A DNA stretch of 64,000 nt, taken from assembly GCA_027382625.1 (NCBI GenBank), contig JAJKFJ010022403.1:1-64000 (forward strand). The letters are read 5' to 3'. A model generated the notes under the pieces. The model did no database searches. It was not told the origin of the DNA and saw only the letters and a list, made by a program, of their open reading frames with translations. The position numbers and the translations under genes were made by a program. Positions within the stretch are counted from its first letter, which is position 1; every line of letters starts with the position of its first letter. Shown here piece after piece: positions 1 to 64,000 of the stretch. The DNA comes from Tetmemena sp. SeJ-2015 (lineage: Eukaryota; Ciliophora; Spirotrichea; Sporadotrichida; Oxytrichidae).

Positions 1-1270
1 TCCTAAGCGCATTAAATTAAAGTTTTCTGCTATCCTCTATCTGTAACTGATCTATTTATCATTATTTGACCAGGAGTAGAAAAGTCATAATTTTACAGCG
101 GAAAACTTGGAATGTTGGGTTGCTTATAATTTAGTGACTGCAATTGTGGAGGGCACTGATACTTTTCACTAGATGCATAAACTGTAGAGGAATTACCTAA
201 GGGAGCAGATGGTGAATTAAAAAGTTATTGAGGAGAGGGTTTCGGTGATTAATTCTTTGGAGCATTTTAATTAGTTTGACTTTGACCTTGTTTGTATTCG
301 TAAGAGGCAAGCTGTTGATTTGTTTATGAGCCTAAAATTCTTTTGTCCTTCGTTGGTGGATGATTTTGAGGCTATCTTTCAGCTATGATCTAGTTTCTAG
401 ACTGCTACTGAGATTGCTGATGCGATTAGTTATTCTATTACACCTCTTATCACTTTTGATTCTACTATGAAACTTGAGGATTGTTATTTGATCGAGGTGC
501 AATCTTTTGCGACTCTTAATTCTATTGCGCCTATTACGATTTCTTGAGAATAGGTTTGATTGGCTATTTAGATGCTTACTGATTTTTATCTTACTACAAA
601 TTGGGCACTCTCGGAATAGACCCTCCTCCAACGCCACTTAATCCGCCTACTGTTCCCGCACCTGACTAGGGCATCGAAACGTTAGTCTGCTTCTCTTTCT
701 TGGCATTATTAATCTTCTCTTACTCTTAGTTCCTCTATTGCAGCTCAAGCTTATACTCCGATTGAAATGCTTTGAAGTCCCTGGAAAGTAGTCACATGAA
801 GTCCTCACTTATAGTCAAAAGTTTGGCTGTTTAGTCCTGCTCAAAGTATCCACTGTACTATTTCAAAAATTCTATGAGCATGGGATGATTCACCTCGGGC
901 ATCTCATCAAAACTTTCTGTCATTTGGTGATCTGTGATTCCTACACCTCCCACTACTGGTGAGGAATATTGTGGGTGCTTAGATTTCTGATCTTTAGGCA
1001 CGATCTCCCAACAGCGGATGCAGATTTAAACAGGAGAGGCCTCTTACAAAAGCCTGCTTGATTTCATGCCTCGTTTTAAAAATACCATGAAGGCTACTTG
1101 CTCATAGAAGCGAGGAGAGGTAATGCTTACAAACTTGTCCAAAGCGTCTAGAAATGCTGTCATTAGAAGTTTTTTAATTCGAGAGTAAAGATCGAACAAG
1201 AGTTTAATTCTTAAGGCTTAAATAGATAACTTAATTTGATTAATTTTCCAATAGGCTTAATTCAGAAAGA
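1..1270 (-). CDS. Gln/Asn-rich hypothetical protein, 3' end off the window
   Basis: I do not recognise this protein. The minus frame is open from about 1270 to the left edge when TAA/TAG are read as Gln. The N-terminal part is helical and contains an ATG at 1163, but coding-like sequence continues upstream of it, so the true start is uncertain. The C-terminal half is rich in Q, N, S and P. Two in-frame TGA codons occur. Each falls inside a possible short GT-AG intron of length divisible by three (about 39 nt near 800 and about 30 nt near 470), so they need not be real stops. The gene is truncated by the window edge. It diverges from the E2-E1 gene. Confidence 0.5.
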
Positions 1271-1920
1271 TCTCATTTCATGAGCAGCATCATCACAGTA
1301 TATAATCAAAAATAAATATTCAAAAAATTAAAGTGGAAAAACGGCGTTGTTGATATTAAATATATTTATATAGGCGAGGGTTAAGTGGAATCAGCAGGTG
1401 ATTGAAGTAGTTCCTAAAAGTTAACTAAAGCATTTTTGATGTTTTCAGAGGTGATAAGTGCGAATTTAAATTTGTGAAAATCAAAAGCACTTATAATTTG
1501 TAATTAAATTTTAAGAAATTATGCCATGACTATTGATAATGAGCATTTCAAATCTTTAAGGTTAATATAATTATTCTGCAAATTGTAGCGGATCGATTAA
1601 ATTAACGTTTTAATGAATAATTTATATTGCCAAATCATAATAAACCCTCATAGACGGAACAGGCTCATTTTGATATACAGAAAATAAAAAAATTTTTCCG
1701 GCTAAATTAGAGATAATTAAGCTTGGAAATTAATAAGAATCATAAAAAAAAAGCTAAGATAAATAAGGTTATGAGTACTTGCATCTCACTGCTGATTATT
1801 TGTTACGGGTTTTAAGATTTAAATTATTATTTATGAAAATAAAATAAATCTCAAACTTTGAGGAATATCTTCATATTTTAATATAAGCTAAAGCACATTT
1901 AAGAATACCCAACTCATGTC
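1271..1920. other. AT-rich intergenic region between divergent genes
   Basis: About 650 bp of AT-rich sequence between the Gln/Asn-rich gene and the giant ubiquitin gene. It should contain both promoters. I see no coding frame, repeat array or RNA gene in it. Confidence 0.4.
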
Positions 1921-4900
1921 ATGCTTATTATCTATTATATAACATTTTTACTCTTTTAAAGTGGAATAATCTAGAAGCCACTGCCAGAGTTAACTAAAGC
2001 TCAATTTAAGCACCTAAAGCAAACATTGCATTCATAATCTCCCTCTGCAATTGATCCTTTGAAGTAGCCTATCCTTCCACCTTTCAAATTTAAGGAACTA
2101 GCAGCCGCTCCTGAAGATCAAAGAAAGAATCAGTCAAATATGAGGGATATAACTGCGAGAACTGTGGCAAGAAAGATATAGAGGGTAAACTTTACAAGTG
2201 TGTGAATTGCGAAGAGTATAACCTTTGTATGGAATGTTACTCTAAGAACAAGTGTAACCATCATGCTAGCCATATTTTCTGTGAGATTCTCAAGCCTCTT
2301 GAGCCTTAAGAAAAGAACCCTACAATTTTGATGCAAGTGTTTGACCCAAGACTGTACTCTTAAATTTACAAACTAGAGGAAGAAGCAGATTCACCTTTGA
2401 AGACTAAATAGGATCTTAAAACATAAGAAATTCAGCAAGAGCAAAATTAGGAAGATGATGAAGACTTTGAAGATCTAGCTCCACTAAGTATATCTAGGTC
2501 TTTTTCATAGCCTCTTACATTGTCAAAGCAGAAATCTGGAAACACTATGAGCAAGCCACTTCCACCTATAAATACTACACCAACAGAGCAGTAGGAAAGA
2601 CTAGATTACGACCAGTAGTTCATTGTCATATTCTACACAAGTGTTTGGCTTTCGCAAGACAGTAAGAGTTTGTTCACGAAATCAGAAAAAATAGTCTTGA
2701 TGAAACTCCTTTTGGAGACTCTGCTTTAGTTGATCAGATTAACAAGTGTTAATCACATTCTTATGGCAATCTCAAATAAGGATGCTTTCTTCCAGTTACT
2801 TGTGAGTGTCTTATAACTTAATTCCAAGGAACTCATAACACTTTTCAAGAGTCTATTTGATCAGATAAGATAGCCTCCTTCAGCTATATGGCTCAACAGT
2901 CTCTAAATGAGCAAGGAAGGATTGAGTTTAAAGAGCACAGCTGAAAGAGAAGAAATAGCTGATAAGTAGAAAGTGGCATTACAAGTGCTTGAGACTTTAG
3001 TTTCTCATTTGCAAAATTTCTTGAAGTGGATGATAGATCTCGCTCTCTAACCAAGCATCGCAAAGCTTCAATCTTCTAACAATCATCAGTCGTGGGCTTT
3101 ATTGCTGAGGAGCTATAAGAATTAGAGAGTTTGGCTAGAGCATCTCCAACTGCATAGTAGATTTGTTCATCAGCACTGCTAAAGAAAAGGAGGAAAAGGA
3201 ACAATCGAATAGTGAGCTTAAGGCAAAGAAAAAGGATCAAAAGGATCTCTCAGAGATATAGGAAGATCATAAGGAAAGTGATGACGACTAAGATGATGAA
3301 TTGGTTCCTCTGAGCATGGCAAGATCTGTTAGTCAGCCCATTAAAAAGAAGACTGATAGTCAATCTCAACAGCCGCAGTCTTATCAGCAAATGGCATTTA
3401 CTACTCAAAACTTAACACTACAGATTATCAAGAGCATGGTCCAACTTCTATATATTGGAGAACAGGGAAGCAACTTAATTCAGATGAATCAACAGTCACC
3501 TTAAAAGAGTTCTCGCCAGCAACTGAATGGATCCATGTCACACTTTACGGAGATAGAGTCTCAGACTAAATACCTTTCTCAGATGTGGTCTTTAGTTTTG
3601 AAATCATTGACTTCTACCAATATCAACATGCTTACTGAAGCAAAGATTTTTGACTCTTTAATTAGCGCTTTCCTAGTATCCTCGGAAGAGATCAAGCAGA
3701 TTACTTTCCCCAAAATTTTACAGATTACTCAGACAATAGTTGAAAACACAACGAAAGATAAGGCGAAGTTTATCTCTAACTTGCTATTCCTTACTCTGGA
3801 AAATGTAACTTGCAGTCACCATGAAAAAGTGGGATACCTAGTTTGCTAAGGCTGGCTAGACATACTAATTTCATCAATATAGCTAATAGATCGCAGTACG
3901 AATTAGCTAAGCAAGTATATGCTAAGTTCAGTGATGATGAGATGAGTACCTTCCTCAAGAAGACATCCCTTTACTTGATAAACCACTTGAACAAAGGAAG
4001 CTTTGAGGGAGTGTCAGGAGCCGTGCCTGAAGTCATAATGAGACTAAGCCTTGCACAAGACCTTATCTATGCTGTGGTAAATGCAGAAAGCTTAGAGCAA
4101 TCAGGTTAGAAGGCTGTGCATGCTATTTTCAAATCAATTGACAAAAACTTGAAACATCAGAAGGACTTCACAGATAGCATTAACAACTTGATAACATGGC
4201 TCTTCTTGAATGCAAGACAGACAAAGGATGACGTGCCCATCTCCTAACTAGGCAATGCTAACTCATTGACTCCCTCTACTCTAAAAGTCAAATAGATTAC
4301 TGAAACAATAGAAGAGCTTTTCTAAATCCTTGGAGATACAGGAGGTGATGCTCAAGAAGCCATAAAGATTGCTTTGAACTCTCTGACCACTATCACTCGC
4401 AAGACTAACACATCGGTGGTTGAATTGGCTGACTCACATTCGCTAGGCTTTGAGCTTTCAACAAAATTAGGAGAAAGAGTGAATGAGTATTTCATAAAGT
4501 TGCTAGGCTAGTGGCTTGTAAATGATAAGGTGGCAAGTTATTTCGTATTTGAGCTAAAGGGCTTTGAATTCTTACTTGAAACAATAGGACTAGATGGATC
4601 AACTTCAGAGGATGAATTGGCGAATAACCAAGGGAAGGAAATTATACAGAAGATAAAACTACTTAACGATGAGAACGAGGAACCAGTAGTTGGTACTTAA
4701 TTAAGCAAAAATAATCTGAAATCAGATCTGCTCGCATCTCTGGAGGCTTCTATATATGACAGCATCCCGACTATGGATAACTTTGTTGAAGGAGTGGCCC
4801 CTCAAACAGTCACCGAACAGCCAAACCAATAAAACTAGATTGTATCAATTTACGAGAACTAGAAACAACTCTTTGTACAGGAGTTCTCCAAGAGTATCTC

Positions 4901-7900
4901 AATGATAGATAACAATGGTTAAGATGTAAATGCAAACTATCAGAAGACGGATTGGTCAGTCAATAAGCGAGCCTACAAACATCGAGTTATATTTAAGCAG
5001 CTGAACGGTCATTTAAGGGCTGAATACTGGGTTCTATTCTCACTTCCTCATGAAGTTGAGCTCAGAGAAATCTAAATCGGTTTCAACAATTTCTGGTCTG
5101 CTGATAATGAGATCTATGCTGAGCCTTTATCAGTACTGGTTGAGGCAGGTAACGATGAGAAAAATCTGACACTAGTCTGCAACCTCCATGTCGCAAAGGA
5201 AGATGCTTTTGGAAGTGTCTCTGCAACAGTTTACGGAGCAAACTTGCTTAGTTTCCCAGGCTAGACAGAAAAGATTTCTCTTGATAGTGATAACATCTAA
5301 GGTGATGTGCAAGAAATTATTTAATAGAAACTTCAGTCAATCCAGAACTTTAGGATTTAGTACATAAAGTTCAGCATGAGGCGCAACTTGATCTCTTGCC
5401 TTGAAAATTCTCCACTGGCTTCTAAGTTCTAAAAGTAGCTCACTCTAAGTATCAACTTCATTTCCTTGCTTGGTTATGATATAACTAAAGTCGGCAACTA
5501 CTAAAAGCATTTGAGGCAAGAGTAAAAGAAAACTGCACTTGAAGTTCTCTCCCTGTTATGCTCAGGAGAGTTCAAGTCCATACTGAAGGTGATTTCCTAG
5601 CAGCCAGAGACAATTTTAAAACTGAAGCAGTCATTCTCTATGCTGGCATCACTAGTTGGAGCAAAAGAAAATTTGATTATCGAACCGACATTCATAGCAA
5701 TCTCAACCTACAACAATGAAATGGGCGATTGGATTATAAGTCAATTCCTTCAACTTAGCAAAAGCAATAGTGGAGGCAGTGGAGCTGATACTTAATCATT
5801 ACAGAAGTATGCATCCCTGATTGGATAGATTGTAAGGTGCAACAAGAATGAAATGCCCAGGAGGCTTAAATTATTCTAAGATCATGTAATGGGACAACTC
5901 AGAAAGATTGTACAAGAAAATAGGTCTACTCATGCCAATCTGATCAAGAATCTTCTACCCTATGTTTATTTATTTTATTAATTTTTTCTCTCTCAAAAAA
6001 GTAATTCTCTTGTTATTATAAAATAGCGCGTAAGATTTTTATATATTGATGTTCAGGTATTTATAGAAAGCTTGAGAATAGCAGCACTTTAAATGTAATT
6101 ATTTATTACTCTTTTTTAAAATAGAATGAGCACCTGACTTACAAAACTCTCATCCAATCCTTTAATTTACGTATTTGAATTGAAAAAATCGATCTACTAG
6201 TGAAGGAAGGACATCTTGTAGATATCTTGGGATTACTAAGCAACTCAACAGCTGAGAGAGAACTACAGACCAAGATGTTGATTCAATTGCTAGTCTTGTT
6301 GCTTGTACCCCCTGCTCCATTTACTAACTCTCTAGTTGATGTGTAGCATTTCGCTTTTACTTATCTCCTTGACAAAGAGTAATTCCTCAATGGTTTAGAT
6401 TTCCAAGACTCTGTACTTCAAAGAGAAACTCTGGTTAGTATTTTGAGTGTTTCAAGAGAATTTATCGCCTTAGAGATCCATGAGCGCGCCATCAATCTTG
6501 ATACCCTGCTCCAACCTGATCTAATTAAGGACAAAGAGACGGCTTAGGTTAAGCTAAGTCATGCGCTCAGATTCTGGTTGAATGTTTCTTAGGAAAACAA
6601 AGTTAGAGAGAAGCTGGCTAGTGAAAAACTGCCCTTAAAGCTCTATGCTAATCTTAGACAAAGTAATCCTGAGTAGCATAGCAAGATCATTAGAAAAGAC
6701 AACTTGATTTCAGGAACTGAACTATCATTGATGATTGAGCTTATCAAGTAACTAACATCAGGTTCACCAGCTCTTGAAGCACAACTAGCTGAAGAATTAA
6801 TGAGAGACCTTGACTATCTGTCAAAGATTAGAGATATGGACTTCGTGAATAAGGTATTCCTTCCTCTTTTGAGAATAGAAAAGACCGTGCCAGTTTGCTT
6901 CTGGCCATATGACAGTGAAAATGAAAAGTGGCTTCCAAATTACAGACCTCTAAACTTATCAGACTCCCAAAATAACAAAGCAAATCAGTAAGCTAACTTA
7001 GCTAATTTGCACAATTCATTTGTGCCTAGCTCACTACTTCAAGGGGAAAAGAGATCCGCCTTCATCAAAAATTTCAAAGAAGTTATGGGACAGCACTCAA
7101 AGACAAACGTGAAAAAGTATCTCAACTCAACCTGGACACTCGCTCATTCACAGTCTGAGAATTAATCATCTGTCTCTCAATTTTCATCCTTCTGGAAGAG
7201 TATTGAAAATAAATCCCCAGTAGTGATATTGATCAGTGGCACTACACAGACTGGATAGAATATCGCTTATGGATGCTTCAGCGCCAAGGGTATTCCAGCT
7301 ATGCCTCCTAATCTCCAATAAGACTCTGACTATCCAGTTAATTCGAGTCCAGAGGACTTCTGCTTCTGTTATATAGATGAAAACAGCTTCCATCATTTCT
7401 CTCCTAAGGCTGGAGTTCCCATCATATCTATGTTCACTGACTATGAAGGAGGAGGAGCAATTTCAGTTGCAAATGACTTCATGCTCATGTCTTACAGCTA
7501 CGATTTTGTGTTCACTGTTGGAGCTATCTACGATCTAGAGAAAATCCTAATTGAAAGCAATCCTAAGCCTGTTAAGGAGGTAGAAAGCTCTATTACATTC
7601 GCTAAATTCGAGATTTGGACGACAGATCTTAATAAGCAACCATAGATCCAAGCTGTATCTTCTATGCAATCCATTTAAAAGGCAGGCCTATCTCGTGCTT
7701 TGATAGCACAAGACTACTCAGGGGACTTTGCACTCCCTTACAGCGACCTCAAGCATCCTTGGTTCAATCCTCTATATGCTTATAACAATTACAGATCTAA
7801 TCCAGTATTCATGGTGCCTGCTCATCTAACACTTGCTCAACTCTCCAAGATCATGCTAAACTCAAATGTTCATTTCAAATCAAGAGCCCAAGAAGTTCTT

Positions 7901-10900
7901 GATAATAAACAATCATTAAACAACAGTGATACCCTTGGGGATATTTATGAAAATATGTTAAAGATCAATTCTATTAAGGAGTCATCTAATGGCATAATTG
8001 ATCTTGAATACGAGATAAATCAACTGCTTAGTACAAATAGTTCAGCTGAGAGGAAAGATGAAGATACCACAAGTACGAAAGAATTGAATGAGGCTGAAAA
8101 GGGAGATGCTCATTCTTCTAATCAGATTCAAGGATACGCTCCGAGAATGGGAATCTTCGAATAGTTTGAGATCAAAGGAGGAGTCAAGCTAATTATTTCA
8201 GTGACTCTACAGTCTATGAAGCTCTGGAAGTCTGAAGAACAAGCAAAATCTTGGGAACTCTGGCTAAAAGAACTTGAATCTTTCTCAGAGATTCCTCTAT
8301 TCTTCTAGCTGTTCTTGAAAAATTCTAAGTGCAAGGACCTTCTGTTCAAGGTACTTGCAGGATAGCCAGATACAGAGATCAACACAGGTTTGAAACCTGA
8401 TGCTGCAGCTTTGTCAAAATGGGAGGACGAGCAAAAGCAAGCTGTGCAGTTTAACTATAAGATTCTTCAAGAAGTCTTCTCAATATCTCATGATGAAAAG
8501 CTTAGAGAAATAGGAATCAAGAGTGGACTCCTGCCAACTATACTCGAAAGACTAGGAGCTATCAGTGGAGAGAAACCAAGAACCAAAGAAACAAATGAGG
8601 AGAGTCAGAAAGAAGAGGAAGAAAAGAAACTTGAAGCTAGTGCAAGTCAATAGATGTCTTAGGAGAAAAATGTCGAAAAGAAGAAGCGCAAGGGTGTTGG
8701 CTACTCTACTAAAGTTGGACAGACTTTTAACCTTTAAAAAATATCTGCTTGTCAATTCATAAATATGTTAACGTGAATCAGTATCTCGAGAATAAGAAGG
8801 TTCGAAATGAGTAGATAAAGATCTTAATCGACATCCTAATCAACTTTTTCAAGTGTGAAGGTTGGTATGCAGGAGAGGAAGTATGCGAAATTATTTTAGA
8901 GAGCCCTCTACTTCCACTTTTAGAATCTGCTTTTAGAAATGGATCCTGGCTTGATATGGCGAAAGAGTCAGAGGTTTATCAATCTTACCTAGGTATGAGT
9001 TACTTAAATTTATGATATGTATTTAGCTCTTGCGAGATCAATTGCCTCTTAGAAGAGTTTAGTTCAATGCTTGGCTGAGATAGATCAGAGATACAAGCCT
9101 TAGTAGACCGAGCCAGTTTATAAGCTTTTGAATAAGTTGAACGACCTCGCTTCTATCTTTTTAAATTGCTTGAGTCAGTAGTCAAAAGGAGATGCGTAAG
9201 AACAACTGTTTGAATTATCTAATTCATTTTCGACCAATTTCTTAAATAAATTGCAAACTTATTAAAATGCGTATAGTGACTCTGAGGTTGCAGAAAAGCT
9301 TGCCAAATATGTCACCAAGACTTGTATCGTTGTTCAAAATGCAGTCTCTAAACTTCTTAAACATCAAGGTAAGTTTGCTATCACACTTCAAAACTTGGCT
9401 TAAACTTCACATATAGATGATGAAAACTTTGTCGAGAACGCTTTCAACAAGCCTCTAGCTGAGTGCTACAGATTGCTATTGCAAGACTTGAGATTTGATA
9501 AGATGGACATGCTTGACCCTAACGATTTAACCCGCACTACTTTCAAGCACCACTACAACACCATCTCACAGTAGAACTAAAATCCACCTGCTGCCAAACT
9601 CATGAGACTTGCGAAAGAGCTTGCTGATCTTTCAAATGCTCTTCCATCGGATCACACTAATGCATATTCTTAATTATTCGTGAGGGTTCACTCTACCAGA
9701 GTTGATATGATGAAAGCCCTAGTATGTGGAGCTGCCAAGACTCCTTACGCTCATGGCTGCTTTGAGTTCGACATATTTTGTGATAACAACTACCCAAGAG
9801 ATCCTCCAAAGATGAATCTCATTACCACTGGAAGCGGCAGCGTTCGTTTCAACCCTAACCTTTATGCTTGCGGCAAGGTTTGCCTCTCTCTGCTTGGAAC
9901 ATGGAGAGGATCAGCTACTGAGAACTGGGACCCTAATCTATCAACTATCCTTTAGGTTCTTCTCTCTACCCAAGCCATCATTAATGTCTGAGGAAGTTTA
10001 CTTCAACGAACCTGGTTTCGAGAACGAGGCAGGTACACCAGAGGGAGAAAAGAAAAACGAAGGTTATCAGAACATCGTGCGTTACTGCAACATCAAGTTC
10101 GCAATGGTGGAGCAACTTCGCAAGCCTTCAAAGGGTTTCGAAAGTGTGATTAAACGCCACTTCTACATAAAGAAGCAAGAAATTCTCAAGGAAGTCAACG
10201 AGTGGGTAGCTCTAGCTGAAAGCAACGAAGCAACTTACATGGGACTAGTGAACGACCATAACTATACTTGGGCCAATCAATTCAAGGCTTCGAAGACTAA
10301 GTACAAGGAAATGCTAGTAACTGTAATTCAACAACTAGAGGAGGAGCTGAACAAGTTAGAAAGGCCTACTGATTATGAACTCAAGCTGCATCAGAGTCAG
10401 AACAAGCGTTTAAGTTAGGCAGTGCTGAATTAAAAGAAGAAGTAAGGCATCCTTGAGGGAAAGTAAGATCTTGACAAAATCAATGTGGACTATGAGGATA
10501 ATCAGGAAGATGAGAATAATGGTGAGGAGCAAATAGATACTACATAAAAGAACTAGATTAATGTGGAAGATGAAAAGGTCAAAGATAGATGGAGCAGGTA
10601 TATAGGTGCTATGGGAGTTGAAGCTGTAGCCAAATAGGCTAACGCAAATATCTTCCTATCAGGAGCAGGAGCTCTCGGAATCGAAATCGCCAAGAATCTT
10701 GTACTTTCAGGTTGCAAGTCATTTACTCTGCATGACTATAAGCCTATCACTAAGAGAGATCTTAGTGGACAATTCTTCATAAATTACGAGGAAGATGTAG
10801 AAAATGAGCAGAAGAAAAAGGCCACAAGAGGAGAAGCATGCATGCCCAGACTTAAACAACTTAATCACTATGTCAAGTGCTAGCTATCCCCACCCATCTA

Positions 10901-13900
10901 GCTTCCACTTAATGTTGAGGAGATTGAGAAAGCTCCTTGGAACCTTCATTTAATGGATGTCGTGATTTTAACAGAAGGTTCTCAGGAGGAGATAATTTTC
11001 TTGGACAATTACTGTCGAGCCAAAGGAAAGAAGTTTATAAGTGCAGACGCCTATGGTGTATTCACTCGAGTATTCAATGACTTTGGTGATAGCTTTGAGG
11101 TGTTAGATCCAAATGGAGAAGAGCTGCAAGATGTGATGATAAAGTCAATAAGTAATGAAGAGAAGGGTCTTGTGGAATTATTAGCAGGCTAGAAGCACAA
11201 GTTGCAAGATGGAGATGAAGTCCTCATAACTGGAGTTGAAGGAATGGAATTGCTATAATAACAGATTGGAACAGAGGGAGTTACTAGCATTAACGAAACT
11301 GTGTGGAAGGTGAAAGTACTCACTCCACATGCGTTCAGAATAGAAGACACAAGAGGTTACTCTCCTTATATTAGGAATGGAATTGCTAAGTAACTTAAGA
11401 CGAAGAGAGTTATGAAGTTCAAGAGTTACGCAGATTCAATGTTGGCATCAGATGGAAGCGTACCCTCAGATGAAAACCTGCAGTATGCAGACTTCGAAAA
11501 GATTCAAAACAATCAGATAGCCCACATCGCATTCGAAGCTCTCCACTAATTCAAAGCATCTCATAACGGTGCTCTTCCCGGTAAGATATTTTTCTTAGTT
11601 AACATCTTTCGTAGGGCCTTGGAATTTCTTGGATGCAGAGATGTTTATATCTTATGCAATGAAAGTAGCTGAAAAGAATCAAGAGCTAAAGTCAGCTGAA
11701 TGGAAATTGGAGTCTTCTAATGAACTTAAGCTACTGTACTTATTTAGTTTCACTTGCTCAGGTGTCTTCAATCCACTCTGCGCTTTCATGGGTGGCTTTG
11801 TTGCTCAAGAATGCATGAAGGCAATCACACAAAAGTTTTCTCCAACACATTAAGTCTTTTACTACGATGCGTTAGAAGTTCTTCCAGAGTTTGATCCCAT
11901 GTCTCATTTGATCGGGCCTTCTGAGGAAGGACAGAAAGTTGAAAATTATTTCGAGGAAGTTTACATGAAGACTATCAAAACAGAAGAAATAGGTCACAGA
12001 ACTGACGGTTTGCGTATTCTCGTCGGTGAGGAACTAGTAGAGAAACTAGCTCACACTAGGCTCTTTATGGTAGGAGCTGGTGCTATTGGTTGTGAGCTCT
12101 TGAAGAACTTTGCGATGTTGGGAGTTGGAGCAGGTAGAGGTGACAAGTAGAAGAAGCTCCAACCAGGAAGTATAGTCCTCACAGACCCAGATGTAATTGA
12201 AGTTAGTAATCTCAACAGACAGTTCCTGTTCAGAGAGAAGCATCTTAGGAATCCTAAATCCTCAACGGCAGCTGCAGCAGCAATCTATATGAACAAAGAA
12301 CTAAAGCAGAACATCGTGGCTAGACTAGATAAGGTTCATGAGGGAACCTCCCACATTTACACCGATCAGTTCTTTGAGGGATTGACTGTAGTCACAAATG
12401 CTTTAGATAACGTCCATGCTCGCAGATATATAGATTCAAGATGTGTAGTTGCCAAAACCCCCCTCCTTGAAAGTGGTACGTTGGGTCCAAAAGGCCATGT
12501 GTAAGTGGTCTTACCTTTCCTCACAGAAAGCTATGGCTCGCAAACTGATCCAGATGATGCTGGAGGAGAGATTCCTCACTGCACCCTCAAGATGTTCCCT
12601 GAAGAAACTCTGCATTGTGTGGAATGGGCTAGAGATAAATTTGGTAAAATCTTTACTCAAAAGATCCAAAATAGCATCAAAGTTTTGGAAGAAGGTAGCA
12701 GCTTCTTACCAGTCAGTCAACAGGATAACATGAGTCTCAAGGAATGCATTAAGATATTAGAGAAGAGACCAAAGACTTATGAAGATTGTATTGCTTATGC
12801 TAGACACAAGTTCGAAAAATACTACAATCACGACATCAAGCATTTGCTTCATGTGTATCCTCTGGATGCAAAAACTAAGGATGGAAACATGTTTTGGAGT
12901 CTTCCAAAGCGCCCTCCTGTTCCAAGTATATTTGACCACTCTAATCCTCTCCACATCCTATTTGTAACAGCATTTGCAAATCTAAGAGCAAATACCTTCA
13001 AGATTCCCATTCCCACTGATTAGCCTAGAGGTGAAGCTTGGAGATAACTCACAGCCGCCAAGGCTCAAGAATTCAAGGTAGAGGAATTTGTGCCAAATGA
13101 TTAAAAAGCACAAGAGATCTAGGCCTCAGTTCAAAAGGATTCAAAAGAAGAAGAAAAGAAGGAAGAAGAAAAGGAACCTTTGGATGAGAAAGTAGATCCT
13201 AATGACTTGGAAGCTCTTCTTAAGAAATTTAAAGACCTGATAAAAGATCTTCCAGCAAAGGATGGAAAGATAGAAATTGAGTCCATACTAGAGGCACAAA
13301 TATTTGAAAAGGACAATGACTCTAATCATCACATTGACATAATCTATGCTATGGCAAACTGTCGTTCCACTAATTACAAGCTCGACCCCATGGACTGGCT
13401 AACTGTAAAACTCAAGGCTGGTCGCATCGTTCCTGCCCTCTCTACCACAACTTCTTGTGTGGCTGGACTTTAAACACTTGAACTTGTAAAACTGCTTAAA
13501 GGTTGCAAGAAAGCAGATTACAGGAACATCTTCATGAACATGGCAGTTCCCTTTATGCAAGCCTCAGAGCCAGGAGATGTCTCTAAGACCAAATTGACGG
13601 AGTCTATCGAGGTAGATCTCTGGAGTAGATGGGATGTGAAACTTGGAAAGAATGTAACTCTCTCGCAAGTAATTAAGCAAGTTGAGAAAGAGCATCCAGG
13701 TCTTGAAGTAAGAGATGTGCTCAGAGGTAATGCACCTCTATTCCTTTTCGCTTTAATGAGTGCTCCAGGCCAAGAGAAAGAGAAAGAATCTCTCCTAAAC
13801 ACTAAGGTTATGGAATTAGTGGGAGCAGAGGAAGGAGAAGATAAGTATGTCGATATATCAATCACCTGCATCAGAAAGAAGGTTTAAAAAGAAGAAGTTA

Positions 13901-14058
13901 AGATCTAATAAGAGGTTTAAAAATCAGAGGCTGAAAGCTCTTAGATTGACACTAACGTTTAAGATCAACCAGGTTCTAAGACTGAAGAAGCTAATGAGAA
14001 ATAAGAGGATACGGAAATATTGTCAGGCGTTCCTCCTGTCAGAGTTTTCTTTGAATGA
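1921..14058 (+). CDS. Giant fusion protein: ZZ finger, BIRC6-like body, UBC (E2) domain and complete E1
   Basis: This gene predicts a roughly 4000-residue protein that carries a ubiquitin-conjugating domain and a ubiquitin-activating enzyme on one chain. In order it has: a ZZ-type zinc finger (2140-2290, CxxC pairs such as NCENCGKK and CVNCEEYNLCMEC); a long helical region; a beta-rich domain near 5030-5300 (LPHEVELREIQIGF) like the BIRC6 carbohydrate-binding-like domain; the BIRC6 core; a UBC domain (about 9640-10220); and a full E1 (about 10560-14058). From the UBC catalytic region to the final TGA (14056-14058) there is no TGA in frame once the 34 nt intron is removed. No ATG lies between the UBC tail (10311) and the E1 adenylation fold, so the E1 has no separate start. 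Start 1921 is a weak guess. One-base slips occur near 2133, 3018, 3165, 3843 and 9985. No BIR domain was seen. Confidence 0.8.
5964..6124 (+). other. 161 nt intron that probably contains a 133 bp IES
   Basis: GT at 5964 and AG at 6124 bound an AT-rich insert in the BIRC6-like body, and removal restores frame. Inside it the 9 bp direct repeat TTATTTATT occurs at 5966-5974 and 6099-6107. Excising 5966-6098 would leave a 28 nt GT-AG intron, the usual size in this window. Confidence 0.55.
6171..6200 (+). other. 30 nt GT-AG intron with in-frame TGA
   Basis: GTATTTGAATTG to CTACTAG. It carries the only in-frame TGA in this stretch, and removal joins two coherent helical segments of the fusion protein. 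Confidence 0.6.
8727..8767 (+). other. IES, 41 bp, pointer TTAAC
   Basis: The insert breaks the conserved BIRC6 motif GYSTKVGQTFNVNQYL. It starts at the first TTAAC (8727-8731) and the second copy is 8768-8772. Deleting one copy plus the spacer restores the frame and the family sequence. No GT-AG pair fits, so it is not an ordinary intron. Confidence 0.82.
8993..9026 (+). other. 34 nt GT-AG intron
   Basis: GTATGAGTTAC to GTATTTAG. It joins VYQSYL to ALARSIAS in the BIRC6-like region and contains an in-frame TGA. Confidence 0.75.
9640..10260 (+). other. BIRC6-type UBC (E2) domain within the fusion gene
   Basis: The segment matches the UBC domain of BIRC6/Apollon, including FVRVHSTRVDMMKALVCGA, CFEFDIFCDNNYPRDPP, RFNPNLYACGKVCLSLLGTW (the Cys of GKVCLS is the expected catalytic residue) and YFNEPGFE. 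A single extra base near 9985 breaks the frame between the IIN and SEEVYFNEPG segments. Aligned to the family as I know it, deleting one base gives the exact expected length. Known BIRC6 is a hybrid E2/E3; activity here is inferred. Confidence 0.85.
10560..14058 (+). other. E1 ubiquitin-activating module (UBA1/UBA6 family) at the C-terminus of the fusion
   Basis: The whole E1 architecture is visible: the inactive adenylation half (LSGAGALGIEIAKNLVLSG, 10660-10720), the active adenylation half with the ATP loop GAGAIGCELLKNFAMLG and SNLNRQFLFR, the catalytic Cys in IPHCTLKMFP (about 12567-12596), the second catalytic cysteine half-domain, and the C-terminal ubiquitin-fold domain (EVDLWSRWDV onwards, from about 13609). 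The tail after the UFD is Q/E-rich and ends at TGA 14056-14058. All Trp codons here are TGG. Whether it is closer to UBA1 or UBA6 cannot be settled by eye. The acidic linker at 10430-10600 resembles a normal E1 N-terminal tail, but it is continuous with the UBC domain. Confidence 0.92.
11581..11614 (+). other. 34 nt GT-AG intron in the E1 module
   Basis: GTAAGATATT to TTTCGTAG. Removal joins HNGALP to GPWNFLDAE in frame, the only interruption in the 3.5 kb E1 module. Confidence 0.85.
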
Positions 14059-14342
14059 GAATAACAAGAGGAATAATTTCTTCCTCTTTACTTTATTTTA
14101 GCTCTATAATTATCACTCAAGTCAAGGCAAATTTGAATGTCTTGGATTTCTTAAATTTATTGATTGAATTATATAAATCATATTATAATTGCCATCTTAT
14201 TTATCATAAGGAAATATATCATCATTTCTCTAATCATAAGATTAATATTGAATATGAGAGATTTTTATAATGGAATCGAGAGTAACTGATTAAATATTAT
14301 TTTGTGATTGTTGAGCTTTATTTATATAAGAAAAAGTTCTAA
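14059..14342. other. Short intergenic region, tail-to-head
   Basis: About 280 bp AT-rich DNA between the E2-E1 stop and the SPRY gene start on the same strand. It would hold a 3' UTR and promoter. No other signal was seen. Confidence 0.4.
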
Positions 14343-15581
14343 ATGATGATTGAGGATTCCCAAAGCGCACTAAGCCCCAACGATCTAAACAACAAAAGCC
14401 TCTTATAAGCTCTCTAGGAGGTAATTCCTGATGGTTTTGACTGGGGTATGTTTCATCCAAATTTTCTATATAATTATCCAAGCTACTATCTCTCAACATA
14501 GGCCTTAGAGGATTTATCTAATTTTCTCTTCTCCTTAATTGATTATTGGTCGAAACTTTCTTAGTCAGATAAAGGATAGAATTTCTGACCTTAAAAGAAA
14601 AATCATCGAAGATCCAGTTTTAATAACCTGAATATTTTATAGCTATGTTCCAATGGGATAGAGATCACTCAAGCAAGAAGTTACTCATAGATGAAGAACA
14701 AAATTATAATCATCATTATCAAGGTTAAGGATGGCTCAGGCTTCAAAACCTCTTTTGGTGACTTTGTGAGAAACCTAATTTCAGATTAATAACATTCATA
14801 ATCCTCGAATTGAATCCTGATTAACAAATTACCTATTTTATTAGGCTTTCACTTCTGGGGGAAAGTAAAATTTAAAACATTTTAAAAATTAAAGGTTAAA
14901 ATTATTCTAAGTACTACTACTAGATTCATTTGATCCAAGGCAACCTCATTAAGATAGGAGTTTCTCGACTTGAGGTTTCTCCCGATCAGGTGAGTAAATT
15001 AAAGAATTATTCACAAATTTTCTTACTTTGCTTTTGAGGGGCAGGCTTTCTCGGACACTGCAAACGGTTGGGCAATATATAATGGAGAACTCAGGCATAA
15101 CAGCAACTCAAGTGGACCATGATTTTATATAAACTCAATCAGGGGATGTCATAGGGGTCATGCTTGAAAATAGAAAAAGATTATGACTCAGCAAGAATGG
15201 AAGAAGTTGGGGAGTAGCTTTCAAATAAAAATTAAGAAAGGATAACTGTACCCTGCAGTCGCTTAAATAAATAAAACTTAAATAAAAAATTTTATTTGGA
15301 TATATTCATAGATGAAGATTCGATGAGCATCAAGGCTACATGAAATTTTATTCAAGTTATAAATGGACCAAAGTATGGGTCAACTATCCAATCAGATATG
15401 CTTGACATGTGCGAGGTAAGTAGTGTTAGAAATATCAAAGTATTAGGGCACCTTAAGCTTCAGCAATTTATTTCTTGAAGCTTTCAAGGATGATGAGCTA
15501 AAGAAAGATATTTTAATAAGAGTCGCTCCAATTTACAGTGGAGATAGTTATGCAATTAGAAGACCCACTCCTGAAGATTGA
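14343..15581 (+). CDS. SPRY-domain protein
   Basis: The start ATG ATG is at 14343. The encoded protein has a SPRY fold: IKIGVSRLEVSPDQ, AFSDTANGWAIYNGEL, SGDVIGVMLENRKRL, LSKNGRSWGVAFK and LYPAVA are in the expected order, and the tail ends RRPTPED then TGA at 15579-15581. Clear GT-AG introns lie near 14992-15048 and 15416-15460, and a longer one with a TGA probably ends at 14841. One TGA sits inside the conserved SPRY core between RKRL and LSKNG, in the same frame on both sides; I cannot explain it as an intron. SPRY domains are protein-interaction modules, and the partner cannot be inferred. It converges on a minus-strand gene 150 bp away. Confidence 0.7.
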
Positions 15582-15729
15582 TGATTTATTAATTTATTTA
15601 TTCGTATCTTAATCACTTGACCCCCTCAATTTTATAACTAATTTAGAAATTAAGAAATATTTTACTCTCTTAATAAGAGCAGTGAATTACAATTTTTCCA
15701 TTTTTTCTATATTTTCTTTAAATTTCACT

Positions 15730-18700
15730 TCAATTTTAAAGTTTGTCTTTTTTTAATTTCTTCTCCCTACCAGCCAGAAACAACTTATTCAGTACTTTCT
15801 TCTTTTAGCTCACTTTCCTCTGCTAAATCAGCTTCTTATACTCCAATAAACATTTACTTCCCCTTCTTATTCCAAAGCATCTTCTCTATCTTGTATCTCC
15901 TTTATCAAAATTTTCCTTTCTTCCTTTCCTAATACATGCCTGTAGGTTTGGAGAGGTAAGGCCTTCTTTTAATTAAGAATCTCCACTCTTTTTAAATAAT
16001 CCTTGTACTTTATGTCCTCAACTAAACATATCTACATCTAGAAATGAAGAATAATATTTTTTTAAAAAACTAAGTCCCTCATTTTGGATAGCCTCTTATT
16101 GAGGTATTCATACTTTCTCACATCCATTAGGAAAGCATTTCCTTGTTTCAAAATCTAAGTTTATCTCTGGGGCTAAGAAAGATTGAATTCATGATGAGTT
16201 TAATTAAGCTTTGATGAATTTATATCTTCCCTATATTGCTGGAACATATTTTCACTTGCTTCTATACTAATTGAATGTCGGAGCTAATAAGTATTCTATC
16301 TATTGAATAGCTAGCTCTTATTTAGCATATTAAGATTATCTGAGTGCATTTTACCATTTAGAGCAAGACTCTTGGATGACTCGTTCAATTTCTTCTTTAA
16401 AAAACCAAAAATCCCCTTTTAAACCCAAAAATTTTAAAAAAAAAAAAAGTTGGTTTTAAAAAAAAAAACCCAAAAAAACCCCGGAAAAAAAAAAAAAAAC
16501 CTTTTTTCAAAACCCTTTTTTGGGGGGCCCCTTTTTAAAAAAAAAATTTCCCTTTTAAAAAAATTTTTTCCCGGCCCCCCCCCAAAAAAAAAAAAAAAAA
16601 AAGGGGGGGAAACCCTTTTCCCCCCTTTGGGAAATTTTTTAAAAAGGGGGTTTAAAAAAAAACCCCTTTTCCCGGGCCCTTTTTTGGGGGGGAAATTTTT
16701 TTTTTCCCCCAATTTCCCCCTTAAAATTTTTCCCTTTTTGGTTTTTAAAAAAAAAACTTTTTTAAAGGGGGGTTTTTTTTTTTTTTTTTAAAAAATTTAA
16801 AAAAATTTTTTTTTTCCCCCCAAAATTTTTTTAATTTCCAACCCCCCCCCCAAAAAAAAAAAGGGCCCCCCGGGGGAAAATTTTTAAAAAAATTAAAAAA
16901 AATTCTTTTTTAAAAAAACGGGGGAAATTTTTTCCCCCCCTTTTGGGGGGGGAATCCAAAAAAAGGGGGGGGAAAAAAGGGGGTTTTTTTTTGGGGGGTT
17001 TTTTTGGGGAAAAGAAAAGGAAACAAAAATTCCCCCCATATTTTTTTTTTTTGGGCCCCAAAAACAACCAAAAAGGTTTTCCCCCCTTTTTAAAAAATTT
17101 AAAAAACCCCCCCAAATTTCCCGGGAAACCCCCCCGGGTTTTTTTGGGGGGAAAAAAAAAAAAGAAAATTTTGGGAAAAATTAAATTTAAAAAGGGAAAA
17201 AAAAAAACCAAAACCCCCCCAAAAAAAATTTCCCGGGGGGAAAAAGGGTTTTTTTTTTTTTTAAAAAAATTTTTAATTTGGGTTTCCCCCCCCCTTTTTT
17301 TAAATTTTTAAAAAATTTTTTTTTTTAAAATTTTGGGGAATTTTTTTTTCCCCCCTTTTTTTTTTTTTCCAAAAAATTTTAAAAATTTTGGGAAAAGGGG
17401 AAATTTTCCCCCCCTTTTTTTTAAAATTTTCCCCTTTTTTTTAAACCCCCCCCTTTTGTTCTTTTAAAAACCCCCAAAAAGGGAAAAAAAGGGGGGGCCC
17501 AAAAAAAACCCCCCAAAATTTTTGGTTTTTCCAAAAAAAACCCCCCCTCCCCCCCCTTTAAAAAAAAACCCCCGGGGTTTTGGGTTTTTTTTGGGGGGTT
17601 TTATCATCCTGTTATTTGACTACCTACTCAATTTACTCATTTATCTTTTCAAAGTCACTTTAGCTTTTTCTCTTTTATTGCTAATGATTTTAAGGTTTTC
17701 TAACTATTTCATCTCTCCCATGAACTTGCTAATCATCTTCCTCTAAGATATCGACTCTACTCGAGTACTGAATACTTCTATCTACGAACTTCTTGTCTCT
17801 TATATTGTCTGACTACTTCTCACTCCCCGAGTTTTATTAAGCTTGCGAATTCTTAGTCATAGTATTTGGATCATGCAGGTAGGCGTTTGAAACTCCAGCA
17901 TCGCTCAACTTTTGTAGTACTTATCTTGAGCCTGGCTTGCTTAGTTAGTGAGAGGATATAGGAGGTTTGGCCTTAGCTATTCTTGTATTCTAGCTCAGTT
18001 AAGAAGCAGAACTTTACCCGTCTAAGTGCTTTTGAGATAGCAAAATGCGGGGCTCTTCTATCGCTGAGACAGTTGAGGGTCTCAAAAGATTCGCGTTGGA
18101 AAATTTAAATTTAAAACAATATATTGGAGTATTCCTCTGGGATCATTACACTCTGAGAAAAAGAAAACAACTTTAAATATAGAATGCTTCTTTTCTTAGA
18201 AATCAAAGAGTCTTATACTTCTTTGATAGTCTGACATATCAGTAACTTAAGGAACAATCTCAGGTGAATTTTCACGAGCTTATTCTTGCTTGAACAACTA
18301 GCTAATAAATTAAGAGTTTAGCATTGAGCTCTAGTTAGTTTTAGTCTCAAACTTTTAGGTCTAAGATTTATTAGTAAGGTTTTTGTGAAGATTGAGGCTC
18401 CTCCCAACTTCTAATTCTTAATTTTACAACTTATTAAGCTAATCATTGCCTTCGTTAGGAGAAGTAACTTCATTCTAATGAGTGTAATTTAATTGCTGAG
18501 ATTAAGCCAGGAATTTAGCATTGTTCAAGCTTTAAATGTTAAGAGTTTGAGTTTAGTCCAGGTTTTCAAAAGTGTTTTCGGCTTTAGCAAATTTAAGATA
18601 AAGATCGTCTACTGCGGATTTAGGTCTACTTATCAAATGCTGATATTGAAGAAATCTCTCATTGTTAGTTTAAACTATCTAAGGATATGCTAGGTTGCTC

Positions 18701-19244
18701 TATAAATTATCTTCCTCCTCTATAGGTAGATCTGAATTAGGATTTATCATGTGAGGTAGGCCGCCTCTTAATCTTGCATGAATAGAGTTTTCATTCTCTT
18801 TATAAGCGTGAATAAGATGAGTATTGGTTTAAGATTTGTGATAAAGACTGTTCAAAACTCCTGCATTTGAAGCATTTGAGAAATTATTGCCTTGTGTAAA
18901 GGCAGTAGCAGGTCTACTCATTTAAATAAAAAGATAGACACATAAATAATCTTCATCATAAGTCTATTAATATTAGGCATCTAGCTCTAACTAAAGCCTG
19001 CAGAGCTATCTTAATTAGCCACAGAGCTCCCAGTCACGAGTCTAAAGCTATTTAAATTGGAATTCTGCTAAGATTTTGCCTTCATAGATCTATTTCCAGA
19101 GCTTTGAGGTCGAATTGTTAAGCCATGCTAAAGTCTACCAATTTGATTTTGATCTGCATTATAAGTTGGTGAGTGGCCTGTGTATAATGAAAAATTTTAG
19201 ACGCTCTATTATTATTGTAATCGTTGTTGTATGTCAGACATCAT
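15730..19244 (-). CDS. Asn/Gln/Ser-rich hypothetical protein with basic C-terminus, interrupted by an unreadable block
   Basis: The family is unknown. Reading down from ATG 19244, the frame encodes low-complexity S/N/Q-rich sequence, passes an apparent intron near 18925, continues from a second ATG at 18921 (MSRPATAFTQGNNF) for about 250 residues, and resumes after further slips to 17600. After the stutter block it is coding again from 16390 to a TGA at 15730-15732, where it is rich in Lys and Glu (probable coiled coil). The exon chain may extend upstream into 19330-20477. Function cannot be inferred. About 1.2 kb of its coding sequence is lost to the artefact block. Confidence 0.55.
16396..17600. 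other. Homopolymer-stutter block, probable base-calling artefact
   Basis: Almost the whole segment consists of runs of 3-20 identical bases (A, C, G or T), with normal complexity resuming abruptly on both sides. No biological repeat class looks like this; a degraded trace or mis-called read would. Coding sequence on both flanks belongs to the same minus-strand gene. All long open frames inside it are spurious. Confidence 0.85.
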
Positions 19245-19329
19245 TGTAGATATATCAGTAGCTTCATTTATCAGGCTCGCTTGCTAATAAGTTGTTAATC
19301 TAGAATTCTGCTTCTAAGCCTTTCGAAAG

Positions 19330-20477
19330 CGGCCACTAGGCGGATTTCAAAAATAAAGTATATTTATTATAGTGTAGATTAGCGTTTTAATCCTAGTCAT
19401 TATTGAATTTGGTCTTCTTTGAAGCATATCTTATAATTAAAGACTTCTTAAATCTTATTTAGATTCTAATTACTTATCTAGCATAAATGGGAGATAATGC
19501 TCTTGCTCAGAGATCAATAAATTAAATAAAAAATATTTTTAAAAATCTACTGTCTAAATAGAGGCAACTCTCCAAAGCTTTTAGAAGGGCTAACTTATTC
19601 GGAGGCCATAACGTACTAAGTGTTGTTTAAAGGGTTTAGAATTTAGAAATTGTTGATACTTCTGTTGTGAAAGCTCGGGATTTATTAGTATTTATGCATC
19701 TAATATGAAAAAGGGGCTACTAGTGGTGGCTTATCACATTAAGATTCTATCTGTATTGTTTGAGTTGTTTGATTAAACTCACTTGAGACTTATTTTAGAA
19801 TACTCTCTAGAGACCTGCTGTTGAGTTTAGAGAGCTTGAGTTTTGCAGGTTTTAGTTTTGATGAGTCAAGTTCGATGATGATGTCTTGTTTATGCTAAAA
19901 TTAAAATTCAATAAACAATTAGCTCAGAGATCTTTGCCTGTGTTTCTTTAAGCCGTTATCCCTTGAAGTTGATAGTGATTTCGGAGGATTGATATCCTTA
20001 TATACCATATTTCCTATAGAGTAGTTACTGAGTAGCGCTTTAGCGAGAAGCACTGTTGATCTGTTGATCTTTGAGCTGTTAAGAGAAGCAACACTTTCTT
20101 TTCCCTGAACTGCTTTTGCTTTGAAGATTAATTGCTCATGAGATTAATTCAGCCTTCTCTTTGATGAAAGGCTTTTAGGCAGAGATGAGTTTTTATTTAC
20201 TGTCATTGAAGATTAAAGTGGCTTCTCTAATAAGGAATGAGGTTAAGTTAGTCTATGTTTAGAGGCTAATCGAATGACTCAATTCGATTAGATAAAGCAT
20301 TCTATAAAAATCATTTTTTTAAAAAGGGGAAGTGGGTGACTCAGTGTTCTATCCTGATAGCTAATTTTGCTTTAGCTTTAGTTCCCTAACGAATATCTCT
20401 GCGAATTTACCGGCCTCAGAACTGTCAATTTTATGCTCTATATCCTCTTCGTTAAATCTTGTACTTTATGTATCCAT
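19330..20477 (-). CDS. Low-complexity hypothetical protein, possibly 5' exons of the downstream gene
   Basis: ATG at 20477 opens a frame MDTQSTRFNEEDIEHKID followed by a Glu/Lys-rich and then Ser/Asn-rich sequence. The frame slips near 20160 and continues as an S/L/K-rich stretch. From about 19330 the same strand leads into the gene that ends at 15730. I see no TGA-terminated C-terminus here, so it may be the 5' part of one larger gene. No family is recognised. Its start lies 114 bp downstream of the BBS9 stop. Confidence 0.4.
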
Positions 20478-20590
20478 GATTTGTGTAAATAATTTATTTA
20501 ACTAACTATTTCAGGAATTTTCACACAATTTTCTTTGAGCTTTGGTTAGATTTTTATAGTCTTATAATAATTCGAAAACTAAAATACCTA

Positions 20591-23382
20591 TCAATACTCT
20601 ACTCTACCACCTTTAGAAATTCTATCGCAAACTAATGTGATATGCTATTTTAGCTTTCCGACATCCTGAAGTGTCTTTATTTGATTTGTTGTTTGCTGAG
20701 CAGCTGCACCTCCGGCTGGTCCGTTCTTACCACCTGCTTTTGAGAGGCACGTCTTAAGCAAGTTTGTCATGGAGGCGTTAGTCACATCTTCCCAACTTTA
20801 CTCTCCTTCATCGTCAACGTGTGGAGATAGATGCACTCTAAATGCTTCATACCTTAAAGAATTCAATATATTAAGCATCTATCATACTCCTCGTCCGTTA
20901 GTTTAAATCTAACTTTCAGAAGGAGAAGGATTATGTCGACAGAGCAGGATAATCTAACTGATACCTATCGTTGTTAGAATTAGAGATCCTCAATCGATTT
21001 GGCAGTTTCTATGAGCTAGGTATATGTGTGATTAAGTAACACATCCATGTTGTTAAGAGGTGAAGGATTCTTATCTTCAAAACAGAAATTATAAGTTCTA
21101 CTTTTAAAGATCTTTGAATCTGGTAAGAAGTCTTTTTTGAATTGTGCGGAATTGTAAGCTTCTATCCTCTAATACTTTTCTGAGTTTTAGTATGTCCATT
21201 CTGATTTTGTAGTGCTCATCGATGACGTTAAATAACTCATTCAGAGGAATAGCATCAGCAAATGAAATCTCAAGATCATTATCTACAAAGAGAGTTAAAG
21301 ATTGATTAACGAATTCTTACTTGAGTTTAGAATTTCTTGAAGTCTGCGAATCAACTCATTCATTACGAACCATATTGAGCAAAAATCAGGAGTCTAAATT
21401 CTGATTTTCATGTCATCTTTTGAGACCAATATTGAAACTGGAACTTAGTTGTGGTAGAAGAAAGATATTTGCTTTTTGTTGGTGCACATCTCTCTTGCTT
21501 GTAAACTCTCGACTACATCTTCGAAGAGAGAGACAGCAGAAGGTGAAGCCTTATTTAAGACTAAGTTAAGTTTAAAGTCACTAGGCTCTTTTGCAACACC
21601 GGGAGGACCGATCGTTACGAAAAATTGGAGTGGTACCTTAATTTCAGCTAGAGATGTCCTTAGAGTACCAGGGGCTTAGCTATTCTAGTCTGATAGTTAT
21701 TGATAGGTTGCTGTGAGAGTTATCTTTGATTCTGTAGGCAGACTATTTTTCATAGGATAAAGATAAATCTTTATAACGGGAGGGGTTTAGTTGCCTCCGA
21801 AAGTGAGATTCAAAAAATAATAAAGAAAGATTCTCAAACTTGTAAAGAGTGGTCTCTGCAAAAATGTTTGTTGGCAAATTGAGATTGAGTTAGATATTTT
21901 TGAAAGTGCCTTTATTTCCTTAAGAGCCTCTTGCTCCTAGAGTTATCTTAAGACTCATTCGGAGGAGCTACCCACCTTCATTCCTTGCCAGATGATTAAG
22001 AGGATCTTCTATGTACTCTCTTGTAGCTTCTAGCATAGAAGATAGTTGAGGGTTTATCGTTATTCTCTCTTCTGGTTCTACTTGCTTTTCATCTTCATGA
22101 TTTCTAATTCGAGCTAGCAATTTATGATGCTCTATTTCCATTTGCTAGTAATTCATTTCGCTGTTATCAGAACCTGCCCCGATGTTTTGAAGCTGCTACG
22201 CTGGAGATTCGGTGCCCAGATAGACTATCTAAAGCCATCCATTATCCGATAATGTAACAATTAGGCCTTCAATGCCGCCTAATTTTGTAGTATCAACAAA
22301 AATAGGAGCATTCTGAGTTTTAGCTGTCCATACCAGTTGCACATCTTTGTAAATCATCAAGTAGTGAGAGAAGGAACCCATTATGAAACTGAAGCAAGGT
22401 GAATCGTGTTAATTATTCAAAGCTTGAGAAACTACTGTGCTTGCATTTCTTTCCTCACTTTCAAAAATGTCCTTATATTAACCAGGCACATGAAAGGTCT
22501 TTATACAGGAAGGTGTGTATTCAAGACGCCTTTGATATCTCACTTTTCCATCACCCTCTTGCAAAATGAAAAATGACTGCTCTGCCACAACTACGATATC
22601 ATATCTTTTCGAGATCTTGTTGTAGTGATATACTATGTGCTGTGCCTACTCTCCTATATTACAAGTCCAATCAGGTTCAAGCCTTGCCCTCTTATCTTCT
22701 TATTGCTGTGCAGCTTTCTAAGCAGCTATATTATTATTGGTATAAGCCTGGAGACTTTGATATCGGTAGCACTCTATCTCGAGATTAGTATTAGTGATTA
22801 TTAGGCTTTCAGTTGTTGAGGCGTAAATAATGGGACCTGGAATTAGAAAGTCTGGCAATTGAATCTGAAAGACAACTGTCTCGTTTTCATAAAAGAAAAG
22901 CGCGCCATCAACTGACTGTACGCAAATCATTTCCTTCTAGCTTTTTCCGAAAGCTCCACTCACAAAATTGTAGGCATTCCTATCGAAAGAATGTTCATAG
23001 AGCACTCGGTAATTTGAAAACTGATCTGTGGAAGTGATCTAAGCAACTACTAGTTTTCTGGAGTGAAGAATGGCAATTGATTTGTCACAAGCTAAACTGA
23101 AACGACCCACAGATACTTATAGGATTGGGAGGCCTAGATTCTTTTCAAGCAGCAAATCATTGACGTTGAATTATCGTGGTTGAGGTTTGTAAACTCTTAA
23201 TATGCCCTCAAAGCTTCCTATACGAAACAATCATCAATTACCATTTGAAACTTACCAACGACAATCTTGTTTTCTGCGGGCTCTGAATTGTCAGCATTTC
23301 CAATGCAGATTGAATTCTTTTCAAATTCCTCATTGTTTCCCACATTAGTGGCCCAAAGCTCTTTAATTTGAAAAATAGACAT
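20591..23382 (-). CDS. BBS9: BBS9 (PTHB1), BBSome subunit
   Basis: BBS9 is a structural subunit of the BBSome, which moves membrane cargo into and out of cilia. The N-terminus (from ATG 23382, MSIFQIKELWATNVGNN) matches human PTHB1 along the beta-propeller: IVVGSFEGILRVYKPQP, LAVLHSRKL-like and SVDGALFFYENETVVF segments, then the GAE and hairpin regions, and the C-terminal CDRISKGGRVEY directly before TGA 20591-20593. Introns lie at 23218-23255 and 21283-21320. A 37 bp IES (21073-21109) interrupts the conserved FKDKNPSPLNNMD block. One-base slips occur near 21815 (T run) and 20880. It is full length, with no in-frame TGA once these are accounted for. Confidence 0.93.
21073..21109 (-). other. 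IES, 37 bp, pointer AAGAT (minus strand)
   Basis: ATCTT repeats at 21073-21077 and 21110-21114 on the plus strand flank an AT-rich insert. Removing one copy joins FKD to KNPSPLNNMD, matching the BBS9 family exactly. The available GT-AG pair (27 nt) gives the wrong frame. Confidence 0.8.
21283..21320 (-). other. 38 nt GT-AG intron in BBS9
   Basis: On the minus strand GTAAGAATTC to CTTTGTAG. Removal joins QEILNS to NDLEISFADA. Confidence 0.75.
23218..23255 (-). other. 38 nt GT-AG intron in BBS9
   Basis: On the minus strand GTAAGTTTCA to TTCGTATAG. It splits the Gly codon of IVVGSFEGIL, and removal restores the family motif. Confidence 0.88.
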
Positions 23383-23867
23383 TTTATAAATGTATAATTA
23401 GGAATTATTCACAGATATTAATTAAAGATAAATTCTATAAGAATAATTTTAAGGATTAAATACAGAGATTTATTATATTTTTTATACCTAAAATTAAAGC
23501 TTAGATAATGTCATTATAGATGTAATTGAGAATATATATTTTTACTTACATTTCAAATAAAATCTCCGCAATAATAAATTATAGACTTCTTAAAATTAGT
23601 TGAATAATTTATAATAAAATGAGATAGTTGACAACTATTGTAAGAACATGCGCAGTTTTGTTTGAATTTTGTTTAAATAATTTTAAATATAAAGAGCAAG
23701 AGAGCATAGCAGCCACTCCGAGAAATAACTTGCATTATAGATATTTTATGAGTGAATATTTTCTTGCTTGTTTAGATCTTCTTGGAATGAGAAGTTATAT
23801 GAAACTATCATATTTTTTAAACCACTTTGCTCTTTCGCCTCTTCTTTCGATTTATTGCCTCCTCACT

Positions 23868-24505
23868 TCAAAGTGAACTTGCTTCAGTCCATTATAAAAA
23901 TGGTAACATTATAATATGTATGCTTCTAGTTCCAATGTAGATTTCATAGGTGACGAGGACTTCCTTGACTCTTCTCCAGTAGTTTTCATGGCCCCAGACG
24001 TGGCCCCATCTCATGAAGTAGAACATGGGAATCATGGAAATGCCAAAGCGAGTGAGGAAGGGTTGTCTCCTCACGACTGGCATTAGGAAGAACACAGCAG
24101 AACTGAGAGTAAGTCCGTATTTAAGACCTCTGAGTTGATACTTTGGCACCCACTCCTCACACTCCATCAAATACTTCTTTGAGGAGGCAGTGATGGTGGA
24201 CTCGTGAATCAGGAAATGAACCAACTACAAAGCAAACAAGGTTATTGCTGCAATTTATCATGATAGAGTTTGATGAATATGAAATAATGCTAGCTAGTTT
24301 AGATTATTACCTCTCTTCTGTCTCTCCAGGTTGGAGCGTGCTCACTTGCAGTCTTCTTATAGAAGGCCTTGAAGGGCTTCATAAGATAAGTGGGTCTGGC
24401 ATTGATTTCAACAATACGCTGGATTTCCTCTTGCGTATACTTGCCGCTCCAGAAGTCGCCTGCTTAATTCATTGCTTCTCTAATTGATATATTATTATAA
24501 TTCAT
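23868..24505 (-). CDS. Small membrane protein, unrecognised
   Basis: About 180 residues from ATG 24505 (MNYNNISIREAMNQAGDFW) to TGA 23868-23870. One intron of about 100 nt (GTAATAATC to TTTGTAG, ending near 24225) joins APTWRDRRE to LVHFLIHEST. The second half has a hydrophobic segment (about GLTLSSAVFFLMPVV and FGISMIPMFYFM) and an Arg/Trp/Tyr-rich tail. The size, one or two helices and the charged soluble arm are compatible with an accessory subunit of a mitochondrial inner-membrane complex, but I have no family match, so that is only a guess. The end region is AT-rich and the exact C-terminus is uncertain. Confidence 0.6.
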
Positions 24506-25656
24506 TTCTTTTTCTCATTTATCTCAATCTTGCCAAACACTAAAATTAAAAACTTAAGTTATAAGGAATTAAATTAGTATAAAAACATATTATTTTTATT
24601 TAATAAATCTCCATCATCATATCATAATACTGTAGCTGGAAATTTAATAGAAAAGAGAATAGTATTTAAATTAAAACGGCAGAATTTATAGGCAGTTGAA
24701 GTGTACCCAATTTGAATAATTATTGCACCATTTGATTCAGCAATGAATTCTAAGAACTTTATATCTATATAACTTTTGTGATAGAGAGGCGCAGTAAAGA
24801 ATTATAAACAAAACAAGCTGAGTAGAATCTGAGGTTCAAGATTGAAATAGTGCCCGCATCATATCTCGCTACTGAGAGGTGCTGTGGAGAAAATTAAACA
24901 ACAGACTAAAATTAATGCTTGATAAGCTATTGAACAAGCTGCAGATCAGGAGTTCAATCAGGAATTTCAACTGCCACCCTGTAAGCGCTCTGTTTATTAT
25001 TTTAAGGAATAATCGATTTTTATTAAATTCTATACTATAATGTTTATAATTTGGTGAAATCGTGCATGTAAGAATTTTCGTGATTGGAAAATTCATTAAA
25101 TTAATAAAAATTTCTGCAAAAAATGAGCAATAAGTTCTCTATAAAATAAATAGTAATTTTAATTCTATTTGCTTTAAATTAGAATATATTATAAGATTTA
25201 TATTTAAATAAGTTACCTCACGGTCCACAACCAGGTTAAAATAATAATTACTACTAACAAGATCAAAAGCCATAAGCATTCCAATCCAACCCCAAGAGTT
25301 ACTAAAAAGGTACAACTCCCTATTAACTTTCACTATTCATTGTCTAAACTATTGTGTAATTAAGTATATTTAGGGATTGAAAAAGCAGAAAATAAGCAAA
25401 ATTTAAACTTAGATTCTTAAAATTTTCCCACCCAAAATCAACTTAACTAAACTTCTCGAAATTTTTTTGAAGAACAGAAGCCTTAAATGAACCTAGGATT
25501 AAGTTTAGACCAAGATACTAACTTGAAATGCCACCAAGAGAAGCATAATTACAGAAAAGTTTACACTATTTAGTAATTAAAATTGTGCATAATTATTATA
25601 AATTAGGTACAATTAGATTTAATTTTAGCAATATACAAGAGTTAGAAGAAGATATA
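24506..25656. other. Intergenic region, no gene seen
   Basis: About 1.15 kb of AT-rich sequence between divergent genes. Short frames exist but lack coding character or a match. No RNA gene or repeat array was recognised. Confidence 0.4.
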
Positions 25657-28030
25657 ATGAGTATATAAGCAATAACTAAGAATCTTAGCATCGGCTTTGG
25701 AGGTCTAAATTCTTTCAGTGCGGGAAGAAGCGGCTTATACACTCTCGATATAGGAACTAATGTCGAGAGGCTCAGTCTAGTGCCTTATTTTACAAGAAAT
25801 ATCAAGCTTTCTTTTGGGCCCCCCTTCTACTAAGATTATCGATCCTCCCTCTAGTGGTAAGAGTACTAGATTTCTTAAACACTATTCTTAGGTGAGGACA
25901 GTGAGGATGAACTACCTAATAGCTTAGCAGTCGTAAATAATGATCAATCAAACATTAATCCGCTGCAAACTAACAAAGCAGCTGGGGATTAAACTAAACC
26001 CCCTCATGCTGTACATCCAACTTTCAACTTTGTAGTCGAGAAACTATTCGATCCTAATCATTTTCTCAAGTTGGTTGTAAGTAGTCATTTCATTCTAAGT
26101 ATTTATCGATTTATAGGAATCCCCTCTAGACTTTACCTCAAGGACTTTACTCAAAAAGTTAAAGCTAAACCGGTAGATTTAAAGTAGGAATTGTACTTAC
26201 AAATATCGAATCCAACTAGTCAGCTAAGAGAATTGTAGAAAGATTTGACTAGTACCTGAGACTTAACTCCTCTCTTGATCAGTAAGTTCATGTTTACTAT
26301 TATTGTTGAGAAAGAAATCAGCATCTTTATATTCAACTTGTAAGATGCTATTTAGTGGATGATTTTCTGAAATTAATTTGAATTAATAGAAAATTTAGGC
26401 CAGTATATGTTCAGACTTTCGTCTCAACCTATCAGACCTCAACCCCAACCCAGCCTTCTATTAACACCACCGCCTAACTGATAAGTTCTATAACTGGCTC
26501 AGTTACAGTAAATATCTCATCCCAAAAGCAAGCAGTGATAATCTACTACAAGAATGGCGCTCAGACTTTTTCTGTTTTTGAGCACCTTTCTCAAAATGAA
26601 GGCAAAATAGAAAACACTCAGAATAAGCTGCCTATCAAAGTAAGATCTTTCTAATTCCGTTCTAATTCACTCACTTACAATTTTCATAGATCTACTTAGC
26701 CTATGATAAGAGAATGCTAAAGAGTGAGGAATGGGCAGGAGTAGTGCTTAGAAATCTCCCACCTGACTGCACTCAGGAATAGCTAATTAAAAATCTCAAG
26801 AGGGATAAAGATGACTATACCATACTTAAAGCTGATCTTTATTTATATAATAAATGCTCCTTATATAATTGTTAGCATTATAATTATATTAAAGCTGATC
26901 CTCCTTAAACAATCCAGGGCTAAAGATGCTCTCTGCTGCATTTTAAGGATATTGAGTAGGCAGAAATATTTTGCAAGCAGTGGCATAACTTTTCCTTCAC
27001 AGAGACTAACTTCTTGAAAGCACATGTTCACCCTCTAAGCAACCCCATAAGACTCAAACCAGCTTAATCGATGCACCAAATCATTAAAAGTTAACATCAA
27101 AGATAGAAAAACTAGGAGGATAGCTAGCACAAGTCAAGTAAAGGCTTCGAAAAATAAGGAGCCACTGAGAATTATTAGCTCTCAAAGAATAATCTTGAAA
27201 GCCAAAATTACAGCTCGCAGAAAAATGATAAGCAGTAGTAATAGAGTAAAGAAATGACGAGTTTAAAGTCAAAATCAGAAGTGAAGTAAGCTCCTAAGCA
27301 GATGATATTCGAGCACATTCCTTAGTAACTGCCCTTGTTTGGAACTGCACTCGATACAGAGAGGAAAACAAAGCTTGTTGAATAAAGGGAAGCTGAATAA
27401 CCTTCCAAAAAGGTTTCGATTTGGAACTCTTATGAGAAGAAAGAAGTGAAAGTTAATGAAGTAAAAGTAAATGAGGAAAAACCTTCTATTCAACTAAACT
27501 TTAAGACTACTCATCATGAACAAGTCTCAGAAAAATAAAGCAAAGATTCAAATTTTCCAGTTCAAAACAATTAAAACTTGTACTAAAACTAAAACTCAAA
27601 ACAGGAGTAACCAAAATAGGATCAAGCTAACCATGCCAAGTTTAACAACCTAGATTCTTAAGTTAAGTAGGATGCCAATAATTTTAAAGCTGTAACTCAG
27701 CAATTATCACAGGACAAATTCACGTAAGAGTTGAAATAAGATTATGAAACTTTGAGAAAAACTAAGGAAGTCTCTCATGAATTTTCTAGATCGATTAGTT
27801 TTGAAAGTCAGTTAGCATGCTGATTCAGAAATACAAAAGCATTAAGAATTGCAAAGCTAAGAAAAATCTTAAAATGGTGCCGCTTTCCTTGTTCCCTAAA
27901 GTTAATAGTCCTAATCTCAAGGGCAAATAAATTTCATCTCTAATCTGTTACAGAGTTCCCAATAAAACGTTAAAAGCTATGAATTCAAATTCACTCAAGA
28001 TGAAGACGAGATCATGTTAAATTTATAATT
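25657..28030 (+). CDS. RRM-like protein with long Gln/Lys-rich tail
   Basis: ATG at 25657 opens MSIQAITKNLSIGFGGLNSF. A set of short introns follows (donor GTAAGAG near 25858, GTAAGTAG near 26078, acceptor near 26690). The segment 26690-27020 reads as an RRM-like fold: GVVLRNLPPDC, then, after removal of a 63 bp IES, KADPPQTIQGQRCSLLHFKD and IEQAEIFCKQW, typical of RNP2/RNP1 positions in a divergent RRM. The remainder is Q/K/S/N-rich to about 28020 (TQDEDEIMLN). The frame then runs into the next exon-like segment, so it may be the first half of one gene ending at 30124. Its role is likely nucleic-acid binding; the target is unknown. Confidence 0.6.
26826..26888 (+). other. IES, 63 bp, pointer TTAAAGCTGATC
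   Basis: A 12 bp perfect direct repeat at 26826-26837 and 26889-26900 flanks a spacer made almost entirely of A and T. Excision restores DDYTILKADPPQTIQG in the RRM-like domain. This is the longest pointer in the window. Confidence 0.88.
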
Positions 28031-28071
28031 GCATATTAAAATAATTAATTTCCTTTACTTATAATAAAATA

Positions 28072-30124
28072 ATGTTAGTGAAAGAGAAATAGGCTAGTTT
28101 TATGGAAGAAATAAAACGTTAGAATGAGAAAAAGATGATTGAGGATGCTCGAAAGTAAGCCGCAGAATAGGAAAGTCAGTAAAAGTAAGAAATCACTAAG
28201 AATCTAAACAATTTGAATGACACAAAAGAGTCCTCTCAGGAAGAATAACAATAATAAAATACCAATCATTCCATAACTAATAGTTAAAATGAATTCAAAG
28301 AATTAGGAGCATTATAAATTTCATTTAATTATCATAAATATAAGCTTTATCTTCTGCCTAAGAAATAGTTACTTTAAATTCTTAACTGAAAAGAGAGAAA
28401 ATCTAGATATATTGTGGTATTTATCTTAAGAAAAAGAGCATTTTTATTTACTTACCTTTTAGCTTTTTAGGGCTTCAGTAAAAAACATATTATCTAGATA
28501 ATTTAAATCATAACTAATTATAGTAGTCTCCGCTAACTGCAAGAATTAGTAAAGAATGACAATCTTTCTTAAAATATTAGAGCTACTTCAACAGCTAAAC
28601 CAGAATTATCCAAAAAGTAATTATTGGAAGAGACAAAGCGAAAACTTGAAGAGCTGAAAATGCAAAAAATGTTACAGTTAAAGAATGGAGGAGGTTAAGT
28701 AGATAAGTCTTCAATTGAATCAAAGGGTAAACAGAGTTAAGCAAACCAATTTAGAGTGAAAGTGATAGTGATGAAGATGATGAAGATGATTCATCCTCCT
28801 CAGGAAGCAGCGATGATGTAAATTATTAAATGATATTTAAATTGTATGTGCAATTTAAAGATGAGAGTAGTTATGAGGAAAGTGATGCCTCTGCCAAAGA
28901 TAAAACTCTTATAAGAAAGCTTTCAAAGGGAAAATCCCCACTTTAAAGTAAGAATAATAGAATGAAAGAAACTAAGAAGCGATAAAGGAAAACCATAGTT
29001 ACAAGTGATGAGGAGGAAGATGGAATTAGTCTTGATGAAAAAGATAGAAAGACCTAAAAGGTTTAGAAAAGGTAAAAGGCCGATAAGAAAATAGAAAGAT
29101 TACCCTTGCTGAATAGTGAAGGATAGGTAATCAAGAAGAAAAGAGGAAGGCCATCAAAGAAAGACCTCAAAGAGAAAGCTAAGGCTGAAAGAGCTCTATA
29201 ACGATAATTAAAGTAGGAATAGAGAAAGACTTCCTCTGCTTAGGAAAGACAATACAAAGATGATGGTATCATTCATTTTCCTAGCGAGTAAGTTTCAAAA
29301 GATTGTTATTTTTAATGCATAACTTAAATTTCTACAGGTTGAAACATGATAATTCAGAGTAAGAAGCAAACCTCACAGCACACAAAATAACTCTTCGGCT
29401 ACCTGCATAGAATTCGTCAAATAGCAACCTGCCCTAATTTTAACCTAATTAAAATCTAGGAGGAACGGATTAGGGCAATACAGGTTAGAGAAACCAATAT
29501 GATCAACTCTCTCAAGCTTTAGAGCTCGCTTTGAATTCCGAAGAGCCTAGCCAAAAGACAGATCCCAACATTATTCCAAACCTAAGCTTGAATTAGCATT
29601 AAGGTAATTAGATCCCCAAAAGAAGAGGAAGGCCTCCTAAGTAAGTTCAGCCTTAATTGTCTCAAGGATCCCTGTTGAATAACTTCCAGAGTTAATGAAA
29701 ATGCAAGGCTTTTTTGGGAGGGCCAGTCAAGACTGCAAAGCTCACTGAGGATTAAGATAATCTGCAACAGGTTACAAAGCTGTATGTAGTCCTTGACAAA
29801 TCATCTCTGAATTTGAACTCATCATAGCCTAACCACTCTGTAAATTACAACAATAGTAAAAGGGACTATGAAGAGGAAAACAATCAGATCAATTAAACAT
29901 GTAAAGCTGCTCTTAGAATAACTTCTTAAGAATCTTCAACAAACTCAAATGTCCCTTCTCATTAAGCCAAATTTCACCCCTCGCTCCTTTCAGATCCATA
30001 ATATTATGCTTCTGAAAACCTCTCAAAAAATAATCATCAAACTTCTCAAACTTATTCCAATTATCATCCCTCAAATTAATCCCACCTTTCTTCAAGTTCA
30101 AGCTACGGAAGGCGGAACTATTGA
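28072..30124 (+). CDS. AT-hook protein with acidic Ser/Asp tract
   Basis: The N-terminal part, from ATG 28072, is a charged coiled coil (FMEEIKRQNEKKMIEDARKQ). An acidic stretch (SDSDEDDEDDSSSSGSSDD, about 28758-28818) is followed by an intron ending at 28860 and a basic region. Two AT-hook cores are visible: KKKRGRPSKKD at about 29134-29166 and PKRRGRPPKQ at about 29613-29643. AT-hooks bind the minor groove of AT-rich DNA, so a chromatin or transcription role is likely. The tail is Q/N/S-rich and ends with TGA 30122-30124. Introns lie near 28383-28540 and 29288-29338. It may be continuous with the RRM-like gene upstream, which would combine RNA- and DNA-binding modules. Confidence 0.65.
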
Positions 30125-30597
30125 AAGATCAACTATCTATATCTACTTATAACTCTTCATTCTAAATGAAGAGAGTCTTGTAAATAAAACTAAAGCCTGT
30201 ACAGAATATCCTTAAAATCTTCTTATTCAAATAAACCTTAGAAGGTTTGGTTAGTTAATTTTTCTAAATTTTAATTAACATTTTTCTTGGAAGAAGATAC
30301 AACTAAGGTACGTCTGACTTTGATTAAAAAGACTAGAAGTTTTGCGTTTGATTAAAAAAAGCTTAGTTTATTAATAAATGTAATATATGGGATGGAAGAT
30401 ATTCAATAGAAAATTGTTGTTATTTCAAAAATAGAATTCCCCTTTTATGTAAAATGATCCTTAATTATAATTCTTTCATAATCATATTACAATAATTCAT
30501 GGACTCCAAGCAAAATTATTTTCCGTAAAATTTTATCCTTATATGATTAAATTAACCATCTCATCCTGCTTAAGTAAATTTCGGAGGAGTGCCATAA
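30125..30597. other. Intergenic region, no gene seen
   Basis: AT-rich, about 470 bp, between two plus-strand genes. No coding signal or repeat was found. Confidence 0.4.
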
Positions 30598-33500
30598 ATG
30601 CCACACAAGAACAACATCAACCCTAATCCAAACATAGTTGTAAATCTAAGAGGTACATTATGATTTTAAAAGGAACATTCCTCTTAAATTTATTAATTTA
30701 GCTATAATTTGCTAATTTTTCCATTTAGAGTGCAAGTATGACATTTTCAGAAGGATCTCGTAGGAATTCTTCAAATGGGAAACTCTTCTCTCTCAAGAAT
30801 ATTACGTGTCTATAAAAAAGCAGTCCACACTGGGTGTATTGGGAACCTCCTAAAATTACAATTCACTCTCTGGGAGAGAACCTGGAGATGGTTGTGATTC
30901 AGACTTAATATATTTATTACTTAATTAAAAAGTACAGACAGTCAGTAGCTAGCTGCAACTGCCACTAGTTCAACTCTAGCTGTTATGGATAAATAGCCTA
31001 TGAGCAAAGCAGTGAACCAGTCTACATAAGGCACACCAGCACTACCAAACAATCGAAGTAACCTCAGATCTAGTAAACGCTATCTCCCTAATTTTCAAAA
31101 CCCTGAAAACGCTAAGAGTTCAGCTCAAGAAGACAATCTCTAAAAATAGGGATTTTTAAAGTATTAATATGGTTTATAATTATTAGGAAATTAGAATCAG
31201 AGCATTGGAGCGGGAGCACAAAACGATAAGTAGCAAAACCCTCAAGCTACTACGATTTCTTATCAGTGGGATATTCTTTGGTTCGACCACGGAGGCCTGA
31301 CGCCTGAGTTCCTTTGCAGCATGTTACCTTGGCAAAGAGTAAATCATTTTCTTGGTAATATTTCATCCATCTATTCATTAAATGTAAACCCTTTAGAGTG
31401 GATATCTGATTATAGGTATGTTGTAGGTATGTATAACATAGCAAGGAAAAATACTCTCAGCATCCACTTGAAGCGTTTCCTCAAAGAATTCCCAAAGGAG
31501 TACAAATTTTCCCAAATACCTGGCTCTATCCTGCTGAGTTCTTCGAAATTAATGAATACTATATGCAAAAAGCAAACAAGAGATGCTTAATCAGTGTAAA
31601 TTTTTTCTTTTCTTTTTAAGAGAAAGCAGATGATATCAGATGGAGAAATGACTGAGGAACAGTCCCAGAAGGATCCAATCGTTTTATTCATTTGCAAACC
31701 TGAGGCTTCTTGCCAGGGTAAAGGCATATTTATCGTAAAGCGATTGGATGATATGAGACTTTAACTAAACTCGCAACTTCAAGCTCAACTTAAACAGTAC
31801 TAAGAATATCTACAAGCATAGGAGTACTATGATACCGCTCTTATGTATTCCTAGAAGACTACCAATCTGGCAAAAATTAATTTTTTGAGTGCTTAAATTT
31901 AAAATTAAACCTTCGTTAATCAGACGTAGGGAAATTCAAACTAAAATCCATTGAACTTCTCTGTGAACTAAGATCAATCTAAACTGCTAATAAGCGAATC
32001 CTTAGGGTTAGGGTGGTTAGGTTGTAGAGGCTCCACAAATAGTCGAGAAATAAAACACTTTTGTGATCCAGAAATATATGAAGCACCCTGCTTAATTAAC
32101 GGACATAAGTTTGACTTTAGAATCTATGTCTAATCACTAGTGTAATCGAGCCACTCTCTATTTATAATTAAAATTTAAATGAATGAGTAAGTATATTTAC
32201 ATGTTTAAAGATGGGTTGGTAAGACTGGCTAGTGAAAATACAATGTGAGCAAAAATATTAGGATATGTACACGCATCTTACAAACTATTCTCTTAACAAA
32301 AAGAATCAAAATTTTGATGGAAATAAACACAAACTGACACTATCAGAATGTCTCAAAGGAAGATTCAGCACTTCAAATTAGTTAAATGAATATTTAAACT
32401 AATATACTTCGAGTGTGAAAGGTACTTTTGCAAAGCAGTCTGAACAAATATGGCTTGAGATTGAAGATATTGTGATAAAGACAGTGATAACGATTCAACC
32501 TCAACTTTAGCACTATTACAGGAGTTCTCAACCCAAGGAACCAGATCTCATTCATAAAAATCTTCCTTTAAATACCTTATCTATGCTATGAGCTGCTTGG
32601 ATTTGATGTTATTTTAGACTATAAATTAAGGCCATGGCTACTTGAGGTGAACCATCTGCCAAGCTTTAATTCAGACACTCAAACTGACGAATAAGTATAA
32701 AAGATATAGTTTGATTTGTAATTTACACTAAATAATTGAATAAGTAAAGTATGAGCTGATTAGAGACGTATTTAAGATTCTACAAATGAGCATCGAGCAT
32801 AGAAAGCGAGTTCATAAAGAACTTAAAACTGAATAGATGAAGTAATCTTAGCAGCAAGGATGCTATAAACGTTTGACTGTGAAAGAGCATGTAGAAAGGG
32901 TCAGATTCGATCCATTCACAGTTGAAAAGCTAGATCCTCAAAACAAATTCAAGCTCATCTTTCCTAAGCCAGCTTCAGTTGAGGTGCAGGCGATACTGAT
33001 GGCTCCAGCTACGAAAAGTATCAAACTTATTAATTTAACATCTATAATATATCAAAGGAAGGCGAATGAAATATGGTAGATGACAACTGGCACCTTCAGA
33101 CATAAGTTCCCCAATCAAGCACAGCCCAAAGGATGAGAAGAAGAAAAAGAAGTCACTCAAATCAAGGCATAGGAAGCAGAGCTAGCAACTTCAGCAATAA
33201 ACACTAGAGTAGATATAAGAGACCCATGCCAAAGCTAATGAATGCAGTAAGATTAAAAATTAATTGCTGAATGAGAATAAAAGAGGCTTACGAAGATCAT
33301 CAAAATGTAGAGGAAAGCAATCAAAAGGACTAAACTGTTTTGGAAAAAGAAAGTCAAGATCTTTTTAATAAAATTGGCTAGGAGTTAAACTTAGAACTTA
33401 GTTTTAACTGGCTAACACTGATGATAACAGATAGAATATGATCGCATCTCCTCCAAATGATAAGTCAAATGATAAAATATTTGAAGGTTTATATTTCAAC

Positions 33501-33650
33501 TTTCTTTTGGAAAGATGCAAACTCTTAGCTCTGAAATCATTAGTCAAAGCAATTTAAGATTAACTTTTAGGGAGTTAAGACTAAATAAGTTATTAGGATA
33601 ATGATCAAAATTTACCCTTTTTCCTGCTTAAATTTCAACAAGCTTTCTGA
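30598..33650 (+). CDS. Tubulin tyrosine ligase-like (TTLL) enzyme
   Basis: TTLL enzymes add Glu or Gly chains to tubulin, mostly on ciliary axonemes. ATG 30598 starts MPHKNNINPNPNIVVNLRE, then intron, then CKYDIFRRISQEFF. The core follows the family order: DILWFDHGGLTPEF, LPWQRVNHF joined across an intron to GMYNIARKN, KFFPNTWLYPAEF, the ATP-grasp element FICKPEASCQGKGIFIV, INGHKFDFRIYV, LSIYMFKDGLVRLASE (after removal of a 35 bp IES), MYTHLTNYSLNKKN, and ELLGFDVILDYKLRPWLLEV with the Mg-binding VNHLPSF. An inserted low-complexity Q/N stretch separates two ATP-grasp blocks (31770-32030). The C-terminal extension is basic and coiled, ending at TGA near 33650. One-base slips occur near 31508, 32243 and 32588. 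Substrate type (Glu or Gly) cannot be told. Confidence 0.88.
32159..32193 (+). other. IES, 35 bp, pointer TATTTA
   Basis: TATTTA at 32159-32164 and 32194-32199 flanks an AT-rich insert. Excision joins EPLSI to YMFKDGLVRLASE, the invariant TTLL sequence. The insert carries TGA and no fitting GT-AG pair. Confidence 0.82.
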
Positions 33651-34397
33651 GTAGCAGCTGATTATCTTTATCTATCTGATCCTTTTTAACTAAAGATTAA
33701 TTTATTTTCAAAGGCGGAAAGAGGATTTCTATGTGCTTCAGTTTAAAGCATAAAATTTAAATGAAAAATATTGAGAGTAATTGCTTACAGCCAAGCTGAA
33801 TCTCATGTATCTTATGTTTATTTTCATTGAGTCTTATTCCGATTTCAGTTTCCGCATTCTTGGAGTGCTTAACTTTGCGATTAGCAATCTCATCTAATCT
33901 CTTTTTGTGTCTTTCCAAGAACCTGTATCCAAAATTAGGCAAGGTGAAGGAAAGCTAAAGTGTTTTGCGAGATGAACTCAGAAGAATTCAACTTTTATTT
34001 TTCTATGAATAATTGTTCTGCCTTAGACAGTTATGCTTACTTACTGTTCTCTATATTTCTATTGTATGATGTTGCTGCGATCAACAAAAAGTTCACTCAT
34101 TTTATTTATTTTCAATTTATTAAATTGCTTTTTTATTATTCCGATAAAAGTCCCCTCCCCTCCATTCATTCACTTCTGAAATAGAGCAAACTATTTTAAA
34201 GTGAGAAAGATAATTGCTAATAATTTGTTAGAGTAAGAAATAAAATTAAATTGCATTTGGATTTATTGGTGGTCGTTAGAAATGTAGACTTCCCTTATAA
34301 AAATTTTTTTTAAAAAAAATCAGGAGGGCCCTCTCTGTTTTATAATCAGCCGGGCTTCTCTCCTTACCGCTCCGCTTCAAGACATTCTGGGCAAGGT
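33651..34397. other. Intergenic region, no gene seen
   Basis: About 750 bp. Short frames on both strands lack support. A T8A8 stretch near 34305 resembles a minor version of the stutter seen elsewhere. A GGGCCC palindrome lies near 34328. Confidence 0.35.
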
Positions 34398-35238
34398 ATG
34401 ACTGCAACAACTCAGCAGCCTTTTTAAAATCTGAACCCACATTCCTTCTACAACTAAACTAACTACATGAGCAGCGGCAGTCTCCACAATCCAGGGAGAG
34501 AGTACTCAGGAACTCAGTCCACAGGCAATTTGCTCAACACTATTGCTAAAGTCCACTCAGCAGCCAATTTCAACAGACCCTCCAGCTTTGAAAGAAACCC
34601 TAACATAAAATTTTGATTCTAAATTGAAGTTGAATTCTATTTGATATCCTAGTTCTTAATTGGACTAGATTTTGAAGAGCCCTATATTGCAAAAAGCGAG
34701 ACTTCACGGCACTCAGCCAACAGTAAATGCATTCTAAACTGTGCCCTCTGCTATGTAGCCTGCGAATTTATTCACTTAATCACAAGGCATTCCTCAAAAT
34801 ATCACAATTCATAATACTCCTCTAACTAGCAAGTTACAACCAAATCTTACCTAACCTTATCAAACTAGTAAAGATCTTAATATATAATCATAAATTTGAA
34901 AATTATAATTTAGCAAATTAGAAATTTTATTTTATAAAATTATGGAATATTTTTAAATAAAAATTAATGAATAAAAGTAAATTATAGATTAAGTTATTTT
35001 AGATGCGCTATAGAATTCAAATTATAAAAATTCAGCCTTTGAAAATAGTTAGATAAGTCTTAATCCAGTTCTAGCTTAGACAATTGCAAAGCTTTAGCAA
35101 AGCACATTGAAAGCTAATAATACCAGAGGAGGATAAGCTAGCCAATAAAGCGCCTATCTTAATAAAATTACCAATCTAGAATAAAAGTCCAAATGCTAAA
35201 CCTCATTCTAAGCAAATTACTAAAATGGTTGTTTAAAT
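34398..35238 (+). CDS. Asn/Gln/Ser-rich hypothetical protein
   Basis: ATG 34398 opens MTATTQQPFQNLNPHSFYN and continues with low-complexity N/Q/S/P-rich sequence in at least three exon-like blocks (34398-34612, about 34660-34905, about 35000-35238) separated by AT-rich gaps. TAA/TAG Gln codons are frequent, as in other low-complexity genes here. No domain was recognised. The 3' end is uncertain because of a possible one-base slip. It converges on the SAMHD1-like gene with only about 25 bp between the proposed ends. Confidence 0.45.
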
Positions 35239-35264
35239 GAAGTCTTTGAAAAATTTGTAGTAAC

Positions 35265-36829
35265 TCATTAATCAATATTTATTTTCTTCTTAAAGAAGGT
35301 TTTAAAAGCCTTGTCTGCTGCCTCAATGTTTTTTGCATCTTTCACATACAATCTTATGTAGCTCTCTGAGAATTCATTAGGCATCAAAGTTATCCGGTTC
35401 GTCTGATAACTGTTCTCTGGAATCCTTTCCAAAAGATCCTACTGCAAAACCAAATCTTTCAAAGTTTCTTCACTGACTTAAGTTCCACTAGACTTTTAAA
35501 ACTGATCTTTGAGAGGTGTAGAGGCTCCAGACTATTTAGGCAAGGTTTTCTCATAAAACTGAACTCTCTCGACTGGATTTTGAACTCCTCTGCCGTAATT
35601 GATACTGAACTGATGCAAGCAAACATCATCGACTGTCAATGAAGGCTAGGATCCATCTGGACTTTAGCAGTTGATGATATCCTAAACGATGATCTTGTGC
35701 CTAATCTTGAGATAATCAGAAGTTGCTATTAACTTCTCACTACTCATTCTATACAAGTCTCTTTTAGATACTCTGTCCAGAATCAATTTAGCTTTGGCGA
35801 ATTCAGGCTTGTTTCTTCTCTCTTAGATGTACTTAATAAGAGGATCAGTAAAGTTAAAATACTTGTCAGAGTTAGTGAGATTTTCCAAAAATTTGTAATG
35901 AGAGTCTACCTCAACAAGAGCATCTACAAACATCAAAGATACAGCCTAACAAACCTTGTGGCAATAAACTTGCTTGAACATGTTGTATCTCTGCTAAAAG
36001 AGATCCTTCAGTTATGCACTATTCTTTATGTGATAGCAAATTTGGTTAGCTGAAACTTTGCTAGATAGATAAGTCTAGTGGGATCAAAGGTCTTGCGAGA
36101 GAGACCCAAGTTGTAAATGTCTCTTTAGATATAGTCAAACTTGTCAGCATCAATTGCATTCTTCTAATTGCTTACAAGATCAAAAAGCCACATCTTTGAA
36201 AGTCCTATGATGTTTTAAGCCTCTTTGTGATTCTCATTGCCCTTTATTAGCATCGAGATCATCTTAATATCACTATCTTCTATGTCTAAATGACTTTAGT
36301 CAATCAGTCTTTTCAACATCATTACACTCGCATCCTTGTACTCCCAATTCATACTTGAACTCATTCCACTCGCATATTCAGAGTTGTATCCTCTTTGAAG
36401 CAGCTCAAGCTGTGGAATCAGTATTCTATCGAATAAGTGAGAATAAATCCCTTAGCCAAGGTCATTGCACAAACCTGCAACCACTACATTTCTAAAGTCT
36501 CTGTTCTCAATCTCAAGTTCTCTTCTCTGCTGTTAAGTTTCTTTGAAGTGCTCCATCATAGTCTGAACCATGTATCCCACTCCAAGAGAGTGTTCAAATC
36601 TTGTGTGCACTGCTCCTGAGAAGACATGATAGACCGGCCCAAGCTACTTGATATCTCTAAGGCGTTAAAACTCTGGAGTATCAATAAACTGCCAAAACTC
36701 CTTGCTAAAGGAGATCATATTATGCACAGAGTCATTCACAAAGCGGTCAGTTTTTAGTCTGTAGAGTCTATCAGGCTCCGGAATATCGTTATAGGAGGAG
36801 TAACTCAAGTCTAACTAATTTTCACTCAT
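35265..36829 (-). CDS. SAMHD1-like HD-domain protein with altered active site
   Basis: The fold is that of SAMHD1-type dNTP triphosphohydrolases. From ATG 36829 the family blocks appear in order: DRFVNDSVHNMI, IDTPEFQRLRDIKQLG, VYHVFSGAVHTRFEHSLGVG, VAGLCNDLGQGIYSHLFD, VSNQKNAIDADKFDYIQRD, ICYHIKN, QRYNMFKQVYCHKV, VQDIINC, FSINYGRGVQNPVERVQFYE and a tail ending at TGA 35265-35267. The metal-binding His-Asp motif reads N-D, the following catalytic His reads Gln (TAA), and a later His position (human WTHEQ region) reads Lys. The first His (RFEHS) and the distal Asp (AIDADKFDY) are kept. It is therefore probably a catalytically dead or altered paralogue, assuming these are not base errors. One slip occurs near 36065. 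The region is otherwise full length. Confidence 0.88.
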
Positions 36830-36933
36830 TCTCTCTATTTCTGAATTATATACTTTAAATTTCTTTCCAAAGATACCCTCCCTAAATATTCAAATTTCTT
36901 CTCACACTTTAATCCTGATCATGTTATTTTGAG
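36830..36933. promoter_or_regulatory. Shared divergent promoter region
   Basis: About 100 bp of AT-rich DNA separates the starts of the SAMHD1-like gene (-) and the B-box gene (+), so both promoters must lie here or overlap the 5' exons. No specific element was recognised. Confidence 0.35.
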
Positions 36934-38807
36934 ATGAGTTTATAACCACTAGTACATAAATGAATTCTTCTGCTTCGAATGCCATCGAGAAGTGTGCACT
37001 CACTGCTTTTGCCAACTGGAAGTCATGCTGGTCACTAAGCTGTTCAAATTAAGGAGCATCTCTTCAAGTCAAAAGTTCAAAATAGGGATAATTTAGATCT
37101 CTGTGAAAATCTTAGAGATAAATTCAAAGCATTATAAAAGGCTCAACATAAAATTCTAGAGAAAATCAAATTCAGACTATAAGTATTTTCTATATGGAGT
37201 TATTTTATATTTTGGATCTATAATTGAGGAGAAGTAGTAGGAGCTGAGTGATGCTATAGATCATAAAATTGAATCTACCATTCAAAAACTGCTATAAAAT
37301 TTATGTTTGATTTTAATGCAAGCTTTTTAAGAAGAAGTAAAGAAACGATATGGAGAGATGATCAAGCAAAATTTAGAGCAGATTGACTCAGATTAGAATA
37401 AGATTCATTTACTTAGTACAAAGACTAAGTAACTGGCGAAGTAGGAGAGGAAAGCAATTGAAAAAAGTGAGATCGCGAAAGTAGTTGACATATAAGGAGA
37501 GGTTTGTAAATAGGTGAGAGAGGTAGAGTGTGCAGTACTCAAGTATGAAGAGCTAAAGGTAGTTTGTGTAGAAAGAAGGGAGAAATTCAAAGACGATGCT
37601 GAGAGAGTGACCGATGAACTACTTGGAGCAGTTAATTAGTAATTGCAGCAGGCTAGTGAGACTCTAGATATCCCTAGATACAATCATATTAAAAATTATC
37701 ACATCTTTAGAAAGAGCCATTCTTTATTATGTTATTGAGGTTCGGTTTGATTTACAAAAAGCCCTTGAACGAAAGTTCAGAGGATGATCATGAGTTTAAT
37801 AAAAGACAATCTCAGTCCAGCCTAAATCATAATTAAAAGAGGGAAAATTAAGTAATATTTTTAATAGCCACCAGAGCAGAGAAGGAAATAATAGATCAAA
37901 GGAAAAGGGGAACAAATAAGATTTAAGAGTCTAAGAAAGTTAAAATCCTAAGCTCTTTAAACTGGCTAAAAGAAAAGCTCATAATTTAAAGGGAGAACTG
38001 ATTAGAAGGAAAATTAAAAGTACTATTAGTAGAGTGGAGAGGTCCAACTATCAAAACTTGATAAAGTAATTATCCAACTCAAAGCAGAGCAAAACTATTT
38101 ATTAATATATTTATTTCTATGGTAAAAATTAAACAATCAGGATGATCTTGTTCCTCCAAAGAATAATCTTGAAGTCTTTCTAGTAGAATACTTAGAGTTA
38201 GTAGGTCCTTAAGGATTTAAAACTTTGCCACAACCAATACTTCAACATAAGCTGGCAAGAATGGTTAAAGAGCTAGTTTCAAATCTACGAATGCAGCAAC
38301 ACCTGATGTATTTAGCACAAAGAATCAAAAGCAGGGTGACCAAAGAGCATTTGATCGTTAAAATGGTGTGATGAATAATAAGAATTCAAATAAGCTTTTG
38401 CTATCTTCTTAGAATGATCAGAATGAGCATCTCCCTCCCTCCTCTTTTTACAATGATCCGGTTGAAGGATATTATCTTGACTAGGAACAGTAAGATCACG
38501 ATATTAGATCATCTAAAGTGTCAATAAACCCCAAAAGAACAGCAAAGAGGTAGATTAAAGAGATAATCACTAGTGGAAGGATTAAAATCTAAATGGGACG
38601 AGCACAGTTACTGCTCCCTAGGCAGAAATAGAAAGATAAGCTTAGCTCCTAAAATTGGCTTTGATGTCTGAAGCCGATGCTATAGACGATAGATGTACTA
38701 TAATGACTTTAGAGGGAGCCAATAGCAATAGAAAATAGGATGAACTATCATTCAGAGGAAGAAAACTTGGTTAGGGCCCTCTTATGAGTTAAGAATACCT
38801 TGAATGA
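36934..38807 (+). CDS. B-box zinc-finger, coiled-coil protein
   Basis: The N-terminal sequence FFCFECHREVCTHCF followed by GSHAGHQAV has the Cys/His spacing of a B-box zinc finger; one T missing in a T4 run near 37009 explains the frame slip between the two halves. A long coiled coil follows (KVQNRDNLDLCENLRDKFK and, after an intron near 37185-37225, EEVKKRYGEMIKQNLEQ onwards to about 37730). A Ser/Lys/Asn-rich region with several slips continues to TGA 38805-38807, ending GRKLGQGPLMSQEYLE. B-box plus coiled coil is the core of TRIM-like proteins, but no RING is visible. The segment after 37738 could be a second gene. The start is uncertain. Confidence 0.55.
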
Positions 38808-38929
38808 TATTCATTGAAGCGTTATTCGAATTGAAATAGGATTTAAGTTAATGAAGCTAAATTTAATGATTGTGAATTTATTTTTTAAAAATTTTAATTT
38901 AAAGACTATCTATCACAATTAAAGCAAGA

Positions 38930-41636
38930 TCATTTTGCTTGCTTAAGTTTCTTTTCAACTTCCTAGAGTTTAGAAAAGCGATCATTAAACTGATCGATAG
39001 TTTTCTCCATATTTTTCTTTACTTGCTCTAGGACTATACATTATTGCTTAAACCTGGAGGGCTTCTGAGTATCTAAGATCATCTACTCTTTTCTTATCGT
39101 TCCTATACTCCTCCTTGTCAGTGTCAATTTTAGACTTTAGCTTCTTCAAGGCTGTTCGCTCTCGCTCGACAAAACTCTTCAGATAAGTCTTTTCTTCTTC
39201 AGAGTCAAGCCCCCTTCCCAGCTTATAAAGAATATAAGTTTAGATTGGTTAATTTTTCAGCCTGAGACCTTTATCAGAACCGTTACCATCATCCAAGTTC
39301 TCTTTACCCATGTCATTGAAAGAATCATCATCTGCTTACTGATAGATTCCATCTAGCATGTCTTAAAATCTAGTGCTTTTCTTGTTGCCTCCAGCTCCGA
39401 TATCCTAAGTCAACAGATCTTTTATAGTCTTCATATCTTGCTGCAACTTATCAAGTTTACTTGTCTCTCCAAGGCCTGCACTAAATCCTCCAACTTTAGC
39501 AGGGCTTGGCGATAAGGAAGCTAAATGATCGAGTTTATTTTCTACTATATCTTTGTACTCTCTCTTCTTGGCTCTGATTTCTATATCCCTCTTTGCGATC
39601 TCATCTTTCAAATGCTACACGCGCTAATTGTCATCTGCACCTAGGACTTTCTTACTTGCGATTTAAATCTGTAACTCCTAGAGTTCTCTCTCATGCTATC
39701 TCTTAGAACTCTTTTTCTCCTCAAGAAGTTATTCTAGCTCCTGGACCTTTGCTTGGAGTGTCCTCTATTCTCTGTTTAACTCTTCCATTTCTTGTTTAAG
39801 CTGTTGCTTGTCAGTCATTGGTAAATTCAACTTTTCAATTGAAGATTCTATGTCATGCAATCTTCGGTACTTCTCCTCTTCAAGAAGTCTGCGCTCCTTT
39901 TCTAATCGCAACTGTTGTTATCTCTTAAAGGAGTCAAGTTGATCTTGGAAGTTCTAATCTATTCTTAGCTTAAGCAATTCCAATTCCCTCTCTTCGTTTT
40001 CTCTTGCTAACTAAATCTTCTATTGCTTTCGCCTAAGTTCTATCTCCTGAGATTCAATTAACTACTGTTCATACTCTTTGACTTCTCTAGCTCTTCGCTT
40101 TTCCAATCTCTCTTCCTCCTAACTCACTTACTCTTCTAGTTACCTCTTAAACTGAATTAACTCTAGTTGCATCTCCTACTCTAACTCCTCCTTATAGGCT
40201 GCTATCTCAGCTTCCATATTTAGCCCGGAGCCAGCTCCACCCAGATTGAGATCTTGTTGAAGAGCAAGAACTTTGCGTTCATATCTAGCTTCTTCTTCCC
40301 TTTCAAGCTCCTCAACTTCTTGCCTGTGCTTATCAAGCATCTCTCGCTTTTATTACTCAAATTTAACCTCCAATTCTTTCCTAATTTGCTCAGTCTGCTC
40401 TTGATATTCACCCTAAATCGTCTTTCTCACTTTTGAGTTTGTCTATGTCACTCTTCTTTGAATCAAGAGTGCGATTCTACTCCTTCCTGAATTTATCCAA
40501 CTCGAATTCAAATCTCTCCTTCTCGGTCTCTTCAATAGTCTACCTTATGTTCTTATAACTCTCTATCAATTACTACTTTTCTCTCTCTAGCTTTAGAGCA
40601 TCCTCTTGCTATCTCTACTGGATAAGTGCCTCGTTTTCCCTTTGAAGTTGCAGTCGCTATCTCTCTTCCTCCTACTTTAGCTTTTCCTTGAATACAGCTA
40701 TTTGCTGATCTAAGTGGGCATCAGCCTCTGCTTTAGCCTTGCGTTCTTACTCTTATTTGAACAACTCCCACTTAGCTCTCTCTTACTGAAGTTCTTTCTC
40801 CTCATTCATATATTTAATAATTTTAAATCTCCTTTTCTTGGAGAATCTCTTTTCTCTTGAGCTCAAAGTTTTTGTCTACCTCTGCTAGAGATGCTTGCAG
40901 CTCCTGCTCCAGCTACTTCTTCTACTCCTCTATTACTCTCTAGTGGTAACTCTGCAAATTTATTATTGTGTGCAATACACATAATAAATCTTATTGTTGT
41001 CTGCAGATTGGCTTATTAGGCTAGCTCTTGATTCTAGAGCATTTATTATCTTAAAATAAAAAATATATAGCATAGGATTTTACTGCAAGATGTAAGAGTT
41101 GCTGAATACTGCCTGATTCTACTAACCACCGATATCCCCACCTAGTATAGTAAAATGAAAAATAAGACACTAGTCCCATGGCTTAATTTTGCTTTTGCTT
41201 ATCAATTTTCTTTTATTTCTCTTGCGCGTAGAGAGCTTTGTAGTAAGGGTCCATTGGATGCTCCTATGAAAAAGTACCCGAGTCTAGATTCAAGTACTCT
41301 ACATTGCCCTTAGTATCTTGAGTGATCCTCCACTGAGCAGGGATAGGAGCCCTTATCTAAAATTATAATAAATAAATGCAAGGCTGTTACTCACTCCTTC
41401 ATGAAGAATCCACAGCAAGTCTTAGTCTTCATCCAAGTTCATGCCCAACATGTCAGCGTACATCCTTATTTCTAAGCAAATGCAATATTAGAATAGTTTT
41501 TTAAAAGATGGAAATGGATAAACGAAGTAAAATAAACTCATATACATGGCTTACCTTCCTCATTAGGCTCAAAATCCTCGTCTTCCATCTGATCGAAGTC
41601 TTGTTAGTTTTGTAGTTAGTGTTCGTAATTAGACAT
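38930..41636 (-). CDS. CEP164-like WW-domain coiled-coil protein
   Basis: ATG 41636 begins MSNYEHQLQNQQDFDQMEDE. After short introns it reads EMYADMLGMNLDEDQDLLWI, then a WW domain (QWRITQDTKG, NVEYLNLDSGTFSWEHP) and MDPYYKALYAQEKQKK. This N-terminal layout, an LLWI-type helix directly before a single WW domain, is characteristic of CEP164, the distal-appendage protein that recruits TTBK2 to basal bodies. A very long Glu/Lys/Gln coiled coil follows (about 40930 to 39600), then a Ser/Pro/Gly patch (LGETSKLDKLQQDMKTIKD) and a second coiled coil ending KKLKQAKQ at TGA 38930-38932. Introns occur between 41550 and 40810; the 34 nt one near 41050 is clear. A slip lies near 40420. Orthology rests on the N-terminus only. 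Confidence 0.75.
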
Positions 41637-41823
41637 CTTCAATTTTTCAGTCTTTTGAGTGTTCTTCTTATTGATTGTAGAGTTGATATTTTGCTAAGAG
41701 AAGTCTCCTTTTATTTCAAAATTTAAATTAGAAATATTTCAATCATCAGCTGAGCAGTTTGCAAAATGCTTAAGTAATAAAAATATCTTTAAATTTCATA
41801 ATCAAATTAATCTCAGAGAAAAA
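41637..41823. promoter_or_regulatory. Shared divergent promoter region, CEP164-like and PWD
   Basis: 187 bp of AT-rich DNA between two clear start codons in opposite orientation. Both promoters must be here. No defined motif was recognised. Confidence 0.4.
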
Positions 41824-44800
41824 ATGCAAGTTCGTTTCAGGTTAAAGAAAGCAGAGACCCGCATGGGCGAAAATGTTTACATCGTTGGTGATCATCCATC
41901 CCTTGCAGGCTGGAATGTAAGATTGACAATCTAAGCTATATTAACTAAATTTTCTCATTTTGATATCTTTGTAATTCAGTATACAATGCAAATCTGTTTG
42001 CAACAATTTATTCTCTATCGACTAGATGATTTGAAAATGCTGACTTCATCATTATACTTTTGAGAAATTGCATCATCTTAATATTTTCTAACTTACTGTT
42101 TAGCACAAATTAGCAGTTGGAATGAACACAGATAAGAATCGATACCCCTTATGGGAAACTAGTGAAAGTCTTCACCTTCAAGAACATGAGCTCTCTAAGA
42201 ACATAGAGTACAAATATATCATAAAACAAAACGTAAGTGTTAGTTACGCTTATGAAAGATTTCAAAAGGGAGAGATTCCTTCAATTTTGTCTATTTCTAC
42301 TCCTTTTCAGTACTTACAATAATTTAGGATAATGTAAGATGGGAAGATGGAAATAACAGGGTTCTAAATCTCCAAAAATACAGAGGCCACGCTGACCAAA
42401 ATTTACTAGTGACAGTAGTGGATCAAGGCTTTAATCTGAAAGGTAGCCCCTAGATAGAAGAAACTCCAACAAATGGTATTAACTATACATAATTTAACAC
42501 CTCTGAGAGAATATTATAGATTTGATAATCTCTTTCAATTAATTTTAGAGGGTATTTAATACACCAAAAACTTCAAATTCATAAGCAAAAACTAATCACT
42601 ATGAAGAAGAGAAACACTCATTTAACTAGACTTTACAACAACAAAAAAAACAAAAACAAGAATACGCTACTCCCGAAGCAATAATCTCTACTTAAATAAT
42701 TCAAAAATCTGCAAACTCTAAAATTGCTCATGCCACTCTTGCTTAAGAATTAGTTAATGCTATTCACTAGTTAAACTCTGAGAAAGGAACTTGGAAATAA
42801 AAACTTGAAGTAGTCTCTTAACTAGTTGAAGAGTACCACTAGTATTCAAATTTTGCCACAGAAGGCTTGGCTATCTTAGCAGCTTACTTGTACTTTGTGA
42901 ACTCCAATCAAATTAAATGTGCAGAGAATGGCACACATTTCAGGCCTAATAACCATGCAAATATCGCCTATGATCTATATAAGAGGCTTGATAAAGAACT
43001 TACTACAGAAGAGAACTCATTCATAATTAGAAGTCTTAAGAAAAACTTGGTAAGATAAGTTTCATATATAATTTTTATTTAGCCTTCCTTCGCAGACCAA
43101 TTCACTCAAACTGTACCATTGACTAGGATCAGAGATATAGCCCACAGAAACGACATACCTCAAGATTTGAAGGGTGAAATTAAAAACAGACTATAAAATA
43201 AGTTGCACAGATGTGCAGATCCAGGGGATCTTAAAACTGTGAGGAACTTATTTAAAGAACTAGAAAGTAAGACTACTTTAATTTATGGAAATTTATAGTG
43301 GAAATTACAGTCAGGATCTTTAAGTACAGTTTGAGATATTTTATGAGGAGCTGAAAGAATTTTCAATGCGATGGGTTTGGATAAATTATTAAACCAGGTT
43401 AAGGGATAAAGCCAATAAGACTGCTAAGTTATAGATGATTTTCTGGGCAAAAAGAATTCAGGTCAATTGAATGAAGGAAATCTTCAGCAGACTATATTTT
43501 TTTAAAAGAGCTTTTAATTTTGTCAACAGATCACTAACTTGAGAAAGCAGTTTATTACTAGATTATCCCAATTTAATCTGATGATGGCTCGAAAAAGACT
43601 CTTTACCAATATCTTTAGCTATCCGACATAGAGCTAGAACAATTCCTTTTTGTTAAAATGTCTGAGATACTCTCTGCTATTTAGTAAGTAAGAAATGCAG
43701 ATGAAATAAGAAGAGTAACTAGAATAGCTCTAGTTGCAATTGAAAATATGAGGCTAAGTGGTCTTTATGAAAATGAGCTTGGAGCAATCTAAAACTTAAA
43801 ATTTTATTGCTGATCATAAAACGAGTTAGCTAAGTTTGGACTTGAAGATCTTAATAGCGACGTCCAATAGAAAAGACTTAAATCTTCCGTTGAGCGAGCA
43901 ATCAGGCTTGGAAAGGGATTTACTTCACGAATTCTAGACACATTCTAGACAAATGTACTTGAGCTTGGCAAAAGGTTTGGTATAAATGAACACTCAGTCA
44001 ATGTATTCAGTGAGAGCTTCGTTAGATCACATTTGATATTCTAGTTTTCTAAGTGCCTTGAACTTATTGTCAACTTCTTGAGGAAGAGTTTAAATCTACC
44101 TCCCTATGTTATAATTAGCTAGGGACACAACTTACCTGTCTATCGGAAATATCTGATCTTACTTTATTTTGAATTAGGATTTTATTTTATATATCAGCTA
44201 TTGCCATAGTCTCTACGACCTAATTCACTTAGAGTCTCTGCTTGCGCAAAAGTAGATTATTGTTTTGCTGGAAACAGCAGACGGAACAGAAGAGATACCC
44301 TCAAACACAGTGGGAGTGCTTTTGAAACATGATTTGCCCTAGCTGTCTCACTTGGCCATTAGAGCAAGACAAAGCGGATGCATCTTCGTTTGCTGTGAAA
44401 ATGAATAGACCTTTGAGTAAATTAAGAGCCAGATGCAAGGAGCTCAAAGAGTGAAGATGAGTCTAGAGAGCAACAATGAAGCAGTTAAGTTCGAAAAAGC
44501 AAATCATGAGTTATTTGACTAGTAAAATTAAAGAAATGGCCCAGAAGAGGAAACTTAATATCTTGATATTTATCAATAAGTTAATGATGAACTAAGCTAG
44601 TGATTGAGTCAAAGGATATTTCACATCTTGAGCAAAAATTCTCAGATCCAAGTTTTGACATCGCTGCTGAATTCACAGAAGCTAATAAATCGAATGAGGT
44701 TTCTCTCCTCGGCTCAAAATCAGTAAATTCTTTGAGGCTCTAGAAAGTAGCCAAGTCTAACGCATCAGTTTTCTCTACTCCCTCACAAATAACTGTTCCA

Positions 44801-45765
44801 ATGACAGTTCCATAATATATTCTCATGAGAGATTAACAAGTTTATTATGAATACTGCAATCTCATACAAGATTTAGATGACGCACCTATTTACATGGTTT
44901 AAAACCAAATAAATTACTTATTTAATTAATAACCATAGAGAGAAAATTCTTAAATTCCTTAAGAATCTCTATCTTGAACAAAGCAAAGATATTCTTCAAA
45001 TGATAGCCTCACAAATATAAGCATCTTTGAGGGATCTGAGTAATTAATCTCTAGTTGCTGTGAGATCAAGTTCAACTCTAGAAGATCTCTCTAAAATGGC
45101 AGGTGCGGGATTGTTTGACTCCTACCTCAATATAACTCTCGATAAATTTAATTCTCTCTATTCTTTTAGACTCTCTCAAATGAAGAGCAATTGATTAGCG
45201 CAATTACTGAAGTGTGGCTTTCTCTGTTTACTGAGAGAGCTATTATATCCAGAAAGCAGTATAAAATACCTTCTTCTCAGGCTTAAATGTCAGTACTCAT
45301 TTAGTAGCAAATCCACTCAGAGTTCTCATTCATCATTCACACCTAAAATCCTGTTAGCAAGAACTTAGATGAGGTCTATATCGAGGTAGCAGTAGGATTA
45401 GGAGAGACTCTGGCAAGTGCTAATCAATCAGGAACTCCCTACAGATTGACTTTTAACAAGCGCACACAAGAATTCATCTTTTTAGATTTATTAAAGAGTG
45501 CAGAGTTCTCAGCTTTGCAAATTATTCAAAGGGACTTTTCGCTAATCAAAATCAAAAGGAAGCAGAGGAAAGACTAGTTGACTATAGTCATATCGAATTC
45601 TCTAATGATTCTCAAAGACTCATAGCTCTTGGCTTAAAGTTGGGATAAGTAGGAGTCGTAATTGAAAATTCATACGGTGGTTAACCATAAGATATCGAAG
45701 GCGCAGTCATTATGGAGGGCGCCAATCCCAATATTTATGTTGTACAGACTAGAAACCAGGTCTGA
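41824..45765 (+). CDS. Phosphoglucan, water dikinase (PWD/GWD3) with CBM20
   Basis: PWD transfers the beta-phosphate of ATP to C3 of glucosyl units in starch-like glucan. ATG 41824 starts a CBM20 starch-binding domain (MQVRFRLKKAETRMGENVYI, VGDHPSLAGWN, KYIIKQN, VRWEDGNNRVL). Next come ENGTHFRPNNHANIAYDLYK and PSFADQFTQTVPLTRIRDIA with HRNDIPQDLKGEIKNRLQNK, near-identical to plant PWD. The phosphohistidine domain has LPQLSHLAIRARQSGCIFVC with the catalytic His in the LSHL motif (about 44339-44365). The ATP-binding region shows VAVRSSSTLEDLSKMAGAGL, VAVGLGETLASANQSGTPYR and a C-terminal QDIEGAVIMEG with IYVVQTRNQV before TGA 45763-45765. Introns include 41917-42103, 42233-42327 and one near 43052-43083. 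Several one-base slips occur (for example 43352). All catalytic landmarks are present. Confidence 0.92.
41917..42103 (+). other. 187 nt GT-AG intron in the CBM20 domain
   Basis: GTAAGATTGAC to CTGTTTAG. Removal joins SLAGWN to HKLAVGMNTD in CBM20. It is longer than most introns here, so it may hide an IES; a CATCAT repeat inside it is too short to argue for one. Confidence 0.75.
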
Positions 45766-45872
45766 GAATTTTAACTTCTATTTTAACGTAATCCTCTTAA
45801 ATGATGATTTTGGCATGAGCTAATTATCCTCAAATGGAAAATTAAATAAATCTAGAAAGTAAAGAAGGTTTA

Positions 45873-48268
45873 TCATAAATTCATTTTTGCTTGCTTGTTT
45901 GCATTATATCTAAAATCTAAATCAGGATTTGAAAGTGAACCATTTAGCTGTGAGATTTATTGACTGAGGACCTAACTGCTTTTTAAGTCCACATTTCTTA
46001 TACCCATTAGTTCCGCAGCACTTCCCATACTTGTCAAATGATTTCTGCCTTTGGGCTAGCCATTTAGACCAATACCATTTAGCCCTAAATTAGCTGCTGT
46101 AGATTAGCTGATACTTAATTAATTGCTGTTAAAGACAGCAGAAGACTTCATTTATCCTTATCTTAAATTTTATATTTATTTAGTACAACAAATATTCATT
46201 TATCCCTTGATTCTGTGATCAAGCTACTTCTACATTTCAAGTATCATTTATTGCTCGTTCCTGAACATTCGTTGTTAGCCAATCATTTGAGGTTTCTTTA
46301 TACCCATTTAAATCTGAGAAGAAGAGTCTAATTGAGTATTCTAATTTTGATTGCCTGCTCTTTGCAAGTTCAGGCTTTAAGAAAGTGCAAAATGTTGCTA
46401 AGATTGAGGAATAATATCACTATTAGACTGTCTAATTGGAGAATAATATGAAGCAGCTTCTTGGCCCTCCTTTTAGCCATTCAATCTTTAAGACTCCTGA
46501 ATTCCTTGATTTTAATTGTTGAGCATGTAATTTCTTTAAACTTGCTTGGGAGATTCGAGACTGTATTCGGGATCTGGCAAGATTTAGTTACTGAGAAAAG
46601 ATTTCATATCTAGCTTATATTGCTCCTCATTTGCAATGTTCTTGCTTGTTTATTGTTATTCTCTCTAGTCTGAGCTAAAAATATTGTCTTAGCTTTCTTA
46701 ATTAAACTTCTAAGATTTGAGTGAGTCTTAATTTTGAGAATAGTTATAGTGAAAATTAGGCTTTTTTGGTGCGGGCAAATCCTTGGTCTTATCATTTGAA
46801 GATACAGCTGTTTCTCTTGAGCTAGCGAGAATGCCTTATTGGCTCTCAATTACGCTACCATAGGGGCTCTGAATTGATCTTTAAGTATAATTTATACTAC
46901 TTTGAGATGGAGCACCCTCTCCTACCTTCTAAGTTTTAGGGAAATAGGTGTTCGAGACATAGTCCTTTGTGGTTTTCTCAAAACCAGGGACCACTTTATA
47001 ACTTTAGCCCAAAGTATTATAATTCTGATATGCCTGGATTGAATTGATATTGATCATCTTCTCCTTATCTGTCATTTCATTTTCTTGAAGTCGCTTTTGA
47101 TTATCAATATCCATTTGCTGTAATAGCTCTTGCGCGTATCTTTCTCTTTGCTCCTTTTCTTATTGTCACTTTCTATCTAGCATCTAATTATAGCTCTTGG
47201 CATCTTAGTTAATGAATTCGCCTTGCTTAAATAAATAAAGTTTTAAAATAATTTAAGCCATATCTATGGTCGAGGTCCTTATTGATCTTAAGACTCAAGT
47301 CTTTCTATTCCTTCATTTGCTAATTTTAAATACTGGAAGTTTGCAAGCTTTATCTCAATTGCATTTCAAGAAATAATAAATGGTGACTATGCATGTGCTA
47401 CTATTATCTTTCCTATTCCAGTTATCTTTAGCGAGATTCATAAGACTATGCCATTGCCTCCATAGCCTCCTATTTCTTTCTTTCATTTTTGTCCACGATT
47501 TCCTTTCGCGCTCTTTCATCAATCAAGTTTTGGAAGTAGTTCTTTTTCTCTTCATAGAACTACAATTAAAAGTAAAGTACTCTGACAATTAATTACCTTT
47601 TAGCTTTAAATTTCCCTTTCTATGAGGATTCTTCTTTCCTATTCTAGCAAGCTCTATTCACTGTCCTTTTAAATAGTCCTGGCTTGATTCTTCAACTCTA
47701 CTGCCCTTTAATTCTCAAAATCTATACTTGCTTGCAATCTTTCTTTCTACTTCTTGATAGATGTAGAAAAAAATAACATAATAAACTATTTTCTTAGAGA
47801 GGAACTAATAATTTTCATCCTTCTATTTCAGTTCCTTATATGTCTTAGTAAGGAGCTCCTTTTCCAGACTCTAGCTAGCTCTCTCCTATGATGTCCTCTG
47901 ATGTTTCTGAAGTAGGACTTCATTTAAATTCTTAGACTGTATCTCAATCTTTTTGTTGGTGCTATTTCCTCTGCTCCTCTTCAAATTACTATATCACCAT
48001 TATTATATGATATCTAGTCTTTACTTTAGCAATCAAATGTAAAAATATATCCTACATTAGTTATGCCCTTATCTATTTTTGAGTGAATAGAGTTAAGTTT
48101 GGCCCTCTCTTGATCATTGTATCTTTCTTTGAGCTGGATTTGTGTTTTTTATTCTACTTGGTTCATTTACTAGTCCAGCTGCTGACGGAGCAGTTTCTGT
48201 TTCGCAAGCTTCTCCTACTTTTCCTTCTCAATCAACTATTGCTACATTTAAGATTGTAACTCCATCAT
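45873..48268 (-). CDS. Coiled-coil, Gln/Ser-rich hypothetical protein
   Basis: From ATG 48268 (MMELQSQMQQQLIEKEKQEK) the protein is a long amphipathic coiled coil through several short exons to about 47060 (KWQQEKEQRERYAQELLQQM, DIDNQKRLQENEMTDKEK). It then changes to S/N/Q-rich sequence (YVSNTYFPKTQKVGEGAPSQ) and ends in a Gly/Asn/Leu-rich tail (AANLGLNGIGLNGQ) with TGA 45873-45875. Coding-like sequence also lies just upstream of the chosen ATG. No family was recognised. Coiled coils of this kind are common in ciliary and cortical proteins of ciliates, but that is not evidence of function here. It converges on the PWD gene with about 110 bp between stops. Confidence 0.6.
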
Positions 48269-48605
48269 CGCGCCCCAGTCATTCTTGAAACCTATACTCC
48301 AATTTAATTTAATCAGGGAAAATTATATAAGCTGGAGTATTCTTGAAAGAAGGCAAAAGTCTAAATGGGTTTGAGATTAAAGTCGTGTTTAGATTTAGGG
48401 AAGGAGAGTAGGATTTATAAATTACCTTTTGGGTGTTAAGGAATTTGTCTTAGCATTAAATTATGAGTAGAGAATAAATTATAATATATTTGCACTTTTT
48501 TACACTTAAAAATCATCCTAGTTTTCTCAAAGCATGAATATTCATAAAATAAGTGAAGATAAACTGCATTTTTTATTTCTAATTATAGCAATACTGATAA
48601 ATAAA

Positions 48606-51054
48606 ATGAAAGCTTAGAGTGAATATCACAAAATAAATACTCAATTTAAGTCAAGTAGTTAAGATGATGAGGATGATTTCTTGGATTATCAAAGTCAAAC
48701 TACTATTTCAGGAACAAATCCATTAACCTTTGCTAATAATGATTTTTCAAAATTCTAAAGCAATGTAGACATCTAAAACCCAGAGAAGTAAAATAGATCT
48801 TAAAAAGAAGCCTCTATAAAATCTAATAGCTCCTCATAAGGAGAAAAAGAGAGAAATGAAGAGTTCTCAAATTCAAGTGAAGATGATTCTGACTCTCAAA
48901 ATGAAGAAGACGATGAATAATTAAATGAGTAGGAAGATGATAACAGCGAATCTAGAATATCTTCAAGAACAGGGGGTATCTTATAAGATATAAAATAACT
49001 TGAAGAGGAAGCCAAATATAGGGAACTTTATAAATAAAGGCTCAGATAAAAGCAGACTTTCGATTCAAACTCAGAACACAAAATGGAAATTGATGATGAA
49101 GAAGAAGATGATATAAGTTTTAAGCAAACTCCCACAATTCAGTAGCAAGATAAAATCAATGAAAGTATTCAAGCAAATCATGATACATTAAATTTTGCAG
49201 ATCTTTAGATAAAGGAAAAGTCTAACTTTGAAGCATTGAAAGAATAGGCTAAGCAACTCTTTATTAAAAAGTAGTATCAGGAATCTTATGAAGTCTACAA
49301 ATAAGCTTTGAACGAAAGCGACTTCAAAGATTAAATATCTATAGTCGCAAACAATATGGCCATGTGCTCAATTAAGCTTCAAAGATATGAATAAGCTTTT
49401 GGAGATCTGCAAATGGCACTAAAATATTCTAGAAATGCCTCTGATCTTGACCCTTCCATCCTCATTAAAATCAAATATAGACTGTCTTTAGTTTTGAGCC
49501 AGCACCTTAGAGATTACAAAGGGGCAAGAAGTATTTTGAAGCATCTCAGAAAATACTGTAACACTTACAAGCAATAAGAGTTGTTGAAGGAAACTGATTA
49601 GTTGTTGGAGAGACAAAGTGAGTTACTAAACAATAGAGATAATTGCAAATTCAGAATCAAGAATATAATAGAGAAATATTATCCAAAATAACCCCTGGAC
49701 TTGATGACTAGAGTCGCTGATTATTTTAGTGAAAAGATTTTTGTAAAGGAGTTAGATTTTTAAGATCAGTAATCAGAAGATATCTCTGGTAAAAAGAGAG
49801 GTGTTTTTGCAACTAAATAAATTTAAGCAGGAGAAGTAGTGATGGTAAACTAAGCTTTTGTAGTTCAGAGATATGTGGGAACTTCAACTGAACAAAAGAT
49901 AGTTGATATCTTAGATAAGAGCCAATAGGATAACCCACTCTGTACAACTCTTTAGTTAAACTACATGGAAGGTGGTCCTTTTGAAAATAAAGCACATGAG
50001 TTAAAAATCTACACTAATTAACTTACAGATTATCTGCTTAAAAATCAAACTCAAAAATATAAGCAACTATCACAAGAGCAACTACTCAAATAGTCAAGAA
50101 GAATATATTTGCTACAACTTAACTTCCAGCTTTTTCTAAAGAAGATATGACTGATAAAGATCCTCAAAAGATGGCCTCTTGTACTTTAACCTTTTCAAGA
50201 CTCTCAAATTCTTCAAAGGGGATCTTATTCCCAACTGTGCTAAGTCATTTTTTAGGGAGGACTCAAGTGTAGTGTTTATAAAAGCTTTGAGAGAAATTAA
50301 AGTTGGAGAGGAATTAACTATTTCCTTAGAAGACGATAGAGAATTCTGTGCAAAGCTATCTCAAGATAAAAATAAGGAAAGTTCTAATGAAGTTTAGAAT
50401 GATTGTAGAATCTAAATTTAAAAGATCTTTGAAGATTGTAAGGAAAAGTATGAGGACTTATTTATTGATAAATCTCTATAAGCCTTTAAGAAACTTATCA
50501 ACTAAAGCAAGGATTTTGAAATAAAGAGCTAAGAAGTAGATCCACATTTTAATGGATAATTTTTCGTAAGATCCTATGATACAATAAATTTCCTCCTTAA
50601 CTTGAGAAATTAGTGCAGTGAAGAGATTATTCAGGAAAATCAAAGAGTGATAACTCATTTCTTCGATGAAATTACAACATACGTGAAAGCCTACTTTAAA
50701 AAGCATCTTCAACTTAGCGATCCTGAATTCTCCACTCTGCCTTCAAAATGCACCTTCGAGGAAATCTATCCACAGTTATACTTAAATTTCATAACTCTAA
50801 TGCATGCCTTTAAAGCAAGGTACTCTCATTACAATTAAATAGATGAAAAAGAAGATGAGATGCTCTTAGATAAATGGGAAAAGCTAATCAAATTAGTGTA
50901 TCCAGTGGACTGGTATGAGGAGAGCTATATGTTCCAGGAAATCCTAAAGAGAGTTTATGAAAGGTATCATGACAGTGATCGCTTAAAAGAAGCTAGAAAA
51001 AGATAAAAAGCGGGAGGGGTAATCAACATTGATGATATACTTATGAAGGATTGA
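48606..51054 (+). CDS. TPR and SET-domain (SMYD-like) protein with atypical SET core
   Basis: A single exon from ATG 48606 to TGA 51052-51054 with one slip near 50100 and one near 50178. The first 200 residues are acidic and Q-rich. A helical TPR-like region follows (SYEVYKQALNESDFKDQIS, NNMAMCSIKLQRYEQAFGDL). A SET domain begins at KKRGVFATKQIQAGEVVMVN and ends IKALREIKVGEELTIS. SMYD-type SET domains normally have an NHSC.PN motif that forms the cofactor pocket; here the matching position reads FKGDLIPNCAKSFFRED, keeping only PN-C. No MYND zinc finger was seen. It is either a divergent methyltransferase or an inactive one. The C-terminal half is helical. Codon use and Gln reassignment match its neighbours. 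Confidence 0.72.
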
Positions 51055-51119
51055 ATAATTAATAAATGCTTAATTTTATTTTTAAAATCTTTTAACTCTA
51101 TTAATTTATTGTATAATCA

Positions 51120-51615
51120 GAAATAGTAACTATATCCAGCTTGCATCTAAAAAAGGGGGTAACTTTTTTATACTTTATTCTTACAATTCCTTGCCGCACA
51201 TGACTTCGTGATGAATTCCAAACATTTCCGCAGAAGTTTAGATCTACATAATGTGTGAATACTTCTTCTGCAATTTATAAAGGCGAGCCCTCATTTCATC
51301 ATAAGAAAGGTACTTATAATCCTCATTCACCCAATTGTTTTCTGACTCCAAGGAATTTCGTAGTGCATCTTATAAAAATAAAATGATAAACCTACTAATC
51401 TTGCTAAGTAAATTGCTCCTCAGCTTAGCATCCTTTGAGTAAAGATAGTGATAATAAAGCCAGGATGAAGGTGCATAATTCTTTCTCATTTTCCTATTTG
51501 AGTCTAAATCTATTTTAGAGCCTCCTTAATTTCGAATGAGTTATCTTTTCAGGGGCTAATCCATTTCTCGTTCAATATTTGAAGATGTTAAATTTTCCTT
51601 TTGTTATATATTCAT
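51120..51615 (-). CDS. Small hypothetical protein
   Basis: ATG 51615 opens MNIQQKENLTSSNIEREMDQ, then APSSWLYYHYLYSKDAKLRS, a 27 nt GT-AG intron (GTAGGTTTATC to TTATAAG, about 51370), and ALRNSLESENNWVNEDYKYL to MFGIHHEVMCGKELQEQ. About 135 residues are well supported. The stop is unclear because the frame meets an A-run slip near 51160. No family was recognised. It lies tail-to-tail with the SET gene. Confidence 0.5.
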
Positions 51616-51823
51616 TTTTATAGATTTTGAAATTTGTGATAAATAATATTATACACTATAAATAGTGAGATTAAGCGAAAATAAAATACATCCTTCTCAT
51701 AATTTGATAAATCAGAATATATTTCGATAATAGATTGTACGGTTAGATTTTCAGTTTTATTTAAGCGAATGCTTCATCAATAGTTTTTGCTCGAACTATT
51801 TTAGCCTATCAAGCTATACGCTC

Positions 51824-53910
51824 TCATTAAATGATTGTATGATAATTTCGATATAAAAAATTCAAGATTTAAATTGCGTTCCTTTGCTTATGCTTTATTT
51901 TATGTATCTTGTTTATGATGATAGATGAGCTGAGCTTTTTGAGAAGAGTTTGGGACAGAATAGCTAATTAAAAATATGAAGATCTTTAATAATCAATGCT
52001 TGTGTATTGTTGTTGCTATTCAAGAAGTTTAATCTATGGAGGAGAATTTACGAAATTGATGAATCCATTCTGCTAGAGCTCCATTCCTCCCTTCAGGTTG
52101 TGAGAATATAGCTATTTCCCATCAGAGACCTGAACAAATTTGCTTCCATCTCTGGTTTTATTATCATTAATGTTTCTGTTGGCTGCTTCTGGAATTTCTT
52201 TTTTAGCGATGTCATTAACAATTTAGCTTGCTCTATTTCCAAGACCAGGATTAAAGCGCTTGCTATGCTTCTTATAGGAGATTTTGAAATCCAATACACC
52301 AGCTGATAAATTTATAGAGGCCACGTCTACAGTAGCATTATTTTAGCCTGCCATGTCTTCACCCTTCGCAGTACTGTAAACTCTACCAGCATCTCTAAAT
52401 TAGTTATTAATAATTAAACAATCAAAAATGATAAGAATTATAATAACTTTTTTATAGCAAAAATAAAATAGAAAATAAATAAAGGATAGGATGTGAACAA
52501 AATAGAATTCGAATTTATCAAGAATTCTAAATTTTTATCTCTAATTAAGTTCTCAGTACTGCCGCCAAAATCATCTAAGCCATTAGCAACATAAATATGG
52601 TTCAAAATCTTCTGCTCTAGAGCACTAACTGCCTATTGTGGTTTTCTAACCAAGCTATTAGTTTTAAAAGAATCACTTCGAATAAGGAATTTATTTTCTG
52701 TGTTAACTTAATTATTAGCTAACTTGTACGAAGGCAAGTCTTCCTTACTTCTTATAAGAGATTATTATACCTAGTTCTTTTACGCTCCTATTGATTTATA
52801 AATTGAGCTGGCTTGATCTTAGAATGAAGTAGTAATTGCACTCTGAGGCATTTGTTGTGATATATTTATGGCTGAAGATTTCTATGGATTTTAATGGCTA
52901 TACTAGCTCTTATAAGCCTGGTTCATATTTAGCGCATTTGCTATAGAAAACTTTTGATTCCCTGGACTCATAATAGATTCTATCTCTCCTCTTTCCAATG
53001 TCTGCCTATTGTTCTGCCCTATTTGAAGCAGGGTATTTGAAATGTTTTTTGAAACTGACATCTGCTAATTGCTAGAGTTTGTACTTCCCTCCCCTTGAAT
53101 GTTGCCTAGTTTTATTAGCCTGTAATTTTAAGAGAGCGCAGAAGCCTACTACTTAACCTTTTAGACGTAGTTTGAAGTCTGCAGCTGAGTTACAGTCCCA
53201 TTACTCATATTGAAATTTGATTGATAAACTAGCTAACTCTGAAGCTATAGAAAAAGAGAATTTATAAAAGAATCTTCGAGTTGTTGCTTGAGCTAGCTAA
53301 AGAAGTCGTCTTGTTGTTATTAGAAATTAAATTGTACTGGTTGTGGCTTGTACTCATGCTAGTGGAGGCATTTTCAGTTTTATTTCCCCTTTTGTTGTTG
53401 ACATAGTTGGATATGAGTGTGGTCCTCCCGTATTACTGAGGGTGAGTGATGCTCGCCTAGTTTTAGCTCCTTGAATTTTCACTGCCAACAGTTGTGCTTG
53501 GCGCTGGTCCAAGTGAGCCACCAACTCTAGCTTAAATAATACAAGATATAACAGAAATAATCGGCTCTCGCTTGGTGATTACTTTGGTCTTGGCTCTTAA
53601 TCAAATTCGATGTCTTGTAAGAAGATTTATAGTAGGCGTGATTGAACTCGTCAATAAGAGCTTTACAGTATTCCTTGTACTTCAGTGTGCCTTTATTTTG
53701 AGAGAGTTTTATCATAACTGTATTACTAGCGTTATCATGCGCAGAGCTCTCGTTTTCTGGGAGTAGATTTTAAGGAGAAGTTAAAGTCAAAATCTACAAA
53801 CCATCATCTAGTTGCTGGTTATCTTCAATTTAAAGCTTATTCAATTTAAACAAAAAATTAACTTCGTTTAAAGATTGCTGTCTTCGTATTAGAGCTTTAG
53901 AGAAATCCAT
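51824..53910 (-). CDS. Ser/Asn/Gln-rich hypothetical protein
   Basis: ATG 53910 opens MDFSKALIRRQQSLNEVNFL; an intron-like break lies near 53790. The next block, ending NKGTLKYKEYCKALIDEFNH, is followed by a low-complexity region (SLGPAPSTTVGSENS, then N/Q/S repeats). After an AT-rich gap (about 52395-52560, probable intron or IES) it resumes with RVYSTAKGEDMAGQNNATVD and GLGNRASQIVNDIAKKEI. An open frame continues to TGA 51824-51826. No family was recognised and exon structure is only partly resolved. Confidence 0.5.
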
Positions 53911-54087
53911 CTCCACATTAAATTAGAGTTTTAAATATTTATCTACTACATTATAGCTAAGAATATTATTGATAAGTATAATCAATTAGTATATTTAAAT
54001 AAATCAAATAAGCAGAAATATATTACATTCAAATATGAATTGTAAGAGTTCGATAGCAAATTAAGTTTTAATCAGCTAACTTTAGAA

Positions 54088-56493
54088 TCAAAACTAGAAA
54101 ATTTAGCAAATAACTATTGGAATTTAATTCCAAGCTATATTGTGAAAGTCTAATTTATCAGCATCTTGATAAGATAGGAGGTCATTAGATCTTATGCCAA
54201 AGCTGCTCGAAGGATTATTAACACCAGTCTCCTCATTACTCATTCTGGGCTATGCAGCATAATTATTGTGTCTGATATAATTATTGATATTTAGATTCCT
54301 CTAGTTAATCCCACTTCTCGTACTTTGAACAGGCTGCTGTCGGAAAATAAAATTATTTGCTTTAAGGATGCTCGATCTCAAAGTCTGTTATCTTTAAGTA
54401 TTCTGCTTTGTTTAGTATTTCATCTGGGAGATATTTGTAGAAGGTCTCATATTAGAACTTTATCTTTTCTCAAAAAAAGTATTGGAGACTGAAGGACCAC
54501 CCTACTTGGTATTATCTTTTGATGACTTATCATTTCCTATCAAAGTTAAGAGCAGAAGATGGTGTCTTTATAAAAATAGGAAGGTTAGTCAATAAGAATT
54601 ACTATTTCACTCTAAATCATTTACATTAAGGATCTCTCTATTGCTAAGAATGATCTCCTGCTCTCTAATTGCCCACTTTATTTGATGTGCTTGTGACTGC
54701 GCAAATGGATCTACTTCCTCTTGCTCCACTTCGTCAATTACCTTTTGAATGAAAGAGGACTCTCTTATCTCATCAGGAATAGCATCTGATAAGCAGTGCT
54801 AGTGATGACTCTATCTGTAGCCACTCTGATTGGGATTTGGACTTGAGGATGAAGGATAAGGAGATCTCGAGTAACCTCCAGGATGCACAGATGACGACAG
54901 ATTTGCAGCACTCGAAAAAAGCTGGCTACTGAATTAGCTTCTAGAGCCACCAGTAGTAGCCTAGCTTTAACTTCCAATTTAGGAAGTGACAGAGTTGTAC
55001 TAGTTTCTTTATCTAGCTAAAATATGGCACACTCAAATTAATAAAGCTCCCTAAGGGATTCTCAATTGGTTGTTTTACTGATTGTAGAGGTCAACGACAT
55101 TCTTCTTAAGTCCAATGAATTTTGAGCTATTGTTGGTCTTATTGGCGTTATCTTCATTACTTGGTTCTCTGGATCTTTAGGTGCTTATAGCATTGGACAC
55201 TATAGAAAGAATGGAAGGTGAGCCATTTAGTTGCTGCTGGCTATTTCCCTTGCAGAAGTTAAACTCCTTAAAGCTAGTTAGATTCTTTGTAGATCTATAA
55301 ATTAATTATCGCATAGTTAAATTAATCTTTTTAAATAATCGATAAGCTTGCATATCTTAGACATAATTAGTGAGAGGGATATCTTTACTTCTTTACTAAA
55401 ATACCTTGGATTGCTTTTCAAGTTCATCGATAATTTTTCCCTCCTTTTCAGTTTTTTCTTTCAGTAATACTTCTTTGTTTCTCCTAGAGTTAGATCTAGA
55501 AAGATTGAAAGGCTGTGGCTTTGTTATCTGCCTCAAACTAGAAGAGCCAGAAAGATGGGAAGTGTTATTAAAGTTCATGTTATCTGAGAGAACAATAGAG
55601 TTCTAATCTATACTAAACATCGTAGGCTCTCTTCTATGAGTTAGCAGCTAACCTTCCTAGTTTAAAGGCTTTGGAGGCTTACAAAGACTGCCTTTTTATT
55701 TTCTGAGTTCACTTATCTCTCCTTGATGCTGATTTTAATCTTTGCTAGAGTTAGCAGTTTTATTGATCGAATGATTTAAGCTTTAAAAGGGCTACTACTA
55801 ATGAGGCACAAGTAGTCCTGCTTGCATTCTTTAGGGAGAGCGGCTTTTCAATATTTTATCATTCGCTCCGCTATCATATTCTTGGAGTTAAAGTGGAGAA
55901 GCGAATCCCTCGAAAGAGTCCAGATCACAAGAACCATTTCTCATTCTCAACTAGCTCTAAAGCTGATTATTTTTACTGCCGCTATTCCCTCCTTGAGCGA
56001 GGCTGCTTTGACTGGAGTACTTATCTATCATGGCTCTTTTATGCTTATCATGAATATTTCTCTAACGGGCGTTCAAATCTCCAATTACGTGAATCCCCCT
56101 ACCACTTTCCTTTTCTTACTCAGGAGAGAGAAGACTTATGTATTTATGAACCTCAGGGGACTTTTACTCCTGTCTACTCTGACTTAAGTTTTGAGCTTTG
56201 TTATTAAGTAATGTTTACTGTTGAAGAAAACTTATGCCCTTGGTTGTCCCACAAAATATGGATTTGAATTTTTCTAGTTTCCTATTGTTGATATCCTAGA
56301 AGTAAATCTCCAATTTGTTAGTCTACTCTTAATTTTCCTTATTGCTAAATGAAGTTTCCTCTCTCTGTAAAATTTGATTTGGTTATGAAGACTACGCTTT
56401 ATTTGAAGTGATTAACCTGCCATCTTCCTAACTTGACTCAAAGATTACTATCTTTTGATCCTAAACTCTCTCTTTTGATTGAAGTTTGCTCAT
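54088..56493 (-). CDS. Gln/Asn/Ser-rich hypothetical protein, long open frame
   Basis: From ATG 56493 (MSKLQSKERVQDQKIVIFES) the frame is open for about 480 codons. It then meets a TGA near 55040 that falls inside a plausible 66 nt GT-AG intron, because the same frame continues with SQSQATTGGSRSQFSSQLFS. It goes on past a second intron near 54615-54550 and ends NDLLSYQDADKLDFHNIAWN with TGA 54088-54090. The composition is Q, N, S and K; there is a short basic coiled coil (LLKEKTEKEGKIIDELEKQS). No family was recognised. The gene upstream on the same strand runs almost into this start, so they may be exons of one gene. Confidence 0.55.
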
Positions 56494-56559
56494 CCTCAAT
56501 TTTAAAGATAAACAGTTAAGGTTTAATTTAAAACTGATTATAAATACTGCAAAATTTTA

Positions 56560-58202
56560 ATTTAATTGAGAATATAAATTTTATGATCCTAAGAGATTGA
56601 GAGCTGCTTATAGACATTTTAGCATGGTGACCTGAGAGAAATTATTGGGCTGAAGTTTTAATAAGCTTGGAATTATTCTCTAGCCTGCTAGAATTTCTTG
56701 AAGAAAGATTCATTTTAATCTGGTCGGACTTGCCCTAACTGCTAATGCTATTTTATCTGCTGTTTAAATACTTTAGGCCTGCACTTCCAGTTGCATGCTG
56801 AGCTAATTTCTTATCTTTTAATTAGGATGATGTTGCTTTTGATAGTCCTTAAAAGTCACCAATCTTAGTTAAAGGAAACTCCCTGGACTAATTTCTACAG
56901 GAATTGAGACCTGAGATAAGAGAGTCACCCCCAACCATTTTAAGGGAGAGTGGGTTTCCCATTGAAGTAATTGAGGACTAGCGACTATTAGCTGTAGGCA
57001 GGCTCGACTTTTTATCAAGGAAATGGTTTGCTATTTTTTATTTGCTGCTTTCATTAAAAGGAAGCAAAATAGGTAAAATAGGTTTTAAATTTTTCATTCT
57101 TGTACATCCTCTAATTCCCTTTTAAGCTTGCTAAAAATTTTATAAAAAATTAATGATAAAAAAAAGCTTGTTTCTTTCTTATCATTCGTGTTTTATCTTA
57201 CCGAAGCACAGCCAGTTGTTGAAAAATTTTGCTTTGCATAACTTTTTATATCTGTTGCTTGACTACTTTGATAGGCAGTCTAAACTAGTCCTTGCATATT
57301 TTACTGTGCTTTTGTAGCTCTGGATTAATTCGAGGCAAAGTTCTTGTCATCTTGCTTCTGTTTTAGAAGGAAATTTTTCATATAAGAGCTAGAATTCTTA
57401 GAGCTGCTAGGCCTCTAGTTATTGGCCTTGGTTTCACGAGTAACTTACTAGCTTTAATTGTTAATTATTGTAGGTCTTGCACTTTAATTTTTATTTTTCA
57501 AGTTATTTTTGGAAGTATCTTATTCTTCAAGAGAGTGTTTCTAAGTGGTGCTTGAATTTTGAGTATCTAGCATGAGTTGAGTGTGGAGTGATAGTTCTGT
57601 TTAAGGGATGTAATTAAAATTGAAGGCTTTCTCTAGCTTCATTCTTAAATCATTCTTCCCAATTGATTCTGACTATATAAAAATGTCATCAATTTGAATT
57701 TAAATGACTGATTGTGCTGCTGACCCTCTTGATGATTTGATTCAGACTTAGGGGATTTGATGCCTCGTCCAGCCGGAGTGGCTTGACTCTTCTAGCTACT
57801 CATTTGCTCTCTGAAGTTTGAGATACTACTAAATTAGCCACTAGGCCTGCCACCCTAAGAAGGCTCATTCTTGTCAAATGTACTGTTTACAAAATAGCAC
57901 TTGATTCCTGCTTCCTTGCGCCTAAGAAGAAGTATTTATGCTTTAGCTATAGTTGAAGACAGGATCAGCGTTTTGATGTTGCTTCAAGACTCAAAGACTA
58001 ATTTGAGCTTTGGACTTTCCCTTCAACTTGACTATACGTTTTACAATGAGCAAGGGAGGCAGTGAGTAGTGCAAGATAACTAGCTCCAGAGGGGCTTTTT
58101 GGTGAAAGTGTGTTGCATCCCTAATTTGAGTTTGAGAGATTTTGAGTATTTTTTTGAATCACTTGCGAAGAATTATTCATAGACGGCATTTACGCAGCCC
58201 AT
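56560..58202 (-). CDS. Hypothetical protein with MGC N-terminus and Ser/Gln-rich tail
   Basis: ATG 58202 gives MGCVNAVYEQFFASDSKK, so Gly2-Cys3 is a candidate dual acylation (myristate/palmitate) signal. A compact region follows after an A-run slip near 58150: KAPLELVILHYSLPPLLIVK and KTLILSSTIAKAQILLLRRK, EAGIKCYFVNSTFDKNEPS. I do not recognise this domain. From about 57880 to 57190 the protein is S/N/Q/K-rich (LGRMI block, SSYMKNFLLKQKQDDKNFAS), then after an intron near 57190-57045 it continues similarly to about 56570. It could be the 5' part of the gene starting at 56493. Confidence 0.5.
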
Positions 58203-59015
58203 GCTATATTGCTATTTCACGAGAGGTGGAGTTTCCCTTTTCCTGTTGGATTAAATGTAGGGCGAGGTTTCGCTACCTAAAGAAGAAGATTGTTAATGAA
58301 GAGATGTCAGGGGAGAGATTTCGTAGAGAGTAATTAGCTAATAAGCTTGGTTTGGTGTCACTTACAACCTTACTGAGAAGACATTATACAAAAGGAGGCA
58401 ACTAAATTCTTTCAATTTATTTAAATTTCAAAGCGAATTCGTTGGTTAAAGTGAAAAGCAAGCATCATCCCAAAGTGATGATGATTAGGGATGGTATGAT
58501 AAGTTTTTATTACTTTTGAAGGAAGTAGTGGATTTAATATTTGAATTTAAAACAGGATAAACATCTATCTAATCGCGGAATACCAGCCTCATTTGCAACC
58601 ACTTATATCTGACTCTTCATCAATACCTTTGATACAAAGTATAAATTAAATTAATCTTGATCTCTCAATTGATTTATAATTTGAATTACTTATATATAAA
58701 TTTACTGAAAATTTAAATTAATCACTTCTATTTTTAAGTTTAAGTTATAGAATATAAAAAATTCTTTAATTTTATGACATTCTATGTTAAAAAGTACTCT
58801 TTAATCGTTGCTTACTTGAAATTTACCTCCTTATTGTGTTGAGAGTTGTATTATATGATCTGTTAGTGCTTATAAGATTCAAATGAGGTGTTCTCAATAT
58901 ACGATTATGATTATTTTTATTAGCAACCTTGCTTATTATTAGTCCAAACCATCTCCACTATTTAATATGAAAGCACCATGAGTTTAGCTCAAGAAGACTG
59001 GGATTTAAATTCATT
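58203..59015. other. Intergenic region, no gene seen
   Basis: About 800 bp, strongly AT-rich from 58400 to 58980. A short plus-strand frame (58142-58333) overlaps the 5' end of the minus-strand gene and is its shadow. No RNA gene or repeat was recognised. Confidence 0.35.
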
Positions 59016-59579
59016 TCATAGCTGAAGTTGAAAAGAGTAGCATCTTTGATTAGACTAGACTTAAGCATAAAAATACAAAAATGCTCTCTTCTTAGAATTA
59101 ACTTAAGAATGAAATCTCTGTTACTTTTGGAATTAGTAAATGCGAGGGTTAACTAACTTCAAACAACCCAATAACTCTGATATTAAACTCTCTCTAATTT
59201 GGTAGTAGATCACTTCACTCTCTTTAAAATCGATTCTTTGAAAAGTATTTGAGAATGCCAAAGTAAGGCTGCCTTCTTCTCCCCTTAGCAAGAAATCCAA
59301 AGACAAACCTTTTCTGAGTTTAAACAATTTACAAGTCATGCAGACTTCGCTTAAATTTTGAATACTCACATTTGATCTTTAATAAATTAAATCTTCGTTA
59401 TGTATAGGAGGAAGCTTTCGTAGACCTGTGATTGAATTAAATACCCTGAGCTTGAGTGCAGAAGTTAGCCTCTTATAAAGTGGATTATATAGGAGTAGTT
59501 CATATTAGCATTAATTTGCTTCATTTAGGAAGCCAAAGGCAGATCTCAATTGAAGCCTTTCAGCAAATGAGTTGCTCAT
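59016..59579 (-). CDS. Hypothetical protein of about 185 residues, or C-terminal extension of the HAD protein
   Basis: One uninterrupted frame runs from ATG 59579 (MSNSFAERLQLRSAFGFLNE) to TGA 59016-59018. Leu/Phe-rich, it contains MTCKLFKLRKGLSLDFLLRG and IDFKESEVIYYQIRESLISE. No family was recognised. Its ATG overlaps the HAD stop codon as ATGA. If the last HAD intron is spliced two bases further downstream, the HAD frame reads straight into this one without a stop, so it may be a fusion or an alternative C-terminus rather than a separate gene. Confidence 0.5.
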
Positions 59580-60960
59580 TTACCATCCTTGACTCTATAA
59601 AAGAAAATTAGCAACACATAGAAAGAAAAATGTATTGGAATGATAAAATCTGGTTCCTAACTTACTTTTCGAGTCTGATTGTAAGGTTCTTGTAAGAAGA
59701 GAAAATGTAGCTGAATCTCTCATTGATAACTAAAAGCTCCTTATGAAGTTCATCGAAGCTTGGGCATTCCCTCAACTTAATAAGCTTTACGAAATATCAA
59801 CTAATTTTCAATAGAATGGTCAATAATTGAAACATTTCTCGCTCTTTGCTCCGAACTTCTTTGCAGCATCCATTTCATACTCTGAATCTCCGAAAGTAAT
59901 GAGATTAGTGATGGCTGCCTTGTCCAGCTGCATATCTGAGCACTCCCAAAGTCTCTGAAAGCGTGCTGTTTCCACTTATGTGTATCCAATGGGAACTGAT
60001 CTTCATAGTCAACTCTTATATTATAAGAAGCAATAATGAGTAATCAACTCTTGCAGATACTATCTTGACGCTGTTCATAAGGAGATTATGGAGTCTTGGC
60101 ATGAACTTGCTTGATGAGAATTCAACCCATCCCTTCTTGGCGTTGGTGATGATGATAACTTTACAGCTCTGGAGGCAATTTTGGAGTAGAAGGACTGCTT
60201 GATTTTCAATTTCAGTCAAATACTTTCGGTACTTTTCGAGGAGGAAGTCATACTGGGATTCATCAACAGGGTTCAGGTGAGAAGTTGGGAACAAGGTGTC
60301 ATCCCAGTCTAAAATGACGAGATTTTGGCTCTGCTTAGGCTATTTCATAGGTGGCAACCAAATCTCCTCCTTAGCAAGTTTCGATAGATATCTCAGCCTT
60401 AGCTTTTTGTGGTCCATAGAAGACAAAACGCAACCAATAAGTTAAATAGAAAGGAATTTAGAACCATCCTGATCTACAGAGACGATTGATTTTGAGTTAA
60501 CCATAGAACCATATGATTAAGCGACGGCCCCCGTAACAAAGGATCCAAACATCTAAGTGTCTGGGGAGACCTCCTCGCTTGGGGATTATATGTAGTTGTC
60601 ATATACCTCCACCTTCCTTTAGGATGGTAAATATACATCTTTATTGCAAGCATCAAAATGGTGGAGGCGGCTCTATTTCGTCATTGGGTACAGGAAGATC
60701 TTTATCAGTATCCATTGGGTCATCATTTGCTGCTACTTCAGTCATGAGATCGGCTCTTTCCAATTCATCAAAGTTCTCAGGAAGTTATATAAGCAAATAT
60801 TATGAATAAGATAATACAGGAAGCTGGATCTAGTAATCTTCGTCCATTTCTGGTTAGTGAGATCTGTTGCACACACTGTTAAAATTAAAAGTTCCTTCTT
60901 GAGAGCTCAATCTCTTCATTTAACTCTTCGACTTCGATGAACATTTATTATAACTACTAA
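59576..60960 (-). CDS. HAD-superfamily hydrolase (ciliate DWDDTL family)
   Basis: The Asp-box VILDWDDTLFPTSHL carries the nucleophile and acid/base Asp of HAD phosphatases (motif I). KVIIITNAKKGWVEFS is motif II (Thr in ITNA), and ITNLITFGDSEYEMDAAKKF is motif IV. After the last block, CPSFDELHKELLVINERFSY, SSYKNLTIRLEK and a 3' intron give the end VKDGK at TGA 59576-59578. A 35 bp IES (60009-60043) and a missing G in a GGG run near 59943 interrupt RVDYEDQFPLDTHKWKQHAF. This variant is common in ciliate genomes as far as I recall; substrates are unknown. Downstream ATG 60417 is safe, but coding sequence (SIVSVDQDGSKFLSI, LERADLMTEVAANDDPMDTD) continues upstream to about 60960. Confidence 0.8.
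60009..60043 (-). other. IES, 35 bp, pointer AAGAGTTGA (minus strand)
   Basis: TCAACTCTT at 60009-60017 and 60044-60052 on the plus strand. Removing one copy and the spacer gives SARVDYEDQFPLDTHKWK, the conserved HAD segment. The only GT-AG pair (34 nt) would instead put a TGA in frame. Confidence 0.82.
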
Positions 60961-61210
60961 CACAACATCTTTAATTTGGAGGGCTTGCATCTGAATCTAT
61001 TGTACCCATGATGGCTTGTAATGGTAATTTGTTCGGTGTCTTGAGAGAAAGAGCGATGGCGAGTTGAAGCAGCTGTGATTTGGAAGTCTGAGATAAGGTC
61101 ACCGTGATTCGAGGTTATCCCTTATTTACTAGGAGCTTCAGTGAGTCCTCCCATTGTTGTCATTTGCTCTAAAGATTCACTAATTCATTAATAAAATTTT
61201 TTTAATTAAA

Positions 61211-62327
61211 TCAGCATAAGGCATTCCAAAGACATGATTCAAAAAAAAGTTGAAAATAAAAAACATTAGGGCTGTTTTTCTCATCGCAGCAATCGTTTAA
61301 AGGCTCTTCGAGAACATCATCAGCTGATTTTGTTTGAGAGACGCAGTCATCCATTTCTTGTAGTTCTAATGGTTCAGTTGGGTTACCACAAGCCTCGTGA
61401 GCGCTGTTAGTCTCAAACTCCTTCATAATTAAAGTTTTTTAATAAGCATATATTCATCTGTTCCTCATTTATAAGATCCAAGTCGGCATCTAAAGAGGTG
61501 GGGGCCGCATCTATTTCGAGAATAACTTCTGGCTTTTCGGCATCATTCAATTTTATTATTCATATGCGTGAAAATTGATCATAGATATAACCCTCAGTGT
61601 TGATTTAAAGCATAAGGTCATCGTTCGAGAACTATGTCTGAGAAGGGCAGGTGTCCTTGCGAGTTGGTTGCTTCCTTTGGTGTCTCACTAACAGATCGGT
61701 GGAGATTCGGTTTGAGGCTATACCTTGTTCAATCTGAGCTTTGCGAATAATTTTCAGCGAGTGTTCAAGACCCTAGACATCTTCTTTACGATAGTACGGG
61801 TTCTCGACTCCCCAGTTATCATAAGGTCATCTTACGATCATACTCATCCATCTCCAGCTCTTTGAAATTTATTCAATCCTTGAGTGTTTCAAATATAATC
61901 TTCAAGGATGTGGAACTCCCTATCCATGTGATCCTTAACCACAGTTTCTTCCTTTATCATGCCGCAGCCATCACTTCCTTTAATAGTAAATACTTGCTGC
62001 GAAGATCAGTTTAATCATAAGTTAGAGGGAAATTTGAACTGTAAAAGATACCTTCTTAGATAAGATGTATCTTGGGCTTGCAACAGCTCCTGAAGGGTGA
62101 CTAGCAAGAGATGCTTGTTCAAGGTCCAAGGGCAAGTCAGTCCTTCTCCTCTAATCCTTAGCTTCTTTTGAAATAGCGCATGCTGATGTAAGAGCGAGGT
62201 CCTGAGTTGATTTAAGAGGGTTTCTGTGGTTGCCCCCAGTTTTGGTTCTTTTCGTTTAGTTTCGAGATGTATGGGCTCCAGTTGCCTGGCGGTAATAAGC
62301 AGTTTGAATTGGGGAAGCATCATTCAT
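61211..62327 (-). CDS. Hypothetical acidic protein, possibly 5' exons of the HAD gene
   Basis: ATG 62327 opens MNDASPIQTAYYRQATGAHT and continues for about 90 codons (QRRRTDLPLDLEQASLAS) to a GT-AG intron near 62050-61995. The next exon has VFTIKGSDGCGMIKEETVVK. Further exon-like blocks include TEGYIYDQFSR, EVILEIDAAPTSLDADLDLI and MKEFETNSAHEACGNPTEPL with QEMDDCVSQTKSADDVLEE (61290-61425). Acidic composition increases toward the 3' end. No family was recognised. All blocks are on the same strand as the HAD gene, so this may be its long N-terminal region. Confidence 0.45.
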
Positions 62328-62658
62328 TGGTGTTGAGGGAACAGTGAATAATAATTTAGACTTTTTAAGCCAATTTTCATTTCATAGTTTAAAAAGTGCA
62401 CGCACCTACTTAGTTAGGATTGAGCTGCTCATTCTCTATTTATTAGTTAAGATGAATTGTCTGATAATAATTAATACATATTCAAATATTTATTAGCTAC
62501 AGACTGAGAGTGAGAGGGAGTATTCAATCTTAATTTGATGAAAAAGAAGCAACTTACTTATTCCAATCAAATTTAGTAAAACTTAAGATAAAAATTAATT
62601 CCCAGCTTGGAGAACAGTTTCTATCTGTGTAGCACAGAAGATTGATTTTCTATCATGT

Positions 62659-62659
<1 letters not shown>

Positions 62660-62746
<87 letters not shown>
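62660..62746. repeat. A40T47 homopolymer palindrome
   Basis: Forty A followed by 47 T, then a stuttered stretch to about 62840 (C and A/T runs). It could form a perfect hairpin. It may be a scaffold join, a foldback artefact or a true AT-rich breakpoint, but the neighbouring stutter favours an artefact. Confidence 0.7.
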
Positions 62747-62748
<2 letters not shown>

Positions 62749-64000
62749 CCCCTTTAAAAAACAGTAATTTTAAAAACACCAAAACCCTCCCTTTTTAAAA
62801 AAAATTTAAAAAATTAATGAGTTTTTAATTTAAAATTTTTTGTTAAAGTTGATCCAAATTGGAGATGGGATAGCTTACCATTAGTTGGTTTTGAAGGCTC
62901 CTGGTAATCATTTCCGAGCTAAGCACCCATTAAGACCCTGAAGGTTCGAATTTAATTATCCCTCTTAAATAAAGCAACCCTTTACTATTTAAGGATTTTA
63001 ATTCAGCGATAATAATAAGAGTGGAGATCCTTCCTCTTTAATTTGAGATAAAATATTATTAAGCATTAAATAATAATAAACTCCCGTTCCCTCGATAATA
63101 GAGTTGTACATCACGCATATAATATTCACAACCCGATCAAATCATATCAAGTAAATATTATAATGCGCTTTGCCTCTGCCTATTCAAATTATATCAGTTA
63201 CCTAATTTAATCAAATCTAATTTATTCAATATTAAAATGGAACATAATATATTTTTTTATTTATGAAAGACAACTCACTCACTCTCTCTCTCTAAAACTC
63301 TTTGTGACCAATAGGCCTTCTGTAGATAAATATGCGAGGTCAAAAATTTTACAAAAGAGGAAATGTTTATTTAGGGCTAACGTTGCTTTCTCGTTTGTTG
63401 TCTTACTAAGATGAGAGAGTGCACACGCATTATAAGTTTAATAAATTCAGCCTCATCCAATTTCTTAACATCATTTTGAGTTTATCATTATCCAAAAAAT
63501 TTTTTATCTATCTTTGTCATTCTCTACCCTTCCACTATCACAGAAGCAATACTAAATTTCCATCTTCATTTCAAAACACTAATCAGAGGGTGTAGGAATT
63601 TCCGAGATAAAAACTCTAATTTTAAACACTTATTTCGGATGTCATCACTTCTTTCTCTAATTATAATTAGCTTAGAGAAAACTTCTACATGCACAGGATA
63701 TCCAAATCTATTAGCAATCTTAATTTATCTAGATAACCCTTGCACAGATATTTACATTGAAGAGTATTCTTCAATATATTTAAGCAAATTGAGAAGAGTT
63801 CGAGTGAAATAACAAAGCAATGACACTCTCAGCAATAGTTAAGAAGGTACGTGAAGATATTAGTTTAAAATTGAGCTGTGAAATAAAGAGTGGTGACGTG
63901 TAGGGTTAGTTTCGATTGATAAGCAAATCCGATATCTAAGTCTCTCAAAATAAACAGAAGACAATTTTTAATAAAAACTAAACCCATTCTACTATTTTAT
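62747..64000. other. AT-rich region with no supported gene
   Basis: No long frame with coding character on either strand, even with Gln reassignment. It contains a short CT-rich microsatellite at 63273-63293. A GGTTCGAAT string near 62944 resembles a tRNA T-loop, but no cloverleaf fits around it. Confidence 0.4.

Follow-up and report, generated by a model that had tools for sequence, protein, structure and literature searches.

Predicted ciliate fusion proteins join a BIRC6-type ubiquitin-conjugating domain to a UBA6-like E1

Results

The locus

We analyzed a window of 64,000 nucleotides from Tetmemena sp. SeJ-2015 (contig JAJKFJ010022403.1, positions 1 to 64,000 of the forward strand). The window contains scrambled genes and therefore looks germline in origin, and it follows the code of a ciliate-like genome, with TAA and TAG read as Gln and TGA as stop. 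The features of the fusion gene, all on the forward strand, are as follows.

2142..2261, +, ZZ zinc finger (Pfam ZZ, 6.3e-07; tblastn of P0008, P0010, and P0024)
2262..9604, +, BIRC6-like body (weakly similar to that of full-length fusion proteins from ciliates; tblastn of P0008, P0010, and P0024)
8993-9026, +, 34-nt intron in the BIRC6-like body
9605..9988, +, UBC core, BIRC6-type, frame 2 (Pfam UQ_con, 1.3e-19; BIRC6, 7.8e-46)
9881-9883, +, codon of the UBC catalytic Cys, frame 2
9989..9991, +, TGA closing the UBC-core frame, read through in relatives
9990..10370, +, UBC tail, frame 0 (BIRC6, 7.6e-18 to residues 206-282 of 3ceg)
10371..10590, +, linker, approximate boundaries, containing six TAA/TAG codons in frame
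10602..11102, +, E1 inactive adenylation domain (Pfam ThiF, 5.9e-13)
11160..11399, +, E1 FCCH domain (Pfam E1_FCCH, 1.7e-18)
11409..11580, +, start of the E1 four-helix bundle, the rest lying 3' of the intron (Pfam E1_4HB, 5.1e-09)
11581..11614, +, GT..AG intron of 34 nt inside the E1
12019..13566, +, E1 active adenylation domain including the SCCH insert (Pfam ThiF, 2.3e-53)
12580-12582, +, codon of the E1 catalytic Cys, a conserved Cys column just 5' of the SCCH profile match
12598..13410, +, E1 SCCH domain (Pfam UBA_E1_SCCH, 1.8e-68)
13567..13866, +, candidate ubiquitin-fold-domain region (alignment to human UBA6)
14056..14058, +, TGA stop of the fusion gene

The ZZ finger lies near the point at which the BIRC6-like body begins to match, and the leading ~600 residues of the full-length relatives have no match in the window. 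The assignment of the UBC domain to the BIRC6 type, made in the original prediction, was borne out by the matches of both core and tail, the first part of the tail aligning with BIRC6 immediately after the core. The next-best PDB matches of the core, UBE2O (7.2e-25) and UBE2Z (5.4e-21), are E2s that are large or linked to UBA6; they are of the same broader UBC type, match far less strongly than BIRC6, and carry no E1 on the chain. With animal BIRC6 the ciliate protein also has in common a ZZ-bearing body and a UBC near the end; the BIR domain of the animal protein, in contrast, was found neither in six pieces of the window nor, with E 0.1 as the limit, in P0010 or P0024.

The E1 appears complete, as had been predicted, with the IAD, FCCH, 4HB, AAD, and SCCH all matched above the Pfam cut-off. 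Ube1 (TIGR01408) scores 892.8 in the full-length relative P0010 against a cut-off of 750, and 215 and 612 in the window exons, where the match falls into two pieces. Pfam E1_UFD has no match in the window and stays just under its cut-off of 25 bits in P0010 (24.2) and P0024 (23.5); the corresponding region of the window aligns to human UBA6 up to residue 1027.

A TGA-free frame spans 9984-11580 and, after the intron at 11581-11614, 11615-14058, and joins the UBC tail, linker, and E1. The single frame originally described, from about 9988 to 14056 with a 34 nt intron, thus holds for these parts and not for the UBC core, which lies in frame 2 and ends at the TGA at 9989-9991. The first exon (1597 nt) contains no TGA, compared with a mean of 13.1 in composition-matched order-1 Markov sequences, and none of 2000 such sequences were TGA-free at that length. 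For the 220-nt linker, 173 of 2000 simulated sequences were TGA-free, and the linker alone is therefore weak evidence for a joint frame. We found no in-frame ATG between 10311 and 10611, the latter a position already within the E1 fold; the expectation of neither TGA nor ATG ahead of the E1 holds for this interval, but the UBC tail itself has in-frame ATGs at 9984, 10104, 10239, and 10311.

A fused family with a likely single origin

The same junction was looked for in other ciliates, and the UBC-linker-E1 order was found in 108 of the 216 proteins returned by protein searches, the window being an additional case. Carriers include Tetrahymena, Paramecium, Ichthyophthirius, Pseudocohnilembus, a Platyophrya transcript, and a probable Picozoa assembly. 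The proposed E2-E1 fusion is thereby upheld, the more so as three transcript-derived proteins (P0010, P0016, and P0027) cross the UBC-E1 junction. The shortest UBC-E1 protein noted, P0190, has 1288 residues, and the linker measures 39-85 aa (median 56; 66 in the window). In the alignment, the catalytic Cys is present in all covering rows, 107 of 107 for the UBC and 105 of 105 for the E1, and the E1 adenylation-site residues are intact alongside the catalytic Cys. The same Tetmemena genome has a second UBC-E1 locus, on contig C1744, and also E1s without a UBC. Two further transcript-derived proteins, P0188 and P0189, have the reverse order, with the E1 first and the UBC last, and P0189 additionally matches WWE.

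Whichever half the tree is built from, the fused proteins come out as one clade (support of 100/99 for the E1 and 100/99 for the UBC) into which none of the unfused rows of the sampled sets falls, and a single origin of the fusion is therefore likely. The reverse-order P0188 and P0189 are separate from this clade in both trees. What the sequences show is the domain order, an ORF shared by the UBC tail and the E1, conservation in relatives, intact catalytic residues, and one fused clade, and we consider the fusion itself nearly certain. Most likely it would have arisen once, before the sampled ciliates diverged.

One match, P0057, comes from COSAG06, a probable Picozoa CO-SAG. Ciliate contamination is not favored as its source, because P0057 branches outside the ciliate rows in the UBC tree, takes no firm place in the E1 trees, and matches P0084 with 66% identity across 60% of the query. 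Passages of PMC8599508 give six Picozoa CO-SAGs with COSAG01 and COSAG03 among the names, and COSAG names are also used by another project, according to passages of PMC7615077.

Affinities of the E1 half

The E1 half appears UBA6-like in its affinities. Among the unfused non-ciliate E1s bearing a UBA name, the closest in the protein search are UBA6, and the C-terminal half of the window E1 scores 483 bits to UBA6 compared with 435 to yeast Uba1 and 419 to human UBA1. In the E1 tree without an outgroup, the UBA1s are set apart from UBA6, the fused rows, and the reverse-order rows with support of 100/99, although UBA6 is not recovered as a supported clade (45/56). Of the 28 fused, reverse, and window rows, 27 have a higher mean identity to the UBA6s than identity to human UBA1; the exception is P0188 (39.9% to human UBA1 and 38.2% to the UBA6 mean).

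It is possible, though less likely than not, that the fused E1 represents a third lineage of ubiquitin E1, sister to UBA1 plus UBA6, and that the resemblance to the BIRC6-UBA6 pair of animals is one of functional analogy only. When rooted with human UBA2 and the same genome's own UBA3, the best tree puts UBA6 and UBA1 together (74/75); mean identity to human UBA1 is 45% for the UBA6s, compared with 40.4% between the window E1 and the UBA6s; and the N-terminal half favors yeast Uba1 (179 bits) over UBA6 (162 bits). Against a third lineage stand the unrooted split, the 27 rows, and the nearest named unfused matches. In the rooted test, the grouping of fused E1s with UBA6 was no more than not rejected (p-AU 0.425). 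The UBA6 link of the original prediction is thus retained as an affinity, seen in the nearest named matches, the C-terminal half, and the unrooted phylogeny, while the rooted best tree speaks for UBA6 with UBA1.

A proposed hand-over of ubiquitin within one protein

We propose that one ciliate gene of ~4000 codons would encode a ZZ-finger body, a BIRC6-type UBC, a linker of 39-85 residues, and a complete UBA6-like E1. The E1 half would adenylate ubiquitin, carry it on the SCCH-domain cysteine, and transfer it to a UBC cysteine, either in the same chain or in a second one should the protein be dimeric like BIRC6, a dimer with a central cavity. The UBC would then ubiquitylate substrates that the body holds, and the protein would form a dedicated line alongside ordinary UBA1. 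Enzymatic activity, charging in cis or on a partner chain, and insulation from UBA1 are predictions from sequence. Taken jointly, a fusion protein of single origin and a hand-over from the E1 half to the UBC make a fairly probable explanation; for self-charging, from E1 half to UBC of the same protein, we lean only slightly in favor.

That the fusion is real and serves no self-charging, with the E1 half supplying other E2s in trans, any E1 charging the UBC, and the tether setting stoichiometry or location, seems rather unlikely. Another BIRC6-type UBC has been solved with a UBA1-like E1 (9qgg), so the BIRC6-UBA6 pairing is not exclusive, and the Tetmemena genome has UBC-free E1s; in the fused family, nevertheless, neither active site has been lost and the linker stays short, and the family is a single clade in the sampled sets, with no unfused row inside.

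Comparison with known systems

That E1 and E2 meet freely is taken as basic to how the ubiquitin system is designed. A complete E1 welded to one E2, and conserved in that state, departs from this design, and two usually separate steps of protein tagging may reside in one chain. In animals, BIRC6 (BRUCE/Apollon) and UBA6 are two separate proteins, whereas the ciliates would have their counterparts in one chain, with a UBA6 affinity of the E1. The animal proteins occur together in PDB entries 9qgw and 9xgb, and passages of PMC10827748 report UBA6 enriched in the BIRC6 complex. The ciliate fusion may add gene-fusion (Rosetta-stone) evidence on this partnership, independent of animal cell work, and, if orthology holds, UBA6-like E1s in ciliates and perhaps Picozoa would give UBA6 an earlier date. 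The phylum includes the genetic models Tetrahymena and Paramecium, and the fusion would offer a single-chain object for structural study of the E1-to-E2 hand-over.

The original statement that no E1-E2 fusion had been described is wrong in general, as bacterial CBASS Cap2 is an E1-E2 fusion with both functions on one chain and a structural homologue of the noncanonical E1 ATG7, according to passages of PMC12355090. The ciliate fusion differs from Cap2 in having a full eukaryotic Ube1-type E1 (IAD, FCCH, 4HB, and SCCH); Cap2-family profiles had no match in the window exons, and in P0010 cap2_3 reached 27.6 bits against a cut-off of 320. Among the matches listed in open-licence PMC, we found no description of a eukaryotic E1-E2 or BIRC6-UBA6 fusion, and the passages of PMC12355090, PMC11354881, and PMC10827748 describe no eukaryotic E1-E2 fusion.

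The reverse-order proteins have in common with the ciliate type a ubiquitin E1 and a BIRC6-type UBC, the closest PDB match of the P0188 UBC being BIRC6 (8e-40). Tentatively, and short of the confidence we place in self-charging, the whole may be read as a self-charging cis cascade of E1, E2, and substrate body, in which the pairing of BIRC6-type UBC and UBA6-type E1 goes far back, did not originate in animals, and was fused at least two times, in opposite orders.

The frame break and the genetic code

As assembled here, the UBC core does not share the frame of the E1. The Met at the break point is the same in 107 of 109 aligned rows, with one gap and the window as the odd one, and the paralogue on C1744 reads in a single frame straight through. 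Because relatives and the same-genome paralogue read through, the break at 9989 looks local rather than a gene boundary. When the genome was searched at the DNA level with 9640-11700, the window was the sole match, so the break has no second copy as a check. The other frame changes of the fusion gene (near 3100, 3840, 5970-6250, and 8740 in the body) likewise lack an intron, as would be expected from indels in the assembly or from germline sequence that is eliminated. An intron at the break is ruled out, the conserved residues being contiguous on both sides and leaving no room, and a programmed frameshift at the TGA is not favored, as the relatives and the paralogue need no shift, though in Tetmemena sp. 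alone one may occur.

A gene split in Tetmemena sp., with a first protein ending at the TGA at 9989 and a second, an E1 extended by the UBC tail, starting from the ATG at 9984, is very improbable. Both the break and the ATG are in the assembly, and P0100, a database protein without a UBC, starts exactly at the matching Met; such a split would, however, sever the UBC fold after its core, and it is opposed by the Met lying inside a continuous frame in the 107 rows, by the read-through of the paralogue, and by the intron-free frame changes elsewhere.

Least probable, and by a long way, is that two genes have been joined by misreading a linker stop as Gln: the window linker does have its six in-frame TAA/TAG codons, but five conserved TAA/TAG columns are Gln in 99-108 relatives, the junction with its 39-85 aa linker is kept in 109 sequences and spanned by transcript-derived ORFs, and the E1 has no in-frame ATG between 10311 and its fold. 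Judged from the alignment, reading TAA/TAG as Gln in the window is sound. The aligned part of the fusion gene has 26 such codons, and those at 9953, 10635, 11851, 12502, and 13471 fall in columns that are Gln in 106 of 106, 108 of 108, 106 of 106, 105 of 105, and 99 of 102 relatives, respectively. The codon at 11391 corresponds to Gln in 79 of 107 relatives, and the remaining 20 fall in variable or thinly filled columns.

Relatives and extent of the fusion gene

Three protein searches were pooled into 216 distinct proteins: one sized to exclude ordinary E1s (91 proteins), one with the E1 part of the database protein P0016 as query (the best 120 of 1,057) and one with the database protein P0057 (114 proteins). 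BLAST with UBC and E1 pieces placed the UBC before the E1 in 108 of these, as in the window; the rest comprised 2 with E1 then UBC, 84 with the E1 only, 21 with the UBC only and 1 with neither, and some of the E1-only and UBC-only rows are fragments. Other ciliates had been proposed as the place to look for the junction, and fusions were found there under these names:

Tetrahymena malaccensis and T. utriculariae
Ichthyophthirius multifiliis
Paramecium tetraurelia, P. octaurelia, P. pentaurelia and P. sonneborni
Pseudocohnilembus persalinus
Platyophrya (a transcript)

The remaining rows are mostly metagenome or transcript entries and need not all be ciliates. Database entries for the fusion proteins already exist; their labels include putative UBA6 and UBC core domain-containing protein. 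Two long proteins, P0199 and P0203, have ZZ, SPRY, discoidin-type and UBC domains without an E1, and may correspond to the body and UBC in unfused form.

Relatives of ~4,000 residues are collinear with window positions ~2139–13890 (P0024 to 14055) at 25 to 52% identity by piece; the first ~600 residues of full-length relatives had no match in the window. A Pfam profile search gave the domain order ZZ finger, UBC, E1 IAD, FCCH, 4HB, AAD and SCCH. In a PDB search the UBC core was BIRC6-type (E 7.8e-46), with BIRC6 chain residues 25–202 matching the core and 206–282 the tail, which places the tail directly after the core.

Reading frames and the break at 9989

In the genes of the window, TAA and TAG encode Gln and TGA is the stop. 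The original prediction placed the UBC and E1 in one open frame. This held for the UBC tail, linker and E1 (9984–11580 and, after a 34-nt intron, to 14058) and failed for the UBC core, which lies in another frame closed by a TGA at 9989. The 1,597 nt contain no TGA, a length over which none of 2,000 order-1 Markov sequences was likewise TGA-free, and the open stretch is not due to chance; at the linker's own length of 220 nt, 173 of 2,000 were TGA-free. Because the relatives and a paralogue on another contig, C1744, read through the point matching 9989, and a Met there is common to 107 of the 109 aligned rows, we conclude that the break is probably local, caused by misassembly, by a germline insert that is later eliminated or by a mutation. 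It is not unique within the gene: the frame also changes near 3100, 3840, 5970–6250 and 8740, where no clear GT..AG intron is present.

The alignment of 109 fusion rows shows the UBC Cys in every row that covers the site (107) and likewise the E1 Cys (105), and the Gly, Asp, Arg and Lys of the adenylation site are invariant wherever covered. The BLAST-defined linker has 39 to 85 residues (median 56; window 66). At an estimated ~3.5 Å per residue of extended chain, even 39 residues could span >100 Å, so the length would be compatible with docking in cis.

Ancestry of the fusion

The fused E1s formed one clade in a tree of 52 rows (SH-aLRT 100), in a 33-row tree made by removing 19 redundant or long-branch rows (100/99) and with UBA2/UBA3 outgroups (99/100), and the fused UBCs formed one in a 38-row tree (100/99). 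As the E1 and UBC trees each give one fused clade, a single fusion event is the simplest reading.

The relationship to UBA6 was less clear-cut. Without an outgroup, the 33-row E1 tree split the UBA1s from UBA6, fused and reverse-order rows together (100/99), with support of just 45/56 for the UBA6 clade. The best outgroup-rooted tree joined UBA6 and UBA1 (74/75); a grouping of fused E1s with UBA6 was not rejected (p-AU 0.425; 0.478 with the reverse-order rows). Identity of the window E1 was 40.4% to 15 UBA6s, 34.5% to 4 UBA1s and 37.7% to human UBA1 alone, while human UBA1 itself averages 45% to the UBA6s. In the PDB search, the C-terminal half preferred UBA6 (483 bits) over yeast Uba1 (435) and human UBA1 (419), and the N-terminal half yeast Uba1 (179) over UBA6 (162). 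Given the disagreeing halves, the low UBA6 clade support and the rooted topology, the fused E1 is by sequence UBA6-like, with UBA6 orthology not proven.

Other E1 loci in the genome

In the 146-Mb assembly, where the window lies on contig C3120, six contigs gave SCCH matches; the one on C3311 is weak, and those on C2158 and C3784 have similar scores. No UBC match was found within 9.9 kb of the E1s of C3057 and C2158, and the N-terminal E1 half on C3057 prefers human UBA1 (243 vs. 171 bits). At C1744:98500–108400 a UBC adjoins the E1, and the locus appears to be a second UBC–E1 fusion with an interrupted linker region. Two pieces there (2011–2115 and 2276–2431 of the region) sit upstream in the wrong order, resembling scrambled germline genes. 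Together with the N- and C-terminal halves of E1 genes lacking a UBC, which lie on opposite strands of the same contig (C3057, C2158, C3784), this disorder looks like the germline scrambling of spirotrich-type ciliates. Nine contigs begin at base 1 with C4A4 repeats, which we take to be the spirotrich telomere, although the control for this pattern was uninformative.

Mechanism and precedent

Passages of PMC10827748 describe UBA6 as enriched in the animal BIRC6 complex and as working with BIRC6 on LC3; the two also co-occur in PDB entries. In animals they are separate partners, whereas the ciliate chain joins such a pair. The chain is best read as a dedicated E1-to-E2 line alongside ordinary UBA1, in which the E1 would hand ubiquitin to the UBC in cis or to a partner chain. 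PDB entry 9qgg, a UBA1-like E1 with a BIRC6-type UBC, counts against an exclusive pairing.

In two transcript-derived proteins, P0188 and P0189, a ubiquitin E1 comes first and a BIRC6-type UBC last. Since these join the same pair in the opposite order, they suggest that welding of an E1 with a BIRC6-type UBC may be favoured. By identity, the P0188 E1 is no closer to UBA6 than to human UBA1. P0189 has an additional WWE match, and its first letters look adapter-derived.

The supposition that no E1–E2 fusion had been described does not stand, as bacterial Cap2 is one in the account excerpted from PMC12355090. No description of a eukaryotic ubiquitin E1–E2 fusion was found in the open-licence literature, among the matches listed.

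Elsewhere in the window

A PTHB1 N-terminal domain, presumably of the BBS9 family, lies at 21647–23230 on the reverse strand (E 1.1e-96) and has a near-identical copy at C4281:12821–14404, perhaps macronuclear or from a second haplotype. Unlike this stretch, the fusion gene had no second copy in the genome in a DNA search with 9640–11700. At 15831–18142 the two strands carry long, mutually overlapping TGA-free frames, with no Pfam match in the two frames tested, and no tandem repeats scoring at least 100 were found in the window. A tubulin-tyrosine-ligase family match lies at 30898–32232 on the forward strand (E 1e-11).
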